Source of the DNA: Chloroflexota bacterium
GTDB lineage: Bacteria > Chloroflexota > Anaerolineae > DTLA01
Assembly: GCA_014360805.1 (NCBI GenBank)
Contig: JACIWU010000011.1
Coordinates: forward strand, 1-57,721
DNA length: 57,721 bases
Direction of reading: 5' to 3'
The notes under the pieces were generated by a model that did no database searches, was not told the origin of the DNA, and saw only the letters and a program-made list of their open reading frames with translations. Of this stretch, positions 1-57,721 are shown in pieces (position 1 is the first letter of the stretch; every line of letters begins with the position of its first letter). The translations under genes and the position numbers were made by a program.

Positions 1-542
1 ATGAGTTCTACTTGCTGTCTGGGGCGAGCGCGCCGCGCGCCTCGGCGTACGATGGCTTCCCGCAGGTGGAGAACGGCGTGGGGTTGGTGAGGCTCTTCCT
101 GGACGACTGGGCGCGGGTGCGGCGCAAACTGGCCGTGGGCGAGGCACCCATGCAGCAGCGTATGACGTGGGTAACGGGTGTGTTGTTCGCACCGGTGCTC
201 CAAGATGTGGCCGCGTGGCTGGGGCGCGAGCGGGGCATCCGCGTGGATGTGGTGGCGGTGGTCAATCGGTTCTTCGGTGAGACCGTTACGGTCGCCGGGC
301 TGTTGACGGCGGAGGATGTGGCGGCGGCGCTCAGCGGGCGGGAGTTGGGCGAGTGGGTTGTGCTGCCCAGGGCCATGCTGGATCACGAAGGACGGATGAC
401 GTTGGACGACCGCTCGCCCGAGTGGCTGGAGCAGACTCTCGGGGTGCGGGTGCTGTTTGCCGACAGGGTGAGCGACTTGGTGGTAGCGTCAGGTGCGCGG
501 CGCGGGCTTTCGGAAGACTCGGGCGACGAAGCCTGGGCCTAG
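1..542 (+). CDS. DUF512-type protein, C-terminal part (5' truncated by window edge)
   Basis: The reading frame is open from the first complete codon (base 3) to a TAG at 540-542, so only the last 180 or so residues are present. The segment GFPQLENG-like (here GFPQVENGVGLVR) followed by the ending FADRVSDLVVASG is typical of the DUF512 domain found in PDZ/radical-SAM-like FeS proteins that often lie beside the GTPase gene der. The family's role is not established. The FeS motifs would lie upstream, outside the window. Its last 54 bases overlap the 3' end of the convergent methyltransferase gene. The family call rests on the conserved C-terminal motifs only. Confidence 0.75.
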   Translation, partial: EFYLLSGASAPRASAYDGFPQVENGVGLVRLFLDDWARVRRKLAVGEAPMQQRMTWVTGVLFAPVLQDVAAWLGRERGIRVDVVAVVNRFFGETVTVAGLLTAEDVAAALSGRELGEWVVLPRAMLDHEGRMTLDDRSPEWLEQTLGVRVLFADRVSDLVVASGARRGLSEDSGDEAWA

Positions 543-1211
543 CCCTGGGATGCTAGAGCAGTCTTCGTGGTGGATTTGCTGTAAGCCAAGCCGTTCAAAT
601 ATCTTCCGGTAATTGCGGGGGAAATGTCTCCACGAGATGTGCTCCTCGTCCTCTATGGTAATCAGGTATTGCTTGACCACCCGCGCGATTTCGTGAAATA
701 GCCATTCGCTATCCTGGTGTATATGTTCCAGTACAGCCATCGTGAAGACGAGGTCAAAGGAGGCCGTATCTAGGGTTGGAAGCACGCTTTCGGCCGGGGC
801 ATTATAGATTTGGATCTGTTGCGCCATCTCCGGAAAAGTTGCTTTCAACAGGTGAACGGCTTGCTTGCTGATTTCAATGCCTGTAAGGTCCGCGAACCCG
901 GCTGAGAACAGGTAGTTAAGGTTCCTGCCCACATTGCAGCCGATCTCCAGCAGCGATGCGTCGGTGCGCACGACTTGACGCACGAGGCGCAGCAGCAGTT
1001 CGCTCTTTTCTGCTCCGCTGAGGTACTCCTCAGGTGCGTTGCGCCCATCCCATGGCGATTCCCAATACTGTAGGATCTTGTCGTGGCTAAGGGGGCGGTG
1101 CCGGAGGGCACGGTATATACGCGAGCGCCGAACAACTCTGTAGCACCAGACCAGTGCACGTTTCAGGGGAGCGGGAATGATTCTCTTTATTGAAGCAAGC
1201 CATAGTCTCAC
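489..1211 (-). CDS. class I SAM-dependent methyltransferase
   Basis: A 240-residue protein with a Rossmann methyltransferase core: motif I LLEIGCNVGRN (about residue 87), an acidic loop at GIEIS, and the post-II segment FDLVFTMAVLEHI. This places it in the Methyltransf_11/25 group, which binds S-adenosylmethionine. The acceptor cannot be told. A basic N-terminus (about 40 residues, several Arg/Lys) precedes the domain. GTG at 1209-1211 is chosen as start because AGGAAGAAG sits about 8 bases upstream and no ATG exists in frame nearby. The 3' end runs 54 bases into the convergent DUF512 gene. Genes of this type often act on lipids, quinones or surface glycans; nothing here narrows that. Confidence 0.75.
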   Translation of the reverse strand: MRLWLASIKRIIPAPLKRALVWCYRVVRRSRIYRALRHRPLSHDKILQYWESPWDGRNAPEEYLSGAEKSELLLRLVRQVVRTDASLLEIGCNVGRNLNYLFSAGFADLTGIEISKQAVHLLKATFPEMAQQIQIYNAPAESVLPTLDTASFDLVFTMAVLEHIHQDSEWLFHEIARVVKQYLITIEDEEHISWRHFPRNYRKIFERLGLQQIHHEDCSSIPGLGPGFVARVFRKPAPRT

Positions 1212-1317
1212 AGTTCTTCTTCCTGGCCATGGATTACCGAAGCTTGCCTAGTATACGCTGAGGGTGCTGGATGTCAAAACTCTGTGGGAAGGCCCCCTGG
1301 CTGCGGGGAGGTACAAC

Positions 1318-1349
1318 ACAGCCAGGCGGCCGCACGACCGCCTGGCTGT
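1318..1349 (-). terminator. terminator-like hairpin after the modular secreted protein
   Basis: A 12-bp perfect stem (ACAGCCAGGCGG with its complement) around an 8-base loop lies 27 bases past the stop of the minus-strand gene at 1376. The bases that follow on the minus strand are only moderately T-rich (TGTTGT), so it may act as a weak or factor-aided terminator. Confidence 0.55.
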
Positions 1350-1375
1350 TGCAGTGTGCGGCTAGTTGTCCGGGG

Positions 1376-3820
1376 CTACGGAGTGATCTGGATGGAGCCG
1401 GCGTACTTCCAGGCGTCAATCCAGTTGTAGCGGTCCTGGGCGTAGAGGTAGATGTTCTTCGTGGTGCCGGCCATGGGCGCCTTGAATTCTATGCTCCACG
1501 TCATGCTCAGCATGTCTCCGCTCTTAGTTACCGAGCATCCCGCCCCATGGATGATCACCCACGAGTTTTCCAGATTCTGCGCGCTTCCGGGCGTGATGGG
1601 ACCAATCCAGCTGCCCGAGTCCGCTTTCATCCTAATCTGGTTTGTGGCGACCTGATAGTATGCGTACAGGGATTGAGTTGTACCGCCGGGTGTGGAAGCG
1701 ATATTAAGGAAGACATACTTTAGGTCAGACCACTGTTCGGGGTCTGTGTAGGTCGTGGTGTACGAGTAGGTGGTGCCCACCGGCTGGACATTGCTGGAAG
1801 GCGTTACCCCACCGTCGCCAGGCCACATATTCACCCTGCGCCATCCTTTTTCCACCCAGCCGGTTTCATTATTGCTGTCATCCGTCGCTGCCACGAAGAT
1901 GCGGTAGTGCTGCGACGCTCCGGTTGCCTTGAAGAGAATCTCCGGATAGACGTCCAGGTAGTTGCCCGAATACGTCTTTATGGTCGTTTTGGACACATCT
2001 AGCGTCCCGTTGTTGCTGGAAATCTTGACATTGGTACCAGGTATATATCCGCCCAGCCAGACGGTGTCGTCGGAGTCGCGCAGGTAGACGCGGTTGGTGT
2101 TCTGGTCGTAGCGCACGTAGATAGCGTTTCGCGTGGAGCCATCCAGGCTGAACAGCACGTAGACCTGGGCGAGGTGGGCGTAGCCCGACGGGTCGCTGAC
2201 CTGGGCGCGGAAGTTCCACCCCCAGCCCGGCGCAACGTTGGACTGTGCTGGCGCGAATATACCAACAACCGGCATCCCGCTGGGGGAGGGCGCTCGCTGC
2301 GCCAAGGACTGTGCAGAAGGCACGGCTTCAATTGCAGGCGTCGGTTTGTCCGGCGGGGTGATCTTGCCGGTGCTCGTAGTCGTCCGATCCGGGTTCAGGA
2401 AGCCGGGCGATGGCAGCCCAGGGTACACGTCAGGGGAGCGGAAAACGGGCTTGAAGTCAGGGCCTGCGTCCAGCGGGATGGGAGCGTCGCCTTCGGGTGG
2501 CGTGCCCTCGCGCACGACGGACGCTGCACTGCCCGAGCCAACTACCCACTGACCGATGAGGACCCAGCCATCCTGGAAGTTCTGGTTGTCGTAGATGTAG
2601 CCCCAGACATCTTTTGAGCCTTCTGTGCCGGCCTTGAACGTGATGTTCCAGTTGACGGTCAGGACCTTCGCGCTCTGAGAGGCAGAGGAAGCGCCGACAT
2701 CAAGGATCGCATACGCGGTTTCAATCGTTCCGGGCGTGCCTATGACAAGTCCACCAATCCAAGAACTGCCGTTGTAGACGAACATCTTCCCATCCGACAG
2801 CCTGTAGTAGGCTCGGAACTGCTCCGTGTAGGGCGAAGGCTGCATGGTAACGCGGATAAAGGCGGTCTTCAGAGTACTGGCGCCGTCTTCGTCCGAGTAG
2901 GTAACGGTGAAGGTCTGCGGCGTTCCCACAGCCACGGTGCCCGACGCGGGCGAGAGGCCGCCCACATTAGGGAACATGTTCACGCGCCAGGTTCCCAGGT
3001 TCACCCAGCCCGTGGACTGGGATTTGGAGTCCACCGCCTTCAGGTACACTTTCCAGTTGACCGAAGTGGCGGGTTGTTTGGGCATAATGGTCCAGGTTAC
3101 GCGGACCTGCGAGGTTGTGGTAACCACCGTTGTTTGGGATACGTCCAGGGTAACATTGCTATTGGTCAGTTGCACGTTCGCGCCGGGCTCAAACCCGCCA
3201 ACCCAGTCTGTGTTGGCGTCGTTGCGGATGTACAGTTTCCGCGCGACGACGTCATATCGGAACTGCTGGGTGTTGTCGGTGGCGGTGGTGTTCCACATGA
3301 GGTAGACATCGCGCAGGTCGCCCGAACCATTGCCGTCTTCATAGATGGCCTGGAAAGAACGCCAATAGTCAGGCATGGAATTGTAGCCGGAGGGGCTTAC
3401 GGAGACTGCCGTCGGCGCGTAGTTCACCGTGAGGTTGAGTTCTACGTCGGTGCCCTCGTGCCATGTGCCGGTCTGGTCGGTGAGGTTGCCACCTACTTTG
3501 AACACTACGGTGTCGCCCTCATTCCCGCCTTCCACTACACCAGGTGTTGTCGGGTCGTCTCCGGGGACGGTGATGGTGTAGACCGAGGTCTGCTGCCCGT
3601 TCACGGTGGTCAGAAACGTGGTCGTCTCGGCGTATTTTACTCCATTGATCCATGCGGAGACGGACGTGCCGTTGGGGACGTTGGCACCGTTCGCCGTGAC
3701 CGTGCCATAGAACGCGGACGGGAGGCGCGGCGGCTCGTCCGCGACAGCAGGCACGACGAGGGAGAATAGCAGGAAGAGCGCCAGAACGGCTCCAAGTTTG
3801 CGTTTCTTCTGGTCTGCCAT
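1376..3820 (-). CDS. secreted protein with duplicated beta-rich modules
   Basis: The protein has 814 residues from ATG 3818-3820, which is preceded by AGGAG at good spacing. Residues 1-27 form a signal peptide (KKRK, a hydrophobic run, then AVA-DE). Residues 36-133 resemble a carboxypeptidase-regulatory-like domain (FYGTVTANG). After that come two related module pairs, A-B (about 135-415) and A'-B' (about 510-814). Each A module carries VYLRDS/LYIRND and WxGGxxPGxNV-type motifs, and each B module has the YSDEDG/YTDPEQ and SSWIGG/GSWIGP motifs. A proline-rich linker of about 90 residues joins the pairs. No enzyme motif is seen. It is probably exported to the cell surface or released. The function is unknown, and the repeat architecture suggests binding or a structural role. 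Confidence 0.7.
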   Translation of the reverse strand: MADQKKRKLGAVLALFLLFSLVVPAVADEPPRLPSAFYGTVTANGANVPNGTSVSAWINGVKYAETTTFLTTVNGQQTSVYTITVPGDDPTTPGVVEGGNEGDTVVFKVGGNLTDQTGTWHEGTDVELNLTVNYAPTAVSVSPSGYNSMPDYWRSFQAIYEDGNGSGDLRDVYLMWNTTATDNTQQFRYDVVARKLYIRNDANTDWVGGFEPGANVQLTNSNVTLDVSQTTVVTTTSQVRVTWTIMPKQPATSVNWKVYLKAVDSKSQSTGWVNLGTWRVNMFPNVGGLSPASGTVAVGTPQTFTVTYSDEDGASTLKTAFIRVTMQPSPYTEQFRAYYRLSDGKMFVYNGSSWIGGLVIGTPGTIETAYAILDVGASSASQSAKVLTVNWNITFKAGTEGSKDVWGYIYDNQNFQDGWVLIGQWVVGSGSAASVVREGTPPEGDAPIPLDAGPDFKPVFRSPDVYPGLPSPGFLNPDRTTTSTGKITPPDKPTPAIEAVPSAQSLAQRAPSPSGMPVVGIFAPAQSNVAPGWGWNFRAQVSDPSGYAHLAQVYVLFSLDGSTRNAIYVRYDQNTNRVYLRDSDDTVWLGGYIPGTNVKISSNNGTLDVSKTTIKTYSGNYLDVYPEILFKATGASQHYRIFVAATDDSNNETGWVEKGWRRVNMWPGDGGVTPSSNVQPVGTTYSYTTTYTDPEQWSDLKYVFLNIASTPGGTTQSLYAYYQVATNQIRMKADSGSWIGPITPGSAQNLENSWVIIHGAGCSVTKSGDMLSMTWSIEFKAPMAGTTKNIYLYAQDRYNWIDAWKYAGSIQITP

Positions 3821-3987
3821 AGGGGACTCCTCACTCCGTGATATCACGCAGGCGATCAAGACCTGCGCTCTGCCAGACTCACTCCCAGTATACGTGTGGG
3901 AGTGTGGCAGTTCAATAGGAAAATAGTACCCTGCTATGGTCGCAGAACGCGGGATAGGTCGGCAGAGATACGGCCGCTCGTCTCCGG

Positions 3988-4836
3988 TCAGGGCTGTGCT
4001 TGCCAAACCTCCGCCAGAATGGGCACGGCCAGTTCGTAGTGGCCGAAGGGCGGCATGAGGCAGATGCCGTTGAAACCAGCCTCTCTCGCCGCTTGTCGCA
4101 GCACACGAGCGATGGCAATGCCTTCTCGCACCGCATCCTGGCTCTGGGCCATCCGCCTGCGCAGCGCGTCGGGGATTTGGATTCCGGGCACATGCTGGTT
4201 CAGGTACTCCGCGTGGGCTGCTGAGTACAGGGGCAGGATGCCCATGATGACCGGCACGCCGTAGCCGCTTGTCTGTTCCTGAATGTGCGGTATGGTTTCC
4301 TCGTCGTAGATGGGCTGGGTGATGACAAAGGCGGCCCCCGCTTGCACCTTGCGCGCAAGTTTGGCCAACTCGGCCTTGCGCACATTTGGGGACGGATCAA
4401 AGACGACCCCCACAACTTGCCCCAGGTCGGCGCAAAGCCGAATGAGGTCAAGTACGGTGAGGTCGTGGACGGCTTTGGCGGGCTTTCTGTCGGAGAAGGT
4501 TATCGGGTCGCCGGACACGGCCAGTTGGTGGCGAATGCCCGCGGCTCGGGCGCCGAGAATCTCTGCTTCCAAGGCCACCCGGTTGCGATCGCGGACGGTC
4601 AGGTGCACGATGGTGTCCCATGGAGTCTGCGCGCGCATGATGGAGCCCAAGAGGGTTGCGCTCATGCGCGGCCGCGCCATGGGCGAGTCGGCCACGTTGA
4701 CGAAGTGGATGCACCCTGCCGGCAGGGCGCGCAAGCAGTTGAGGATGCGGGTGGGGTCGGGGCCCCTGGGCGGGAGTACCTCCAGGCAGTGCACGAAGGT
4801 GCTCGCCGCCAGTTCGGGCAGTGTGGGGTTCTCCAT
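3988..4836 (-). CDS. metF: methylenetetrahydrofolate reductase family protein
   Basis: The protein has 282 residues and the MTHFR TIM-barrel pattern: CLEVLPPRGPDP near the N-terminus (with the family's Glu), HLTVRDRN around residue 90, GDPITFSD, and ITQPIYDEE with GILPLYS towards the end. The family reduces 5,10-methylene-THF to 5-methyl-THF, feeding methionine synthesis or, in anaerobes, the methyl branch of the Wood-Ljungdahl pathway. ATG 4834-4836 is chosen over an earlier in-frame start because AGGTG lies 10 bases upstream and it falls just after the upstream stop. It lies 13 bases downstream of a pyridine-nucleotide flavoprotein gene, which could be its electron donor (inference). The LPPRGPDP form of the N-terminus is the one seen in MetF domains linked to homocysteine methyltransferase. 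Confidence 0.85.
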   Translation of the reverse strand: MENPTLPELAASTFVHCLEVLPPRGPDPTRILNCLRALPAGCIHFVNVADSPMARPRMSATLLGSIMRAQTPWDTIVHLTVRDRNRVALEAEILGARAAGIRHQLAVSGDPITFSDRKPAKAVHDLTVLDLIRLCADLGQVVGVVFDPSPNVRKAELAKLARKVQAGAAFVITQPIYDEETIPHIQEQTSGYGVPVIMGILPLYSAAHAEYLNQHVPGIQIPDALRRRMAQSQDAVREGIAIARVLRQAAREAGFNGICLMPPFGHYELAVPILAEVWQAQP

Positions 4837-4849
4837 ACCGCCAGTGCAC

Positions 4850-6064
4850 CTAGAGCAGGGTCTTGAGGTCAAAGTCGTCCAGCAACATCTGGCTCGCTGC
4901 CGCCTCTACGGGCGCTTTGCGGTTGACAAGCCGCGTCATAAGGGTAACGCTCTTGCGGTCTCCTAGAAGAATCGTACCGACCAGTGCCCCGTCCTTGAAG
5001 ACGAGTTTCTTGTACAGTCCTTTGGCCGGGTCGCTTCGCCTGTAGGAAGTGTAGCCCGGCTCCTCGGGGTTCACGATGCCGATGGACGTGAGGTCTATGC
5101 CCATGACTTTCAGCGTGTTGATAGGGGTTGTGCCTGCATAGGTTTCGCTTTGCGGGCGAATCATGTTGGCGGCGGCGACACGTGCCTGTTCTATGGCGGC
5201 TGGGATAATCCCGTAGATGCGCTCGCGGAACTCGGCCACATCGCCTGCGACGTAGATGTTCGGGTCGCTGGTCTGCATGTGTTCGGTTGCCAAGACGCCG
5301 CGGTTCACCGTCAGACCCGCCTCCTTTGCCAACTGGAGTTTGGGCCGAATGCCGGCAGAGAACAGAACCATGTCGCAGGGAATGGTTTTCCCTTCTTTGA
5401 GTTGCACGCCTACAGCGGTTTCGGTGCCGACGATCGCTTCAACGGTTGTGCCCGTGATGACCGAGATACCCATTTGCTCAATGAGTTGCGTCAGGATCGC
5501 CGCACCCTCTGCGTCTAGTTGACGTGGCAGGAGGCGCGGGAAGACCTCAATGACCGTAACGTTCAGCCCCAGGGCACTCAGCCCGCGAGCGCTTTCCAGG
5601 CCGAGCAGCCCGCCGCCGATGACGACAGCGGCCCTCTTGTCCTGCGCGTAGTCATGGATCGTCTGCGCGTCGTCCAGGGTGCGTAGGGTGAAGCAGCCCT
5701 TGAGCGCGGCGTTGGCTATGGGCGGGACGAACGAGTACCCACCACATGCCAGCATCAAGGCATCGTAGGGAACTTTCTCGCCCGACGCCAGCACGATTGT
5801 GCGTTCCTTCGGGAGTATCTGCGAAACCGGCGTATCCAGATGCACCTGAATGCGGCGCTTGGAATACCACGATTCGGTGTACGGGTACAGTTCTTCTCGC
5901 CGGTAGCGGCCGGCCAGAAAGTCTGGCAGCCATGGACGGCGATAGTAGGGGTACTTCTCGTCGGTGTAGATGGTAATCTGGGCGGTGGGATCGCCTTCTG
6001 CCAACGTTGCTGCCGCGGTTACTCCGGCGATTCCGTTGCCGATGATGACATACTGTTGCGCCAT
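4850..6064 (-). CDS. FAD/NAD(P)-dependent oxidoreductase (NirB/rubredoxin-reductase-like)
   Basis: The protein has 404 residues. The N-terminus has a FAD dinucleotide fold (YVIIGNGIAGVTAA), a central NAD(P) fold (AAVVIGGGLLGLESA, about residue 145), and the FAD-closing motif NIYVAGDVAEF at about 275. The layout is Pyr_redox_2 plus the C-terminal domain of NADH-dependent nitrite reductase or rubredoxin reductase. No cysteine pair for disulfide chemistry is evident. ATG 6062-6064 has GGAGG 8 bases upstream; the longer frame upstream is not supported. It is co-transcribed with metF (13-base gap) from a promoter at 6107-6135. It probably passes electrons from NAD(P)H to an FeS or flavin partner; MetF is a candidate partner by position only. 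Confidence 0.8.
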   Translation of the reverse strand: MAQQYVIIGNGIAGVTAAATLAEGDPTAQITIYTDEKYPYYRRPWLPDFLAGRYRREELYPYTESWYSKRRIQVHLDTPVSQILPKERTIVLASGEKVPYDALMLACGGYSFVPPIANAALKGCFTLRTLDDAQTIHDYAQDKRAAVVIGGGLLGLESARGLSALGLNVTVIEVFPRLLPRQLDAEGAAILTQLIEQMGISVITGTTVEAIVGTETAVGVQLKEGKTIPCDMVLFSAGIRPKLQLAKEAGLTVNRGVLATEHMQTSDPNIYVAGDVAEFRERIYGIIPAAIEQARVAAANMIRPQSETYAGTTPINTLKVMGIDLTSIGIVNPEEPGYTSYRRSDPAKGLYKKLVFKDGALVGTILLGDRKSVTLMTRLVNRKAPVEAAASQMLLDDFDLKTLL

Positions 6065-6106
6065 TTTGCATCCTCCGTGATGGGGGTAAGGCGAAGCCTT
6101 TGCCGC

Positions 6107-6135
6107 AGTGTAGCATGGAGAGCGTCGGGTGTCAA
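6107..6135 (-). promoter_or_regulatory. sigma70-like promoter of the oxidoreductase-metF unit
   Basis: On the minus strand TTGACA is followed by 17 bases and TACACT, 43 bases upstream of the ATG at 6064. It is back-to-back with the trmFO promoter, with 4 bases between the two -35 boxes. Confidence 0.6.
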
Positions 6136-6139
6136 GACT

Positions 6140-6168
6140 TTGTCGGCGCTGTCTCGCGGTGGTATACT
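6140..6168 (+). promoter_or_regulatory. sigma70-like promoter of trmFO
   Basis: TTGTCG, 17 bases, TATACT. The predicted start near 6175 leaves only a short leader holding GGGAGG (6175-6180) before the GTG at 6189. Confidence 0.6.
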
Positions 6169-6188
6169 CTCTGTGGGAGGTTCCGAAC

Positions 6189-7562
6189 GTGAGCGGAGAA
6201 GAGTTCATTACAGTGATCGGGGCCGGGCTGGCGGGTTCCGAGGCGGCGTGGCAAATTGCGCGGCGGGGTGTGAAGGTGCGCCTGTACGAGATGCGCCCCC
6301 TCGTCATGACGCCCGCGCATCGCACGGATAAGTTTGCCGAGTTGGTGTGCAGCAATTCGCTGGGGTCAGATTTGCCGGATCGGGCGTTGGGCCTGCTGAA
6401 ACGCGAACTGGAAATGTTGGGGTCGCTGATCATACGGTGTGCACGGGAGACGGCCGTGCCTGCGGGAGGGGCGCTGGCTGTGGGCCGCGAGGAGTTCTCC
6501 CGGAGGGTAACCGAAAGCCTGGCATCTCATCCTTTCGTTGAAGTCGTGCGGCAGGAGGTGCGGGAGATTCCGCCCGGGGTAACCGTGCTCGCGACAGGGC
6601 CGCTGACCAGCGAGGCGCTCGCGAGCCGAATCGTGGAAGCCGTGGGCACGGAGCACCTGAGTTTCTTTGACGCGATGGCTCCCATCGTCGCGGCGGATTC
6701 CTTAGATATGACGGTTGCATTCGCGGCCTCTCGCTATGGACGTGGCGATGATGATTACATCAATTGCCCCATGACAAAAGAGGAATACGACCGGTTCGTG
6801 GAGGCGCTGGTCTCGGCCGAGACGATCCCATTGCGGGATTTTGAGGCTGCCGACAGGCGTTTCTTTGAGGCGTGCTTGCCGGTAGAGGAGATCGCCCGAC
6901 GCGGGCACGATGCGCTGGCGTTTGGCCCGCTTAGGCCCGTGGGGCTGAAGGACCCGCGGACGGGCCGCCGCCCGTATGCGGTGGTCCAGTTGCGCCAGGA
7001 TGACCTCGCTGGCACGCTGTACAATATGGTGGGGTTTCAGACGAACCTGCGATGGCCTGAGCAGGACCGCGTGTTTCGCATGATTCCCGGGCTTGAGAGA
7101 GCACGCTTTGTCCGGTATGGTCAGATGCATCGGAACACGTTCCTCAACTCGCCTGCGGTGCTCTTGCCGACTTTGCAGAGCAGGGTGAGGGTGGACCTGT
7201 TTTTCGCGGGGCAAATCACCGGAACCGAGGGGTACGTTGGATCAACGGCGTCTGGGCTTGTGGCGGGAATCAACGCGGTGCGGTATGTGCGTGGAGAGCC
7301 GCTGCTGGTCTTTCCGCGGGACACCATGGTGGGGGCGCTTTTATGGTACGTGTCCACGCCTTCGTCGCAGGCGTTCCAGCCGATGAAGGCGAATTTTGGT
7401 TTGCTGCCTCCGCTGGAGACTCCTGTGGGGAAGCGTGTGCGGTATCGGGAGTATGCGGCAAGGGCGCTGGACTCGTTGCGGGCGTATCTGGCGGCGAATG
7501 GCGAGGAGGTATGCCCACTGCCAAGTGAGACTGAGGGGCACACGCGGTGTGGCTTCGCGTAG
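6189..7562 (+). CDS. trmFO: FAD/folate-dependent tRNA (uracil-54-C5)-methyltransferase
   Basis: The protein has 457 residues. It opens with a dinucleotide-binding fold ([16 protein letters not shown]) and the family markers [26 protein letters not shown], and near the end [16 protein letters not shown] and KANFGLLPP. TrmFO uses methylene-THF and FADH2 to make ribothymidine at position 54 of tRNA in the cytoplasm. GTG 6189-6191 is the start: GGGAGG ends 8 bases before it, and the family N-terminus begins right after. The in-frame extension upstream would cross the promoter. The length fits the family (430-470). The downstream M28 peptidase gene starts 38 bases later and may share the transcript. 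Confidence 0.95.
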
Positions 7563-7600
7563 TCAAAGCGGCGAGGAAGTTGCGCGGTAGAGGAATTTGC

Positions 7601-8494
7601 ATGAAAAGGGTGTTATGCTATGCGAAGTACCTCTGGTTTGTTTTGGCGGCCGTGCTGCTCCTGCTGGCTTGCCAGGGTGGGGAGGCGGCGGAGTTTGACG
7701 GACAGAGGGCCTACAACCATGTCATTGCGCAGGTGGCGTTTGGCCCACGGCCTGTAGGTAGCGAAGCCCTCGTCCGCACTGCTGACTACATAGAGTCCTC
7801 GCTGCGTGCTGTAGGGTGGATGCCGACGCGGGTAACGGGAGAGTTCCGCGGAGTTGAGATTCGTAACATCGTGGCGGAGCGGAGCGGCGACGAGGGGAAG
7901 CGCGCGGGCACAATTCTCATCGGCGCGCACTACGACACGCGCCCCGCGGCAGATCGCGACCCCGTTCTATCGCGGCGCGGCGAACCCATCCTGGGTGCGA
8001 ACGATGGCGCAAGCGGGGTGTCGGTGCTATTGGAACTGGCCCGTGTGTACGATCCGGCACGGAGCGGCTATAACGTCGTGCTTGCATTCTTCGACGGCGA
8101 GGACAAGGGGGGCATAGACGACTGGCCGTTCTCGGTGGGGGCGGAGATTGTCGCGCAGCGACTGGGAGCCGGGCTTTCCAAGATGATCCTGGTGGACATG
8201 GTTGGCGACAATGACCTTCGGATTTACTACGAAGGCAATTCGGACTTGGAACTCGCGGCCGAAATCTGGGCTGTGGCGCGGAAACTTGGATGGGGCAGCC
8301 ATTTTGTCCCCGAGGTGCGGTACACCCTGATAGATGATCATATTCCCTTTGCGCAGCGTGGTGTGCCGTCCGTGGACATCATTGATTTTGACTATCCATA
8401 CTGGCATACCACAGCCGACACGGCAGACAAAGTCGCCCCGCAAAGCCTGGAAGTAGTGGGGATGGTTTTGCTAGGATACCTCTACGGCCGCTAG
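7601..8494 (+). CDS. M28-family zinc peptidase / glutaminyl-cyclase-like lipoprotein
   Basis: The protein has 297 residues with a lipoprotein signal: a basic start (MKR), a hydrophobic run, and lipobox LLAC with Cys24. The mature part has the M28 zinc-site pattern GAHYDTRP, GANDGASG, FFDGEDKG, then IDDHIPF and WHTTADT near the end. The DGEDKGG plus WHTTADT combination is closer to glutaminyl-peptide cyclotransferases than to ordinary aminopeptidases, so it may cyclise N-terminal Gln of exported proteins or act as an aminopeptidase. It is anchored outside the membrane. The ATG at 7601 has AGAGGAA upstream. It is 38 bases from trmFO and convergent with smpB. Confidence 0.85.
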   Translation: MKRVLCYAKYLWFVLAAVLLLLACQGGEAAEFDGQRAYNHVIAQVAFGPRPVGSEALVRTADYIESSLRAVGWMPTRVTGEFRGVEIRNIVAERSGDEGKRAGTILIGAHYDTRPAADRDPVLSRRGEPILGANDGASGVSVLLELARVYDPARSGYNVVLAFFDGEDKGGIDDWPFSVGAEIVAQRLGAGLSKMILVDMVGDNDLRIYYEGNSDLELAAEIWAVARKLGWGSHFVPEVRYTLIDDHIPFAQRGVPSVDIIDFDYPYWHTTADTADKVAPQSLEVVGMVLLGYLYGR

Positions 8495-8505
8495 GCAGGC
8501 ACTCG

Positions 8506-8970
8506 CTAGAAGTCGTCGTCGCGACCCTTTAGGGTGCGGCGCATCGCAAGGTCGGCGTCCCGCTTGGCGATGGCCTCGCGCTTGTCGTACAACTTCTTGC
8601 CCTTGGCCAGGGCGATCTCTACCTTGGCGCGCCTTGCCTTGATGTACATGCGCAGCGGCACAAGCGTGTACCCGCGTTCCTGTACCTTGCCCTGGAGCCG
8701 GAGAATTTCCCGCTTGTGCATCAGAAGTTTGCGGGGGCGTTTGGGGTCATGGTTGGCACGGTTGCCGTGCTCGTAGGGGCTGATGTGCGCGTTCTGCAGC
8801 CACAGTTCGCCACCCTTGATCTGGGCGAAACTATCTCGCAGGTTGACGCGGCCCGCACGCACGGATTTGATTTCCGTACCTGTGAGTGCGATGCCGGCCT
8901 CAAAGGTTTCTTCAATGAAGAAGTCGTGATAGGCCTTCCGGTTGGTGGCGACTGTCTTGATTTCGTCCAT
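8506..8970 (-). CDS. smpB: SsrA-binding protein SmpB
   Basis: The protein has 154 residues with [20 protein letters not shown] at the start, then [19 protein letters not shown], and the basic tail [13 protein letters not shown] typical of SmpB. It binds tmRNA and delivers it to stalled ribosomes for trans-translation. The ATG at 8968-8970 gives the usual family N-terminus; its ribosome binding site is poor (a GGCGG run about 15 bases up). No tmRNA gene is recognisable next to it. It is convergent with the M28 peptidase (11-base gap). Confidence 0.95.
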
Positions 8971-9463
8971 ACGCCTGGCTTTCCGCCACGGATTGTCGGG
9001 TGGTAACTTTACATAACAAGAAGCCAAGGGCGGCGCTCTCGTGAACCCAGGCTATTCTAACACATAGGCGGGGGATTACAAAACACAGACCTGCAGAGAT
9101 TCGGTCCGAGGGTTATTGTTGACGTTATTCGCAAAGAGTTGCGAACAAGGTGTGCAATCAGGCCTGAGTAAGAGGCTGTGCGTATATGGCGGCAATCCTC
9201 CGGAAACTTCCTGAACCTGCGTTGGAAACGTGGGCGTACGAGCGCGTAAGATAACGATGGCTGGCGCTACCACGGCATGTGTACGAGTTGTGGGGCCGGT
9301 TTGCAACCCTATATTATGTCAAGTTACTCACCTGGGGAGACGACTTATAGACATAATATATCTAGTCGGAAGATGAATATGCGCCCCTACCGATGCTCCT
9401 TGTGCTGTTCCCTCACCTCTGTGGCTGCGACGCAAGCCTGTGGGCGCGCAAGTCTATCGTGCG
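8971..9463. other. 493-bp gene-free stretch with two hairpins
   Basis: No credible protein gene, tRNA or tmRNA is seen here. It lies between smpB (5' side) and the small membrane gene (3' side), both on the minus strand. It holds a 7-bp stem with an AGAG loop (TTCGCAA-AGAG-TTGCGAA, 9128-9145) and a longer hairpin at 9310-9360. Base composition is lower in GC than in the surrounding genes. Confidence 0.5.
9310..9360. repeat. 11-bp perfect inverted repeat forming a 51-base hairpin
   Basis: TATATTATGTC at 9310-9320 pairs with GACATAATATA at 9350-9360. Inside it AAGT/ACTT and CTC/GAG can pair too, giving a nearly continuous stem. There is no T-tract on either side, so it is not a simple terminator. 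It could be an operator, an RNA structure or a relic of a mobile-element end. Confidence 0.55.
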
Positions 9464-9661
9464 CTACAGCACGTCGGCGAGCAACTCGCCGAACAGCCCT
9501 ACGACCAGGCCCGCGTGCAGGCATACGTTGGTACGCGCCCCCCACCCTTCTGGATTTGCTACTACCAGTAGGAAGTTGAGCACGATCAACCCAATCGCCA
9601 GGAGCACAGGGACACCCTTGTGATTCGCGAGCCAGTCAAAAAACTTCAGCATAATCTTCAT
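9464..9661 (-). CDS. small single-span membrane protein
   Basis: A 65-residue ORF: a charged start (MKIMLKFFDWLANHKG), one strong membrane segment VPVLLAIGLIVLNFLLVV, then a short tail with a second weakly hydrophobic stretch (LHAGLVVGLFGELLADVL). ATG 9659-9661 has GGAGAA about 12 bases upstream. It begins 25 bases after the hflX stop and is probably co-transcribed with hflX. No family recognised. It could be a real short membrane protein; codon use and placement are compatible, but there is no homology support available here. Confidence 0.45.
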   Translation of the reverse strand: MKIMLKFFDWLANHKGVPVLLAIGLIVLNFLLVVANPEGWGARTNVCLHAGLVVGLFGELLADVL

Positions 9662-9686
9662 CGTGTATTTCTCCGCACTGCTATTA

Positions 9687-11033
9687 TCACAGATAGGGTC
9701 GCAGCGCCGACAGCAGCCATCGGGGTATTCGCCCGACGATGTGCGTGCCAGTCGTTTCGTGATCCTCGTGTTCCACAACCCCACGTTCGTGGAAGAGCGC
9801 GACGATCTCACCCTCCGTGTACGGGATATTGGCCTCTACGGTGATCCACTCCTCGGCCAGCATCCGCGCCACTGCCTGGAGCAGATCGTCAATGCCCTGC
9901 CCTGTCCTCGCGGAGACGGGGATGGCGTTGGGGTATTCGCGGCGCAAACGACCTGCCACACTGGCATTATCCAGGCGGTCTATCTTGTTCAGGGCCGTGA
10001 GAATCGGGATCCGGTGCGCTCCTATCTCCCGTAGGGTGGTTTCTACCTCCCGCAGGTGTTCCTGAACGTTCTTGTGCGAGATGTCCACCACGTGCAGGAG
10101 CAGGTCTGCCTCTGCAATCTCCTCCAGTGTTGCGCGGAAGGCAGCGATGAGCGTCGTGGGGAGTTTCCGGATGAAGCCCACGGTATCGGTGAACAGAACC
10201 GCCTGTCCGCCTGGCAGCGTGATACGTCTGGTCGTAGGATCCAGGGTTGCAAACAACTTGTCTTCTGCGAGCAAATCCGTGCCCGCGAGGGTGTTGAGCA
10301 ACGTGGATTTGCCCGCGTTTGTGTATCCCACGATAGCCACTACAGGCAGATTGGCCTGTTCTCGCCGTCGGCGATACTGCTCACGATGTTTCCTGACCGA
10401 CTCCAGTTCGTCTTTCAGTTGTGCGATGCGCCGCAGGATTTCTCGGCGGTCTACTTCCAATTGCGTCTCGCCTGGCCCGCGGAGGCCGACTCCCCCTATG
10501 CCACCTCGCCCCGCCGAGCCGCCCACCTGGCGTGCGAGGTGCGTCCAAGCGCGTGTCAACCTGGGAAGCCGATACTCGTACTGCGCCAGGGCCACCTGTA
10601 GGCGCCCCTCGTGTGTGCGGGCGCGCGCCGCGAAAATGTCCAGGATGAGCGACGTGCGGTCCAGGATTTTCACGTCCAAGGCTTCTTCCAACTCGCGCAG
10701 TTGCCGGGGTGATAGTTCATCGTCAAAGATGACTACGTTGTAGCCCAGGCTCTCGCGCAGGGAGCGTATCTCAGCCACCTTGCCTGGGCCAATAAACGTG
10801 GCCGGATTGATCGCATCCAGATACTGGTACGTGCGCCCGACAACTTCTATCCCGGCGGTGTTCGCCAGAAGTTCCAGTTCATCCAGGCAATCGCTGATGT
10901 CCCAGTCGTTTCGCTGGGCCTTGAGTTGTGCGCCAACCAGGAAGCCCTGTTCTGTTGGCTCCTCAACTTCGCGCAACCGAACGTTCGCGATAGGTTTACC
11001 TCCCTCAACGTCTATTTGGGATGGACCCATCAT
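9687..11033 (-). CDS. hflX: GTPase HflX
   Basis: The HflX N-terminal domain (QGFLVGAQL, YLDAINPATFIGPGKVAEI) is followed by a coiled helical part, the glycine-rich GPGETQLEVDRR motif, and the G domain: Walker A GYTNAGKSTL, G3 DTVGF, G4 NKID. HflX is a ribosome-associated GTPase that splits stalled or heat-damaged ribosomes. The start is uncertain. The first ATG pair (about 11028-11033) lies inside a good -10 box (TATGAT), so a transcript from that promoter would begin after it. A strong GGGAGG at 10999-11004 points to a start near 10991 (ATC codon, 7-base spacing) or a TTG further in. The functional domains are intact with any of these starts. Confidence 0.93.
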   Translation of the reverse strand: MMGPSQIDVEGGKPIANVRLREVEEPTEQGFLVGAQLKAQRNDWDISDCLDELELLANTAGIEVVGRTYQYLDAINPATFIGPGKVAEIRSLRESLGYNVVIFDDELSPRQLRELEEALDVKILDRTSLILDIFAARARTHEGRLQVALAQYEYRLPRLTRAWTHLARQVGGSAGRGGIGGVGLRGPGETQLEVDRREILRRIAQLKDELESVRKHREQYRRRREQANLPVVAIVGYTNAGKSTLLNTLAGTDLLAEDKLFATLDPTTRRITLPGGQAVLFTDTVGFIRKLPTTLIAAFRATLEEIAEADLLLHVVDISHKNVQEHLREVETTLREIGAHRIPILTALNKIDRLDNASVAGRLRREYPNAIPVSARTGQGIDDLLQAVARMLAEEWITVEANIPYTEGEIVALFHERGVVEHEDHETTGTHIVGRIPRWLLSALRPYL

Positions 11034-11058
11034 ACCATATCCAAGCACACCGTTGCAA
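11029..11058 (-). promoter_or_regulatory. sigma70-like promoter of hflX
   Basis: Minus strand TTGCAA, 18 bases, TATGAT, just after the acpP terminator. The -10 box overlaps the first possible ATG of hflX. Confidence 0.45.
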
Positions 11059-11082
11059 GTTAGCCCCGGCTCACCAACACAA

Positions 11083-11107
11083 AAAGGGTCAGGCTGCCTG
11101 ACCCTTT
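11083..11107 (-). terminator. rho-independent terminator of acpP
   Basis: An 11-bp perfect stem AAAGGGTCAGG/CCTGACCCTTT with a 3-base loop, followed on the minus strand by TTTTTG, lies 37 bases past the acpP stop. Confidence 0.9.
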
Positions 11108-11143
11108 GCGTGGGGTTACTGCATTGTGTGTCGCGCGGAGCCG

Positions 11144-11380
11144 CTACTGGGCGCCGTGTTGCTCCAGGAACGCCACCGCGTCGCCCACCGTCTGGATTTT
11201 GCGGGCATCCTCGTCGGAGATTCGCCCGCCAAACTCGTCCTCAAAGGCCATGATCAGTTCCACGAGGTCCAACGAATCAGCGCCAAGGTCTTCTCGGAAA
11301 CGGGCCTCCGGTACGACCTTCTCCTCCGGGACTCCCAGTTGCTCCACGATGATCTTCTTGACTCGCTCAAAAATAGTCAT
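11144..11380 (-). CDS. acpP: acyl carrier protein
   Basis: The protein has 78 residues with the ACP helix bundle and the phosphopantetheine site [15 protein letters not shown] (Ser at about 38). It is acidic throughout, as ACPs are. It carries acyl chains for fatty-acid synthesis in the cytoplasm. ATG 11378-11380 has AAGGAGG upstream. It stands alone, with its own promoter (11433-11462) and terminator, and is divergent from the isoprenoid pair fni-prenyl synthase. No other fab genes are nearby. Confidence 0.95.
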
Positions 11381-11432
11381 TTCCCCGCCTCCTTCATTGT
11401 AGAGAATGGCACGCCTGGAACGGTTGCGGCGC

Positions 11433-11462
11433 ATTTTACCACAGTTATCACCGCGTTGACAA
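11433..11462 (-). promoter_or_regulatory. sigma70-like promoter of acpP
   Basis: Minus strand TTGTCA, 18 bases, TAAAAT. Its -35 box shares bases with the -35 box of the fni promoter on the other strand. Confidence 0.55.
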
Positions 11463-11484
11463 GCAAGGATTTCGCGACTAATAT
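11456..11484 (+). promoter_or_regulatory. sigma70-like promoter of fni
   Basis: TTGACA, 17 bases, TAATAT. The predicted start near 11491 precedes a GGGAG at 11510-11514, which fits translation beginning upstream of the first TTG at 11563. Confidence 0.55.
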
Positions 11485-11523
11485 ACCCGTCAGCAGAAAC
11501 ACTTGGTACGGGAGTAAGTTGCG

Positions 11524-12585
11524 CTGAGCAGGGATATTCACGAGCAGAGAAAAACTGAGCATTTGCGCATAGCGCTTGAGGAGACCGGGGTCTCAAGTTA
11601 TGTCAAGACGGGCCTTGAGCGGTACCGCTTCTTGCACCTGGCCTTGCCTGAAATTGACCTGGAGAGCATCTCCACGGCTTGCGAGTTTCTCGGCCACAAA
11701 CTTGCCTGCCCCCTGCTCATCTCCAGCATGACTGGAGGCACCCCCGCTGCCGGCGAACTCAACGAACGCCTGGCGCGAGTAGCCCAGGAGTTTGGCATTG
11801 CGCTCGCGCTGGGGTCCGTCCGTGCTGCCGTGGAGAACGAGAGCCTCGTCCCCACCTTCCGGGTTCGCCGCTGGGCTCCGGACGTATTTTTGTTGTGCAA
11901 TCTTGGCGCGGTGCAGTTGAACTACGGATACGGGCGGGATGAATGCATGCGCGCCGTGGAGATAACCGAGGCTGACGCGTTAGTGCTTCACCTCAACCCG
12001 CTTCAGGAAGCGTTCCAGCCCAGTGGGAACACGCGATTCGCTGGCCTTCTCCGAAAGATAGAGCGTCTTGTGCGAGATTTGCCCGTACCAGTGGTTGTCA
12101 AGGAGGTTGGATGGGGTATCTCCGGTGATGTGGCGCGCCGTTTGGTGGATTGTGGGGTATCGGCCGTTGATGTTGCTGGCGCAGGCGGCACGTCGTGGAG
12201 CGAAATAGAAAGCCTGCGCATGGGACCGGATGATCCATTGCGCAAAGCGGCCGAGGATTTCCGCGAGTGGGGCATCCCCACAGCCGAAGCGATTCGCCAG
12301 GCGAGAGAAGAGTGTCCGGATATCCCCCTCATCGCCAGCGGTGGACTTCGCACAGGGATTGACCTGGCGAAAGCCATCGCGCTCGGCGCCGACATTGGGG
12401 GAATCGCGCTTCCCTTCCTGCGGGCCGCAGCCGTTTCGGAGGCTGCCCTGCGCGACGAGGTAACAAGGGTGCTGCGCGGTCTCCGCTTGGCTATGTTCTG
12501 CATCGGTGCAGAAAGCATCTCGGCTCTTCGCGCGACAGATCGGCTTCAAAGCGTTCCACCCGAGGAACATGGAGTTGGGCGATAA
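11524..12585 (+). CDS. fni: type 2 isopentenyl-diphosphate delta-isomerase
   Basis: The FMN-dependent IPP/DMAPP isomerase. Family motifs are [11 protein letters not shown]-like ([11 protein letters not shown]), [36 protein letters not shown] and the phosphate loop [19 protein letters not shown]. The family N-terminus contains an RK-x-x-H motif, and here the matching [13 protein letters not shown] is encoded from about 11539, upstream of the first ATG/GTG/TTG candidate (TTG 11563). The frame is open back to a TAA at 11515-11517. CTG at 11524, 9 bases after GGGAG, is the best start; ATT at 11536 is an alternative. From CTG the length is 353 residues, normal for the family. It overlaps the prenyl synthase gene by 17 bases. 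Confidence 0.93.
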
Positions 12586-13636
12586 CACGACCTACACGCG
12601 ATTGCTAGACATGGTGGAATCCGCGCTCCGTAGGGCGCTCGCGGTGCCCCACCCACTCTTGCAGCCCTTCTACGGGATGATGCAATATCACCTCGGCTGG
12701 CTGGATCAGAATCTGGCCGAAGTGCCTTCGTACAAGGGTGGCAAGCGGCTGCGTCCGCTTCTTACACTGCTTTCGTGCGAGGCCGCCGGGGGCGATGTGC
12801 GCCAGGCCCTGCCAGCCGCCGTCGCCGTGGAACTGGTACACAACTTCTCCCTGGTTCATGACGACATAGAAGACCGCAGCGAGTTCAGGCGGCATCGCGA
12901 ATCGGTGTGGCGCGTGTGGGGCGAAGCGCACGCCATCAATGTAGGCGATGGCCTCTTCGCCCTTGCGCGGCTAGAACTCGGACGACTGCTGGACGTGGGC
13001 GTGCCGGCCATGAGGGTTGCAAGCATATTCCATGTGCTGGATGCCGCCTGCATCGCCCTCACGGAAGGCCAATTCCTGGATATGCGGTTTGAGACGGCTG
13101 AGTCTGTCTCCCTGGATGACTACTTCTGGATGATTCGTGGCAAGACCGCCTCACTTATCGCGTGTGCCTGCGAGATGGGTGCGATGGTTGCCACGGATGA
13201 CACTGGTATCATCAAGGCCCTCCACGATTTTGGCTACAACCTCGGCATGGCTTTTCAGATAGATGACGATATTCTGGGCATTTGGGGGCGCCCGGAGGTA
13301 ACAGGCAAACCCGCGGGCGATGATCTTCTGAATCGGAAGAAGAGCCTACCCGTAGTGTATGTACTGGAAAGCGGTCTGCAGCTGGGCGCTCCGCCCCACA
13401 TGCGGCATGCCGCCGAGATTATTCAACAGGCATACCAGCGAGGTGTCACATCCGATGAGGATTTGCACCACGCGATTGCTGCTCTAGAAGAAGTCGGCGC
13501 GAAGGAGTATTGCGCGCAACTCAGCGCCGAATATACACAACAAGCCCTGGCTGCGCTCTCTGCCCCGGGGCTTACGCCTCAATCCCGAGAGGCGTTGCGG
13601 ACACTAGCCGAGTCTCTTCTCGGCCGCCAGACGTAA
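12569..13636 (+). CDS. polyprenyl (geranylgeranyl-type) diphosphate synthase
   Basis: The protein has 355 residues and is an all-helical prenyltransferase. The first aspartate motif DDIED sits in LVHDDIEDRS (about residue 95), the lysine site GGKRLRP is near 55, and the second aspartate motif is in FQIDDDILGIWG (about 230). It condenses IPP with an allylic diphosphate; chain length cannot be read securely. ATG 12569 lies inside the end of fni (17-base overlap) with AGGAA just upstream, so the two are translationally coupled and supply isoprenoid precursors for quinones, carriers or lipids. It is convergent with the glycyl-radical operon. Confidence 0.9.
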   Translation: MELGDNTTYTRLLDMVESALRRALAVPHPLLQPFYGMMQYHLGWLDQNLAEVPSYKGGKRLRPLLTLLSCEAAGGDVRQALPAAVAVELVHNFSLVHDDIEDRSEFRRHRESVWRVWGEAHAINVGDGLFALARLELGRLLDVGVPAMRVASIFHVLDAACIALTEGQFLDMRFETAESVSLDDYFWMIRGKTASLIACACEMGAMVATDDTGIIKALHDFGYNLGMAFQIDDDILGIWGRPEVTGKPAGDDLLNRKKSLPVVYVLESGLQLGAPPHMRHAAEIIQQAYQRGVTSDEDLHHAIAALEEVGAKEYCAQLSAEYTQQALAALSAPGLTPQSREALRTLAESLLGRQT

Positions 13637-13697
13637 CACCTTTCTCTGCTTTTGTCTCCCACCAGAGTGCAAACCGCTGGCTATCGCATGTCACTAG

Positions 13698-13771
13698 ACT
13701 TCGCATAGCATGGTCTCCTTTTCAGACAATTTTGCCATGTTGAATTCTCGGCTGCTTTGACTATGCGAAGT
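13698..13771. repeat. 11-bp inverted repeat in the convergent intergenic region
   Basis: ACTTCGCATAG (13698-13708) and CTATGCGAAGT (13761-13771) are perfect complements. CATGG/CCATG at 13709-13713 and 13735-13739 extend the possible stem. A 14-bp match to the left arm also occurs at 7615-7628, inside the M28 gene start. It may serve as a bidirectional end-of-transcript structure between two convergent units. Confidence 0.4.
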
Positions 13772-13823
13772 GAAACGCCGCGCCGAACATCACCCAAACG
13801 ACGCCCGACTCGGCCGCCCGGAG

Positions 13824-14591
13824 TCAGCGCCCCTTCTCCAGGCCGATCAGCGCGGCGCCCAGGGCCCCCACAATCTGGCATTCTGCCGGTGCTACTACCG
13901 GCATCCCCAACAACGCCTCTAGCCGGCTCACGATCCCCTTGTTCAGCGCCACCCCGCCGGTCATGACGACACGAGGCTGCACCCCAACCTGCCGCGCCAG
14001 CCCGGCAACCCGCGCCGCAATTCCATCCAGCAGGCCGGCAACAATGTCCTCTACGCGCCGCCCCGACGCCAGGTGCCCCACAACTTCCGACTCGGCGAAT
14101 ACTGTACAAGTGCTACTGATGGCTACCGGCGAAGAGGCCCTCGCCGCCAAGTCGTCCAAATCGCCAACGCTTACATCCAGAGCGCGCGCCATGACCTCAA
14201 GAAATCGCCCTGTGCCGGCTGCGCAGCGATCGTTCATCGCGAACTGGACCACCCGGCCCCCTGTGCCTATGCGAAGAACCTTGCTGTCCTGGCCGCCAAC
14301 GTCTATGACGGTGCCCACATCGTCAAACAGATGCTTAGCGCCGCGTGCGTGGCAGGTGATCTCCGAGACTTCCAGGTCAGCGTCCTCCATACAAACCCGC
14401 CCGTAACCCGTTACCACCACAAACCGCGCCTGCGTGGGAACCTCCCCAAGCAGCGCCTTCGCCACCTGTACCCCCGATCGCCCCGACGGCACAACCTTGG
14501 CGAAAATGCGGCGCCCTTCGCGGTTCAGGGCAACGATCTTCACCGTGAGCGAGCCGATGTCAAGCCCAACCCAAGCCCCCTCATCATTCAT
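13824..14591 (-). CDS. HgdC/BadF-type ATP-dependent activator (2-hydroxyacyl-CoA dehydratase activase family)
   Basis: The protein has 255 residues of the ASKHA ATPase fold: VGLDIGSLTVKIV at the start, VIDVGGQDSKV in the middle, MTGGVALNKG and the C-terminal ALGAALIGL. Both cysteines that hold the bridging [4Fe-4S] cluster in HgdC are present, in NDRCAAGTGRF and ISSTCTVFAESE. HgdC-like dimers use ATP to push one electron to a very low potential onto a partner dehydratase or reductase. No HgdA/HgdB-type partner lies in this window, so the target is unknown. Its ATG overlaps the upstream FHA gene stop (ATGA), tying it to the glycyl-radical operon as its last gene. Confidence 0.88.
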   Translation of the reverse strand: MNDEGAWVGLDIGSLTVKIVALNREGRRIFAKVVPSGRSGVQVAKALLGEVPTQARFVVVTGYGRVCMEDADLEVSEITCHARGAKHLFDDVGTVIDVGGQDSKVLRIGTGGRVVQFAMNDRCAAGTGRFLEVMARALDVSVGDLDDLAARASSPVAISSTCTVFAESEVVGHLASGRRVEDIVAGLLDGIAARVAGLARQVGVQPRVVMTGGVALNKGIVSRLEALLGMPVVAPAECQIVGALGAALIGLEKGR

Positions 14592-15253
14592 GCGTCCGCC
14601 CGCTCCTGTAGCCGGAACCCATGCCCACGAACCGTAACGATATAGTCGTCCGCTCCGAGAGGGGCCAGCCTCTCCTTCAGCCGCCGCACCAAGGCATCAA
14701 TCGCCTGCTCGCTAATTCCCTCGGCGCTTTCTTCGGGCCACACTGCCGCCACAATCTCCTCCCGACTCACCACGCGCCCACGAGCATCCCACAGCAAGTA
14801 CAGCAGTCGGAACTGCGCCGGTGACAGGGGTGGATCTACCTCCACACTCCCAACCCACGCCCGTCGCGCCGCCAAATCCAGAGAGAGACCCGGCTTCCGT
14901 GGCTCTCGCGCCGTCTCGCCTACTACCAGCGGAGCCGTCGCCCCAGGCCCTACAAACACGAGTTCGCAACACAAAGCGACTTGAATCTCATCCCCATCCT
15001 GCAAACGCCTCTCTTGTACGATGCGCTCACCGTTGACAAAGGTGCCATTCTTGCTTCCACAATCGCGCAGCATGAATTCAGAGCCTTCCCGGACGATCTC
15101 GGCATGGTATCTGGACACCCGCCTGTCCGGGATCACGATGTCATTCCCCGGATCTCGGCCAATGCGCGCCCGCGGTGCAGTCAACAAGTATCGTGCTCCT
15201 GGTGAGCCCAGCAGGACAAGCATCGGCACATCGCCTTCAGGAATCTCGGCCAT
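14588..15253 (-). CDS. FHA-domain / OmpR-type winged-helix regulator
   Basis: The protein has 221 residues. Residues 15-100 form a forkhead-associated domain with all core motifs (RIGRDPGNDI, VSRYHAEI, SKNGTFVNG), which binds phosphothreonine peptides. Residues about 125-218 form a winged-helix DNA-binding domain of the OmpR/PhoB C-terminal type (LSPAQFRLLYLLW, VVSREEI, VTVRGHGFRL). There is no receiver domain. The arrangement suggests a transcription factor read out by Ser/Thr kinase phosphorylation. The gene sits fifth in the operon, 28 bases after aroQ, and overlaps the HgdC-type gene by 4 bases. It may control this operon (inference). Confidence 0.85.
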   Translation of the reverse strand: MAEIPEGDVPMLVLLGSPGARYLLTAPRARIGRDPGNDIVIPDRRVSRYHAEIVREGSEFMLRDCGSKNGTFVNGERIVQERRLQDGDEIQVALCCELVFVGPGATAPLVVGETAREPRKPGLSLDLAARRAWVGSVEVDPPLSPAQFRLLYLLWDARGRVVSREEIVAAVWPEESAEGISEQAIDALVRRLKERLAPLGADDYIVTVRGHGFRLQERADA

Positions 15254-15281
15254 ATCCCCTCTGCTCCCGCCTCAACCTGCA

Positions 15282-15722
15282 TCAGCGCGAAAGATGAGCC
15301 AGCAGCGCCTCCACGCCCCAAAGGTAACTGCGCCACCCGAAGCCCACGACACTCCCCACACAGACCGGCGCAATCACCAGATTATGGCGAAAACTCTCGC
15401 GGGCGTGAATGTTAGAGAGATGGACTTCCACCACCGGCAGGTTCACGCTGGAGATCGCATCGCGGATGGCAAGGCTGTAGTGGGAATAGGCGCCGGGGTT
15501 GAGGACAATCCCATTGGCCCATTCACGCGCCTTGTGGATTTGTTCCACGATCTCGCCCTCATGGTTGGACTGGTGAAACCGCAACTCCACGTCCCTACCC
15601 GCAAAATGCTGCTCAAGGCGCCTCTGCATTTCCTCCAGCGTGTCGCGCCCGTAGATTTCTGGCTGCCGCGTGCCCAACAGGTTCAGATTCACCCCGCTCA
15701 ACACAAGAATGCGAACCGTCAT
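15282..15722 (-). CDS. aroQ: type II 3-dehydroquinate dehydratase
   Basis: The protein has 146 residues. Hallmarks are ILVLSGVNLNLLGTRQPEIYG at the N-terminus (give or take one residue), HQSNHEGEIVEQIH, NPGAYSHYS with the catalytic region, and VEVHLSNIHARESFR. It is a dodecameric flavodoxin-like enzyme that dehydrates 3-dehydroquinate in the shikimate pathway. Of two close ATGs, 15720-15722 is chosen because GGAGG lies 7 bases before it, while the ATG two codons earlier abuts the GGAGG. Its presence inside a glycyl-radical operon is unexpected; no other aro gene is nearby. The length matches the family. Confidence 0.95.
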   Translation of the reverse strand: MTVRILVLSGVNLNLLGTRQPEIYGRDTLEEMQRRLEQHFAGRDVELRFHQSNHEGEIVEQIHKAREWANGIVLNPGAYSHYSLAIRDAISSVNLPVVEVHLSNIHARESFRHNLVIAPVCVGSVVGFGWRSYLWGVEALLAHLSR

Positions 15723-15744
15723 TCCCATCCTCCAGGAAACAGCA

Positions 15745-16545
15745 TCAAGCAATGCGCCCGCCAGGAAGCGGCGGCCCGCCCGCGTACACTTCATGCACGG
15801 TAACGGCGCCGCTCTTCCCACACCTTGCCCAACGCCCTTTGAGTTGATACGACACCGCCTCAAACGTTAGGATGTTACACGCAACCAAGTCCCCGTCGGA
15901 GGGCCACCCGAACGCATCGCGCCCCACCCGATGCACCATCGTATCCACACCAGCCGGCTGCAACGACAGAACCGGCACAATACGGGGATAACCATCCGCG
16001 CCGAGCCACGCCAGAACCTTCACAGCCGCCATCTTGGCGAATTCAGCGCGCACCGGTTGGGGTACATGAACCCCGCTACCTTGAGCGTTACGGATTCCTG
16101 CGGCGGCCATTTTCGTCCGCAGGTAATCCAGCGCCACGTTGAGTCGCCCTATCTTGAAGGCGCCCAGCAGCGAGTTCACGCGCAGAATGCCCGCGTTTCG
16201 CACCCCCGTATAAGCATTGTAGCGCAACAAAGAACTGTTCATCTGCCGTTCCACATAGGGGCCGGTCCGCTGGAACTCCACGAAGTCGCCCAGCAGCACC
16301 CAGCCCTCCAGTTGCGGCGTGATGACCAGCACGCAGAGTCGCGCATCTTCCTGTAGATTCTGGATGCTTTTGCGCAAAAGAAAGTTGCCGAAAAACAGTG
16401 TGTCCGGTTCGTTATCCGAGGGCAGAATGGATACAACCGGCACCACATTGGGAACACCAGCGGCGTTCCGCGTCGCGAGGAACTTCGGCGTCATCTCGCC
16501 CCGTAAAGCGTCTAGCAGTCCCGGCTCGCTGTCTAGGATGGACAT
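15745..16545 (-). CDS. pyridoxamine 5'-phosphate oxidase-like (split-barrel flavin-binding) protein
   Basis: The protein has 266 residues. An N-terminal split-barrel (residues 15-110: KFLATRNAAGVPNVVPVVSI, FFGNFLLRKSIQNL, CVLVITPQ, GWVLLGDFVEFQ) matches the PNPOx-like fold that binds FMN, F420 or heme. A second, more divergent half (about 170-266) repeats the pattern (KVLAWLGADGYPRIVPVLSL), so it may be a two-barrel protein. The substrate is not known. ATG 16543-16545 has AGGAGA upstream. It is 11 bases after the radical-SAM activase and 22 bases before aroQ, clearly within the operon. A flavin or electron-transfer partner role is possible but unproven. Confidence 0.7.
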   Translation of the reverse strand: MSILDSEPGLLDALRGEMTPKFLATRNAAGVPNVVPVVSILPSDNEPDTLFFGNFLLRKSIQNLQEDARLCVLVITPQLEGWVLLGDFVEFQRTGPYVERQMNSSLLRYNAYTGVRNAGILRVNSLLGAFKIGRLNVALDYLRTKMAAAGIRNAQGSGVHVPQPVRAEFAKMAAVKVLAWLGADGYPRIVPVLSLQPAGVDTMVHRVGRDAFGWPSDGDLVACNILTFEAVSYQLKGRWARCGKSGAVTVHEVYAGGPPLPGGRIA

Positions 16546-16556
16546 TTCTCTCTCCT

Positions 16557-17480
16557 TCAATCACGGGTTGCGCCCGACCATTGGGCGACCTGCACGCACT
16601 CCACTGCGGTACGCCAGACCGTCTCCATCTCCTGGCGAGTGAGAAGAGGCACAGCGTCCAGCGCGTAGTTCAGATCCAGCCTGTGATACTTCGGCTTCCC
16701 CAAGTTGGTGTACGCCAGCAGGTCCCACCGCTCCACATTCGGCAGGCACTCGCGTATGAACCGCCCGATAGCCTTGATGTTCTCCAGATCGTCGGTGTAC
16801 CCCGGGATGACTGGCGTTCGGATCCATGCGGGCTTCCCCAGCGCAGCAAGGCGCTGCGCATTGACGAGAACGTTGGCATTGTCCATGCCTGTTGCGGCCT
16901 TGTGGCGCATTGGATCCAGAATCTTCAGGTCAAGCAACACCAAGTCTACATAGAGCAGCACGCGCTCATACGCCTCCCAGGGCAGCACGCCGCTTGTATC
17001 CAGAGCGACGTGAATCCCCTCATCTTTGCAGCGTTTCGTTATCTCCGCGAGGAAGTCAACCTGCAACATTGGCTCCCCGCCGCTAAACGTTACGCCGCCC
17101 CCCGAGGTCTCGTAGAACACCCGGTCCTTGAGAATCTCGGCAACCAGTTCCTCAACCGTCCACCGACGCCCGATGGCCTCAAGCGCCGCTGCCGGGCACG
17201 CCTGCACACATAGCCCGCACACCGTGCACTGTTCCCTGTCAATCCTCATGCCGCTGGGCGTCAATTGCAGAGCGCCCTCGGGGCAGACGCGAAGACAATC
17301 GCGGGCCGCGATGCACCGCGTGTCATGCCAGACCAGGTCCGGCTGGCTCCGCAGCCCCTCCGGGTTATGGCACCAAGCGCACCGCAGCGGGCAACCCTTC
17401 ATGAACACCGTGGTGCGGATGCCCGGGCCATCTTCAGTGCTGAACTGCTGAACGTTGAATGTAACGCCTGTAGTCGCCAA
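16557..17480 (-). CDS. glycyl-radical enzyme activating enzyme (radical SAM, PflA family)
   Basis: The protein has 307 residues. It has the radical-SAM cluster motif in GCPLRCAWCHNPEG (CxxxCxxC, about residue 30), and an inserted ferredoxin-like pair of [4Fe-4S] sites (CIAARDCLRVCPEG and CTVCGLCVQACP, residues 55-100), then TFSGGEPMLQ. The two extra clusters mark activases of dehydratase or decarboxylase-type glycyl-radical enzymes rather than PflA itself. It abstracts H from the partner's glycine to make the radical, under anoxic conditions. The TTG at 17478-17480 is preceded by GGGGAG. It follows the glycyl-radical enzyme gene by 35 bases, so that protein is almost surely its partner. Confidence 0.9.
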   Translation of the reverse strand: MATTGVTFNVQQFSTEDGPGIRTTVFMKGCPLRCAWCHNPEGLRSQPDLVWHDTRCIAARDCLRVCPEGALQLTPSGMRIDREQCTVCGLCVQACPAAALEAIGRRWTVEELVAEILKDRVFYETSGGGVTFSGGEPMLQVDFLAEITKRCKDEGIHVALDTSGVLPWEAYERVLLYVDLVLLDLKILDPMRHKAATGMDNANVLVNAQRLAALGKPAWIRTPVIPGYTDDLENIKAIGRFIRECLPNVERWDLLAYTNLGKPKYHRLDLNYALDAVPLLTRQEMETVWRTAVECVQVAQWSGATRD

Positions 17481-17515
17481 GCAACTCCCCCAAAGCCGAT
17501 TCTATCTCCGCCCGC

Positions 17516-19993
17516 TCACAGTGCGTGGCTTTCGCGGGTGATGATCTCATCCTGAATCTCCTTGCCCAACCCCACGAAGTACGCATTGTACCCGGTAACC
17601 CGCACCAGGAGATTGCGGTATTCGTCCGGATGCTTCTGGGCCTCGCGCAGGGTTTCGGGACTGATCACGTTGATCTGTAAGCACGTGCCCCCTACCCTGC
17701 CGTATGCGCGCAGGAGCGCAGCGAGTTTCTGCCGCTGCTCGGCGCTCCGCAGCAGCGTAGGGCTGAAACTCATCGTATGGCTCGCGCCATTGGGGGCGGT
17801 CTCCAACCCCAAACGCCCCACGCTCTTGATCACCGCCGTCGGCCCCTTGCGGTCCGCCCCGTTCACCGGGCAGACAGCATTGGACAGGTACTGCCCCCGC
17901 TTGCGGCCATCCGGCGTGGCCGCTGTGGTCGGCGCATACGCAATCCAGTAGTTCCACGACAGGTAGCCGCCTCGGTACCGTTTTCCCGTTGGAGACACAT
18001 GACGGAACGCTTCTTCCGTCCAGAAGCGGCTCGCTTCCCTGGCGATATCGTCCACGTAGGGGTCGTCGTTGCCGTACTTCGGCGCCTTGTTGATGAGCGT
18101 CTGCCGCAGGGGCTCGTGCCCCTCAAAGTTCGCTTTGATGGCTGTCAGCAGGTCATCCATCGCAATCTGCTTGTCATCAAACACCAGTTTCTTCACCGCG
18201 GCCAGGCTGTCCGCCGCCGTCGCCAGGGCGATTCCCTCCACCGTGAGGAAGTTGAATTCCGCGCCACCGGCGTTGCTGTCCTTGCCACTCTGCAAGCAGC
18301 CATCCACCAATGCGCTCATATACGGCACCGGCTCCCAGCGCGCCCGCCCTACGTCGGCCATGTCGTTCACGCGGATAATCCACTCCAGCAGGTGCTTCAA
18401 CTGCGCCTTGAACGCTGCAAAGAACTGGTCAAAGGATTGAAAACCGCGCGGGTCTCCCGTCTTCGGGCCAATCTGCTTGCCCGTGGCCATGTCGCGGCCA
18501 TCGTTCAGGGCTAACTCCACGGCCTTCGCCAGGTTCAGATTCACATCCACCGTCCCCGAGCGGTCGCACCCCTGCAAGGTGTTTTCCAAGCACCCCACAG
18601 GCGCGTAGTCCCACAGGCGATCCTCAGGCAACCCTTGCCAGCGCAGCCCAGCCATAGAGTTCTCGTCAAAGTTGATGAGGAATGCCGACCCCTGCGTCTT
18701 GGACAACATGCTCACAAGGCGCTCCAGGAGCCTGTCGGGCGTACGCGCGTGGATGCGAACGTTGGGCTTCGGCTCCAGCAGGTTGATCTCCTCTATGACG
18801 TCCAGCATCAGGTACGTCAACTCATTGGAAGCATCGCTTCCATCGGCCTTCATCCCTGCGAGGGTGATCAACTGCCCGAACGACGAGTTGATGCCCTGGT
18901 TCGTCCCCACCCAGCCCTGGTAGTCGTACGCGTAATTGTCCTTGATATCGGGGTAATTGTTGATGGCCACGTACATCGTGGGCACGCCCTGGTAGTCGTA
19001 CGCGTAATTGTGCTTGATCCACCAGCATTCCAACCACTCCTTTGCCTGCTCGCGGGTCAACCGCCCGGATTGGAGATCCGCCTCGTAGTACGGATACAAG
19101 TACTGATCCACCCTCCCGGGCGACACTCCGGGGCCCGGATAACTCTCGGCGGCCATGAGCAGCATGTGCGTCGTCCAGAGCGCCTGAAGGGCCTCGGGGA
19201 ACGTCTCGGGCGGCAACCACGGCACCTTGCGGCAGATGCGGGAGATTTCCAGCAGTTCAGCGCGACGTGCGGGGTCGGTCGCTTCGCTGGCTTGTCGCTC
19301 GGCCTCTGCCGCGTACCTCGCCATGAACTCTGGCACTGCCTCCGCACAGATCACCACAGCACGCGCCAAGTCCCGCTGCTCGCGCGTGCTGTTCGAGTCG
19401 TCGGCGATAGCCAGCGCCTCGTCGCGAATGCCCTTCCAACCCACACGCAGGACTTTCGGATAGTTCGGGATCAGATGCCCGGGCACCGCCCCGCAGTTGC
19501 CCACGCCTACGCTGTTCAGTTTGTCCCATTCTTTGAAGAACGCTTCCTCTTCGCGGTCGCGCCGCGTCGCCTCCTCTCGCGTCAGGCATCGCGACAGAGC
19601 CGCGTTGAAGTGAGACCCTACGATCAGTTCTCCTTCCCGTATCTGCGTGGGCAGATAGCCCCGTAGCACCTCGCGGAAGAACAGAGCGCGCCGCACGACC
19701 AAAGGCTCGTCCCAGAATCCGGCGGGGAGTCTCACGGGTGTAGCCGCCGCCAAGAGGTAACTGCGGTAACCGCGCTGAAACATGGCGACCTCGGGGACAT
19801 TCGTCCAGTTCCAAATGGAGTACACCGTGTCCCACGGCGTTCCTGTTGTGTAAGCCCGCACCTCATTGGTGAAATCGCGGGTGTAGAATGACCAGTACTC
19901 ATCTCGGAGGCGCCTGATGCGGGGGGACAGCGTGTCGGCAGCGGACCAAATCTGCGCAGGAGATACCACCGTGCAAGCCTCTGAAGTGCTCAT
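17516..19993 (-). CDS. glycyl-radical enzyme (PFL-like) with an in-frame templated insertion
   Basis: The protein has 825 residues. The active cysteine is in APVGCLEN (Cys468, GCxE as in dehydratase/decarboxylase-type members) and the radical glycine in RVTGYNAYFVGL (Gly801). The motif WVGTNQGINSSFGQLITL follows an odd segment: NYAYDYQG occurs at 329-336 and again at 353-360, separated by VPTMYVAINNYPDIKD. Together with Gly336 that spacer is identical, in DNA and reading frame, to residues 300-316 of the acyl-CoA ligase at 21260-22942. Without it the protein would be 801 residues, a normal size. ATG 19991-19993 has GGGAGGG upstream. It is the first gene of the operon; substrate unknown. Whether the enzyme tolerates 24 extra residues is open. 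Confidence 0.9.
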   Translation of the reverse strand: MSTSEACTVVSPAQIWSAADTLSPRIRRLRDEYWSFYTRDFTNEVRAYTTGTPWDTVYSIWNWTNVPEVAMFQRGYRSYLLAAATPVRLPAGFWDEPLVVRRALFFREVLRGYLPTQIREGELIVGSHFNAALSRCLTREEATRRDREEEAFFKEWDKLNSVGVGNCGAVPGHLIPNYPKVLRVGWKGIRDEALAIADDSNSTREQRDLARAVVICAEAVPEFMARYAAEAERQASEATDPARRAELLEISRICRKVPWLPPETFPEALQALWTTHMLLMAAESYPGPGVSPGRVDQYLYPYYEADLQSGRLTREQAKEWLECWWIKHNYAYDYQGVPTMYVAINNYPDIKDNYAYDYQGWVGTNQGINSSFGQLITLAGMKADGSDASNELTYLMLDVIEEINLLEPKPNVRIHARTPDRLLERLVSMLSKTQGSAFLINFDENSMAGLRWQGLPEDRLWDYAPVGCLENTLQGCDRSGTVDVNLNLAKAVELALNDGRDMATGKQIGPKTGDPRGFQSFDQFFAAFKAQLKHLLEWIIRVNDMADVGRARWEPVPYMSALVDGCLQSGKDSNAGGAEFNFLTVEGIALATAADSLAAVKKLVFDDKQIAMDDLLTAIKANFEGHEPLRQTLINKAPKYGNDDPYVDDIAREASRFWTEEAFRHVSPTGKRYRGGYLSWNYWIAYAPTTAATPDGRKRGQYLSNAVCPVNGADRKGPTAVIKSVGRLGLETAPNGASHTMSFSPTLLRSAEQRQKLAALLRAYGRVGGTCLQINVISPETLREAQKHPDEYRNLLVRVTGYNAYFVGLGKEIQDEIITRESHAL
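18915..19012. repeat. 26-bp direct duplication flanking a 52-bp copy of the acyl-CoA ligase gene
   Basis: Bases 18915-18940 and 18987-19012 are identical (26 bp, offset 72). Between and slightly overlapping them, 18939-18990 is the exact reverse complement of 22156-22207 (52 bp). On the coding strand the left joint shares GGGC between donor and recipient. The right joint shares ATCAAG plus AC with one mismatch. The insertion is 72 bp, a multiple of three. Confidence 0.95.
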
Positions 19994-20042
19994 GAAGTCT
20001 CCCTCCCTTTCAGGTTTGGACGACAGACACTCAGACGGTGCT

Positions 20043-20071
20043 AGTATATCCCAGGAACCCGTCGCTGGCAA
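20043..20071 (-). promoter_or_regulatory. sigma70-like promoter of the glycyl-radical operon
   Basis: Minus strand TTGCCA, 17 bases, TATACT, 50 bases upstream of the ATG at 19993. Divergent from the rnc promoter. Confidence 0.6.
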
Positions 20072-20102
20072 AGCGGCCGCCGAGCACATACGAGGCCAAT
20101 TC

Positions 20103-20131
20103 TTGCCCCTCATTCACCGCCGTGCTATACT
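20103..20131 (+). promoter_or_regulatory. sigma70-like promoter of rnc
   Basis: TTGCCC, 17 bases, TATACT, 42 bases before the rnc ATG. Confidence 0.55.
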
Positions 20132-20173
20132 CCGAGGCAGATTCCGATACAAGCCTACGCTAGAGGTTGTGCC

Positions 20174-20878
20174 ATGGGAGTTGTCTTCACCCACCCCATT
20201 GAACAGGTGCTGCGCCATGCATTCCGCGACCCCGCGCTGCTTCAACAGGCGCTCACGCATTCATCTTATGTCAACGAGAATCGTGATTCAGTCCTCGCCG
20301 ACAACGAACGCCTGGAATATCTGGGCGATGCAGTGCTGGACTTCATGGTGGCGGAATGGCTGTTCAAGCAGTATCCCGACCTCACAGAAGGCCAGATGAC
20401 GAACCTGCGTGCCCGCCTGGTACGCGAAGATACCCTGGCCCGGGTTGCTCAACGCATCCACCTGGGCGAACACCTTTTGCTCGGCAAAGGCGAGGCCGAA
20501 AGCGGAGGGCGCGCCCGCCCGCACAACCTCTGCGCGGCGTTTGAGGCCCTTGTCGGCGCCGTGTACCTGGACGCGGGCCTGGATGTCGTCCGCATGGTAT
20601 TCAAGCCCCTCCTCCAGACCGAACTGGACCAGGCACTGCACGATGAGTCCGCGCGCGATCCCAAGAGCCTCCTCCAGGAATGGGTGCAGGGACGCTATCA
20701 CGTTACCCCAGCCTACGAAACGATCTCCGAGGAAGGCCCCGACCACGCCAAGACCTTCACTGTTCAGGTGCTGGTGAACAACCGCGTCCTGGGCATCGGT
20801 ACCGGAGCAAGCAAACAGGCCGCTGCCCAGCAAGCCGCCGCCGCCGCCCTCCAACGCTTACAGGCCGAGCATCCGTAA
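20174..20878 (+). CDS. rnc: ribonuclease III
   Basis: The protein has 234 residues. The catalytic domain carries the signature NERLEYLGDAVLD (about residue 43) and the second acidic site AFEALVGAVYLDAG (about 117). The C-terminal double-stranded RNA-binding domain (about 162-232) includes DPKSLLQEW, GPDHAKTFTVQV and GTGASKQAAAQQAA. It cuts double-stranded RNA in rRNA and mRNA processing. ATG 20174 has GAGG upstream. Monocistronic by appearance: own promoter upstream, repeat-bearing intergenic space downstream. Confidence 0.96.
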   Translation: MGVVFTHPIEQVLRHAFRDPALLQQALTHSSYVNENRDSVLADNERLEYLGDAVLDFMVAEWLFKQYPDLTEGQMTNLRARLVREDTLARVAQRIHLGEHLLLGKGEAESGGRARPHNLCAAFEALVGAVYLDAGLDVVRMVFKPLLQTELDQALHDESARDPKSLLQEWVQGRYHVTPAYETISEEGPDHAKTFTVQVLVNNRVLGIGTGASKQAAAQQAAAAALQRLQAEHP

Positions 20879-20980
20879 CACAGTGCCTCGGACCGCGACT
20901 GCGCCCGTTATCACAGCCCCATCAGGAACCGACCCGGAAATCCTGCCTCTGCTGTGAAGTTGGAAGCCAACTGCACAGGT

Positions 20981-21067
20981 GGAAAGTTTGTTCGTCGCGC
21001 CATAGACACGGACGCGACGCACTCTCGGAAGCGCGTCGCACCGTGGTCGCCAACACGAGACAGAACC
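20981..21067 (+). repeat. dispersed repeat family R2, copy A
   Basis: Shares AAAGTTTG-TTsGTCGCGCCA-type left part and GGTCGCCAACAC right part with copies at 27724-27798 (minus) and 57002-57075. The middle is longer and diverged, with a CGCGACGC..GCGTCGC palindrome. It lies between rnc and the acyl-CoA ligase promoter. Confidence 0.7.
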
Positions 21068-21086
21068 AAATCAAACTTTCTGTCCC

Positions 21087-21116
21087 TTGACATTTCACCA
21101 GTTTGCACGCTATACT
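21087..21116 (+). promoter_or_regulatory. sigma70-like promoter of the acyl-CoA ligase
   Basis: A consensus -35 TTGACA, 18 bases, TATACT. The leader of about 137 bases contains a 7-bp hairpin (CTGCCGC-CGGATC-GCGGCAG, 21180-21199) before the GGAGGAG ribosome site. Confidence 0.65.
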
Positions 21117-21259
21117 ATCCATAGCAGCAGCCCTCGTCGTAGAAACATGCCCCAGGTCTCGTTGTAGGAATCGGCACCTCTGCCGCCGGATCGCGGCAGA
21201 CCAGTCCCTATCCGCCGTGCGCCGACAATCGGCCACCCAAGATTTGAGGAGGAGACCGA

Positions 21260-22942
21260 ATGGAACGACCCTGGCTGAAGTTCTACGAACCCGGCGTACC
21301 TGCAAGCATCCCTTACCCGGACATCCCCCTACATCAGAATCTCGCCGACGCCGCCAGAGATTACCCACACAGCCCCGCGACGATCTTCTTTGACGCAACG
21401 CTCACCTACCAGCAACTGGACGCTTTGGCCGATCGCTTTGCCGCAGGGCTTCAACAGGCGGGCGTCAAAAAGGGCGACCGCGTCGCCATCTACATGCCCA
21501 ACTGCCCGCAGTTCATCATCGCCTACTACGGCGCTCTGCGGGCCGGCGCCATCACGGTCCCGTGCAACCCCCTCTACGTGGCGCGCGAGTTGGAACATCA
21601 ACTCAACGACTCCGGCTCCGAGACCATCGTGGCGCTCAGTAAGTTGTACCCGGTTGTCAGGGCCATCCAAGACCGCACGCACCTCAAACGGGTCATCGTA
21701 ACCAGCATCAAGGAATACTTCCCACCCATCTTACGCCTGCTGTTCACACTCCTCAAGGAGAAGAAGGAAGGGCACGTGGTGGACATCTCCAACGCGCCGA
21801 ACACCATCTGGTTTCAGGATTTCCTCCGCACGGCGCCGCCAAAACCCCAGCCTGTGCCCGTGCAACCCCAGGACACCGCATGCCTGCTCTACACCGGCGG
21901 AACCACAGGTGTCCCCAAGGCCGCGGAACTGAGCCACCGGAATCTCGTCGCCAACGCTATTCAGTGCTGTGTCTGGTGCTCCGGCAAAAGGGGACAGGAA
22001 CGTTTTCTCGCCGCCCTGCCCCTCTTCCACAGTTACGGAATGACCACCTGCATGAACGCGGGCATCTACCTGGCATCTCCCGTCATTCTCCTTCCGCAGT
22101 TCAAACTCAAGGATGTACTGGAAGCCATCAACAAACACCAGCCTACTATCTTCCCGGGCGTGCCCACGATGTACGTGGCCATCAACAATTACCCCGATAT
22201 CAAGGACTACAATCTGCGCTCCATCCGCGCATGCATCAGCGGCGCCGCGGGCCTGCCGGTGGAGGTACAGCAGAAGTTCCAGGAACTGACCGGCGGCCGC
22301 CTGGTGGAAGGCTACGGGTTGAGCGAGGCATCGCCCGTTACGCACGGCAACCCGGTCTTCGGCGATTGCCGAATCGGCACCATCGGCGTGCCCTTCCCCG
22401 ACACAGACGCCAAGATCGTTGACCTGGAAACCGGCGCACGGGAGTTGCCCCCTGGCGAGACCGGCGAACTGATCATCAGAGGCCCGCAGGTCATGAAGGG
22501 ATACTGGAACCGCCCTGACGAGACAGCCCTCGTCTTGCGAGAGGGTTGGCTCTACACCGGCGACATCGCCCGCCGCGATGCCGATGGCTACTTCCAAATC
22601 GTGGACCGCAAGAAGGACATGATCATCGCAGGTGGATTCAACATCTACCCCCGCGATGTGGAGGAAATCCTCTACCAACATCCCAAAATCAAAGAGGCGG
22701 TGGTCGCAGGCGTCCCCGACGAGTACCTGGGAGAAGTCGTCAAGGCGTATGTCGTGCTCAAAGAGGGGGAAACCGCTACCGAGCAGGAAATCATTGAGTT
22801 TTGCCGCCAAAGCCTCGCCAAGTACAAAGTCCCTCGCGTTGTGGAGTTCCGCAAGGACCTCCCCAAGACCATGGTGGGCAAAATCCTGCGCCGCGTCCTC
22901 GTGGAGGAAGAGCGCGCTAAAATGGCCAAAGCCAAGCAGTAG
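21260..22942 (+). CDS. long-chain fatty acid-CoA ligase (AMP-forming)
   Basis: The protein has 560 residues of the ANL adenylating superfamily: the P-loop YTGGTTGVPKAAELSH (about residue 213), FPGVPTMYVAINNYP, GYGLSEASP (about 350), YTGDIARRDADGYFQIVDRKKDMI with the hinge Asp/Lys (about 433-455), and a catalytic Lys in KTMVGKILRR near the end. It activates fatty acids to acyl-CoA with ATP, at the cytoplasmic membrane side. ATG 21260 follows GGAGGAG. Codons 300-316 (22156-22207) are the likely donor of the segment found in the glycyl-radical enzyme gene, because FPGVPTMYVAINN is native to this family. It stands alone with its own promoter. Confidence 0.92.
   Translation: MERPWLKFYEPGVPASIPYPDIPLHQNLADAARDYPHSPATIFFDATLTYQQLDALADRFAAGLQQAGVKKGDRVAIYMPNCPQFIIAYYGALRAGAITVPCNPLYVARELEHQLNDSGSETIVALSKLYPVVRAIQDRTHLKRVIVTSIKEYFPPILRLLFTLLKEKKEGHVVDISNAPNTIWFQDFLRTAPPKPQPVPVQPQDTACLLYTGGTTGVPKAAELSHRNLVANAIQCCVWCSGKRGQERFLAALPLFHSYGMTTCMNAGIYLASPVILLPQFKLKDVLEAINKHQPTIFPGVPTMYVAINNYPDIKDYNLRSIRACISGAAGLPVEVQQKFQELTGGRLVEGYGLSEASPVTHGNPVFGDCRIGTIGVPFPDTDAKIVDLETGARELPPGETGELIIRGPQVMKGYWNRPDETALVLREGWLYTGDIARRDADGYFQIVDRKKDMIIAGGFNIYPRDVEEILYQHPKIKEAVVAGVPDEYLGEVVKAYVVLKEGETATEQEIIEFCRQSLAKYKVPRVVEFRKDLPKTMVGKILRRVLVEEERAKMAKAKQ
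22156..22207 (+). repeat. 52-bp donor segment, inverted copy at 18939-18990
   Basis: Exact reverse-complement match to 18939-18990; encodes GVPTMYVAINNYPDIKD in both genes. Here it sits in a conserved part of the ligase, so this is taken as the original location. Confidence 0.95.
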
Positions 22943-22953
22943 CCCCAAAAGTG

Positions 22954-22990
22954 AAGCGGCGACCTGGTCGGGGGAACCAGGCCGCCGCTT
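22954..22990 (+). terminator. terminator-like hairpin after the acyl-CoA ligase
   Basis: AAGCGGC and CCTGGT arms pair with ACCAGG and GCCGCTT (7 + 6 bp, small internal loop, 7-base loop), 12 bases past the stop. There is no T-tract, so efficiency is uncertain. Confidence 0.5.
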
Positions 22991-23147
22991 CTGCCTGAGG
23001 AGGGCTAGGTGAGAAGTTGTCAAAATCCGACTTCTCTAGTCGTATTTTACCATGGTTTTTCCAATTTGTCAACATTGTGCGCATATTCACGACGCACCCT
23101 GAACCAAGCCTACCCCATAAAGCGAACCGAACGTAGGGAGAAAAGAG

Positions 23148-23951
23148 ATGGACACCAGACCGCGCCTTCTAGCCGCGGCGCTTTTGCTCCTGGCCTTGGG
23201 CCTTGCGCTGGGCGCTTGCGGCCATGCCCCTGCCCCGACAGTTGCGCCCACGGCCGCCGCCCCGCCCCCCGCGGCGACCACCCGCCCCCCGCCAACACCA
23301 GCCCCCACGCACACGCCTGCGCCCTGCCCAACGCCGCCGCCCCCCACCCCAACGTTCACGCCGGCTCCTACGGCCACAAGCACGCCGGTGCTTTCCCTTG
23401 TGGAGCGGCTGCCGACCGGCAAGAACCAGGAATTCAGTCTCGCGCTGACCGATGAGGACTTGAGTCAACTCATTGCCCTCGCGACAAAGGATTCCGTGGA
23501 TCCCGAAATCTACTGGCCCGAGGCCCATATCCACCCGGACGAGATTGTCGTGAGCGCGCGCCTGGTCGCCACCGGTCGAGCGCTGGTCATTGACGCAGAG
23601 ATCCACGGCAACATCGTCCTCAAGGCCGGTATTCCCCGCTTCCAATTGAGCGACATGAAAACGTGGATTCTCTGCTATTTCTGCTTTGAGGTCGTGAACG
23701 GAGAGCCGCGGCTTCGCATCACGCCGGCACCCACGACGGCAGGCGAATCCCCGCGCGATCTCCTTGACCCCAGCGCGCTGGCTCAGATCGGCGGGGGCGC
23801 CAACTGGTACGCAATGGCCGAGGGCATGGTCAACAACGCCCTGTGGTACGTGGACCCGGCGCGCCCGAGCACCGTCGGCCCGGGCGACTTCGTGATCACA
23901 GAGTTTACCCAGGCAGAGGGTCTTCTCACGCTGCGAGGCCGCACCAAATAG
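23148..23951 (+). CDS. lipoprotein of unknown function with Pro/Thr-rich linker
   Basis: The protein has 267 residues. The lipoprotein signal ends in LGAC (Cys24). Residues 27-80 are a Pro/Thr/Ala-rich linker (TPTFTPAPTATSTP) of the kind common in Chloroflexota surface proteins. The folded part (about 82-267) begins SLVERLPTGKNQEFSLALTDEDLSQLI and has two Cys in ILCYFCFEVVNG. No family recognised; the alternating hydrophobic pattern suggests a beta-rich domain. It would sit tethered outside the membrane. The ATG at 23148 follows GGGAGAAAAGAG. It is convergent with the large modular protein, separated by a hairpin at 23965-23991. The 205 bases before it are AT-richer and hold no gene. Confidence 0.65.
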   Translation: MDTRPRLLAAALLLLALGLALGACGHAPAPTVAPTAAAPPPAATTRPPPTPAPTHTPAPCPTPPPPTPTFTPAPTATSTPVLSLVERLPTGKNQEFSLALTDEDLSQLIALATKDSVDPEIYWPEAHIHPDEIVVSARLVATGRALVIDAEIHGNIVLKAGIPRFQLSDMKTWILCYFCFEVVNGEPRLRITPAPTTAGESPRDLLDPSALAQIGGGANWYAMAEGMVNNALWYVDPARPSTVGPGDFVITEFTQAEGLLTLRGRTK

Positions 23952-23964
23952 AGCGCAAAATGGC

Positions 23965-23991
23965 AAGCCCCGCAGGAGGTCGCGGGGGCTT
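23965..23991. terminator. bidirectional terminator-like hairpin between convergent genes
   Basis: AAGCCCCGC pairs with GCGGGGGCTT (one bulged G) 14 bases after the lipoprotein stop, in the 68-base gap between two convergent genes. There is only a short AAAA on the left and no strong T-run on the right. Confidence 0.5.
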
Positions 23992-24019
23992 AGGCCCTCG
24001 TCCGCGCTATGCCGCCGGC

Positions 24020-27000
24020 CTACCAGCCTCGCGGCGGGATGGCGCGATCGCCGGCCGCTGCGTCCCACCATAGCCCTCTGGACACGAACGGCAGGAATGC
24101 CCTGCGCACCAGGGGCCGCGGCGTGGAGGTTGGCGTCCGCGTCGCCGTAGCCGAAGGCGTTCGCGTGGGAGTCGCGGTGGCGGCCAGAGTGGCCGTTGGC
24201 GTGTTCGTGCGCGTGGCCGTTCGCGTCGCCGTCGGGGTGCTCGTCGGCAACCCCGTAACCGTCGGGACAGGCGTTGATGTTCGCGTGAGTGTCGGCGTCG
24301 GTGTCGGCCCAGGCCAGTAGATGACCGTAACGGTTGCGTCCCCTGGCGCAGGGGTATCGGGGTCGTCGCTGTAACTCACCAGCGTCCCGACGTACAGGAT
24401 CGCCTGATTCACCGCATTCCCCTGCCCCACCGGCCGCACGCGCACATCCAACACGATGGTGGCCGTCTCTCCCGAGTTCAGTGTGTCTATGTACACCTGC
24501 AGCGGGCTGTAGGTCAGCACAATCCCGTGCGACGGCGAAAGGCTCCCAGCCACATACTCCACCTGGGCCGGGAGGTTGTCCACGATCAGCAGGCCATAGG
24601 CTGTCGTCGGCAGGTTGTTGACAATCGTCAGCGTATATCGCAGCGTGTCCCCCGGCGAGGCCATGCCGTTGGAATCCGCGTCATTCACCAGCGCGGCCTG
24701 CTTCCAGAACAGCCCCTGCCACCCAACGCCAGGCGTGGGCGTAAAAGTGGGTGTCGGCGTAAGGGTCGGCGTGGGCGTGTGTGTCCGGGTGGCTGTCGGC
24801 GTCGGCGAGGGCGGCGGCGTCGGATAGACATCCGTGCACGTCGGATCATCCAAAGGCGTGTCGGGGTCATCGGTCAGTTCATCGCAGACGCACTGCTCCT
24901 CCTGGCAGCGAATCGCAACCAGTCCCCTATTGCAAATCCGGTCCACGCCTTCCAGGATAACCACGCGGAACCGAATCGTTACCCCCTGGTACGGCGCCAA
25001 GTCGGCGCGGCAAATGAGCGGTATCTCGCTCACCACTTCCCCCACTGGCTCAATGGACAGGCTTCCGGGCACCAGCAGCGTGCCATCGGGAACTTGATCG
25101 GTGAACGTCATCACCGACGGCAGCGACAGGTTGTTCTGCACCACAATCTCGTACTCAATCGTGTCGCCCGGAGACGGCACGCCGCTTCCATCCGCATCTA
25201 TCACGAGCGAATCCGTCTTCCATGCGCACACATCATCCGTGCAGCCGGGTGGCGGTTCGCGTGTAGGCGTTGCGGTCGCCGTGGCGGTGGCCGTGGTGGT
25301 CGGCGTCGCCGTCGGCGTAATCACGTCAAAGCAGGTGGGGTCGTCATCGTAGGGCGTGTCCGGGTCATCGGTCAGTTCGTCGCAGACGCACTGCTCCACC
25401 TCGCAGCGCGTGGACACAAGTCCCTGATTGCAGATGCGAGTCACCCCGGCCAACACCACAACCCGGAATGTTACGACGAACGACTGGCCCGGCTCCACTG
25501 GCGCCGTGCAGATGATGGGAATCTCGCTCACCACGTGCCCGACCGGGGTAATGGACAAACTGCCGGGGACAAGGGCAGTGCCCGGCGGCACCTGGTCCGT
25601 GAACGTCATCACCGCCGGAATTGGCAGGTTCGTGTGAATGATGATGGTGTACTCAATGACATCGCCGGGCGATGGCAAGCCGTTGTCGTCCACGTCCTCC
25701 GCGATGGCAAAGTATTTCCAGGCGCACACATTTTCCTCACAAACCGGCGGCGGTATCCGCGTGCGCGTCGGCGTGCGGGTCGGCGTGGGCGTCGCCGTGT
25801 TCGTGGGGGTGAACGTGGGCGTCGCCGTTGGGGTTCGCGTGCGCGTCGCCGTGCGGGTCGCCGTGGCCGTCCGCGTCGCCGTCGGGGTCCGCGTATTGGT
25901 ACTGGTGTAGGTCGCCGTTGCCGTGGGCGTCTGCGTCGGCGTGAATGTCGGCGTCGCCGTCGGCGAAGATGTGTACGTGAACGTCGCCGTGAACGTATGC
26001 GTAGGCGTATACGTCGCCGTTGGCGTAAAGGTAGGCGTAGCCGTCGGTGTCGGCGTGGGCGTGAACGTCGGCGTCGCCGTGGGCGTGCTTGTGGGCGTTG
26101 GCGTGGCCGTCGGTGTCGGCGTAGGCGTAAACGTGGGCGTTGACGTCGGCGTGTTCGTGGGCGTGGAGGTCGCGGTCGCCGTCGGTGTGGGCGTAGGCGT
26201 AGGAGTATGCGACGGCGTGGCGGTAAACGTCGGCGTTCCCGTCCGCGTCGCTGTAGGTGTGGCGGTCGCCGTAGGCGTTTGCGTTGCGCTGGGCGTGGGC
26301 GAGGCCGTCGGCGTCGCGGAAGCGGTCGGCGTCTCGGTGACGGTCGCGCTTGGCGTGAATGTTGGCGTGTGCGTCGGCGTATTCGTGTCCGTAGGGGTGG
26401 GCGATGGGGTGAGCGTCGTCGTCGGCGTGGGCGTTTCCGTAGGCAACGGCAGGTCAAAGAAGTACAGACAATCCGAGTGCGTGGGCGCCGGATCACCGAG
26501 AATCTCGTTCGGGGTAATCGGATGCCACATGCTGTTGCCCACCGCCCGCGTGGAGTAGAACCCCACCGGATCCGTTTCCACCACCAGCAGCGTGATGTAC
26601 GGCCACTTGCCCACGAACTCAAAGAACCCGAATTCGTTCGTTACGTCCTCCGCGAGCAGCACCAGTGAGTCATCCGGTAGTTTTTGATAAAGCGTTACGG
26701 TAACCCCTGGGATGGCGATAGGCTCCAACAGGTCCTGCAGCACATATCCCACGATACGGCTATCCACCGCCGTCGCGGTCGGGGTCGGGGTGGGCGCCCG
26801 GCGCACGAAAACCGCCGTGCCCCACGTGCCCGGGGAAGGCAACGTCGCCAAGATGGTCGTGGCATCCACGATGACAGAACCCGGCAGGGTGCTAGATGCG
26901 CTCACCGCGGTGTAACCGTCTCGCATCTGCCATTGGACAATGCGGAAGTAGCCGGACAGCCCCTGCGTGTTCACTTCCAGTGTGAAACTCCCGTCCCACT

Positions 27001-27610
27001 CGGTGCTGGTGATATCCGCAGAAATCTGCCAGGACGAGCCCGTCCACAGGTCTGCCCGCACCGTCCAGCCCGCCAAACCCGTGCCGACCGTATCTTCCAC
27101 ACGCCCTTGGATACGGTACAGCGTAACGACCGACGGCGTTCTGGTCGGCGTGTTCGTGGGGCCAGGCGTATTCGTCCGAGTGCGCGTAGGTGTCGGCGTG
27201 GATGTGGCCTGCACGAGGCGGTCCACAAACGTGGCGCAACTGGGCGGCGGCGACGTAGCCTCTACGCGGTCTGCGTTGATCGTCGTCCAGCCCAAACCCG
27301 AAGCCGAGACCGACACGTAGCCTGGAGGATTGTTCTCGGTAACCGCATACCGCTCATAGTCGGGGCCGGTGTAGATCAGGAGGCGGTTCCCCGTGGAATC
27401 GGTGTAGCCGCTGACCAGAGTGTACCACGTGGTCCCGCTCTTGCCCCAGAGCGTCATCAGCGCGCCGGGGATGCCCGTGCCCGATTCGTCTCGCGCCCAC
27501 GCGCAGACGCTCAGCGAGGGATCTGCACTCGCGGGTGCCCGGTAGAGCAGCGGTGCGAGTACAAGCGCCAAAGCCAAAAGTCCCAACCAGACCCAACGAG
27601 TGCGCACCAT
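24020..27610 (-). CDS. large surface protein: carboxypeptidase-regulatory-like modules, Thr-Pro linkers, three DUF11 domains
   Basis: The protein has 1196 residues. A signal peptide ends near PASADP (residue 30). Three CarboxypepD_reg/SdrB-like modules occupy about 31-120, 165-275 and 285-390. A Thr-Pro linker of roughly 225 residues follows (393-620), then two nearly identical DUF11 modules (about 621-747 and 787-927, both with [29 protein letters not shown]), a third more distant DUF11 (965-1097), another Thr-Pro linker, and the tail [14 protein letters not shown]. That tail resembles the LPxVxR-like ends common on Chloroflexota secreted proteins, possibly a sorting signal (inference). ATG 27608-27610 has GGGAGG upstream. 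Probably an extended cell-surface stalk or adhesin; no catalytic motif. Confidence 0.75.
25750..26440 (-). repeat. low-complexity Thr-Pro coding repeat
   Basis: About 690 bp of 6-base-periodic sequence (GTCGGC/GTGGGC-like on the plus strand) encoding alternating Thr-Pro/Ala-Thr. A shorter run lies at 24130-24310. Such tracts are prone to slippage and misassembly, so length may vary between strains. Confidence 0.8.
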
Positions 27611-27673
27611 GGTAACCTCCCGCAATGCTCACAAACGCGACCAGGGCTCGGCTGCAACCGTTATGTCATGCAC

Positions 27674-27702
27674 AGCATAGCGTATATTTCGGCGCATGTC
27701 AA
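27674..27702 (-). promoter_or_regulatory. sigma70-like promoter of the large surface protein
   Basis: Minus strand TTGACA, 17 bases, TATGCT, 64 bases upstream of the ATG at 27610. Confidence 0.55.
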
Positions 27703-27723
27703 GCCCCCCGTAAGTCGTCAAAT

Positions 27724-27798
27724 TGTTCCGCCTTGTGTTGGCGACCAAGATGCGCCGCACCTATGCCCATGGCGCGGCCAGCAAACTTTGGAACCGAG
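27724..27798 (-). repeat. dispersed repeat family R2, copy B
   Basis: Read on the minus strand it aligns gap-free over 74 bases with copy C (57002-57075), with about 11 differences, nearly all transitions. It ends 31 bases before the selC promoter. Confidence 0.75.
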
Positions 27799-27828
27799 AC
27801 GCAGGTCAAATCGCATCTCCGCTCAAAG

Positions 27829-27857
27829 TTGACGGCGCAGCCATCTTCATATAGACT
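27829..27857 (+). promoter_or_regulatory. promoter of selC
   Basis: TTGACG, 17 bases, TAGACT (or TATAGA at 15). The predicted start falls at the first base of the tRNA. Confidence 0.55.
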
Positions 27858-27864
27858 TACCCGT

Positions 27865-27961
27865 GGGGGTGGTTGAGTCCCGGTGGGCTCCGCGGTCTTC
27901 AAAACCGTCTGTGGGGCGCTGCAGAGGTGTCCCAGGTGGGTTCGACTCCCATCCACTCCCG
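27865..27961 (+). tRNA. selC: tRNA-Sec (anticodon TCA)
   Basis: The sequence folds as bacterial tRNA-Sec. It has an 8-bp acceptor (GGGGGTGG with CCACTCCC, one G-T pair), a 6-bp D stem closing a CGGT loop (GAGTCC/GGGCTC), the anticodon loop CTTCAAA holding TCA, a long variable arm (TGGGGCG...TCCCA), and the T arm GTGGG-TTCGACT-CCCAT. Discriminator G at 27961. The genomic bases after it are CCT, so CCA is not fully encoded. It decodes UGA as selenocysteine with SelA, SelB and SelD, none of which lie in this window. Confidence 0.93.
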
Positions 27962-27976
27962 CCTCGCCGTTGGCAT

Positions 27977-28012
27977 GGGGGCGAGCCTCGGATAGGTCGC
28001 CGCCCCCTTTCT
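27977..28012 (+). terminator. terminator of selC
   Basis: GGGGGCG pairs with CGCCCCC across a 17-base loop, followed by TTTCTTCT, starting 16 bases after the tRNA. Confidence 0.75.
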
Positions 28013-28081
28013 TCTCGTTTCGCCCCTCTCGCCTCGCGCGCACGGGCAGAAATGCGAGTGAAGATTGCCATCCGACTGACC

Positions 28082-28110
28082 TTGCCTTTCACCCACGATG
28101 AGGGTAGAAT
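28082..28110 (+). promoter_or_regulatory. sigma70-like promoter of the isoaspartyl peptidase gene
   Basis: TTGCCT, 17 bases, TAGAAT, 36 bases before the ATG at 28146. Confidence 0.5.
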
Positions 28111-28145
28111 AGCCCCGCAAGATTCCGCATCGGGAGAAGCGCGAC

Positions 28146-29072
28146 ATGACCCTGGCGATAATCGTACACGGCGGAGCGTGGGCCATCCCCGACGATCAGG
28201 TGGACGCCCATGCGCGTGGCTGCCTGGCCGCCCTGCGCACCGGCTGGGCCATTTTACGCGAGGGCGGCTCGGCGCTGGACGCCGTAGAGGCCGCCATTCG
28301 CATCATGGAAGATGATCCCATCTTTGACGCCGGCAAAGGCTCGTGCCTGACACAGGACGGCGAGGTGGAACTGGACGCCAGCCTCATGGACGGCGAGACG
28401 CTGAACGTCGGCGCGGTAGCCTGTGTGAAGCACATCGCCCAACCGATTCACCTGGCGCGCCTGGTCATGGGAAGCCCCCACGTGCTGCTCGTCGGCGAGG
28501 GCGCCGAACGCTTCGCCGAACAACACGGCATGGCGCTGTGTGCAACCGAAGATCTCATCGTGGACCGCGAGCGGGCCATCTGGGAGGAATTCCGGCGACA
28601 AGGGCACACGCGCCTGGGCGATGTCTTTGAAGCGCGCCACGACACGGTCGGCGCGGTGGCACTGGATGCTTCAGGGAACATCGCCGCCGGACTCTCCACC
28701 GGCGGCACGCCCAACAAACTGCCCGGCCGCGTGGGCGATGTCCCGCAAATAGGCTGCGGTTTCTACGCCGACAACGCCGTCGGCGGCGTAGCCTGCACCG
28801 GCTTGGGCGAGGCCATCGCCCGCATGGCACTGGCCCAGCGGGCTATCCATCTGCTCCAAGCGGGCCTGGCGCCCCAACAAGCCGCCGAGCGCGCCATCCA
28901 AATGCTGGCCACTCGCGTAGGCGGCTCCGCCGGACTGATCATCCTGGATCACCTGGGCCGCGTCGGCTTTGACTACAACACCAAACGCATGGCCCGCGCC
29001 TTCCTCACGGATGGCATGGCCGCCCCCTACGTCGCCGTGGACCGCACCCAATGGCAAGGAGCACGAAGATAG
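28146..29072 (+). CDS. isoaspartyl peptidase / L-asparaginase (Ntn hydrolase)
   Basis: The protein has 308 residues of the plant-type asparaginase family: IIVHGGAWAIPD start, DPIFDAGKGSCLTQDGEVELDA-type segment (residues 60-80), and the self-cleavage site HDTVGAVALD, where Thr becomes the new N-terminal nucleophile (about residue 165). The downstream STGGTPNKLPGRVGD and TGLGE motifs complete the site. It splits isoaspartyl dipeptides from damaged proteins and/or asparagine. The ATG at 28146 has GGGAGAAG upstream. The glycosyltransferase gene follows after 5 bases and the CAP lipoprotein gene overlaps that in turn, so the three form an operon. Confidence 0.92.
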   Translation: MTLAIIVHGGAWAIPDDQVDAHARGCLAALRTGWAILREGGSALDAVEAAIRIMEDDPIFDAGKGSCLTQDGEVELDASLMDGETLNVGAVACVKHIAQPIHLARLVMGSPHVLLVGEGAERFAEQHGMALCATEDLIVDRERAIWEEFRRQGHTRLGDVFEARHDTVGAVALDASGNIAAGLSTGGTPNKLPGRVGDVPQIGCGFYADNAVGGVACTGLGEAIARMALAQRAIHLLQAGLAPQQAAERAIQMLATRVGGSAGLIILDHLGRVGFDYNTKRMARAFLTDGMAAPYVAVDRTQWQGARR

Positions 29073-29077
29073 ACGCT

Positions 29078-30280
29078 ATGCCGAAAACACCCGATGCCCC
29101 TCTGCGCATCTGCATGATCACCGACTGCTACCCGCCCAGCATCGGCGGCATTGAGAATCACGTGTACGCCCTGTCGCGTGAACTGGCCCGGCTAGGCCAT
29201 CGGGTAACCGTGGTTACGCACAGGGAGGTCTATCCCCGCAAGGGCCGTGCGGCGCCAGTTGTCATCCCAACGGACGTGGAAGTCATCCGCCTTCGCGGGC
29301 TGACGCTGCGCCTCCCGGACGGCTCCGACCCCGCCCTGGACCCTTCCATGATTGCCCAGTTGGGACGCCTTCTGGCCGAGCGCGAGTTTGACATCGTTCA
29401 CGGCCACACGGTGGAAAGCCCCTTCGTTCTCGCGCTGATGCGCAAGGCGGCCCGCATGGGCTTCCCTACCATCATCACCAAGCACTCCATGGTGGAGAGG
29501 CCCAAGCGACCACCCCTTGTCGGGGGCATTATGCGAGCCTGGATGACCGCCATCGTCAACCAGTTCACAGCCTACATCGCGGTCAGCGAGCCTGCGGCAC
29601 AGGAGTTGAGGAAGAGCAAGAGCAAGGCCTTCGTCATCCACAATGCCATTGACATGAATCTGTTCCGGCCTGACGCGGCCCTTCGGGCAACGGCGCGCGC
29701 ATCCCTCGGCTTCAGCGACCAGCACATCGTCATCGGGTTTCTGTCGCGATTTGTGCCGAGCAAGGGCATCTTGGAACTCGTGCGAGTCGGCGAGCATCTG
29801 GCGGAACAAGATCCCCTTCTTCGCTTCCTCCTCGTCGGCGGCGGCCCTCTGAAGGAACGTGCCGAGCAGGAAGTCTTGAAAAACGGCCTGGCAGACCGCT
29901 TCCATTTCGTTGGCTTCCAGGCCTGGGCGCAGACTCCCGCCTACCTCAACGCCATGGACATCTTCGCCTTCCCAAGCCAAAGCGAGGGGTTTGGCATGGC
30001 GTTGCTGGAAGCCATGGCTTGTGGCTTGCCTGCGGTAACCACGGACCGGACAGGCACGCAGGACATTGTGCGCCCCGGCGAGACGGCGCTTGTCGCAGAC
30101 TCCACCGAAGACCTGGAGAGACATCTGGCGCTCCTCATCAGCGACGAGGCGCTGCGACAACGGCTGGGCGCTGCGGCTCGCCGCGCCGTAGAGCAGAGCA
30201 TGGACTGGACCGCCGTAGCGTGGCAAACTGCCGAGGCTTACCGCGAAACCATCGCGCTCAAGCGAGGAGTACCTTCATGA
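29078..30280 (+). CDS. GT4-family glycosyltransferase
   Basis: The protein has 400 residues of the GT-B fold: N-domain CMITDCYPPSIGGIENHVY, HGHTVESPF, ITKHSM; C-domain IGFLSRFVPSKGILELV (donor-binding region), and the E-x7-E motif region in FPSQSEGFGMALLEAMACGLP. It transfers a sugar from a nucleotide-sugar to a lipid, glycan or small molecule in the cytoplasm; acceptor unknown. The ATG at 29078 begins just after the asparaginase stop. An ATG 27 bases earlier would overlap that gene and is also possible. The stop overlaps the next gene's ATG (ATGA), showing coupling to the CAP lipoprotein. Confidence 0.88.
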   Translation: MPKTPDAPLRICMITDCYPPSIGGIENHVYALSRELARLGHRVTVVTHREVYPRKGRAAPVVIPTDVEVIRLRGLTLRLPDGSDPALDPSMIAQLGRLLAEREFDIVHGHTVESPFVLALMRKAARMGFPTIITKHSMVERPKRPPLVGGIMRAWMTAIVNQFTAYIAVSEPAAQELRKSKSKAFVIHNAIDMNLFRPDAALRATARASLGFSDQHIVIGFLSRFVPSKGILELVRVGEHLAEQDPLLRFLLVGGGPLKERAEQEVLKNGLADRFHFVGFQAWAQTPAYLNAMDIFAFPSQSEGFGMALLEAMACGLPAVTTDRTGTQDIVRPGETALVADSTEDLERHLALLISDEALRQRLGAAARRAVEQSMDWTAVAWQTAEAYRETIALKRGVPS

Positions 30281-31281
30281 GATTCCATACCGCACGCGCA
30301 GTCCTCATAGCCGGTGCGGCAATGCTCATCCTGCTGTCGGCCTGCGCCCCGCGCACTCCACGGCCAGCCGCGCCTACAATGGCCGCCCCCGGCCCCTCAA
30401 TCACGCGAGCCGCCCGAACCAGCACTGCGCCGGCATCCCGCACTCCGCGGCCTACAAACATGCTCGTGCCCACGTTGACGCCGCAACCCACGCGCACGCC
30501 CACGCCGAAACCCGACTTGTCGGCCGCGGCCCGCTACATGATGGAACTGGTCAACCGAGACCGCCAGGCCGCGGGCCTTTCGTCCGTCCAATGGGACGAA
30601 ACCGCCGCACGCGCCGCCCAAGCCCACGCCGAAGAAATGGCCACCTATGGGTACCTGAGCCATTGGAATCTGGCAGGACACGGCCCCGAGCACCGCTATT
30701 CCTTCGCGGGCGGGCGAGACGCCGTCCGCGAAAACGTGTACAGTTACTATCAGCGATACTCCACCGGTGCAGGAATCCCCATCCAGGACTGGAAGGCCAT
30801 CGTGGAGCAAGCCGAGCAGGCGCTGATGGAGAGCCCAGGCCACCGCGACAACATCCTGCAATCCTCGCACACCCATGTCGGAATCGGCATTGGGTACAAC
30901 CCCGCGCAAGGGGAGATAAGAATTGTCCAGGAATTCGTGGACCGCTACGTGGTTCTGGACCCGGCGCCCGAGTCCGTAAACCGCGGCGAGAGCGTACAAG
31001 TTTCGGGCAGAATACTCCCCGGCGTCTCGTCCCCGCTTATCAATCTCGCCTACGAGCCATTTCCCACGCCGATGAGCGTCGCGGACCTAAACCAGACTTC
31101 CACCTACACGTCCCGTGCCGAGGTGTTCCAAGCGATGGCGCCCCGCGTTCAGGGAGACCGCTTCTCGGCGACCATCCGCATCGCCGAGACGGACAAGCCG
31201 GGGCTGTACCATGTGCGCGTCTGGGCGGCGCAGGGCGGCGAGCACATCTTCGTGGGCAACATCATCCTGACGGTGCGCTGA
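30277..31281 (+). CDS. CAP/SCP-domain lipoprotein (YkwD-like)
   Basis: The protein has 334 residues with a lipoprotein signal ending LLSAC (Cys23), a Thr/Pro/Ala linker to about residue 80, and a CAP domain at about 85-225: LVNRDRQAAGLSSVQWDETAARAAQAH, GYLSHWN (His of the CAP cavity), and SPGHRDNIL. The last 110 residues form a beta-rich extension with no named family. CAP proteins are extracellular; in bacteria their activity is mostly unknown. ATG 30277 overlaps the upstream stop by 4 bases and has AGGAG before it. It is convergent with the metallopeptidase gene (1-base gap). Confidence 0.88.
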   Translation: MRFHTARAVLIAGAAMLILLSACAPRTPRPAAPTMAAPGPSITRAARTSTAPASRTPRPTNMLVPTLTPQPTRTPTPKPDLSAAARYMMELVNRDRQAAGLSSVQWDETAARAAQAHAEEMATYGYLSHWNLAGHGPEHRYSFAGGRDAVRENVYSYYQRYSTGAGIPIQDWKAIVEQAEQALMESPGHRDNILQSSHTHVGIGIGYNPAQGEIRIVQEFVDRYVVLDPAPESVNRGESVQVSGRILPGVSSPLINLAYEPFPTPMSVADLNQTSTYTSRAEVFQAMAPRVQGDRFSATIRIAETDKPGLYHVRVWAAQGGEHIFVGNIILTVR

Positions 31282-31282
31282 T

Positions 31283-31663
31283 TCAGTACGCCCCAATCTC
31301 CCGCAGCCGCTCGTCCGAGATGCCGAAATGATGGGCAATCTCGTGCAGAACGGTATGCGCTATGGTTTTGCGGACTTCCTCCGTAGTGCGGCATGCCATA
31401 AGGATGGGTTCCCGGAACAGCGTGATGCGGTCGGGCATGACCATATTGTACCCCGAAGTCCTGCCCGTCAGTGGAACGCCCTCGTAAAGTCCGAAAAGAA
31501 GCATGCCGCGCCTAACTCCACCCGCGCGAAGTTGCGCCCGCGTCGGATAGTCTTCCACCATCACGGCCACGTTGTCCAATTTATCGCGGATTTCGTCGGG
31601 CAGCGACTCCAGCGCCTGCACCACCAGTTCATCAAAGGTTTCCGGGCTGATTCGCAAAGGCAT
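31283..31663 (-). CDS. minimal zincin metallopeptidase family protein
   Basis: The protein has 126 residues. The zinc motif HEIAH is in TVLHEIAHHFGISDERLREIG near the C-terminus, with the third ligand probably the downstream acidic or His residue as in the DUF1025-type zincins. The N-terminal half (FDELVVQALESLPDEIRDKLDNVAVMVED) is the family's usual opening. Such proteins lack a signal peptide and act in the cytoplasm; substrates are unknown. ATG 31661-31663 is chosen over one two codons earlier because AGGGA is spaced 7 bases from it. It lies 33 bases downstream of tpx on the same strand. Confidence 0.85.
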   Translation of the reverse strand: MPLRISPETFDELVVQALESLPDEIRDKLDNVAVMVEDYPTRAQLRAGGVRRGMLLFGLYEGVPLTGRTSGYNMVMPDRITLFREPILMACRTTEEVRKTIAHTVLHEIAHHFGISDERLREIGAY

Positions 31664-31696
31664 GTGCATCCCTGCGGAGAACAGACTACCGCTATT

Positions 31697-32212
31697 CTAC
31701 AGGATTCTCTTCAGCGCGTCCAGCGCCGCCTCGTAGTCGGGTTCCTGCCCCAAGTCCGGCATAATCTGCACGTATCGCACGATATCCTGCTCGTCCACGA
31801 TGAAGATGCTCCGCGCGAGGAGCCTCTTCTCCTTGATGAGCACGCCATACGCCAAGCCGAAGTTGGTATCGTAGTGATCGGAAAGCGTCTGCAGCCTGTC
31901 CACGCCGGCCGCCCCGCACCACCGCTTCTGCGCGAACGGCAAGTCCACGCTCACCGTCAGAATCCGCACCTTGTCGCCGAGTTTGTCGGCCTCGGCGTTG
32001 AATCGGCGGGTCTGCAAGTCGCACACCCGCGTGTCCAGCGACGGCACCACGCTGATAAGCCGCACCTTGCCCGCCGTATCCGCCAGGGTAACCGGATGCC
32101 CATCGTTGTCCAGCAGTCGGAAGTCAGGAGCCTTCTGGCCCACCACCACTGGCGAGCCGACCAACGTCAGCGGCTGCCCTCCAGCCTTCACAACTCCGTA
32201 GCGTTCCTCCAT
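31697..32212 (-). CDS. tpx: thiol peroxidase (Tpx-type peroxiredoxin)
   Basis: The protein has 171 residues of thioredoxin fold: KAPDFRLLDNDGHPVTL, peroxidatic Cys in PSLDTRVCDLQT, and the Tpx resolving Cys in KRWCGAAGV. It reduces hydroperoxides at the cost of thioredoxin, as an atypical 2-Cys enzyme. ATG 32210-32212 has GAGGAGGGAG upstream. It is divergent from a 2[4Fe-4S] ferredoxin gene, with a 14-bp palindrome in the shared control region (32274-32287). This suggests redox-linked control (inference). No Sec codon is used at the active site even though selC is nearby. Confidence 0.93.
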   Translation of the reverse strand: MEERYGVVKAGGQPLTLVGSPVVVGQKAPDFRLLDNDGHPVTLADTAGKVRLISVVPSLDTRVCDLQTRRFNAEADKLGDKVRILTVSVDLPFAQKRWCGAAGVDRLQTLSDHYDTNFGLAYGVLIKEKRLLARSIFIVDEQDIVRYVQIMPDLGQEPDYEAALDALKRIL

Positions 32213-32273
32213 AGAATCTCCCTCCTCACAAACGGATCTGGACATATCCTAGCACAGCCGAGCATCTCGCGCT

Positions 32274-32287
32274 ATGACCTGGGTCAT
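32274..32287. promoter_or_regulatory. 14-bp palindrome, candidate operator between tpx and ferredoxin
   Basis: ATGACC-TG-GGTCAT, perfect 6+2+6 symmetry, 62 bases upstream of tpx and 31 bases upstream of the ferredoxin -35 box. Confidence 0.45.
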
Positions 32288-32317
32288 GGAAGCGGCTTAT
32301 CAACTTCCAACGAGTTT

Positions 32318-32345
32318 TTGACGAATTTCACGAATCGCATATAGT
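32318..32345 (+). promoter_or_regulatory. sigma70-like promoter of the ferredoxin gene
   Basis: TTGACG, 16 bases, TATAGT, about 58 bases upstream of the ATG at 32404. Confidence 0.6.
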
Positions 32346-32403
32346 AGTGCCGAATTGCACGATTGCGGAAGGCCGAAATCCAACAAAAACAAGGAGTGTT
32401 CAC

Positions 32404-32577
32404 ATGGCTCACAAAATTGACCCCGAACTGTGTATCTCTTGTGGCGCATGCGCCGCGGTTTGCCCCGAAGAGGCCATCACCGAAGGCGACGAATCCTACG
32501 TGATTGACCCCGAGAAGTGCGCAGACTGCGGCACGTGCGTGGATGAGTGCCCGCAGGAGGCCATTTCCGAAGCATAA
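32404..32577 (+). CDS. 2[4Fe-4S] ferredoxin
   Basis: A 57-residue clostridial-type ferredoxin with two CxxCxxCxxxC clusters: CISCGACAAVCP (residues 10-21) and CADCGTCVDECP (39-50). It is a small, acidic, low-potential electron carrier in the cytoplasm of anaerobes. ATG 32404 has AGGAG 7 bases upstream. It is monocistronic, with a strong promoter and a strong terminator, which suggests high expression. Confidence 0.96.
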   Translation: MAHKIDPELCISCGACAAVCPEEAITEGDESYVIDPEKCADCGTCVDECPQEAISEA

Positions 32578-32596
32578 CGGCACATCCCAAACCACG

Positions 32597-32630
32597 AAGC
32601 CGAGGATTACCGTCCTCGGCTTTTCTTTTT
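32597..32630 (+). terminator. rho-independent terminator of the ferredoxin gene
   Basis: A 10-bp stem AAGCCGAGGA/TCCTCGGCTT with a 6-base loop, followed by TTCTTTTT, 19 bases after the stop. Confidence 0.93.
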
Positions 32631-32705
32631 GCAAGGCGCGCAACTTCGGAGAATGACCCGTGTTGTGAAAAAATAGAAATCCAAATCAGATGGGGAGGAA
32701 TGGCA

Positions 32706-32921
32706 ATGGACTTCGTAGGCTTCATGAGCAGCACTGCAGGACGCGCATTGCGGATCGTAGTGGGCGCAATTCTTGTCGTGTTGGCGCTCTTCGGCCCCAA
32801 CTGGAGCACGGCGCTGGAGGTCATCCTCCTGCTGCTGGGCATCCTGTTCATCGTGGTTGGGGCGCTGAACCTGTGCCTGCTGGCCCCCTTGTTCGGCAAG
32901 CCCATCAAGGGCGGCAAATAA
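32706..32921 (+). CDS. small membrane protein (DUF2892-like)
   Basis: The protein has 71 residues with two membrane spans (about 15-33 and 38-60) and an amphipathic start GFMSSTAGRALRIVVGAILV, typical of the YgaP-type DUF2892 inner-membrane family (two helices, glycine-rich). Function unknown; in other proteins the domain is fused to rhodanese. ATG 32706 is chosen over one two codons earlier because GGGGAGG is then spaced 8 bases. No promoter is obvious between it and the ferredoxin terminator. It is convergent with the Nudix gene. Confidence 0.65.
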   Translation: MDFVGFMSSTAGRALRIVVGAILVVLALFGPNWSTALEVILLLLGILFIVVGALNLCLLAPLFGKPIKGGK

Positions 32922-32973
32922 CCCTACAACACGACGATCTCGGAGTACCACCGGGCCCGGCATCAGCGCCGGG

Positions 32974-33603
32974 TCATTTTCTTGCAGCCGCCATTCCTCG
33001 CAGCAGCCACACGAACTCGCCCAGGATCACCGCCGTGGCGCCCCAGACCTTGTGCCCGTGGATCCGAAAGTAGGGTACGTGAAGATGCCGACCGTCCGGC
33101 AGATCCCAGTCCTCCTCAAAGCGCGCCTGCTCATCCAATAGAGTTTTCAGCGGCGTCTCCACGACTTCGGCAACTTCCTCCGGGCTTGGGTGGAATTCGG
33201 GCCGCGCGGGCAGGTATCCCACAAAGGGGAACACCTGAAAATCGCTCACCGCCACATAGACGGGCGTAAGCCGGCCCAACATGCGCACCTCATCGGCGAT
33301 AATGCCCAGTTCTTCGGCAGTCTCCCGCAGCGCGGTGCACGCCAGGCTCTCCCGGCCATGCCGTGCCCCGCCCGGCAGCGACACCTGCCCCTGGTGCGTC
33401 GCGACCGCGTTGGTGCGCAACGTCAGCGGGAAGCACCACCCCGACTCGCACGGGTACAGCAGCAACAACACCGCAGCGAGTTGCGGGCGATGATCGGCAT
33501 CCATCGGGCGCGGCTGGGGTGCCATCCACAATTGCGCGGGGCGACCCGGCAACGGCCCTCGCAACGCGCGGCGCAGTTCTTCAGGCGTCGGCCACAGGCT
33601 CAT
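32974..33603 (-). CDS. Nudix hydrolase (CoA pyrophosphatase-like)
   Basis: The protein has 209 residues. The Nudix box runs from GGARHGRE to RETAEELGI (about residues 77-100), preceded by QVSLPGG as in NudL-type CoA pyrophosphatases. It probably hydrolyses CoA or related nucleoside diphosphate derivatives in the cytoplasm. The start at ATG 33601-33603 lies 12 bases after the stop of the MEMO-like gene, so the two are co-transcribed. A GTG three codons earlier is an alternative. Confidence 0.88.
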   Translation of the reverse strand: MSLWPTPEELRRALRGPLPGRPAQLWMAPQPRPMDADHRPQLAAVLLLLYPCESGWCFPLTLRTNAVATHQGQVSLPGGARHGRESLACTALRETAEELGIIADEVRMLGRLTPVYVAVSDFQVFPFVGYLPARPEFHPSPEEVAEVVETPLKTLLDEQARFEEDWDLPDGRHLHVPYFRIHGHKVWGATAVILGEFVWLLRGMAAARK

Positions 33604-33615
33604 GCGACCCACGCC

Positions 33616-34821
33616 CTACTCCCACACAATGCCGCAGAACGAGACGAACGATGCGCCCTGCGGATCCGCGGGCGCCTGGTCGTAGGCGACGGCATAACCG
33701 GTAACAGGCTCCAGTAGGCGTGTCGCCAAGTAAATGGGCGGCAGACCGCAGATGTGCCGCCGATCCCCTTCCTCGCGGATCAGCGACAGAAAACCATCGG
33801 CATCGCCCGCGCACACTCGCTCCATCAACAACCGGTCGGCTTTCTTGCCCATCGCCCGGTCCACAAAGCCCGCGGGCAGCGTATCTCCGAAGGCCGGCCC
33901 TGTATGGGCCAAATCAGCAGCCGCAATGACCACGCTTCGCCGACCCACAAGGGCGCTGCGGAGCGCCGCTATTCCCTTCGCAATGATTTCATCGTCCCGC
34001 GCCATCTCATGCCCGGTTACAAACCGCTCAAAGGAGCCACTCAGAACAGGCACGAGAGCGCACGGCGTCCCACCTCGGACATAATGCAACCAAATCGCAG
34101 CCAGTTCCACCGAGTGCTCATTGCGGTGGTGAATCTCATCCCGAAAAGCCGCATCCTCCCCGATGGCAGCAGCCACCGCCTCTACGACGTCTTTGTCGGT
34201 TGGCAGGATGCCAAACGGCGTCGCGTAGTTCTGTCTTGTCAACGTAAGTGGCGAGAAATCCCCCATGTGGTCGGTGCCGAAGATCACGGCCACGTCGGCC
34301 TGGCGCACGGCCTCTGCCGCTGCAGCCCAAACCCTGCCGTACACTCCGCCCCCGCGCATGTAGTCTATGTGCGGCGACACAAGCCCACGGGCGCTCGGAA
34401 ACCGAGGCACATCGCCCGCGCCGTCCAGATAGCCCTGCAGGGTCTTCGCGAGCAGCCCCGGATCGCCCGGGTACCCGCTCCCCGCTGACGCCAGCGCCCG
34501 GAACGGCGCCGAGCGGAACTCGCGCACGGCGGCCGCCAGCGCCTCCGCCGAGCGTTCGTTCTCCAGGAGCAGGGCCTCATCCAGTTGCCGCAAGATGCCC
34601 GCTAGGACCTCGGGCGACAAGCGCACCCCCGCGCGAATCTCCAGCGCCGCGCGCAACGCGCTTTCGTCCCTCGTGCCGTCGCACAGCGCCAACAGCGGCG
34701 CGAGAGGCTGCGGGACCGCCAGCACCTTGCCGCTCAGCGCGAGCGGGTCGCGCAGCACAAGCACCGGCCGCCCGTCCTGCTGCGCCCACTGCGGTTGGAT
34801 AGGACGCAACTTGGGTCGCAT
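33616..34821 (-). CDS. AmmeMemoRadiSam system protein B (MEMO family)
   Basis: The protein has 401 residues. Residues 1-130 are a helical N-terminal region with no named domain. The MEMO-like fold follows from about 138: GLVSPHIDYMRGGGVYG (a His of the dioxygenase-like metal site), FGTDHMG, RNEHSVELAAIWL, VIAAADLAHTGPAFGD. MEMO resembles class III ring-opening dioxygenases, and the bacterial proteins often accompany an AMMECR1 protein and a radical-SAM enzyme in an undefined modification system. Those partners are absent here. The ATG pair at 34819-34824 follows GGGGGA. A Nudix gene follows in the same unit; tRNA-Glu and its terminator lie upstream. Confidence 0.85.
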   Translation of the reverse strand: MRPKLRPIQPQWAQQDGRPVLVLRDPLALSGKVLAVPQPLAPLLALCDGTRDESALRAALEIRAGVRLSPEVLAGILRQLDEALLLENERSAEALAAAVREFRSAPFRALASAGSGYPGDPGLLAKTLQGYLDGAGDVPRFPSARGLVSPHIDYMRGGGVYGRVWAAAAEAVRQADVAVIFGTDHMGDFSPLTLTRQNYATPFGILPTDKDVVEAVAAAIGEDAAFRDEIHHRNEHSVELAAIWLHYVRGGTPCALVPVLSGSFERFVTGHEMARDDEIIAKGIAALRSALVGRRSVVIAAADLAHTGPAFGDTLPAGFVDRAMGKKADRLLMERVCAGDADGFLSLIREEGDRRHICGLPPIYLATRLLEPVTGYAVAYDQAPADPQGASFVSFCGIVWE

Positions 34822-34858
34822 CATCCGTCCCCCACATTCATCGGGCGTGGACATAAGC

Positions 34859-34883
34859 AAAAGCCCCGACTGTGCGGGGCTTT
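34859..34883 (-). terminator. terminator of tRNA-Glu
   Basis: AAAGCCCCG/CGGGGCTTT with a 6-base loop; on the minus strand it ends in TTTT and begins 2 bases after the tRNA 3' end. Confidence 0.85.
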
Positions 34884-34884
34884 C

Positions 34885-34961
34885 TGGTAGCGCATGGGGG
34901 ATTCGAACCCCCGATCTCCTCCTTGAGAGGGAGGTGTCCTAGGCCACTAGACGAATGCGCC
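34885..34961 (-). tRNA. tRNA-Glu (anticodon CTC)
   Basis: On the minus strand the cloverleaf has acceptor GGCGCAT/ATGCGCT (terminal G-T pair), anticodon stem CCTCC/GGAGG with loop CTCTCAA (anticodon CTC), T arm GGGGG-TTCGAAT-CCCCC, discriminator A, and encoded CCA (34885-34887). A promoter and terminator flank it, so it is a single tRNA gene. Confidence 0.95.
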
Positions 34962-34971
34962 ACACATGGCC

Positions 34972-35000
34972 ATTCTATGGGGAAGGCCCCTTTCTGTCAA
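34972..35000 (-). promoter_or_regulatory. sigma70-like promoter of tRNA-Glu
   Basis: Minus strand TTGACA, 17 bases, TAGAAT, 10 bases before the mature 5' end. Confidence 0.65.
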
Positions 35001-35080
35001 ATTGACCCGCCGAACGGCCTCGGTTGCCCGATCCCATGCAACCGAGTCTGCCGCCCATCAGGCTAGCGGCGCGGCTCCCG

Positions 35081-36109
35081 CTACAGCGCTGCGCCGCAAT
35101 TGGAGCAGAACTTCTGCCCTTTCTGAGCCGGACTCCCGCACTGTGGGCACCGCACTTCGGCCTCATTGCCCTGAGTGGCTACAGGCGGCTTGGGCTCTGC
35201 GACATTCAGATACGTGGCCGTCGCCGCAGACATGAGGAATACCACCGGGAACGCTGCCACAATCGCCACCAGCCCCGCGATACCAATCGCGTAAATGAGT
35301 TGGGCAAGGTACATGGTGAAGGGCAGGCTGGCGGCACGGTACGGCGTCCAGCCCATGCCGTAGGGCGACATGTAGCCGCCCATTCTTGGCCAGATGCCAA
35401 AGAGCCGTCCGATTCGCGAGCCCGCCCCGATCATCGTGGCCACTGCCGTGAGGGCCGCCCCGCCATAGCCCAGCCCGAAGATGATCCACGACGCAAACCC
35501 GACGGCGATAATCGCAATCGCAATGTACGCCGCCACCTGCCCAGGCGACCGCCTAACCAGGCCCACCACCCGCTGGATTGTGCCGACAACGCCGGTTCCC
35601 TCGGCCGCGATGGTGGGATAGATGAGCCACGACCCGACGGTGATCACCAGCAGGACAAACGCATTGAGAACGGTCAGGGGTAGGAATGCCGCCGAGGCGA
35701 TGAGTTCCCCCAGGTACGGAATACGCCCCAACAGCAGTACAATGACCTCCACGAGGAAAACCCCCAGCACCGCGAAGGCGAGCACCAGGCCTGTGAACAT
35801 CAGGCTCACCAGATGGCCCAGCGCGTAACCGAGCGCATCCCGCCACGACCCGGGGTTACCTTGCGTGAGGTGAAGGTAACTCAAGCGGGTAACCGCGCCG
35901 TACACCAGGGATATCCCGACCCACATCACAAGGGCCGCCAATAGGGTAAAGAGCACCAGCCCTGCATCCCCAGTGCGGCTCCCCAGGAAGGACAGAAATG
36001 CAGCCACCCCCAGCGTCGCCGCCAGCCCCACAACTGCGACCCCCAGTTTTCGCACGTCCAGAGAAACGTCAATGGCCTTGAGAATTAGCGCGAAACCCCT
36101 GTCTTGCAC
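35081..36109 (-). CDS. multi-span membrane protein with C-terminal zinc ribbon
   Basis: The protein has 342 residues. About seven hydrophobic segments span residues 15-300, and the last 22 residues form a zinc ribbon CPQCGSPAQKGQKFCSNCG. The middle is glycine- and valine-rich (VEVIVLLLGRIPYLGELI, VVGLVRRSPGQVAAY). No transporter motif is recognised. The shape resembles the DUF-type membrane proteins with zinc ribbons widespread in Chloroflexota and Firmicutes. GTG 36107-36109 is the start because AAGGAGG lies 8 bases upstream. The longer ATG frame would run into glnA's end and past the promoter at 36165-36193. Confidence 0.6.
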   Translation of the reverse strand: MQDRGFALILKAIDVSLDVRKLGVAVVGLAATLGVAAFLSFLGSRTGDAGLVLFTLLAALVMWVGISLVYGAVTRLSYLHLTQGNPGSWRDALGYALGHLVSLMFTGLVLAFAVLGVFLVEVIVLLLGRIPYLGELIASAAFLPLTVLNAFVLLVITVGSWLIYPTIAAEGTGVVGTIQRVVGLVRRSPGQVAAYIAIAIIAVGFASWIIFGLGYGGAALTAVATMIGAGSRIGRLFGIWPRMGGYMSPYGMGWTPYRAASLPFTMYLAQLIYAIGIAGLVAIVAAFPVVFLMSAATATYLNVAEPKPPVATQGNEAEVRCPQCGSPAQKGQKFCSNCGAAL

Positions 36110-36164
36110 CGTTGTACCTCCTTGTTCACAATACACTACACGGCCTTTCCGCAACTCCGGCGGT

Positions 36165-36193
36165 AGCGTAGCAGCAACACCCACGCTTGTCAA
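36165..36193 (-). promoter_or_regulatory. putative promoter of the zinc-ribbon membrane gene
   Basis: Minus strand TTGACA, 17 bases, TACGCT (poor -10), 56 bases before the GTG. Confidence 0.4.
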
Positions 36194-36270
36194 ACCTGAA
36201 CCTCGCTCAGGGCAGAGGTGTGCGGCGATCGGGCAAGCGCCGAGAAAGCCCATACCGACGTCGTAAAGCC

Positions 36271-37635
36271 CTAGTAGATATTCAGGTACCGCTCCAATTC
36301 CCACGGATGAACGCACGTGCGGTACTCATCCCATTCTTGCGTCTTGGCCTCCACGAACTTCTCATACACATGCGTGCCCAGCGCGCTCCGGACAATCTCA
36401 TCGCGCTGGAGTTCCTGCAGAGCCTCCCACAATGAGCCGGGCAGGGTCTTGTGCTTCTGTCGCTTCTCGGCGGGCAAATGGTACAGGTCTTCCTCTGCCG
36501 GATCGGGCGGTTCCAACTTGCGCCGAATGCCATCCAGCCCCGCCGCCAGCATCACCGCAAACGCCAGATAGGGATTGCAGGACGGGTCGGGGCAGCGCAG
36601 TTCCACTCGCGTCTGTTCTACCTTGGCCGGGCTCACCTGCGGCACGCGCAGAAGCGCCGAGCGGTTGATGCGCGCCCAACTGATATAGACGGGGGCTTCG
36701 TACCCGGGAACAAGCCGCTTGTACGAATTGACCAGCGGCGAAAGCACCGCGCTCATGCCCCGGGCGTGCGCCATCTGCCCCGCGATGAAGTGCCGCGCAA
36801 TAGCCGACAGCCCGTAGCGGTCGCTCGGGTCGGCAAACGCATTCCTGCCGGAATCCAGGTAGGCCAGGCTCTGGTGCACGTGCATCCCCGAACCGTTGAT
36901 GCCGGCGATGGGCTTGGGCATGAACGTGGCGTGCAGGCCAAAAGCCCCCGCGACCGCTTTGAGCGCGTACTTGAACGTTACCGCGTTGTCGGCAGCATGG
37001 AGCGCGTCGGTGTATTCAAAGTCAATCTCGTGCTGGCCAGGCGCGCACTCGTGATGGCTCGTCTCCACGCGGATTCCGAAGGCGTTCAGCGCGTTCACCA
37101 TATATTTGCGCACTTCCACAGCCCTGTCCGTGGACTGGTCAAAGTAGCCGCCCTGATCGTGCAGCGATGGCGTCCCGTATCCGTTCTGATCCTTGTGGAA
37201 CAGGAAGAACTCCAGTTCTGGCCCCGTGTTGTACACAAACCCCATCCGAGCGGCCTCGTTCATCATGCGGCGAAGCACCTGGCGGGGATCGCCGGCAAAC
37301 GGCTCGCCGTGGGGCGTGAACACATCGCACAGCAGCCGCGCCGTCCGCACCTCATCGCCACTTTCCCACGGCACCAGGGCGAAGGTGGAAGGGTCAGGCA
37401 CCAGGTACATGTCGCTCTCGGCGATGCGGGCGAAACCGGCAATGGATGACCCATCAAACCAGATCCCATGGGCCATCGCCCCCTCTAACTGATCCACGGG
37501 TATCGTAACGCCTTTGACGATGCCCACCACATCGGTGAATTGCAGATGCACGAACCGCACGTGGGCCTCTTCTGCTTGCTGGAGCACCTCCTCGCGTGTA
37601 GGCTGATTCATCCTGGGTTTCCCAGTGTCCGTCAT
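36271..37635 (-). CDS. glnA: glutamine synthetase type I
   Basis: The protein has 454 residues. Signatures are WFDGSSIAGF (near 65), the Glu metal ligands around GPELEFFLF, the ATP-binding motif NGSGMHVHQSL, and RLVPGYEAPVYISWA. It makes glutamine from glutamate, ammonia and ATP as a dodecamer. The length of 454 residues, shorter than the roughly 470 of GSI-beta enzymes, fits the GSI-alpha class that is not adenylylated (inference). ATG 37633-37635 has AAAGGAGG upstream. The long AT-rich region upstream is shared with a divergent small gene. On the minus strand a TATAAT near 37851-37856 could serve glnA, leaving a leader of about 200 bases. Confidence 0.95.
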   Translation of the reverse strand: MTDTGKPRMNQPTREEVLQQAEEAHVRFVHLQFTDVVGIVKGVTIPVDQLEGAMAHGIWFDGSSIAGFARIAESDMYLVPDPSTFALVPWESGDEVRTARLLCDVFTPHGEPFAGDPRQVLRRMMNEAARMGFVYNTGPELEFFLFHKDQNGYGTPSLHDQGGYFDQSTDRAVEVRKYMVNALNAFGIRVETSHHECAPGQHEIDFEYTDALHAADNAVTFKYALKAVAGAFGLHATFMPKPIAGINGSGMHVHQSLAYLDSGRNAFADPSDRYGLSAIARHFIAGQMAHARGMSAVLSPLVNSYKRLVPGYEAPVYISWARINRSALLRVPQVSPAKVEQTRVELRCPDPSCNPYLAFAVMLAAGLDGIRRKLEPPDPAEEDLYHLPAEKRQKHKTLPGSLWEALQELQRDEIVRSALGTHVYEKFVEAKTQEWDEYRTCVHPWELERYLNIY

Positions 37636-37870
37636 CTCCCCACCTCCTTTTTGGGATTGGGCGAACAGCCTTCGGGACAAACAAAAACCCGCCAACCAAA
37701 GGCTGCGGGCCACACTGCCCATGAACGTTTTTCGCCTCGCTCATGGGAGTCCATGTTACCACCAACCGCCCCGAAAAGCAAATTCACCCCAGGCCTACGG
37801 AACAGAATCCTGTGCATTTTCCCACGACCCTGTGAAAGGCGCCACAATTATAAGTTATCTTTATCACATC

Positions 37871-37899
37871 TTGACATTTCAATAATATTGTGATATAAT
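37871..37899 (+). promoter_or_regulatory. perfect consensus sigma70 promoter with overlapping palindromes
   Basis: TTGACA, 17 bases, TATAAT. TATCACA (37862-37868) and TGTGATA (37889-37895) form an inverted repeat around the -35, and GTGAT-ATA-ATCAC (37890-37902) overlaps the -10. The 328-bp stretch 37636-37963 between glnA and the small gene is otherwise gene-free and AT-rich in its middle. Confidence 0.75.
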
Positions 37900-37963
37900 C
37901 ACGGACGACTAACGTACACATCCTACACTGCACCGCTCAGTGCAACCATCGGGAGGTCTAGCC

Positions 37964-38200
37964 ATGATCACGAAGGGAACCGACGGCTTGATGCTGGCCC
38001 GCAATCGCATCCGCAAACTCCTGCACGAAAGGGGCAAGCCCGACGCCCTGGTGTGCCAACTGGCGCGCGAAATCACCTGCTGCGACGAGGGTCTCACGGT
38101 GAGCGAACTGTTCGCGCCCGAAGAGGCCGCGCAGATCGTTTCCCAATGCGAACTGCTCTGCCCCGTGCCCGACTCGCAGCGGCGACAGGCCTCCGCCTGA
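37964..38200 (+). CDS. small cysteine-containing protein of unknown function
   Basis: A 78-residue ORF from ATG 37964 with GGGAGG 8 bases upstream. The N-terminal half is basic and helical (LMLARNRIRKLLHERGK) and the rest carries five cysteines (LVCQLAREITCCDEG, SQCELLCP). No family recognised. The cysteine spacing might bind a metal or FeS cluster, but there is no clear motif. It is driven by the only perfect consensus promoter in the window, divergent from glnA, which suggests strong, controlled expression. Confidence 0.6.
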   Translation: MITKGTDGLMLARNRIRKLLHERGKPDALVCQLAREITCCDEGLTVSELFAPEEAAQIVSQCELLCPVPDSQRRQASA

Positions 38201-38311
38201 CGGCGCGGCGCGGTTCCTCGGAGGCCGCCTGCGCGCACATCGCCCGCCGTCCGCACATTCCAAGGCCGCCCTGTGCTGCAAACCGCCTAGCCTTCGGGCT
38301 GCTCGCGCGGT

Positions 38312-38340
38312 TTGTTGTCTGCCCTCTCGTCGTGTATAAT
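38312..38340 (+). promoter_or_regulatory. putative promoter of the FemAB-like gene
   Basis: TTGTTG, 17 bases, TATAAT, 81 bases before the ATG at 38422. Confidence 0.45.
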
Positions 38341-38421
38341 CCCCTTGTGAAAGTCCTCACCGCTTGAGAGTTTCGGTGGGAGATTCCTAATCCTCGCAAA
38401 AATGACGGACGTGCTGCCGCG

Positions 38422-39447
38422 ATGAACGTACAAGTCTTGCATGAGGCCAACAGTTTTGAGCAACTGCAGCCGGAGTGGAACGCTCTCCTACAGCGCAGTC
38501 CTCTGCGCACGGCGTTTCTCACCTGGGAATGGCAGGCTACGTGGTGGAAGCACCTGGGAGAAGGCGAACTTCACCTCCTCACCCTGCGAACAGACGACGG
38601 CGCCCTGGTCGGCATCGCGCCCCTCTGTCGGGTAACCAGCCAAACCGGACGGCACACCTTTCGGTGGGTGGGTTGCGTGGACGTCTCCGACTACCTGGAC
38701 GTGATCGTCGCGCCCGGACACGAGACAGCCCTATACGCCGCTATCCTGGACTACCTGACCGGAACCGGCGCCCCGGCCTGGCATTATGTAGACCTCTGCA
38801 ACATCCGAGAGGCATCTCCCACCTACGAATCCATCGCCCGCCTGGCCCGGGAACGCGGCCTCTACGCCCGCACCAGCGTGCAGGAAATCTGTCCGGTGAT
38901 TCCCTTGCCCGCCACTTGGGAAGACTACCTGAACACCCTTGACAAAAAGCAGCGCCACGAGATTCGCCGCAAAATCCGCCGCATTGAATCCGCCGCCGAG
39001 ACCCGCTGGCACATTGCCGATGACCCGGCCACGCTGGACGACGACGTTGACGAATTCATCCGCCTCCATCGCAAGAGCAACCCCGAGAAAGATGCCTTCA
39101 TGGACCAGTCAATGGTGGCATTCTTCCGAGACGTGTGCCGCGTCTTTTTCCGTTGCGGTTGGCTCAGCCTGGCGTTCATCTCGGTCAACGGCAATCGCGC
39201 TGCCAGCATGTTGAACTTTGACTACGACAACCGAATCTTGGTGTACAACTCTGGCTACGACCCCGAACAATATGCGGCGTTCAGCCCAGGCATCGTCCTG
39301 CTCGCCTACTGCATCCGCCACGCCATTGAGACCCACAAAGAGCAGTTTGACTTCCTCCGCGGCGACGAAGAGTACAAGTTCCGCTTCGGGGCCATACGCA
39401 CCACCATCCATAACGTGCTCATCAGCCCAGAACCCCTGGAGCCGTAG
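38422..39447 (+). CDS. GNAT-fold acyltransferase (CelD/FemAB-like)
   Basis: The protein has 341 residues of the BcsL/CelD-FemAB type double GNAT fold. It opens with FEQLQPEWNALLQRSPLRTAFLTWEW, has the LDKKQRHEIRRKIRRIE helix typical of this family (about 175-190), and the second-domain features LAFISVNGNRAASMLNFDYD and FLRGDEEYKFRFG. Members transfer acyl or aminoacyl groups to polysaccharides or peptides. The next gene, a glycosyltransferase, starts 16 bases later, so both probably belong to one glycan-building unit. The ATG at 38422 has a weak ribosome site. Confidence 0.82.
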   Translation: MNVQVLHEANSFEQLQPEWNALLQRSPLRTAFLTWEWQATWWKHLGEGELHLLTLRTDDGALVGIAPLCRVTSQTGRHTFRWVGCVDVSDYLDVIVAPGHETALYAAILDYLTGTGAPAWHYVDLCNIREASPTYESIARLARERGLYARTSVQEICPVIPLPATWEDYLNTLDKKQRHEIRRKIRRIESAAETRWHIADDPATLDDDVDEFIRLHRKSNPEKDAFMDQSMVAFFRDVCRVFFRCGWLSLAFISVNGNRAASMLNFDYDNRILVYNSGYDPEQYAAFSPGIVLLAYCIRHAIETHKEQFDFLRGDEEYKFRFGAIRTTIHNVLISPEPLEP

Positions 39448-39463
39448 CGAGGAGTCGCCCGCC

Positions 39464-40741
39464 ATGTCCCTCCGCGTCGCCATGATCAGCGTCCACACCT
39501 CCCCGCTGGCCACCCTCGGCGGGAAGGAAGCTGGGGGCATGAACGTGTACGTGCGCGACCTGTCGCGCGAACTCGCCCTGCGCGGGATGGCCGTGGACGT
39601 GTTCACCCGCCAGCAATCGCCGGACGTCTCCAGGGTGCGCGAGTTCGCGCCCAACGCTCGCGTCATCCACCTCCCCGCCGGCCCCCCGGCCCCTTACGAC
39701 AAGCACAAACTCTTCCAGCACCTGCCCGAGTTCACCCAGGCCCTGGCCCGCTTTGCGGAACAAGAACGAATCTCCTACAGTCTCCTACACAGCCACTACT
39801 GGCTTTCGGGATGGGTGGCGCATGAACTTCGGCGGCAGTGGCCCATTCCCCTCGTCCACATGTTCCACACGCTGGGGCACATGAAGAACGCCGTCGCGGC
39901 CGCACCCGAGGAGATGGAAACCGACCTGCGCATCCAGACGGAGGGCCAGATCATGCACTGGGCCGACTGTCTGGTGGCCGCCAGCCCGCTGGAGAAGGCG
40001 CAAATGGCCTGGCTCTACGGCGCAGCCCCCGCCAAGATTCGCGTCATCCCTGCGGGCGTGGACACCGAACGATTCCACCCGATTCCCGTGGAAGTCGCCA
40101 AGGCCCACATCGGTATCCCGCAAGAGCGGAAACTCATCCTGTTCGTGGGGCGCATTGAGCCGCTCAAGGGCATAGAAACCCTGTTCCGCGCGATTGCCAT
40201 CCTGGCGAAGGAAACGCCCTGCTTCTGCGAGAACATCTGCGTCTCCATCATCGGCGGCGAGGGCGAAGGCACCGAGGCCACCCGCTCGGCGGAAGAGGAA
40301 CGCCTCCGCGAGTTGCGCGAGCAACTGGAACTGCGGGACCTGGTTACCTTCCTTGGGTCAAAGGACCAGGATGCGTTGCCCTACTACTATTCGGCCGCCT
40401 ACGTTGTCGTCGTGCCTTCTTACTACGAGTCCTTTGGCATGGTGGCAGTGGAAGCCATGGCGTGCGGCGTGCCGGTGATCGCGTCCAAAGCCGGCGGCCT
40501 CATGTACACCATCCAGGACGGCCTCACCGGACTCCTGTTCCCGTCCAACTCGCCAGCCGCTCTCGCCGAGAAACTCTGCATGCTGCTAGACGAGCCCGAA
40601 CTGCGCGACAAAATGGGAGAAAACGCGCGCCAGTGGGCGCAACGCTTCGCATGGCCCAACATCGCCGACCAAATCGTGGCCCTGTACGGCGAACTCCTCA
40701 GTCGCCAGGCCGCGACCCTGACCGCCACCCGGGGTATGTAG
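39464..40741 (+). CDS. GT4-family glycosyltransferase (MshA / sucrose-phosphate-synthase-like)
   Basis: The protein has 425 residues. The N-domain has SPLATLGGKEAGGMNVYVRDL with the GGMNVYV motif typical of MshA and sucrose-phosphate-synthase relatives, then LLHSHYWLSGWV. The C-domain has FVGRIEPLKGIETL and the E-x7-E region VPSYYESFGMVAVEAMACG. The donor is probably UDP-sugar. The acceptor is unknown; mycothiol synthesis is not implied because no other msh gene is present. ATG 39464 follows GAGGAG. It is convergent with the cytochrome gene; a GCGGCTA-CCCC-TAGCCGC hairpin (40754-40771) lies in the gap. Confidence 0.88.
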   Translation: MSLRVAMISVHTSPLATLGGKEAGGMNVYVRDLSRELALRGMAVDVFTRQQSPDVSRVREFAPNARVIHLPAGPPAPYDKHKLFQHLPEFTQALARFAEQERISYSLLHSHYWLSGWVAHELRRQWPIPLVHMFHTLGHMKNAVAAAPEEMETDLRIQTEGQIMHWADCLVAASPLEKAQMAWLYGAAPAKIRVIPAGVDTERFHPIPVEVAKAHIGIPQERKLILFVGRIEPLKGIETLFRAIAILAKETPCFCENICVSIIGGEGEGTEATRSAEEERLRELREQLELRDLVTFLGSKDQDALPYYYSAAYVVVVPSYYESFGMVAVEAMACGVPVIASKAGGLMYTIQDGLTGLLFPSNSPAALAEKLCMLLDEPELRDKMGENARQWAQRFAWPNIADQIVALYGELLSRQAATLTATRGM

Positions 40742-40863
40742 GGATTCAGCAGCGCGGCTACCCCTAGCCGCCAGGGGAGCCAGGCAGGTATGGGAACTTG
40801 ACCTACGGATTGGGGTTCAGCCCCGCGTGATACCTCGTCAAGCGAATGGGCAACAGCCGTGGG

Positions 40864-42135
40864 CTAGACCGCGCGCGCCTTCAGCGCCCAGGCCGCAACC
40901 CCAATGAGCACCAGCCCGCCCACCAGGAGGAACGGACCCAGCCATCCGCGTTCTTCCAGCACCCCGACTGTCCCCACTGCAGGCGTGGGTGTTGGCCTCA
41001 AAGTCGCGGGTGGAGTGGGCGCCACATAGGTCGGCGTCGGAAGGGGTTCCAGCACACCCAGCGACGCGGACGCGCGTCGCACCACGACCGCCTCTGCCGT
41101 GGGAAGGCCCGCCTGCTCCGAAAGCCACAGCGGGGTGCGCCGGTACATCAGCCTCACCTCAATCTCCACGCGCCCGCGCACATCTGTCGGCACGACGAAC
41201 ACGAACCGCTCCTGCACCGGGCGGTCGGGGAACAGGCGATGATCCACGAAGAGGCTCGCCGCGTCCAACGAGGACACGCGCGGTTGGTTGTTGCCCTTGC
41301 TGTCCGCATACACGACGCCATAGGGCAGCGCCTCCGTGAACAGCGCCTCGCCGCCGGCCGTCGCGGTCATTTCCAGCCACATTTCGTATCCTTCGGGTTT
41401 GCCCGTCGGAAGCGCATGGCCCGCGCCCGTGTTCTCCAGTCGCACGTCAATAATGAGAGGACTGCCCGCCCGCGCCGCCTTTGGCCATCGGACTTGAAGG
41501 TCAATCGCACGGCCAAGGGCATCGCCCTTGGCGGCGGCGTCCACCGCGCCCGCGCCGAAGGCATGATCCGACAATGTGCCCGCCATGTGGCACACCTGGC
41601 ACGTTTTCCCGCCGTGAGCATCCGCGCTGTTGAGCCATTCCGTGTACGTGCTCTGGAGCGCCACGCCAGTGGTGGGATGGTACTGCTCATGGCACGCCGC
41701 GCAAAACAACGAATCGGAGAAAAGGGGACTCGCCGACGTAGGGTGAGGAGCCTGGCCTGCCCTCGCGCTCCGCATGACGCCGTCCACGGCCAGGCGAAAC
41801 GCCCCGTTGCCCACGCCATCCACCCGCTGTATCAGGTGGCAGGCCTGGCACGACACCCCGTCGGCAGTGGAGGCATCGTCTGACGTTCGGGGCGCATGGC
41901 AACGAGTGCACCCGTCGGCGCCCCACCCCTGCGTCGCCGTGCCCGCGAGCGCCCGAAACGCAGCAGATTCGGCGGCGCGTGCGTGTGCCGACATCGCCCA
42001 CGTGTCGTACTCCCGCGAGTGGCACGCCCGACAGGTTTCGGCTGGCGCCTGCGCCAGCGCCGCCTGCGCCCATAGCGCCAGGGCTGCCACCCACAATACC
42101 ACCAGTCCCGCGACCGCCGCGGGGCGAATCCGCAT
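40864..42135 (-). CDS. membrane-anchored pentaheme cytochrome c
   Basis: The protein has 423 residues with a signal peptide (residues 1-28, ending ALAQA), five CxxCH heme sites (CRACH, CTRCH, CQACH, CAACH, CQVCH) within about residues 34-190, then a beta-rich domain (about 210-350) and a Pro/Thr linker before a C-terminal membrane helix (LGPFLLVGGLVLIGVAAWAL). Cytochrome c554-like arrangement. It would act outside the membrane in electron transfer, redox partner unknown. ATG 42133-42135 is preferred over the ATG 9 codons earlier because GGGGAGG lies between them. It is co-oriented with plsC (44-base gap) and the molybdenum cofactor genes upstream. Confidence 0.88.
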   Translation of the reverse strand: MRIRPAAVAGLVVLWVAALALWAQAALAQAPAETCRACHSREYDTWAMSAHARAAESAAFRALAGTATQGWGADGCTRCHAPRTSDDASTADGVSCQACHLIQRVDGVGNGAFRLAVDGVMRSARAGQAPHPTSASPLFSDSLFCAACHEQYHPTTGVALQSTYTEWLNSADAHGGKTCQVCHMAGTLSDHAFGAGAVDAAAKGDALGRAIDLQVRWPKAARAGSPLIIDVRLENTGAGHALPTGKPEGYEMWLEMTATAGGEALFTEALPYGVVYADSKGNNQPRVSSLDAASLFVDHRLFPDRPVQERFVFVVPTDVRGRVEIEVRLMYRRTPLWLSEQAGLPTAEAVVVRRASASLGVLEPLPTPTYVAPTPPATLRPTPTPAVGTVGVLEERGWLGPFLLVGGLVLIGVAAWALKARAV

Positions 42136-42179
42136 CCGCAACCTAACCTCCCCGCACCCCATACTCGGTGTCCACCGGG

Positions 42180-42869
42180 CTACGGGCGACCATCGCCCTG
42201 TTCGGGCGACGCAGCATAGGAGCCGCGCATCCGCTCGGGCAGCAGCGATGCAATGCGACGCATAATCTCACGGCTGGCCCATTCCAGGGCCGCCTTCCGA
42301 TCCACGGAGCGCGGCGGGTCCAGTGGCCCGAAGACCTCACCGATGCGAATTTCCACAGGCGCGCGCTGTAACGAGCGCCAACATTGCGGGGCCTCAAACG
42401 TGCCGGCAATCCCCACCGGCAACACCGGCACCCTCGCTTTGAGCGCGATAAACGCGGCTCCTGGCCACGCGCTGCTCAAATGGTTCAGGTGGGTGCGCCC
42501 TTCGGGGAATATCCCCACCACCTTGCCGGCGCGTAGCATCTCCACGGCTTCACGGATAGCATCCACGTTGATTCCCATCTTCTCCACGGGTATCGCGCGG
42601 TAAAGGCGGATGAACCACCCCACCCACTTGTGCATCATCGCCGCCCGCGCCCCAAGGAACTCTATGTCCCACGGGCTGGACAACGCCAATAAGGGCGGCT
42701 CCGCCCAGTGGAAATGGTTGCACACCACCAGCAAAGGCCCGCCGCTGGGGAAATGCTCCTTGCCGTACACCTGCGCCCTGAACAGCAGACTCATGAGAGG
42801 GCGGGTGAACCCCCGAATCAGTTTTCGCCGTAGCGTCAAACTTCTGCCTGCAATCGCCGCGTGTGTCAT
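42180..42869 (-). CDS. plsC: 1-acyl-sn-glycerol-3-phosphate acyltransferase-like (PlsC family)
   Basis: The protein has 229 residues. Motif I reads NHFHWAEPP, so the usual Asp of NHx4D is Glu here. Motif III is GIFPEGRTH and motif IV LPVGIAGT. A short hydrophobic region and basic N-terminus suit membrane association. The family acylates lysophosphatidate in phospholipid synthesis. The D-to-E change may be conservative or may signal another acceptor. ATG 42867-42869. It lies 85 bases downstream of moaA and 44 bases upstream of the cytochrome gene. Confidence 0.85.
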   Translation of the reverse strand: MTHAAIAGRSLTLRRKLIRGFTRPLMSLLFRAQVYGKEHFPSGGPLLVVCNHFHWAEPPLLALSSPWDIEFLGARAAMMHKWVGWFIRLYRAIPVEKMGINVDAIREAVEMLRAGKVVGIFPEGRTHLNHLSSAWPGAAFIALKARVPVLPVGIAGTFEAPQCWRSLQRAPVEIRIGEVFGPLDPPRSVDRKAALEWASREIMRRIASLLPERMRGSYAASPEQGDGRP

Positions 42870-42954
42870 AGTCCGTCGCTATGGCTGCTCTGCTCCCGAA
42901 GACCACATCTCCCGCACGACAACCTCACGCTCGGCGGCAAGGGTCGCGATGCCA

Positions 42955-43932
42955 TCATCCGCCGATCTGCGACATCCCGCGCCCCGAAACGGCAACCCCC
43001 TCGTTCAGGTGATGCCCTTCGGGTTTCGCCGCTACCGCCGTCAGCAGAATCTGTTTCAGTTCTGCGTCGCTGACCCCGCTCCGCAATGCCTCGCGCAGGG
43101 GTACCTCCGCGTCCGACAGAAGGCACGGCCTTAGCCTGCCGTCCGCCGTCAAGCGGAGCCGATTGCACTGATGGCAGAAATGCTCGCTGATGGCGCTGAT
43201 GAACCCGACGGTGCCGCACGCGCCTGGGATGCGGTAGTACGACGCGGGGCCGTTGCCCGCGCGCTGGTGCGCCACCTCCAACGGGCCGAACGCGGCCTCT
43301 ATCCGCTCTCGCGCCTCGACCACCGGCAGAAACCGCGCCTGGGCCGCCGGGCCCACCGGCATCGCCTCAATGAAACGCACGTGGAAAGGCTCGCGCAGCG
43401 TCCTCCGCGCAAAATCCACGATCTCGTCGTCGTTCACACCGCGCAGCAAGACCGTGTTCACCTTGACGGGTTCCAACCCCGCGGCCCGAGCCGCCGCAAG
43501 CCCGCGCTCCACATCGGCCAGGTCCCCCAACCGCGTAATGGCGCGGAAACGTTCGGGGCGCAAGGTGTCCAGGCTCACGTTCACGCGGTCCAGGCCTGCC
43601 TTCGCCAGGTCTTCCGCATAGTGGGCCAGCAGCACCCCGTTCGTCGTCATCGCCAAATCGTCCACGCCCGGAATGGCCGCAATCATCGCCACCAGCGACA
43701 CGATCCCCGCCCGCACCAGCGGCTCCCCGCCCGTCAGGCGCACCTTCGTGATGCCCATCTCCGTCCCGATGCGCACCACCCGCACGATCTCCTCGTACCG
43801 AAGAATGTTCTCATGAGGAACCCACGGCACCCCCTCGGGCGGCATGCAATACACGCACCGCAGGTTGCAGCGGTCCGTTACCGACACGCGCAGGTAACTG
43901 ATGGAGCGGTTGAAGGAGTCCAGGCAGGCCAT
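42955..43932 (-). CDS. moaA: GTP 3',8-cyclase MoaA
   Basis: The protein has 325 residues. It has the radical-SAM cluster CNLRCVYC (about residue 22), the GGEP motif VRLTGGEPLVR, the second cluster motif CHQCNRLRLTADGRLRPC near 255-272, and the C-terminal Gly-Gly tail (SQIGG) needed for the MoaA reaction. It converts GTP to the 3',8-cyclo intermediate that MoaC turns into cPMP in molybdopterin synthesis. ATG 43930-43932 is the start because the upstream frame lies in the MOSC gene. Its start is 5 bases after the MOSC stop. Anaerobic, oxygen-sensitive enzyme. Confidence 0.96.
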   Translation of the reverse strand: MACLDSFNRSISYLRVSVTDRCNLRCVYCMPPEGVPWVPHENILRYEEIVRVVRIGTEMGITKVRLTGGEPLVRAGIVSLVAMIAAIPGVDDLAMTTNGVLLAHYAEDLAKAGLDRVNVSLDTLRPERFRAITRLGDLADVERGLAAARAAGLEPVKVNTVLLRGVNDDEIVDFARRTLREPFHVRFIEAMPVGPAAQARFLPVVEARERIEAAFGPLEVAHQRAGNGPASYYRIPGACGTVGFISAISEHFCHQCNRLRLTADGRLRPCLLSDAEVPLREALRSGVSDAELKQILLTAVAAKPEGHHLNEGVAVSGRGMSQIGG

Positions 43933-43937
43933 GGCCG

Positions 43938-44384
43938 CTATCCTTCTTCGCCGATGGTTACAATGGCGTCGCCCTCGCGAATCATCCCCCCGACAATCAC
44001 CCGCGCGAAAATCCCCTCGCGCGGCATCACGCAATCGCCCGCCGCACGATAGATGGCACACTTCTCGTGGCAGATTTTCCCGTGCTGCGTGATTTCCAGC
44101 ACCACCCCATCGCCGACGCGCACGCGGCTGCCGATGGGCAACGCCAGCAGGTCAATCCCCTGCGTCGTCAGGTTCTCGGCGAAACTCCCTGGCCGCACCT
44201 TGAGTCCGAGGGCGCGCATCTTGTCAATACTCTCAATGGCCAACAGGCTCACCTGCCGATGCCAATCCGCGGCATGGGCGTCGCCCACCAGGCCCCAGTT
44301 CACGCGGGCCTCGGCCTGGCCCACGTTCTTCTTCGCGACGCCTTTTTTCGTACTGGTGCAGACTGCGACGATACGTCCTTGCAT
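43938..44384 (-). CDS. MOSC-domain protein
   Basis: The protein has 148 residues of a stand-alone MOSC domain: AVCTSTKKGVAKK start, DAHA..WHRQVSLLAIESI, PGSFAENLTTQGID, and the conserved Cys in HGKICHEKCAIY. MOSC domains bind molybdenum cofactor or carry sulfur to it; bacterial stand-alone forms are linked to Moco maturation. Another Cys (AGDCVMPREGIFARV) fits the family. ATG 44382-44384 has GAGGTGG upstream; a GTG inside that sequence is less likely. It is located between moaC and moaA, so it probably acts in the same pathway. Confidence 0.88.
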   Translation of the reverse strand: MQGRIVAVCTSTKKGVAKKNVGQAEARVNWGLVGDAHAADWHRQVSLLAIESIDKMRALGLKVRPGSFAENLTTQGIDLLALPIGSRVRVGDGVVLEITQHGKICHEKCAIYRAAGDCVMPREGIFARVIVGGMIREGDAIVTIGEEG

Positions 44385-44444
44385 ATCCACCTCGCGTGGC
44401 TCACAATCAAAGTGGCGACTCTGCCCAGGGCGCGAATGCCCTCA

Positions 44445-44954
44445 CTAGATGTCGCGAGCCTCCCACGTACCACTGCGTCCGCCGCTCTTGCGAATCAGCC
44501 GCACATCGGCAATGCGCATGCCCCGATCCACTGCCTTGCACATGTCGTACATCGTGAGAGCGGCTACGCATACCCCCGTCAGCGCCTCCATCTCCACGCC
44601 CGTCTTCCCCACGGTCTTAGCCGTCGCCGTGATGACGACTTCGGCGGTACCGTCCGCGTTCGCTGTCGCCCCGTCAATGTCCACCGACACGACCACCTGC
44701 GTCAGCGCTAGGGGATGGCACAGCGGAATCAGCTCCGATGTCCGCTTGGCACCCATCACGCCCGCCAGTTCCGCCGCCGCGCGCACGTCGCCTTTGGCGA
44801 TGTCCCCCTGCCGAATCAGGTTCAGCGTCTCGGCGCTCATGCGAACGACCCCGCGGGCAACAGCCACGCGCTCCGAATCGCTCTTCGCGCCCACGTCCAC
44901 CATCCGCGCCTTGCCCGAACTGTCCAGGTGCGACAGCGTCTTGCCCTGGCCCAT
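44445..44954 (-). CDS. moaC: cyclic pyranopterin monophosphate synthase MoaC
   Basis: The protein has 169 residues: HLDSSGKARMVDVGAKSDSERVAVA, IPLCHPLALTQVVVSVDID, and TVGKTGVEMEALTGV. These are MoaC signatures. It converts MoaA's product into cyclic pyranopterin phosphate. ATG 44952-44954 overlaps the stop of the preceding gene by one base (TGATG), showing coupling. GGGGTG lies upstream. The 60-base gap to the MOSC gene holds no promoter that stands out, so the unit 45346 to 42955 reads as one operon. Confidence 0.96.
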   Translation of the reverse strand: MGQGKTLSHLDSSGKARMVDVGAKSDSERVAVARGVVRMSAETLNLIRQGDIAKGDVRAAAELAGVMGAKRTSELIPLCHPLALTQVVVSVDIDGATANADGTAEVVITATAKTVGKTGVEMEALTGVCVAALTMYDMCKAVDRGMRIADVRLIRKSGGRSGTWEARDI

Positions 44955-45346
44955 CAAAAACACCCCAACTGGCACTGTGCGACCTTGACGCCCAGCGCCT
45001 CGGCATGGGCGCTCGCATCCATCGGCGGGCGGCCAAGTCTCCCCGCGATCTCAAACAACTGCGCGCACGTTACCCTTCCGTCCCGTGCGGCCGCCCGAAT
45101 CGCATCCGTCAACGCCGAATCCAGGCTCGCTGGCTGCTTGACGATCTTGTGCTCTCCCAGCCGCTTCTCGCCATACCCGAACAGGCCCAACTGGCAATGG
45201 CTGATGCGGATGTCCAGTCGGTCGGCCATTTCGCCCACCGCTCGACACTCCACGCCGGCACGCTCGGCGATCCTCCACGCCACAGCGCAGGGGAGTTTCC
45301 CATCCCGAAGGTTCTCGCGAATCTCCTTCTCAAGGTCAGCGCCCAT
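44954..45346 (-). CDS. unknown protein with gapless internal duplication, in the molybdenum cofactor operon
   Basis: The protein has 130 residues made of two halves that align without gaps over 52 residues: 5-56 and 79-130. Shared positions include IR, RDG, CA, IA and CQLG-x-F (SHCQLGLF versus AQCQLGCF). Each half resembles a small helical, HTH-like unit (WRIAERAGVECRAVGEMADRLDI) with two conserved cysteines. I do not recognise the family. It starts the Moco unit: ATG 45344-45346 has GGAGG 7 bases upstream, and its TGA overlaps the moaC ATG. The role may be regulatory or in metal or sulfur handling; this is conjecture from position. Confidence 0.75.
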   Translation of the reverse strand: MGADLEKEIRENLRDGKLPCAVAWRIAERAGVECRAVGEMADRLDIRISHCQLGLFGYGEKRLGEHKIVKQPASLDSALTDAIRAAARDGRVTCAQLFEIAGRLGRPPMDASAHAEALGVKVAQCQLGCF

Positions 45347-45357
45347 GAACAATCCTC

Positions 45358-48066
45358 CTATTGCTGGCCCAGGTCCGCCAGGGCCTTGGCGATCAACTCG
45401 CTCAACTCTTCAAACTCAAAAGGCTTGGGCAGGATATAGTCCACTCCCCTACGCCTCGCCTCCGTAACTTCCGCGCTCACGCCCCAACCCGTGATGAGGA
45501 TGACCGGCGTCTTCGGAGAGGCCGCCTTGACCTGGCGCGCCACCTCCCAGCCCGATTGATCCGGAAGGCCCAAATCGGTGATCACCAGGTCGGCCCGCCT
45601 CTCGGCAAACGAGGCGATTCCCTCCGACGCCGTGCGGAAGGTGCGCACCTCGTGCCCCTCCAGCCCCAGGATGCTCGCCAGCAGCCTGCGGATGCTCTCC
45701 TCATCTTCAACCACCAAAATATTGAGGCTCTTCTGGTCTTGCGTTGACTGTGTCATAGACAACTCTTCCTTGGATTCGTGTGGCCGGACATGGTGCACCA
45801 ACGGCAGGAGCACGGCAAATGTGCTGCCCTTGCCCACCTCGCTCTCCACCCGGATGGTACCCCCATGACGGGCAACGATCTCGCGGGCCACGCAAAGCCC
45901 CATTCCGGCATTGCCGCTACCCTTCGTCGTGAGAAAAGGCGTGAACAGCCGCGCCATGATTTCGGGCGGAATCCCCACACCCGTATCCTGCACTTTGATG
46001 ACCGCCTGATTTCCCTCGCGCCGCGTTTCCAACACAAGCCGCCCGCCTTCGGGCATCGCGTCCACCGCGTTGAAAATCAGATTTGTGAGGACTTCGCTCA
46101 GTTCGGCAGCCGAGCCCACAACCGACATCGGCTTGCCCCTTCGGAACTTCACCTCTATCGGCGGGCGATCCGACACCGGATCGCGCCAGCGTGGCTCGGT
46201 CAACAGAATCGCGTCCTCCACCAGGCGATTCACGTCCAGCGGCGCGAAGTCCTCGCCCTCGCGGTGGCGTGCGAATCCCATAATGCGGCGCACCGTCTGC
46301 GCGCCATTGCGCGCCGCCCGCTCAATCACCTGCAACGACTCGCGCGTCGCGGGATCTTGCACGTGGGTCAGCATCAACTGCACGCGCCCCAGGATGCTCG
46401 TCAGGACGTTGTTGAAGTCGTGCGCCACGCCCGCCGACAGTTCGGCCAGCGCCCTCATGCGCTCCGAACGCACCAGATGGGTCTGACTCTCACGCAGTCG
46501 TTCCAGGGCATCCTCCATCTCCGAATACAACCGCGCGTTCTGGATAGCAATGGCCAGATGCCCCGACACCTGCCGCAGCAAATCCACGTCATCGGAAGAG
46601 AAAGCACCATCGTCCCCAGCGCCAACCGTCCACTGCCCAAGGCACTTCCCGTCCCCCATCACCGGCACCACGACCAGCGCCACCAGCCCCACAGAAGCCA
46701 GCGCCTGCCCTACGTCCCCACGCTCCGCGAAGTCGCTCGCCGTTTGCGCGATCAGGATTTCCGGCATATCCGAGCGGCCGACGGATTCCACTAACGCGCG
46801 CAGAGCCGACACGTCCCCCTCAGTCGCACTGATGGCTGACCAAGCGCCGTCAAGGGCGTTACGCTGCCACAAGCACATGTGCGAGTGGGGGAGCAGCGGC
46901 ATCAGCGACCGCGAGACGGCGGCCACGATCTCCTTGAGATCAAACGTCGCCGTGATGGCCTTGGCGATCTCGCCGACGGCGGCCAGGCGCTCGGCCCGAT
47001 TCTGCGCGGCCTGAAACAATCGCGCGTTGTCAATGGCAATCGCAGCCTGGTCGGCCAGTAGCCCCAGCAGGCGCAACTCGTCCTCGCCGAACACGTGGGG
47101 CCGCACAAACGCGATGTTCAGCGCGCCGAGCACGTGTTGGGCGCGCCGGAGCGGCAGGCTGGCGATGGACTCCAACCCGCCGGCCCTGTGCGCGGGGTCG
47201 GCGAACAGAGGATGCGAACAGCAGTCGGGGATCACGACAGGCTCGCCCGAACGGACGCAGGTCATGGTAATGCCGTCTGGTCGCGGCGTGGTCTCTGGCC
47301 GCAGGTCGCTCTCTCCCGTCGCCCACAGCGCCGCGCCAAATGACAGCCGCCCCGTGCTTTCGTCGTACAGGAACACATGCGCGTCGTTGGCATCCGTGAG
47401 TTCTAGCGCCGTCTGCACCACCAACTTGAGCACCGCCGACAGATCCAGTGAGGAGACCAGTTCCAGGCTAACCCTCTGGAGCGCGTCCAACTCACGGACT
47501 CGGCGCTGCGATTCCTGGTACAGTCGCGCGTTTTCAACGGCCACTGCCGCCTGGCTGGCCACGTGCACCAAGACTTCTTGATCCCCTTCGCCGTAAGCCC
47601 CCGGCTCATAACTGGCGGTTACCAGCACGCCCACCACGCGGTCGCCCAGGAGCATCGGCACTCCCAGCCACGAGCGCGACATCCGCGGCTTGCCCATGAA
47701 GATCGGCGCGCATGGGAGTGTGTCTTGCTCCATGTCGCGCACCAGCAGCGGCTTGCGATGGTCTATGATCCATCGCGTAAGCCCCGTCGTGACCCTCTGT
47801 CGCGCTCGTGGGAATCGCTGCCCTTCGTCTATCAAAATCTCAATGCTGACCTCGTCTGTGCGTGGGTCATAAAGGGTAACGTAATACGTATCAGCCGCAA
47901 TGAGTTTTCGTATCTCCTCGTAGAGCAGTTCCAGCAGCACGGAGATATCGGGGACAGAACTGATCAAGCGGCTGGTCTCACGCAGCAGCGTGTACCCGTC
48001 CGAATCCAAGTCCCGGAGCGGCGCCTGCCTTCCGGGCGTGGATGGAACCTGCCGAGACTCCACCAT
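45358..48066 (-). CDS. hybrid sensor histidine kinase: three GAF domains, kinase core, C-terminal receiver
   Basis: The protein has 902 residues with no membrane segment. GAF domains lie at about 35-185, 200-352 and 365-515; a HisKA helix pair has the phospho-acceptor in GVAHDFNN (His549); the ATPase domain at about 655-760 has the N box NLIFNAVDAM and G box DTGVGIPPE. A receiver domain at about 781-902 has Asp831 in VITDLGLPD and LPKPF near the end. A soluble sensor for small ligands, redox or light through GAF. An internal ATG at residue 771 preceded by AAGGAAGAG could yield a free receiver domain. ATG 48064-48066 has AGGAG upstream. The Moco unit starts 11 bases after its stop, so they may be co-transcribed. 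Confidence 0.9.
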   Translation of the reverse strand: MVESRQVPSTPGRQAPLRDLDSDGYTLLRETSRLISSVPDISVLLELLYEEIRKLIAADTYYVTLYDPRTDEVSIEILIDEGQRFPRARQRVTTGLTRWIIDHRKPLLVRDMEQDTLPCAPIFMGKPRMSRSWLGVPMLLGDRVVGVLVTASYEPGAYGEGDQEVLVHVASQAAVAVENARLYQESQRRVRELDALQRVSLELVSSLDLSAVLKLVVQTALELTDANDAHVFLYDESTGRLSFGAALWATGESDLRPETTPRPDGITMTCVRSGEPVVIPDCCSHPLFADPAHRAGGLESIASLPLRRAQHVLGALNIAFVRPHVFGEDELRLLGLLADQAAIAIDNARLFQAAQNRAERLAAVGEIAKAITATFDLKEIVAAVSRSLMPLLPHSHMCLWQRNALDGAWSAISATEGDVSALRALVESVGRSDMPEILIAQTASDFAERGDVGQALASVGLVALVVVPVMGDGKCLGQWTVGAGDDGAFSSDDVDLLRQVSGHLAIAIQNARLYSEMEDALERLRESQTHLVRSERMRALAELSAGVAHDFNNVLTSILGRVQLMLTHVQDPATRESLQVIERAARNGAQTVRRIMGFARHREGEDFAPLDVNRLVEDAILLTEPRWRDPVSDRPPIEVKFRRGKPMSVVGSAAELSEVLTNLIFNAVDAMPEGGRLVLETRREGNQAVIKVQDTGVGIPPEIMARLFTPFLTTKGSGNAGMGLCVAREIVARHGGTIRVESEVGKGSTFAVLLPLVHHVRPHESKEELSMTQSTQDQKSLNILVVEDEESIRRLLASILGLEGHEVRTFRTASEGIASFAERRADLVITDLGLPDQSGWEVARQVKAASPKTPVILITGWGVSAEVTEARRRGVDYILPKPFEFEELSELIAKALADLGQQ

Positions 48067-48219
48067 GGTCTTTTCCGCTCCTCGCGGGTTGCCGATTGCG
48101 GATAATCATAACACAGGCCGGCCCCAAGCGCAAACGACCGCCGCCCCGCTCGTTCCTCATCTTCTCGCCCCGCGCGCAGAAGGCCCGCGTACCGGGTCGT
48201 ACCGCCTGCACCAAGTCCA

Positions 48220-49533
48220 TCAAGATGCGCGGCTGCTCTCGCCCACTCTGCCGCCAAAATAGGCGCGGCAGGCCGAGTCCAGGAGTTCCACAGACAGTGA
48301 TGGCCGCACCTGCCGGAACGCCGCCACGTCCAGCAGGCGGTCTAGAATCTCGTCCGGGTCGGCCGCGCGGAGAGGCAACTTCGGCTGCACGTAGTATCTT
48401 TGGAGAAGGTAGGCCAACGCGTTCTCCTCGTAGGCCAATCCGCGCTTGGCACAAGCCCTGCGGAATATCTCGCGGTACTCGTCAAATGTTGGCGCCGAAA
48501 GATTGACCCTATGGCGAATCCGCCGGAGCAGCGCGGCGTCCGCCAGTTGCGAGAGATCCAGATGCGTTGCCACGATAACCACGCCCTCAAAGGGCACATC
48601 CACGTGCTGGCCGCTTCTGAAGGCCAATCGGTCAGAACGGGTCTCCAGCAGATGGATCAGTCGGGCCAGAAACCCCACGGCAGGCGATGTCTGCCTGCCC
48701 AGGTCATCCAACACCAGCACCCCATTGTTGGCCTTGACCTGTGGCGGCGCGCTGTAGCACCGTGCCGTCTCATCCAGCATCGGCTCCAACGCGTCCAGGC
48801 GCAATTCGGCCCCCAAAAACACCGCGGGCCGCCGCACCCTCACCCATCGCCCGTCCGCCCGCCCACGCGCGTGATTTGCGGGCGTCGCATCCGCCGGCAA
48901 CGGAGCGCCATGCAGCGCGCTGTCGTACACCACAACGATCTCCCCCTGGGCGTCAATGGCGTGCGGCACGTACACCTCGCCCTCGGCCAGCAAGTTCGCG
49001 ACAGCGCGGGCGACCGCGGTCTTGCCGTTGCCCGAAGCCCCCTGCAACAGCAGCGAGTGCCTGCCCACCACCGCCGGCCCCAACTGTTCCACCACGTTGC
49101 CGTTGAGCACCAGATCGCCCAGCGCGGCTTCCAGCGCCGCACGGTGTGTTGGAGCCTGCGGTAGCCCTTGCGCGCGCACCGCCCTGTGGTAGTCGGCCAG
49201 CGGAACGGGCGCCGGGCCCGTGTACTGGTTCCGCCAAAGGACCTCGCGCGCCTTGACGCCGCCCTTCTCGGTTACGGAATACTGGTAGGCCCCTTCGCCC
49301 AAACCAGCCGCCCCGCGCGTCTCACAGTAGCGCTCGCGCTTCATGAAATCTAGCACGCGACTGACGACAGCCTGAAACGGCAGCCCCATCGCCTGCGCCA
49401 ACTCAAACCCCGACATCTGCCCGGTAACGTAGAGGATTTTCAACGCCAGGTCGGCAAGTGCCAGCAGCCCTAGCCCTGTCTCTTCCAGAGAGCGCGGCTC
49501 CGCGGGAAAGAACTCTTCGCCCAATGGCTTCAC
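48220..49533 (-). CDS. winged-helix plus AAA ATPase
   Basis: The protein has about 437 residues. Residues 20-95 form a winged-helix-like part (ALADLALKILYVTGQMSGFELAQAMG). The AAA domain follows, with Walker A GASGNGKTAVARA (about 180), Walker B NGVLVLDDLGRQ (about 285), and ADAALLRRIRHRV as the arginine-finger region, then a helical lid. It is related to ATPases of unknown cargo found in Chloroflexota; it might be a regulatory ATPase or remodelling factor. The start is uncertain: GTG 49531-49533, or TTG 49522-49524 preceded by AGAGGTG. Both lie downstream of an extended -10 promoter (49567-49575), which excludes the longer frame. It is the first gene in the all-minus block. Confidence 0.75.
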   Translation of the reverse strand: MKPLGEEFFPAEPRSLEETGLGLLALADLALKILYVTGQMSGFELAQAMGLPFQAVVSRVLDFMKRERYCETRGAAGLGEGAYQYSVTEKGGVKAREVLWRNQYTGPAPVPLADYHRAVRAQGLPQAPTHRAALEAALGDLVLNGNVVEQLGPAVVGRHSLLLQGASGNGKTAVARAVANLLAEGEVYVPHAIDAQGEIVVVYDSALHGAPLPADATPANHARGRADGRWVRVRRPAVFLGAELRLDALEPMLDETARCYSAPPQVKANNGVLVLDDLGRQTSPAVGFLARLIHLLETRSDRLAFRSGQHVDVPFEGVVIVATHLDLSQLADAALLRRIRHRVNLSAPTFDEYREIFRRACAKRGLAYEENALAYLLQRYYVQPKLPLRAADPDEILDRLLDVAAFRQVRPSLSVELLDSACRAYFGGRVGESSRAS

Positions 49534-49566
49534 CTCTGACCCATGCTCGCAACGTTGTGCCGCGTG

Positions 49567-49575
49567 ATTATACCA
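49567..49575 (-). promoter_or_regulatory. extended -10 promoter of the AAA ATPase gene
   Basis: Minus strand TGG-TATAAT; the -35 is weak. The predicted leader is about 25 bases. Confidence 0.5.
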
Positions 49576-49657
49576 CAACTCTACGCCGCCCGACAGCGAA
49601 TGTAATCCCCTAGCCCAGCCCCGTTCGCGGGAAGACGACCGAGGCACGCGCGCCGCC

Positions 49658-49745
49658 CCCTCTCCCACCAGGAGAGGGCTAGGGTGAGGGACGCCGCCCG
49701 CGCGAGGGTACCCCTACCCTTCAGCCCGATGCTTCAGCGTCAGGC
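49658..49745 (+). repeat. dispersed repeat family R1, copy 1
   Basis: Starts CCCTCTCCC, then a palindromic GGAGAGGG arm, AGGGTGAGGG, a GCGCGAGGGTACCCC block and CGATGCTTCAGCGTC. Shared nearly base for base with 52544-52650; partly with 56833-56964 in reverse. It lies in the 401-base gap 49534-49934, which holds no gene. Confidence 0.8.
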
Positions 49746-49819
49746 GCCCCCGCCCCCCGGCAGCGTATTCCGTCCGTCGGGGAGATAAAGGGCCCGTAAC
49801 GTGGGGCCCCACCCGCCGC

Positions 49820-49848
49820 TTGCCGCGTTCCATGCCCCGTGGTAAACT
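49820..49848 (+). promoter_or_regulatory. sigma70-like promoter of the phosphoglucose isomerase gene
   Basis: TTGCCG, 17 bases, TAAACT, 86 bases before the GTG at 49935. Confidence 0.45.
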
Positions 49849-49934
49849 ACATCCTCGGCGGCAAGCACGCCGCACACGGCAGCGGCGAGGCACTCCGTCG
49901 CCACATACGCAACTTATGGAAAGGAGGTCGCCAC

Positions 49935-51611
49935 GTGCAACCCCACCCGGTGGACGAAACCATCGCGCAGTTGGAACAAGATCGCGTCATCCCTCGCATT
50001 TGGGAGCGGGATCCGTCGGTGTGGGCAGGCCACGACGGACGTGAGATCGTGGACCGCCTGGGCTGGCTCACCGTCGTGGACACCATGGCACCCCGCCTGG
50101 ACGAAATCCAGGCGTTCGCGCAGGAAGTATGGCAAGCCGGTTTCACCGACGTTGTCCTCTTGGGCATGGGCGGCAGCAGCCTCGCGCCCCACGTCTTGGC
50201 GGAGACTCTCGGCCCGCAAGGGGACTACCCCCGATTCCACATGCTGGACAGCACCGTACCCGCCGCCGTCCTTCAATGCGAGCGGGCCATAGACCTCGCC
50301 CATACCCTGTTCATCGTGGCCAGCAAATCGGGGAGCACGGTAGAAATGCTCTCCCTGTTCAAGTACTTCTGGGATCGCGTCAAGTCGCTGACCCCTGCAC
50401 CGGGCAGCGCGTTTGTGGCGATTACCGACCCGGGCTCCGGCCTTGAGCGCATCGCGCGCGAGCACGCGTTCCGTGCCGTCTTTCTCAACCCCACCGACAT
50501 CGGCGGCCGCTACTCCGCGCTGTCGCTTTTCGGCCTGGTGCCTGCGGCGCTCGCCGGGGTGGATGTCAACCGCCTGCTCCAATCCGCGGGGCGCATGGCC
50601 GCGCAGTGCAGCCCGGCCATGCCCGCATGCGACAACCCGGGCGCAGTCCTGGGCGCGTTCCTCGGCGCGATGGCGCGCCAAGGCAGGGATAAGGTCGCGC
50701 TCCAAATCGCGCCGCAGATGGCCGACCTGGGACTCTGGATTGAGCAACTGCTCGCCGAGAGCACCGGCAAACAGGGCGCGGGCATCCTGCCGGTCTTGGT
50801 TCCGCCATCGGGCAGATTGGCCGCCGAAGCGCAGCGCCTTCCCGACCATGTGCTCATCACCATCGCAGCGCGTGCCGACTCGGGCGCGCCCGCTCAGGCC
50901 ATGACCCTGCGCGACCATACCCTCGCGCGCGAAATCGCAGAGCCCTACGACCTTGGCGCGGAGTTCTTCTGCTGGGAGATGGCCGCGGCGGTCGCCGGAC
51001 ACATCCTGCGGGTCAACCCCTTTGACCAGCCCAACGTCGCCGAGGCCAAACGCAACACCGCCGACATGTTGGCCCTGTACGAGCGCCAGGGGACGCTGGA
51101 GGTGCCTGGCCTGGGCCGTGCATCGGGCGACACGTTCGCCCTCAAGGGGGAAGCCGATGGGCCTGCGCTTGCCGCCGCCCTGCGGCAGTTCTTCGCCCAC
51201 GTTGGGCTGCGCCACTACTGCGCCTTCCTGGCCTACCTCCCGCCCACCGACGCGTGGGACGCCTTCTTCGCGGAACTCCAGGAGCAACTCGCCTTGAAGT
51301 TGCGCGTCGCCGTTACCTGGGGCTACGGGCCACGCTACCTGCACTCCACAGGGCAACTGCACAAGGGCGGGCCGCCAACCGGGCACTATGTCATCCTCAC
51401 CGCCGACGACGCGGAGGATATCTCCGTGCCCGGCGAACCCTACTCCTTCGCTGTGCTCAAGAACGCCCAGGCGCTGGGGGACAGGGAGGCCCTTCGCAAT
51501 GCGTGCAGGCACGTCATCCACATTCACATGAGCGGCGACCTGGCCCAAGCCAGCCGAACCTTGCGGCAATCCGCCCTGGCCGCCCTCAACGCAGACCGCG
51601 AGCGCACGTAA
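49935..51611 (+). CDS. glucose-6-phosphate isomerase-like protein (SIS domains)
   Basis: The protein has 558 residues, matching the isomerase module of the transaldolase-PGI fusion family without the transaldolase part. Features are VVLLGMGGSSLAPHVLAETLG (residues 70-90), SKSGSTVEMLSLFKYFWD (sugar phosphate-binding Ser/Thr run), NPTDIGGRYSALS, and a C-terminal HSTGQLHKGGP stretch like PGI's catalytic Lys region. It interconverts glucose-6-P and fructose-6-P. GTG 49935 is the start, with AAAGGAGG 7 bases upstream. The PfkB kinase gene follows 12 bases after its stop. It heads the sugar phosphate gene set. Confidence 0.85.
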   Translation: MQPHPVDETIAQLEQDRVIPRIWERDPSVWAGHDGREIVDRLGWLTVVDTMAPRLDEIQAFAQEVWQAGFTDVVLLGMGGSSLAPHVLAETLGPQGDYPRFHMLDSTVPAAVLQCERAIDLAHTLFIVASKSGSTVEMLSLFKYFWDRVKSLTPAPGSAFVAITDPGSGLERIAREHAFRAVFLNPTDIGGRYSALSLFGLVPAALAGVDVNRLLQSAGRMAAQCSPAMPACDNPGAVLGAFLGAMARQGRDKVALQIAPQMADLGLWIEQLLAESTGKQGAGILPVLVPPSGRLAAEAQRLPDHVLITIAARADSGAPAQAMTLRDHTLAREIAEPYDLGAEFFCWEMAAAVAGHILRVNPFDQPNVAEAKRNTADMLALYERQGTLEVPGLGRASGDTFALKGEADGPALAAALRQFFAHVGLRHYCAFLAYLPPTDAWDAFFAELQEQLALKLRVAVTWGYGPRYLHSTGQLHKGGPPTGHYVILTADDAEDISVPGEPYSFAVLKNAQALGDREALRNACRHVIHIHMSGDLAQASRTLRQSALAALNADRERT

Positions 51612-51623
51612 GGAAACGCGGTC

Positions 51624-52520
51624 ATGTCCGGCAACACCTTTGACATCGCCTTTATCGGCCACTACACCAAAGACACCATCGTGTACCCGGACCGGCAGCA
51701 TACCCAACACGGCGGCGCGTACTTCTTCGGCGCAAGCGTGGCCGCGAGGATGGGCCTGCGGGTCGCGGTCATCACCCGCCTGGCGGAGCACGACAGCGAT
51801 TCCTACGCGCCCCTGACGCGCCTGGGCGTAACCGTCATTCCCATCTTCACGCCCCGGTCCACCTGCCTGAGCCTGGTTTACCCGACCGGCGACCTGGACA
51901 CTCGCACAATCTACACCACGAGTTCCGCCGGTCCCTTCGCTCCTGAAGATACAGCGAGCGTGGACGCACGCATCTTCCACGTCGGGGCATCCATGCGCGG
52001 CGAAGTCCCCGTGGAGGTCATCCAGGCCCTCCAACGCAAGGGCAGCAAGATTTCACTGGACGCGCAAGGCTACGTGCGCGTGAACCAGAACGGCGTACTC
52101 GTTTACGACAACTGGCCCGGCAAGGAGGGAATCCTGCCCCTGGTGGATTTTCTGAAAGCCGATTCCGTTGAGGCCGAAAGGCTGACCGGGGAGGCAGACC
52201 CACGGCAGGCCGCGCTCATCCTGGCCTCTTGGGGGCCGCGCGAGGTCACCATCACCCACGGCGGCGGCATCGTTCTGTTCGCAGAGGGCGAACTCCACGA
52301 AGCGCCCTTCGTTACTGCGACCGTGCGGGGCCGGAGCGGGCGCGGCGACACCTGCACCGGGGCCTACCTGAGCCGCCGCCTCTCGGCCTCGCCGCGCGAC
52401 GCCCTCATCTGGGCCGCCGCCGTAACGAGCCTGAAATTGGAAAAAGAAGGTGCCTTTGATCGCACGATCCAGGACGTGCAGGACCTCATCCGTCGCTCGT
52501 ACACCAACCCCGACACGTAG
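51624..52520 (+). CDS. PfkB-family carbohydrate kinase
   Basis: The protein has 298 residues of the ribokinase/PfkB fold: FIGHYTKDTIVY start, HGGAYFFGASVAARMG (sugar-binding side), and the C-terminal motif VRGRSGRGDTCTGAYLS with catalytic Asp in RGD (the usual GAGD is GRGD). The sugar specificity is unclear. The early TKDTIV and GGAYFF pattern resembles the fructoselysine or nucleoside-type kinase branch. ATG 51624 has AAGGAAA upstream, 12 bases past the PGI stop, so both form an operon ended by an R1 repeat region. Confidence 0.85.
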   Translation: MSGNTFDIAFIGHYTKDTIVYPDRQHTQHGGAYFFGASVAARMGLRVAVITRLAEHDSDSYAPLTRLGVTVIPIFTPRSTCLSLVYPTGDLDTRTIYTTSSAGPFAPEDTASVDARIFHVGASMRGEVPVEVIQALQRKGSKISLDAQGYVRVNQNGVLVYDNWPGKEGILPLVDFLKADSVEAERLTGEADPRQAALILASWGPREVTITHGGGIVLFAEGELHEAPFVTATVRGRSGRGDTCTGAYLSRRLSASPRDALIWAAAVTSLKLEKEGAFDRTIQDVQDLIRRSYTNPDT

Positions 52521-52543
52521 GCTGGCCCTCGCCGCGCGTCACT

Positions 52544-52650
52544 CCCTCTCCCGCCGGGAGAGGGCTAGGGTGAGGGAGGCCGCCCGCGCGAGGGTACCCC
52601 AGCCCGCAGGGCTTCGCCCCTTCAGGCCGATGCTTCAGCGTCGGGCGGGC
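52544..52650 (+). repeat. dispersed repeat family R1, copy 2
   Basis: Same order of blocks as copy 1 (CCCTCTCCC, GGGAGAGGGCTAGGGTGAGG, GCGCGAGGGTACCCC) plus an extra CCCGCAGGGCTTCGCCCC segment before CAGGCCGATGCTTCAGCGTC. It sits between the PfkB and LarA genes. Confidence 0.85.
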
Positions 52651-52663
52651 GCGCGTGTCGCCG

Positions 52664-52731
52664 CCCCTTCGCGCCTTTCGTGCCCTTTCGCGCATTTCGT
52701 GCTCCGACCCCTTTCGCGCATTTCGTGCTCC
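52664..52731 (+). repeat. tandem 22-bp units at 26-bp spacing
   Basis: Units 52684-52705 and 52710-52731 are identical (22 bp, CCTTTCGCGCATTTCG...). A diverged third unit precedes them (from about 52664). With only two perfect units and 4-base gaps it is not a CRISPR array. Confidence 0.8.
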
Positions 52732-52749
52732 AAATCCCACACCCTCTTC

Positions 52750-52778
52750 TTGACAACCGCGCCAATGCGGTGCATAAT
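52750..52778 (+). promoter_or_regulatory. sigma70-like promoter of the LarA-like gene with palindromic spacer
   Basis: TTGACA, 17 bases, CATAAT. The spacer contains ACCGC-N6-GCGGT (52756-52771), a possible operator. Confidence 0.6.
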
Positions 52779-52819
52779 GCAAACGTGTGCGTCATCATGT
52801 GCCGTAAACGGAGGCCCGT

Positions 52820-54082
52820 ATGATTGCAAGGCACTCCCTGGATCGCCCGCTGACCGACGCGGAGATACGAGACCTCATCGCCGAGGCGTTCGCGCAAAAC
52901 CCAGTAGATGGCCGGCGCGTCCTGGTCATCATCCCCGATACCACCCGCACCGCGCCCATCCCGCTGTTTTTCCGCCTCATCTACGACGCCATCGGAAGCC
53001 GCGTGCGGCAACTGGACTACCTCGTCGCCCTGGGCACCCACCAGCCGCTCTCCGACGCCGGCATCGCCCAACTCGTCGGCGTGTCCACCAAAGAGCGCGT
53101 CCGGCAGTTCCCGAACGTGAACATTTACAACCACCGTTGGGATCTGCCGGGCACCTTCGCCACGCTAGGGGTGATACCGGCATCGGAAATCGCCGCCATC
53201 ACCGAAGGCATGTTGGTACAGGATGTGGACGTCGCGCTGAATAAGATAATCTTCAACTACGACGTCCTTATCATCTGCGGGCCGGTCTTCCCGCACGAGG
53301 TCGTCGGCTTCTCCGGCGGGAACAAGTACTTCTTCCCAGGCATCGGCGGCCCCAGCGTCATCAATTTCTCCCACTGGCTTGGCGCGCTGATTACCAGCAT
53401 GGAGATCATCGGGCGGGAAGATACCCCCGTGCGCAGGGTCATTGACCGTGCCGCGTCTATGATCCCCATCCCCAAGTTCTGCTTCAGCATCGTGGTACAT
53501 GGCAGCGATGTCGCAGGCGTGTCTTTCGGTGCGCCCGAAGAGTCCCAGCGGGCCGCCGCCGAACTCTCCGCCCAACTGCACATAACCTACGCGGACCGGC
53601 CCTACAGGCGCGTCCTCTCCATCATCCCGCCCATGTACGACGACCTCTGGACCGCGGCCAAGGGGATGTACAAGACCGAGCCCATCATCGCCGACGACGG
53701 CGAGGTCATCATCTACGCACCCCACATCCGCGAAATCTCCTACACCCACGGCAGAATCCTGGACGAAATCGGCTACCACGTGCGGGACTACTTCACCAAG
53801 CAGTGGGATCGGTTCAAGGGCTATCCATGGGGCGTCCTGGCCCATTCCACCCACCTCCGAGGCATTGGCACCTACGAGAACGGCGTGGAGCGCCCGCGAA
53901 TCCAGGTAACGCTGGCCACTGGCATCCCCGAAGAACGGTGCCGCAAAGTCAACCTCGGCTACATGGACCCCGCCAGCATCCACATACCCGAATGGGAAGG
54001 GCGGGAAGACGAAGGCATCCTCGTCGTGCACAAGGCAGGCGAGACCCTGTACCGCCTGAAACACGAGACCAAGCGCAAGTGA
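52820..54082 (+). CDS. LarA-like (nickel-pincer) lactate racemase family protein
   Basis: The protein has 420 residues. Features are IPDTTRTAP (residues about 39-47), LGTHQPLSD, and the core FPHEVVGFSGGNKYFFPGI, which holds the His and the Lys that binds the Ni-pincer cofactor in LarA, followed by INFSHWLG with a further His. Members racemise or epimerise 2-hydroxy acids. The pincer-making genes larB, larC and larE are not in the window, and the neighbours handle sugar phosphates, so the substrate may be a sugar acid rather than lactate (inference). ATG 52820 with GGAGG upstream; gnd starts 10 bases after the stop. Confidence 0.85.
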   Translation: MIARHSLDRPLTDAEIRDLIAEAFAQNPVDGRRVLVIIPDTTRTAPIPLFFRLIYDAIGSRVRQLDYLVALGTHQPLSDAGIAQLVGVSTKERVRQFPNVNIYNHRWDLPGTFATLGVIPASEIAAITEGMLVQDVDVALNKIIFNYDVLIICGPVFPHEVVGFSGGNKYFFPGIGGPSVINFSHWLGALITSMEIIGREDTPVRRVIDRAASMIPIPKFCFSIVVHGSDVAGVSFGAPEESQRAAAELSAQLHITYADRPYRRVLSIIPPMYDDLWTAAKGMYKTEPIIADDGEVIIYAPHIREISYTHGRILDEIGYHVRDYFTKQWDRFKGYPWGVLAHSTHLRGIGTYENGVERPRIQVTLATGIPEERCRKVNLGYMDPASIHIPEWEGREDEGILVVHKAGETLYRLKHETKRK

Positions 54083-54092
54083 GGAGGGAACG

Positions 54093-55511
54093 ATGTCGGA
54101 ATCCAAGTGTCAATTTGGAGTAATCGGACTGGCCGTCATGGGCCAGAACCTCGCGCTGAACATGGAAAGCCACGGCTACTCCGTTGCGGTGTACAACCGC
54201 ACGGCCGAGCGCACGCGCGAATTCGCCGAGGCCCGCGCCGCCGGCAAGCGCATCGTGCCCACGTACACCCTGAAGGAATTCGTGCAGGCCCTGGAGCGCC
54301 CGCGGCGAATCCTGCTCATGGTCAAGGCCGGCAAGCCTGTGGACGAAATCATCCAGCAAGTCGCTCCGCTTCTGAATAAGGGCGACCTGCTGATAGACGG
54401 CGGCAACTCGTTCTTCCAGGACACCGAGCGCCGCTCTGCCCAGATGGCGGAGGCGGGCCTGCTGTACATCGGCACGGGCATCTCCGGCGGCGAAGAAGGC
54501 GCGCTGAAAGGCCCCAGCATCATGCCCGGCGGCCAGCCCGAAGCCTACGCCCTGGTAGAGGCAATGTTCCAGTCCATCGCCGCCAAGGTGGACGGCGACC
54601 CATGCGTCTCCTACATCGGCCCGCGCGGCGCCGGCCACTACGTCAAAATGGTGCACAACGGCATTGAATACGCCGACATGCAACTCATCAGCGAAGCCTA
54701 CGACATTCTCCATCGCGGCCTGGGCCTTTCGGCGGCCGAACTCCGCGACATCTTCGCCGAGTGGAACAAGGAGGAACTCTCATCCTACTTGATTGAAATC
54801 ACCGCTAACATCTTCGGCAAGGTGGACCCGGAAACCGGCAAGCCGCTGGTAGAAGTCATCCTGGACGAGGCCGAGCAGAAGGGCACCGGCAAATGGACAT
54901 CCCAGAACGCCCTGGATTTGGGTGTCCCTACCCCCACCATCAACAGCGCGGTGGAGGGCCGTTTGCTGTCCGCCTACAAGAGCGAGCGCGTCGTCGCTTC
55001 TAGGGTACTGTCGGGCCCACGGCCTGCGTTCCGCGGCGACCGGGCCGCGTTTGTCCAGGACGTGCGCCGCGCCCTGTACGCCTCTAAGATATGCGCCTAT
55101 GCTCAGGGCATGGCCTTGCTCCGCGCGGCATCGCGGGAATACGGGTACAATCTGCGCCTGGCAGAACTGGCGCGCATTTGGCGTGGCGGCTGCATCATCC
55201 GCGCCAAACTGCTGGGGCGCATCCGCGAGGCCTTCACCCGCGACCCCGACCTGCCCAACCTTCTGCTGGACGCCGAGTTCAAGGACGCGGTGGAAAGCCG
55301 CCAGGAGTCATGGCGCCGCGTGATCCAGACGGCGGTGGAGATGGGCATCCCCTGCGCCGCCATGAGCGTCTCGCTGGCCTACTTTGACGCCTACCGCAGC
55401 GAGCGCCTGCCGGCGAACCTCCTACAGGCGCAGCGCGACTACTTCGGCGCCCACACGTACAAGCGGATTGACAAGCCTGGCATCTTCCACACCGAGTGGC
55501 TGGAGCCGTAA
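54093..55511 (+). CDS. gnd: 6-phosphogluconate dehydrogenase, decarboxylating
   Basis: The protein has 472 residues: NADP fold FGVIGLAVMGQNLALNM and YNRT, the substrate motif GGNSFFQDTERR and GISGGEEGA, the catalytic Lys in YVKMVHNGIEYADMQ, and GTGKWTSQNALDLGVP. It oxidises and decarboxylates 6-phosphogluconate to ribulose-5-P in the pentose phosphate pathway. The length is that of the long (E. coli-like) form. ATG 54093 has GAGGAGGG upstream. It sits between the LarA-like and PPi-PFK genes in an operon-like run (gaps of 10 and 20 bases). Confidence 0.96.
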   Translation: MSESKCQFGVIGLAVMGQNLALNMESHGYSVAVYNRTAERTREFAEARAAGKRIVPTYTLKEFVQALERPRRILLMVKAGKPVDEIIQQVAPLLNKGDLLIDGGNSFFQDTERRSAQMAEAGLLYIGTGISGGEEGALKGPSIMPGGQPEAYALVEAMFQSIAAKVDGDPCVSYIGPRGAGHYVKMVHNGIEYADMQLISEAYDILHRGLGLSAAELRDIFAEWNKEELSSYLIEITANIFGKVDPETGKPLVEVILDEAEQKGTGKWTSQNALDLGVPTPTINSAVEGRLLSAYKSERVVASRVLSGPRPAFRGDRAAFVQDVRRALYASKICAYAQGMALLRAASREYGYNLRLAELARIWRGGCIIRAKLLGRIREAFTRDPDLPNLLLDAEFKDAVESRQESWRRVIQTAVEMGIPCAAMSVSLAYFDAYRSERLPANLLQAQRDYFGAHTYKRIDKPGIFHTEWLEP

Positions 55512-55531
55512 CGACACGGAGGGGGCGTCCT

Positions 55532-56824
55532 ATGCGCAAACCGCGAAATGTCGTCGTTGCCCAGTCGGGCGGGCCATCGCCCGTTATCAACAATTCCCTG
55601 CGCGGCATTGTGGAAACCTGCATGGAGATGCCGGATACCTTTGGCACCGTGTACGCGGCGCTGCACGGCATTGAGGGCGTCCTGAAGGAAGAACTCATAG
55701 ACCTCACCGCCCAGCCCCGCGAGGAAATCGCCCTGCTCCGCACGACCCCTGCTGCCGGCGCCATCGGCACGTGCCGCTACAAACTCAAAGCCTCGCAGAC
55801 CGAAGACTACGCGCGCATCATAGACGTGTTCCGCGCACATGACGTGGGCTACTTCTTCTACATCGGCGGCAACGACTCCATGGACACCGCCCACAAGGTC
55901 TCGCAACTCGCCGCCCAGCGTGGCCTGGAACTCGTGGCGACGGGCGTCCCCAAGACCATTGACAACGACGTTGGCGACAGCGAGTTCAAACTCATAGACC
56001 ACACGCCGGGCTACGGCAGCGTGGCGCGTTACTGGGCGCTCATGGTGCAGTGCGCCAACGAAGAGAACGAGGGCTCGTCTCCATCCGACCCGGTCCTCGT
56101 GCTCCAGGCCATGGGGCGCAAGATCGGGTTTATCTCTGCCGCCGCCCGCCTCGCCGACCCCGATAGGGAAATGCCGCTCCAAATCTACATGCCCGAGGCA
56201 GGGCTGACCCTGGAGGAATTGGCGGACCGCGTCAATGACCTCCTGCGCGAGCGTGGGCGGGCGCTGGTGGTCGTCAGCGAGGGTTTGGACGTGGGCGACA
56301 TCGGAGCCGTGAAAGATTCGTTCGGCCACATCAGTTTCTCATCGTCTGAGATGTCGGTGGAGCAGATCGTGGTCAACTACCTGAACAAGGTCGGCCTGCG
56401 GGCGCGCGGCGCGGCCCGCGGCAACGTCCCCGGCACAGACCAGCGCCACAACATGGTCTATGCGTCGGTAGTGGACCTGGACGAAGCCTACGGCGTGGGG
56501 CGCCATGCCGTGCTCGTGGCGGCCCAAGAGGGCACGGGATACATGGCCACTATCCTGCGCAGGCCTGGCCCTGTGTACAGCGTGTACTACGACAAGGTGC
56601 CGCTGGACCTGGTCGCCAATTCGGAGCGCAAGTTCCCCGCGGCCTGGCTTGCGCCCAGCAAGGTGGACGTTACCGACGACTTCGTGCGCTACGCCCGCCC
56701 GCTCATCGGCGAGGACTGGCCGACGGTTCCGCTGGTCGGCGGCATCCAGCGGTTCGCCCGAATCCGCCGCGTCATGGCGCCCAAGCGCCTGCCCGAGTAC
56801 GTGCCGCAGGCGTACCGCAAGTAA
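55532..56824 (+). CDS. pfp: 6-phosphofructokinase, probably PPi-dependent
   Basis: The protein has 430 residues of the PFK fold: QSGGPSPVINNSLRG start, YIGGNDSMDTAHKVS at about 110, and GVPKTIDNDVGDSEF at about 145. In PFKs, GGNDS (Asp after the glycines) and the Lys in PKTIDND mark pyrophosphate-using enzymes, whereas ATP enzymes have GGDGS and PGTIDND. It reversibly phosphorylates fructose-6-P. ATG 55532 has GGAGGGGG upstream. It is the last gene of the carbon cluster, and the hairpin AGCCCC-GAA-GGGGCT (56878-56892) follows 53 bases later. Specificity by PPi is inferred from those motifs. Confidence 0.87.
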   Translation: MRKPRNVVVAQSGGPSPVINNSLRGIVETCMEMPDTFGTVYAALHGIEGVLKEELIDLTAQPREEIALLRTTPAAGAIGTCRYKLKASQTEDYARIIDVFRAHDVGYFFYIGGNDSMDTAHKVSQLAAQRGLELVATGVPKTIDNDVGDSEFKLIDHTPGYGSVARYWALMVQCANEENEGSSPSDPVLVLQAMGRKIGFISAAARLADPDREMPLQIYMPEAGLTLEELADRVNDLLRERGRALVVVSEGLDVGDIGAVKDSFGHISFSSSEMSVEQIVVNYLNKVGLRARGAARGNVPGTDQRHNMVYASVVDLDEAYGVGRHAVLVAAQEGTGYMATILRRPGPVYSVYYDKVPLDLVANSERKFPAAWLAPSKVDVTDDFVRYARPLIGEDWPTVPLVGGIQRFARIRRVMAPKRLPEYVPQAYRK

Positions 56825-56832
56825 CCGCGCGA

Positions 56833-56964
56833 CCCTGAAGCATCGGCTGAAAGGCGAAGCCCTGTGGCCTGCGCGTCAGCCCCGAAGGGGCTTTGCTCGT
56901 CCAATGCCAGGGATGTGAGGGGTATCCCCGCAGGGATGTGAGGGGTACCCCCGCGCGGGCACAC
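56833..56964 (-). repeat. dispersed repeat family R1, copy 3 (interrupted), with a tandem 22-bp unit
   Basis: Reads in reverse: CTGAAGCATCGG...GCGAAGCCCTG matches the right half of copy 2 and GGGGTACCCCCGCGCGGGC its middle. Between them lies a roughly 60-base stretch with AGCCCCGAAGGGGCTTT and two copies of AGGGATGTGAGGGGTAYCCC (56909-56950). Confidence 0.75.
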
Positions 56965-57001
56965 GCGGCAACCGACTAGGCGCGTCGCGCCCCGCGATGG
57001 T

Positions 57002-57075
57002 CTCGGTCCCAAAGTTTGTTGGTCGCGCCAGGGGCACAGGTGCGACGCACCTCGGTCGCCAATACAGGACGGAAC
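57002..57075 (+). repeat. dispersed repeat family R2, copy C
   Basis: Palindromic core AGGTGCG-A-CGCACCT, flanked by CCAAAGTTTGTTGGTCGCGC and CGGTCGCCAATAC. About 85 percent identical, gap-free, to copy B. It ends about 40 bases before the nadC promoter. Confidence 0.8.
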
Positions 57076-57117
57076 CTAATCCCGCAACGCGGCCCTTTCG
57101 CCGCCTGGCGCGCCCTG

Positions 57118-57126
57118 TGATATAAT
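57118..57126 (+). promoter_or_regulatory. extended -10 promoter of nadC
   Basis: TG-A-TATAAT with no good -35; the GGAG ribosome site and ATG 57155 follow. Confidence 0.55.
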
Positions 57127-57154
57127 AGCGGAGGCATACCGTACAAGGAGTCCT

Positions 57155-57721
57155 ATGGACACTGCAACGCGACTTCAGGTGTTGGAAATCGTCTCGCGTG
57201 CCTTGGCCGAAGACATCGGCTCCGGCGACATCACCAGCGAGTGGACTATTCCCGCGGACCTGCATCTGCAGGGTGACCTCCTCGTCAAACAAGTTGGCGT
57301 CATCGCCGGCCTGGAGGTCGCCTCGCTGGTCTTCGCCACTGTTGACCCCGCCATCCAGTTCACGCCCCTGTCCAACGACGGCGACCGCGTAACGCGGGGC
57401 ACGGTCGTCGCCCGGGTTTCCGGCCCGGCCCGCAGCATCCTCACCGCCGAGCGCACCGCCCTCAACTTCCTGCAGCGCATGTCGGGCATTGCCACCGACA
57501 CCCGCCGATTCGTGGATGCCGTCAGCGGCACCCGTGCCGTTATCCTGGATACCCGCAAGACCTGTCCGGGCCTGCGCCTGCTGGACAAATGGGCCGTGCG
57601 GCTAGGCGGCGCGCAGAATCACCGCACCGGCCTGTACGACATGGTCCTCATCAAAGACAACCACATCGCCGCCGCCGGAGGCATCACCCAGGCGGTCAAG
57701 AGGGTTCGCGAGCGCATCCCC
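57155..57721 (+). CDS. nadC: nicotinate-nucleotide pyrophosphorylase (3' truncated by window edge)
   Basis: The first 189 residues: ALAEDIGSGDITSEWTIP start, GVIAGLEVA, the PRTase segment AERTALNFLQRMSGIAT, DTRKTCPGLRLLDKWAV, GGAQNHRTGLYDMVLIKDNHI. These are NadC motifs; the enzyme converts quinolinate and PRPP into nicotinate mononucleotide for NAD synthesis. The frame is open to the last base, so the remainder lies beyond the window. ATG 57155 has AAGGAG upstream and its own promoter after the R2 repeat. Confidence 0.95.
   Translation, partial: MDTATRLQVLEIVSRALAEDIGSGDITSEWTIPADLHLQGDLLVKQVGVIAGLEVASLVFATVDPAIQFTPLSNDGDRVTRGTVVARVSGPARSILTAERTALNFLQRMSGIATDTRRFVDAVSGTRAVILDTRKTCPGLRLLDKWAVRLGGAQNHRTGLYDMVLIKDNHIAAAGGITQAVKRVRERIP

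Follow-up and report, generated by a model that had tools for sequence, protein, structure and literature searches.

Double inverted template switches (MMBIR) have been described in the Lac system of starving Escherichia coli cells, where an inverted segment is bounded by two novel joints, the joints carry 3-30 bp of microhomology and the donor is retained (PMC3161906). The locus that we describe here, in the draft genome of a Chloroflexota bacterium, shares these features. In E. coli the copied segments were 5-43 kb long, or tens of bases remained at the ends of inversions (PMC3161906), whereas the copy seen here is only 52 bp long, passed in frame from one gene to an unrelated one, and comes from a wild genome with no selection applied. 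Template-switch mutations are also known from yeast coding genes (PMC8604942) and from great apes (PMC7954356), and they resemble the present case in that a coding sequence is changed in one step. However, the yeast switches need a prior inverted repeat nearby and yield substitutions or inversions of a spacer (PMC8604942), while here the donor is 3.2 kb off and 24 codons were added. Two further systems give products that look similar. In yeast, double-strand breaks can receive templated inverted insertions, which are likewise short inverted copies with microhomology at a joint (PMC11724301), and the chimeras formed in vitro during multiple displacement amplification (MDA) are likewise inverted, span less than 10 kb and are primed by a few complementary bases (PMC1855051).

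The window that we analysed, a stretch of 57,721 nucleotides, is contig C11 of a draft genome of 3.24 Mb in 154 contigs (completeness 96.15, contamination 1.87). The recipient is a glycyl-radical enzyme gene (17516-20113, minus strand) that is open throughout its 865 codons from the first ATG, with similarity to relatives starting near codon 26. Its product has the Pfam domains PFL-like (4.7e-142) and Gly_radical (2.4e-27), the motif RVxGYxAxF and the active-site cysteine of a PFL-like glycyl radical enzyme, and both C508 and the glycyl-radical residue G841 are intact and invariant across the family. The gene is single-copy at this similarity in the source genome, and the two same-genus genomes used for comparison, G001 and G002, carry one copy each. 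Every score of the recipient against the NCBIfam equivalogs fell below the cut-off, so no characterised equivalog could be assigned. The clade to which it belongs, with a near-invariant IK[HP]NYAYDY, is spread over Chloroflexota, Actinomycetota, Deltaproteobacteria and archaea (Methanolliviera, Methanophagales), and it stays below all of these equivalog cut-offs. In one homologue, from a Deltaproteobacteria MAG (L038:6001-8449), the matched span has two stop codons in the tested frame, reflecting a frameshift, a pseudogene or an assembly error. The adjoining gene (16557-17480, minus strand) encodes a radical-SAM/4Fe-4S protein (Pfam Radical_SAM 1.9e-19, Fer4 domains) that probably activates the glycyl-radical enzyme. 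An acyl-CoA ligase gene (21260-22942, plus strand; Pfam AMP-binding 3.8e-104) contains the donor. Beyond it, a long minus-strand open reading frame (24020-27625, 1201 aa, DUF11) holds dozens of degenerate repeats at 12/18 bp spacing.

The insert occupies 18938-18989 on the minus strand and is an exact 52-bp inverted copy of 22156-22207 on the plus strand, a segment that remains intact within the ligase gene. This match is far beyond chance, and it is the sole inverted repeat of at least 20 bp in the window. Insert and donor both read GVPTMYVAINNYPDIKD in frame, as had been claimed from the sequence alone; the two genes have opposite orientations, so an inverted copy stays sense in sense. A 26-bp direct repeat flanks the insert in two exact copies offset by 72 bp, each on the minus strand. 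In coding order the first follows IKH (18986-19011) and the second precedes WVGTNQGINSSFG (18914-18939), and relatives have a single copy. The recipient gene has thus gained 72 bp, or 24 codons, with the frame kept and no stop created. The sequence-only reading had recognised the inverted copy, the repeat and the net gain, and its donor position of 22156-22207 was right, but its recipient interval (18939-18990) and its repeat copies (18915-18940 and 18987-19012) were placed one base too high; the copies so placed differ at their last base.

Short homologies had also been proposed at the joints, and these are present. At joint 1 (18986-18989, minus strand), where the enzyme gene passes into the donor, the enzyme reads ...GACTACCAGGGC in coding order and the donor continues with GTGCCCACG...; an exact 4-bp GGGC is common to both. 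At joint 2 (18938-18946, minus strand), where the donor passes back into the enzyme gene, ATCAAGGAC is identical at eight of nine positions to the ancestral ATCAAGCAC at 19010-19018. Here the donor reads ...GATATCAAGGAC in coding order, followed by AATTACGCG... of the enzyme; the ancestral enzyme has ...GGATCAAGCACAATTACGCG at this place, which makes ATCAAG.AC the common word (8/9, the last two bases exact). Among random pairs of positions in both genes, four exact bases are expected with P ~0.005, and eight of nine or better with P 2.2e-4 (0.022% of pairs). Each of the common words sits in the same codon phase in the enzyme gene as in the ligase gene, which is why the reading frame was kept. 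If synthesis had run in the reverse direction, joint 2 would have offered only GT to prime on, which favours the coding direction.

The source species is represented by one genome. The state of the site before the event was read from G001 and G002. The enzymes of both have exactly 24 residues fewer at the insert site, with flanks 79-86% identical; comparison of the gene in its relatives, a check that the sequence-only reading had proposed, thus found the 72 bp absent and the surroundings conserved. We also aligned ~58 close homologues (Chloroflexota, Actinomycetota, Deltaproteobacteria, archaea and others) together with distant glycyl-radical enzymes. The ~58 close homologues show IK[HP]NYxYDYQG-WVGTNQG as a gapless, nearly invariant segment and cross IK[HPN]NYxYD and NQGIxSxFGQL without a gap. 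No insertion at this site was found in any homologue aligned across it, including the distant enzymes in which the same 24 residues, had they been native, were to be sought. The site being empty in relatives and homologues alike, the insertion arose either in the source lineage or in its DNA library.

The source of the insert can be traced to its own genome, where it matches the donor at 52 of 52 positions. The donor segments of G001 and G002 differ at several bases and were rejected as a source; in them the P codon ends in another base, so that the GGGC of joint 1 is CGGC. Another ligase was rejected as well, since the C14 paralogue is 84% identical over 43 bp only. All 78 copied bases (insert plus duplication) are identical, which bounds the divergence between copies at <=3.8% (95% bound), and divergence to the nearest species is 16% across the gene and 46% at fourfold sites. 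Given equal rates, the event would fall no earlier than roughly the final quarter of the branch. The empty sites in relatives, the retained donor, the exact identity and the microhomology at both joints together give strong support to the view that the ligase gene was the template of an insertion that is recent and lineage-specific.

We consider it probable that the insert is a recent mutation in the lineage, made by a microhomology-mediated, MMBIR-like double inverted template switch. During synthesis of the enzyme-gene strand in the coding direction, the growing 3' end would have come off its template after ...TACCAGGGC and used GGGC to anneal to the opposite strand 3.2 kb off, within the acyl-CoA ligase gene. 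Some 46 new bases would then have been copied from the donor, up to ATCAAGGAC, before the strand annealed again to the enzyme gene at ATCAAGCAC, upstream of its exit point, and synthesis resumed. Such a sequence of steps would leave the donor untouched, insert its inverted copy, duplicate 26 bp of the recipient and add 72 bp in frame; the duplication would follow from the second switch having landed upstream of the first. Two successive inverted switches are most likely, being the simplest account and one that covers every feature, and the locus shows what is expected of an MMBIR-like event: an exact copy with the donor retained, an ancestral site that is empty and microhomology at the joints. 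That the switches occurred in the cell, in the direction described and through a polymerase, is our inference. The proposal of two template switches is partly supported: the anatomy and the joints bear it out, and the setting was probably the cell and less likely DNA amplification. The event is an instance of an already known class of mutation. The scale of one replication fork is ~1.5 kb (PMC3161906), less than the 3.2 kb to the donor, which makes it necessary to suppose a second strand or a broken fork. We rejected a quasipalindrome-type switch, because there is no prior inverted repeat nearby; the donor is 3.2 kb off and ancestral homology is confined to the joints.

The strongest competing explanation is that a chimera made in vitro, by phi29 MDA or by template switching in PCR, entered the consensus at low coverage and that the gene of the organism is normal. 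Chimeras of MDA are 85% inverted, mostly join sites less than 10 kb apart and are mostly primed by complementarity of 2-21 nt (PMC1855051), and the 3.2-kb spacing and short joint homologies (4 bp; 2 bp, 8/9) of the insert fit this pattern. The insert also interrupts a segment that is unbroken in every homologue. However, MDA chimeras usually consist of two segments with one joint, typically with a deletion between them (PMC1855051), whereas here there are two joints, nothing is deleted and the second joint leads back into the enzyme gene 26 bp upstream. The contig extends for 57.7 kb, with the insert deep inside it, and its aligned blocks are otherwise all collinear with G001. Joints of 2-4 bp should moreover be beyond an assembler that has no reads containing them, and by the same reasoning we rejected a pure assembler error without chimeric reads, as overlap of k-mers cannot make such joints, even though local assembly errors without read support have been described by curators of MAGs (PMC7111523).

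To see how common such structures are in the data, we surveyed a sample of stretches from the same assembly, ~1.43 Mb in total. It contained only one further long inverted copy of unique sequence, at the start of contig C4, where C4:1-38 is the reverse complement of C4:1375-1412. This 1.37-kb fold-back splits an ABC permease gene and contradicts both G001 and G002, in which the same DNA is contiguous and uninverted; genes that border the region in G001 and G002 are not found in the assembly at the expected identity. Inverted chimeras, or genuine rearrangements left unresolved, thus seem to be present in the data, which counts in favour of an artefact. Against it, only 1 of 122 contig ends examined folds back in unique sequence, and of 16 insertions of at least 15 bp relative to G001 (~217 kb compared) the present one alone is templated by an exact distant donor. 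The one other strong match among the 16 (C1 7659-8361) is to its own immediate neighbourhood and is a tandem repeat. Taken together, we regard an in-vitro origin as somewhat unlikely.

The remaining inverted copies in the survey are members of repeat families located between genes. Palindromic families, CGTAGGGCGGCTTTCCATAGCCGCC among them, have ~50 occurrences in the 1.43 Mb sampled, and in the window itself 49647-49753 and 52533-52654 are intergenic repeat copies that are 86-89% identical. Two blocks, C7 2983-5257 and C82 4373-6273, are inverted relative to G001; they map ~200 kb and ~10 kb away there and so look like ordinary rearrangements.

A staggered double-strand break could also have left a direct repeat, if 26-nt overhangs were filled in and a copy or fragment of the ligase gene was captured by alternative end joining. 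The 26-bp repeat around the insert does resemble a filled-in stagger, and at breaks in yeast templated insertions are known in which one side is closed by end joining (PMC11724301). But local break insertions in yeast need NHEJ proteins to close (PMC11724301), and a search did not find Ku in the assembly, while the same search found Ku in Bacillus subtilis as a control. Classical NHEJ is disfavoured on this ground. The 8/9 homology at joint 2 also exceeds what end joining needs, and a staggered break calls for more independent steps than two switches do, so we hold this route to be very improbable. That the 24 residues are a native, functional element lost by the relatives might seem to agree with the kept frame and lack of a stop, but this is barely conceivable, since no homologue of any phylum has the element and losses in relatives could not produce the DNA identity to an unrelated neighbouring gene or the exact 26-bp duplication.

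What the insertion would do to the enzyme was addressed with AlphaFold2 models built from 34 sequences. For an insert-free relative, a helix at 330-354 is predicted to run through IKHNYVYDYQGWV into a low-confidence loop at 355-363. With the insert, the helix is predicted to end at 366 and pLDDT drops below 50 for residues 370-413, but the fold is preserved elsewhere (pTM 0.85); by fold, each model is matched to HypD, CutC and glycerol dehydratase. As AlphaFold2 leaves residues 370-413 unresolved, the activity of the insert-bearing enzyme appears doubtful. The suggestion that the insert tests how much such an enzyme tolerates found no support here, confidence being lost throughout the region of the insert. 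Tolerance would be argued best by the 26-bp duplication, owing to which both halves of the conserved segment stay complete, and loss of function by the invariance of that segment in all close homologues. We think it decidedly unlikely that a spontaneous double switch moved a 17-residue piece of the ligase, in its original frame, into a conserved part of the radical enzyme and that the altered enzyme still works, which would be protein shuffling at the scale of a peptide, through an error of replication, in a wild bacterium.

If the insert proves to be an artefact, it is a warning that an open reading frame is no safeguard against a chimeric consensus in draft genomes. If instead the double template switch took place in the cell, as we favour, the locus would be a fresh natural case from a wild bacterium, young enough that donor, joints and duplication are still legible base by base. 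A long-distance inverted switch would then have given an unrelated protein a foreign peptide in a single step, providing a route for the shuffling of coding sequence without homologous recombination or mobile elements.
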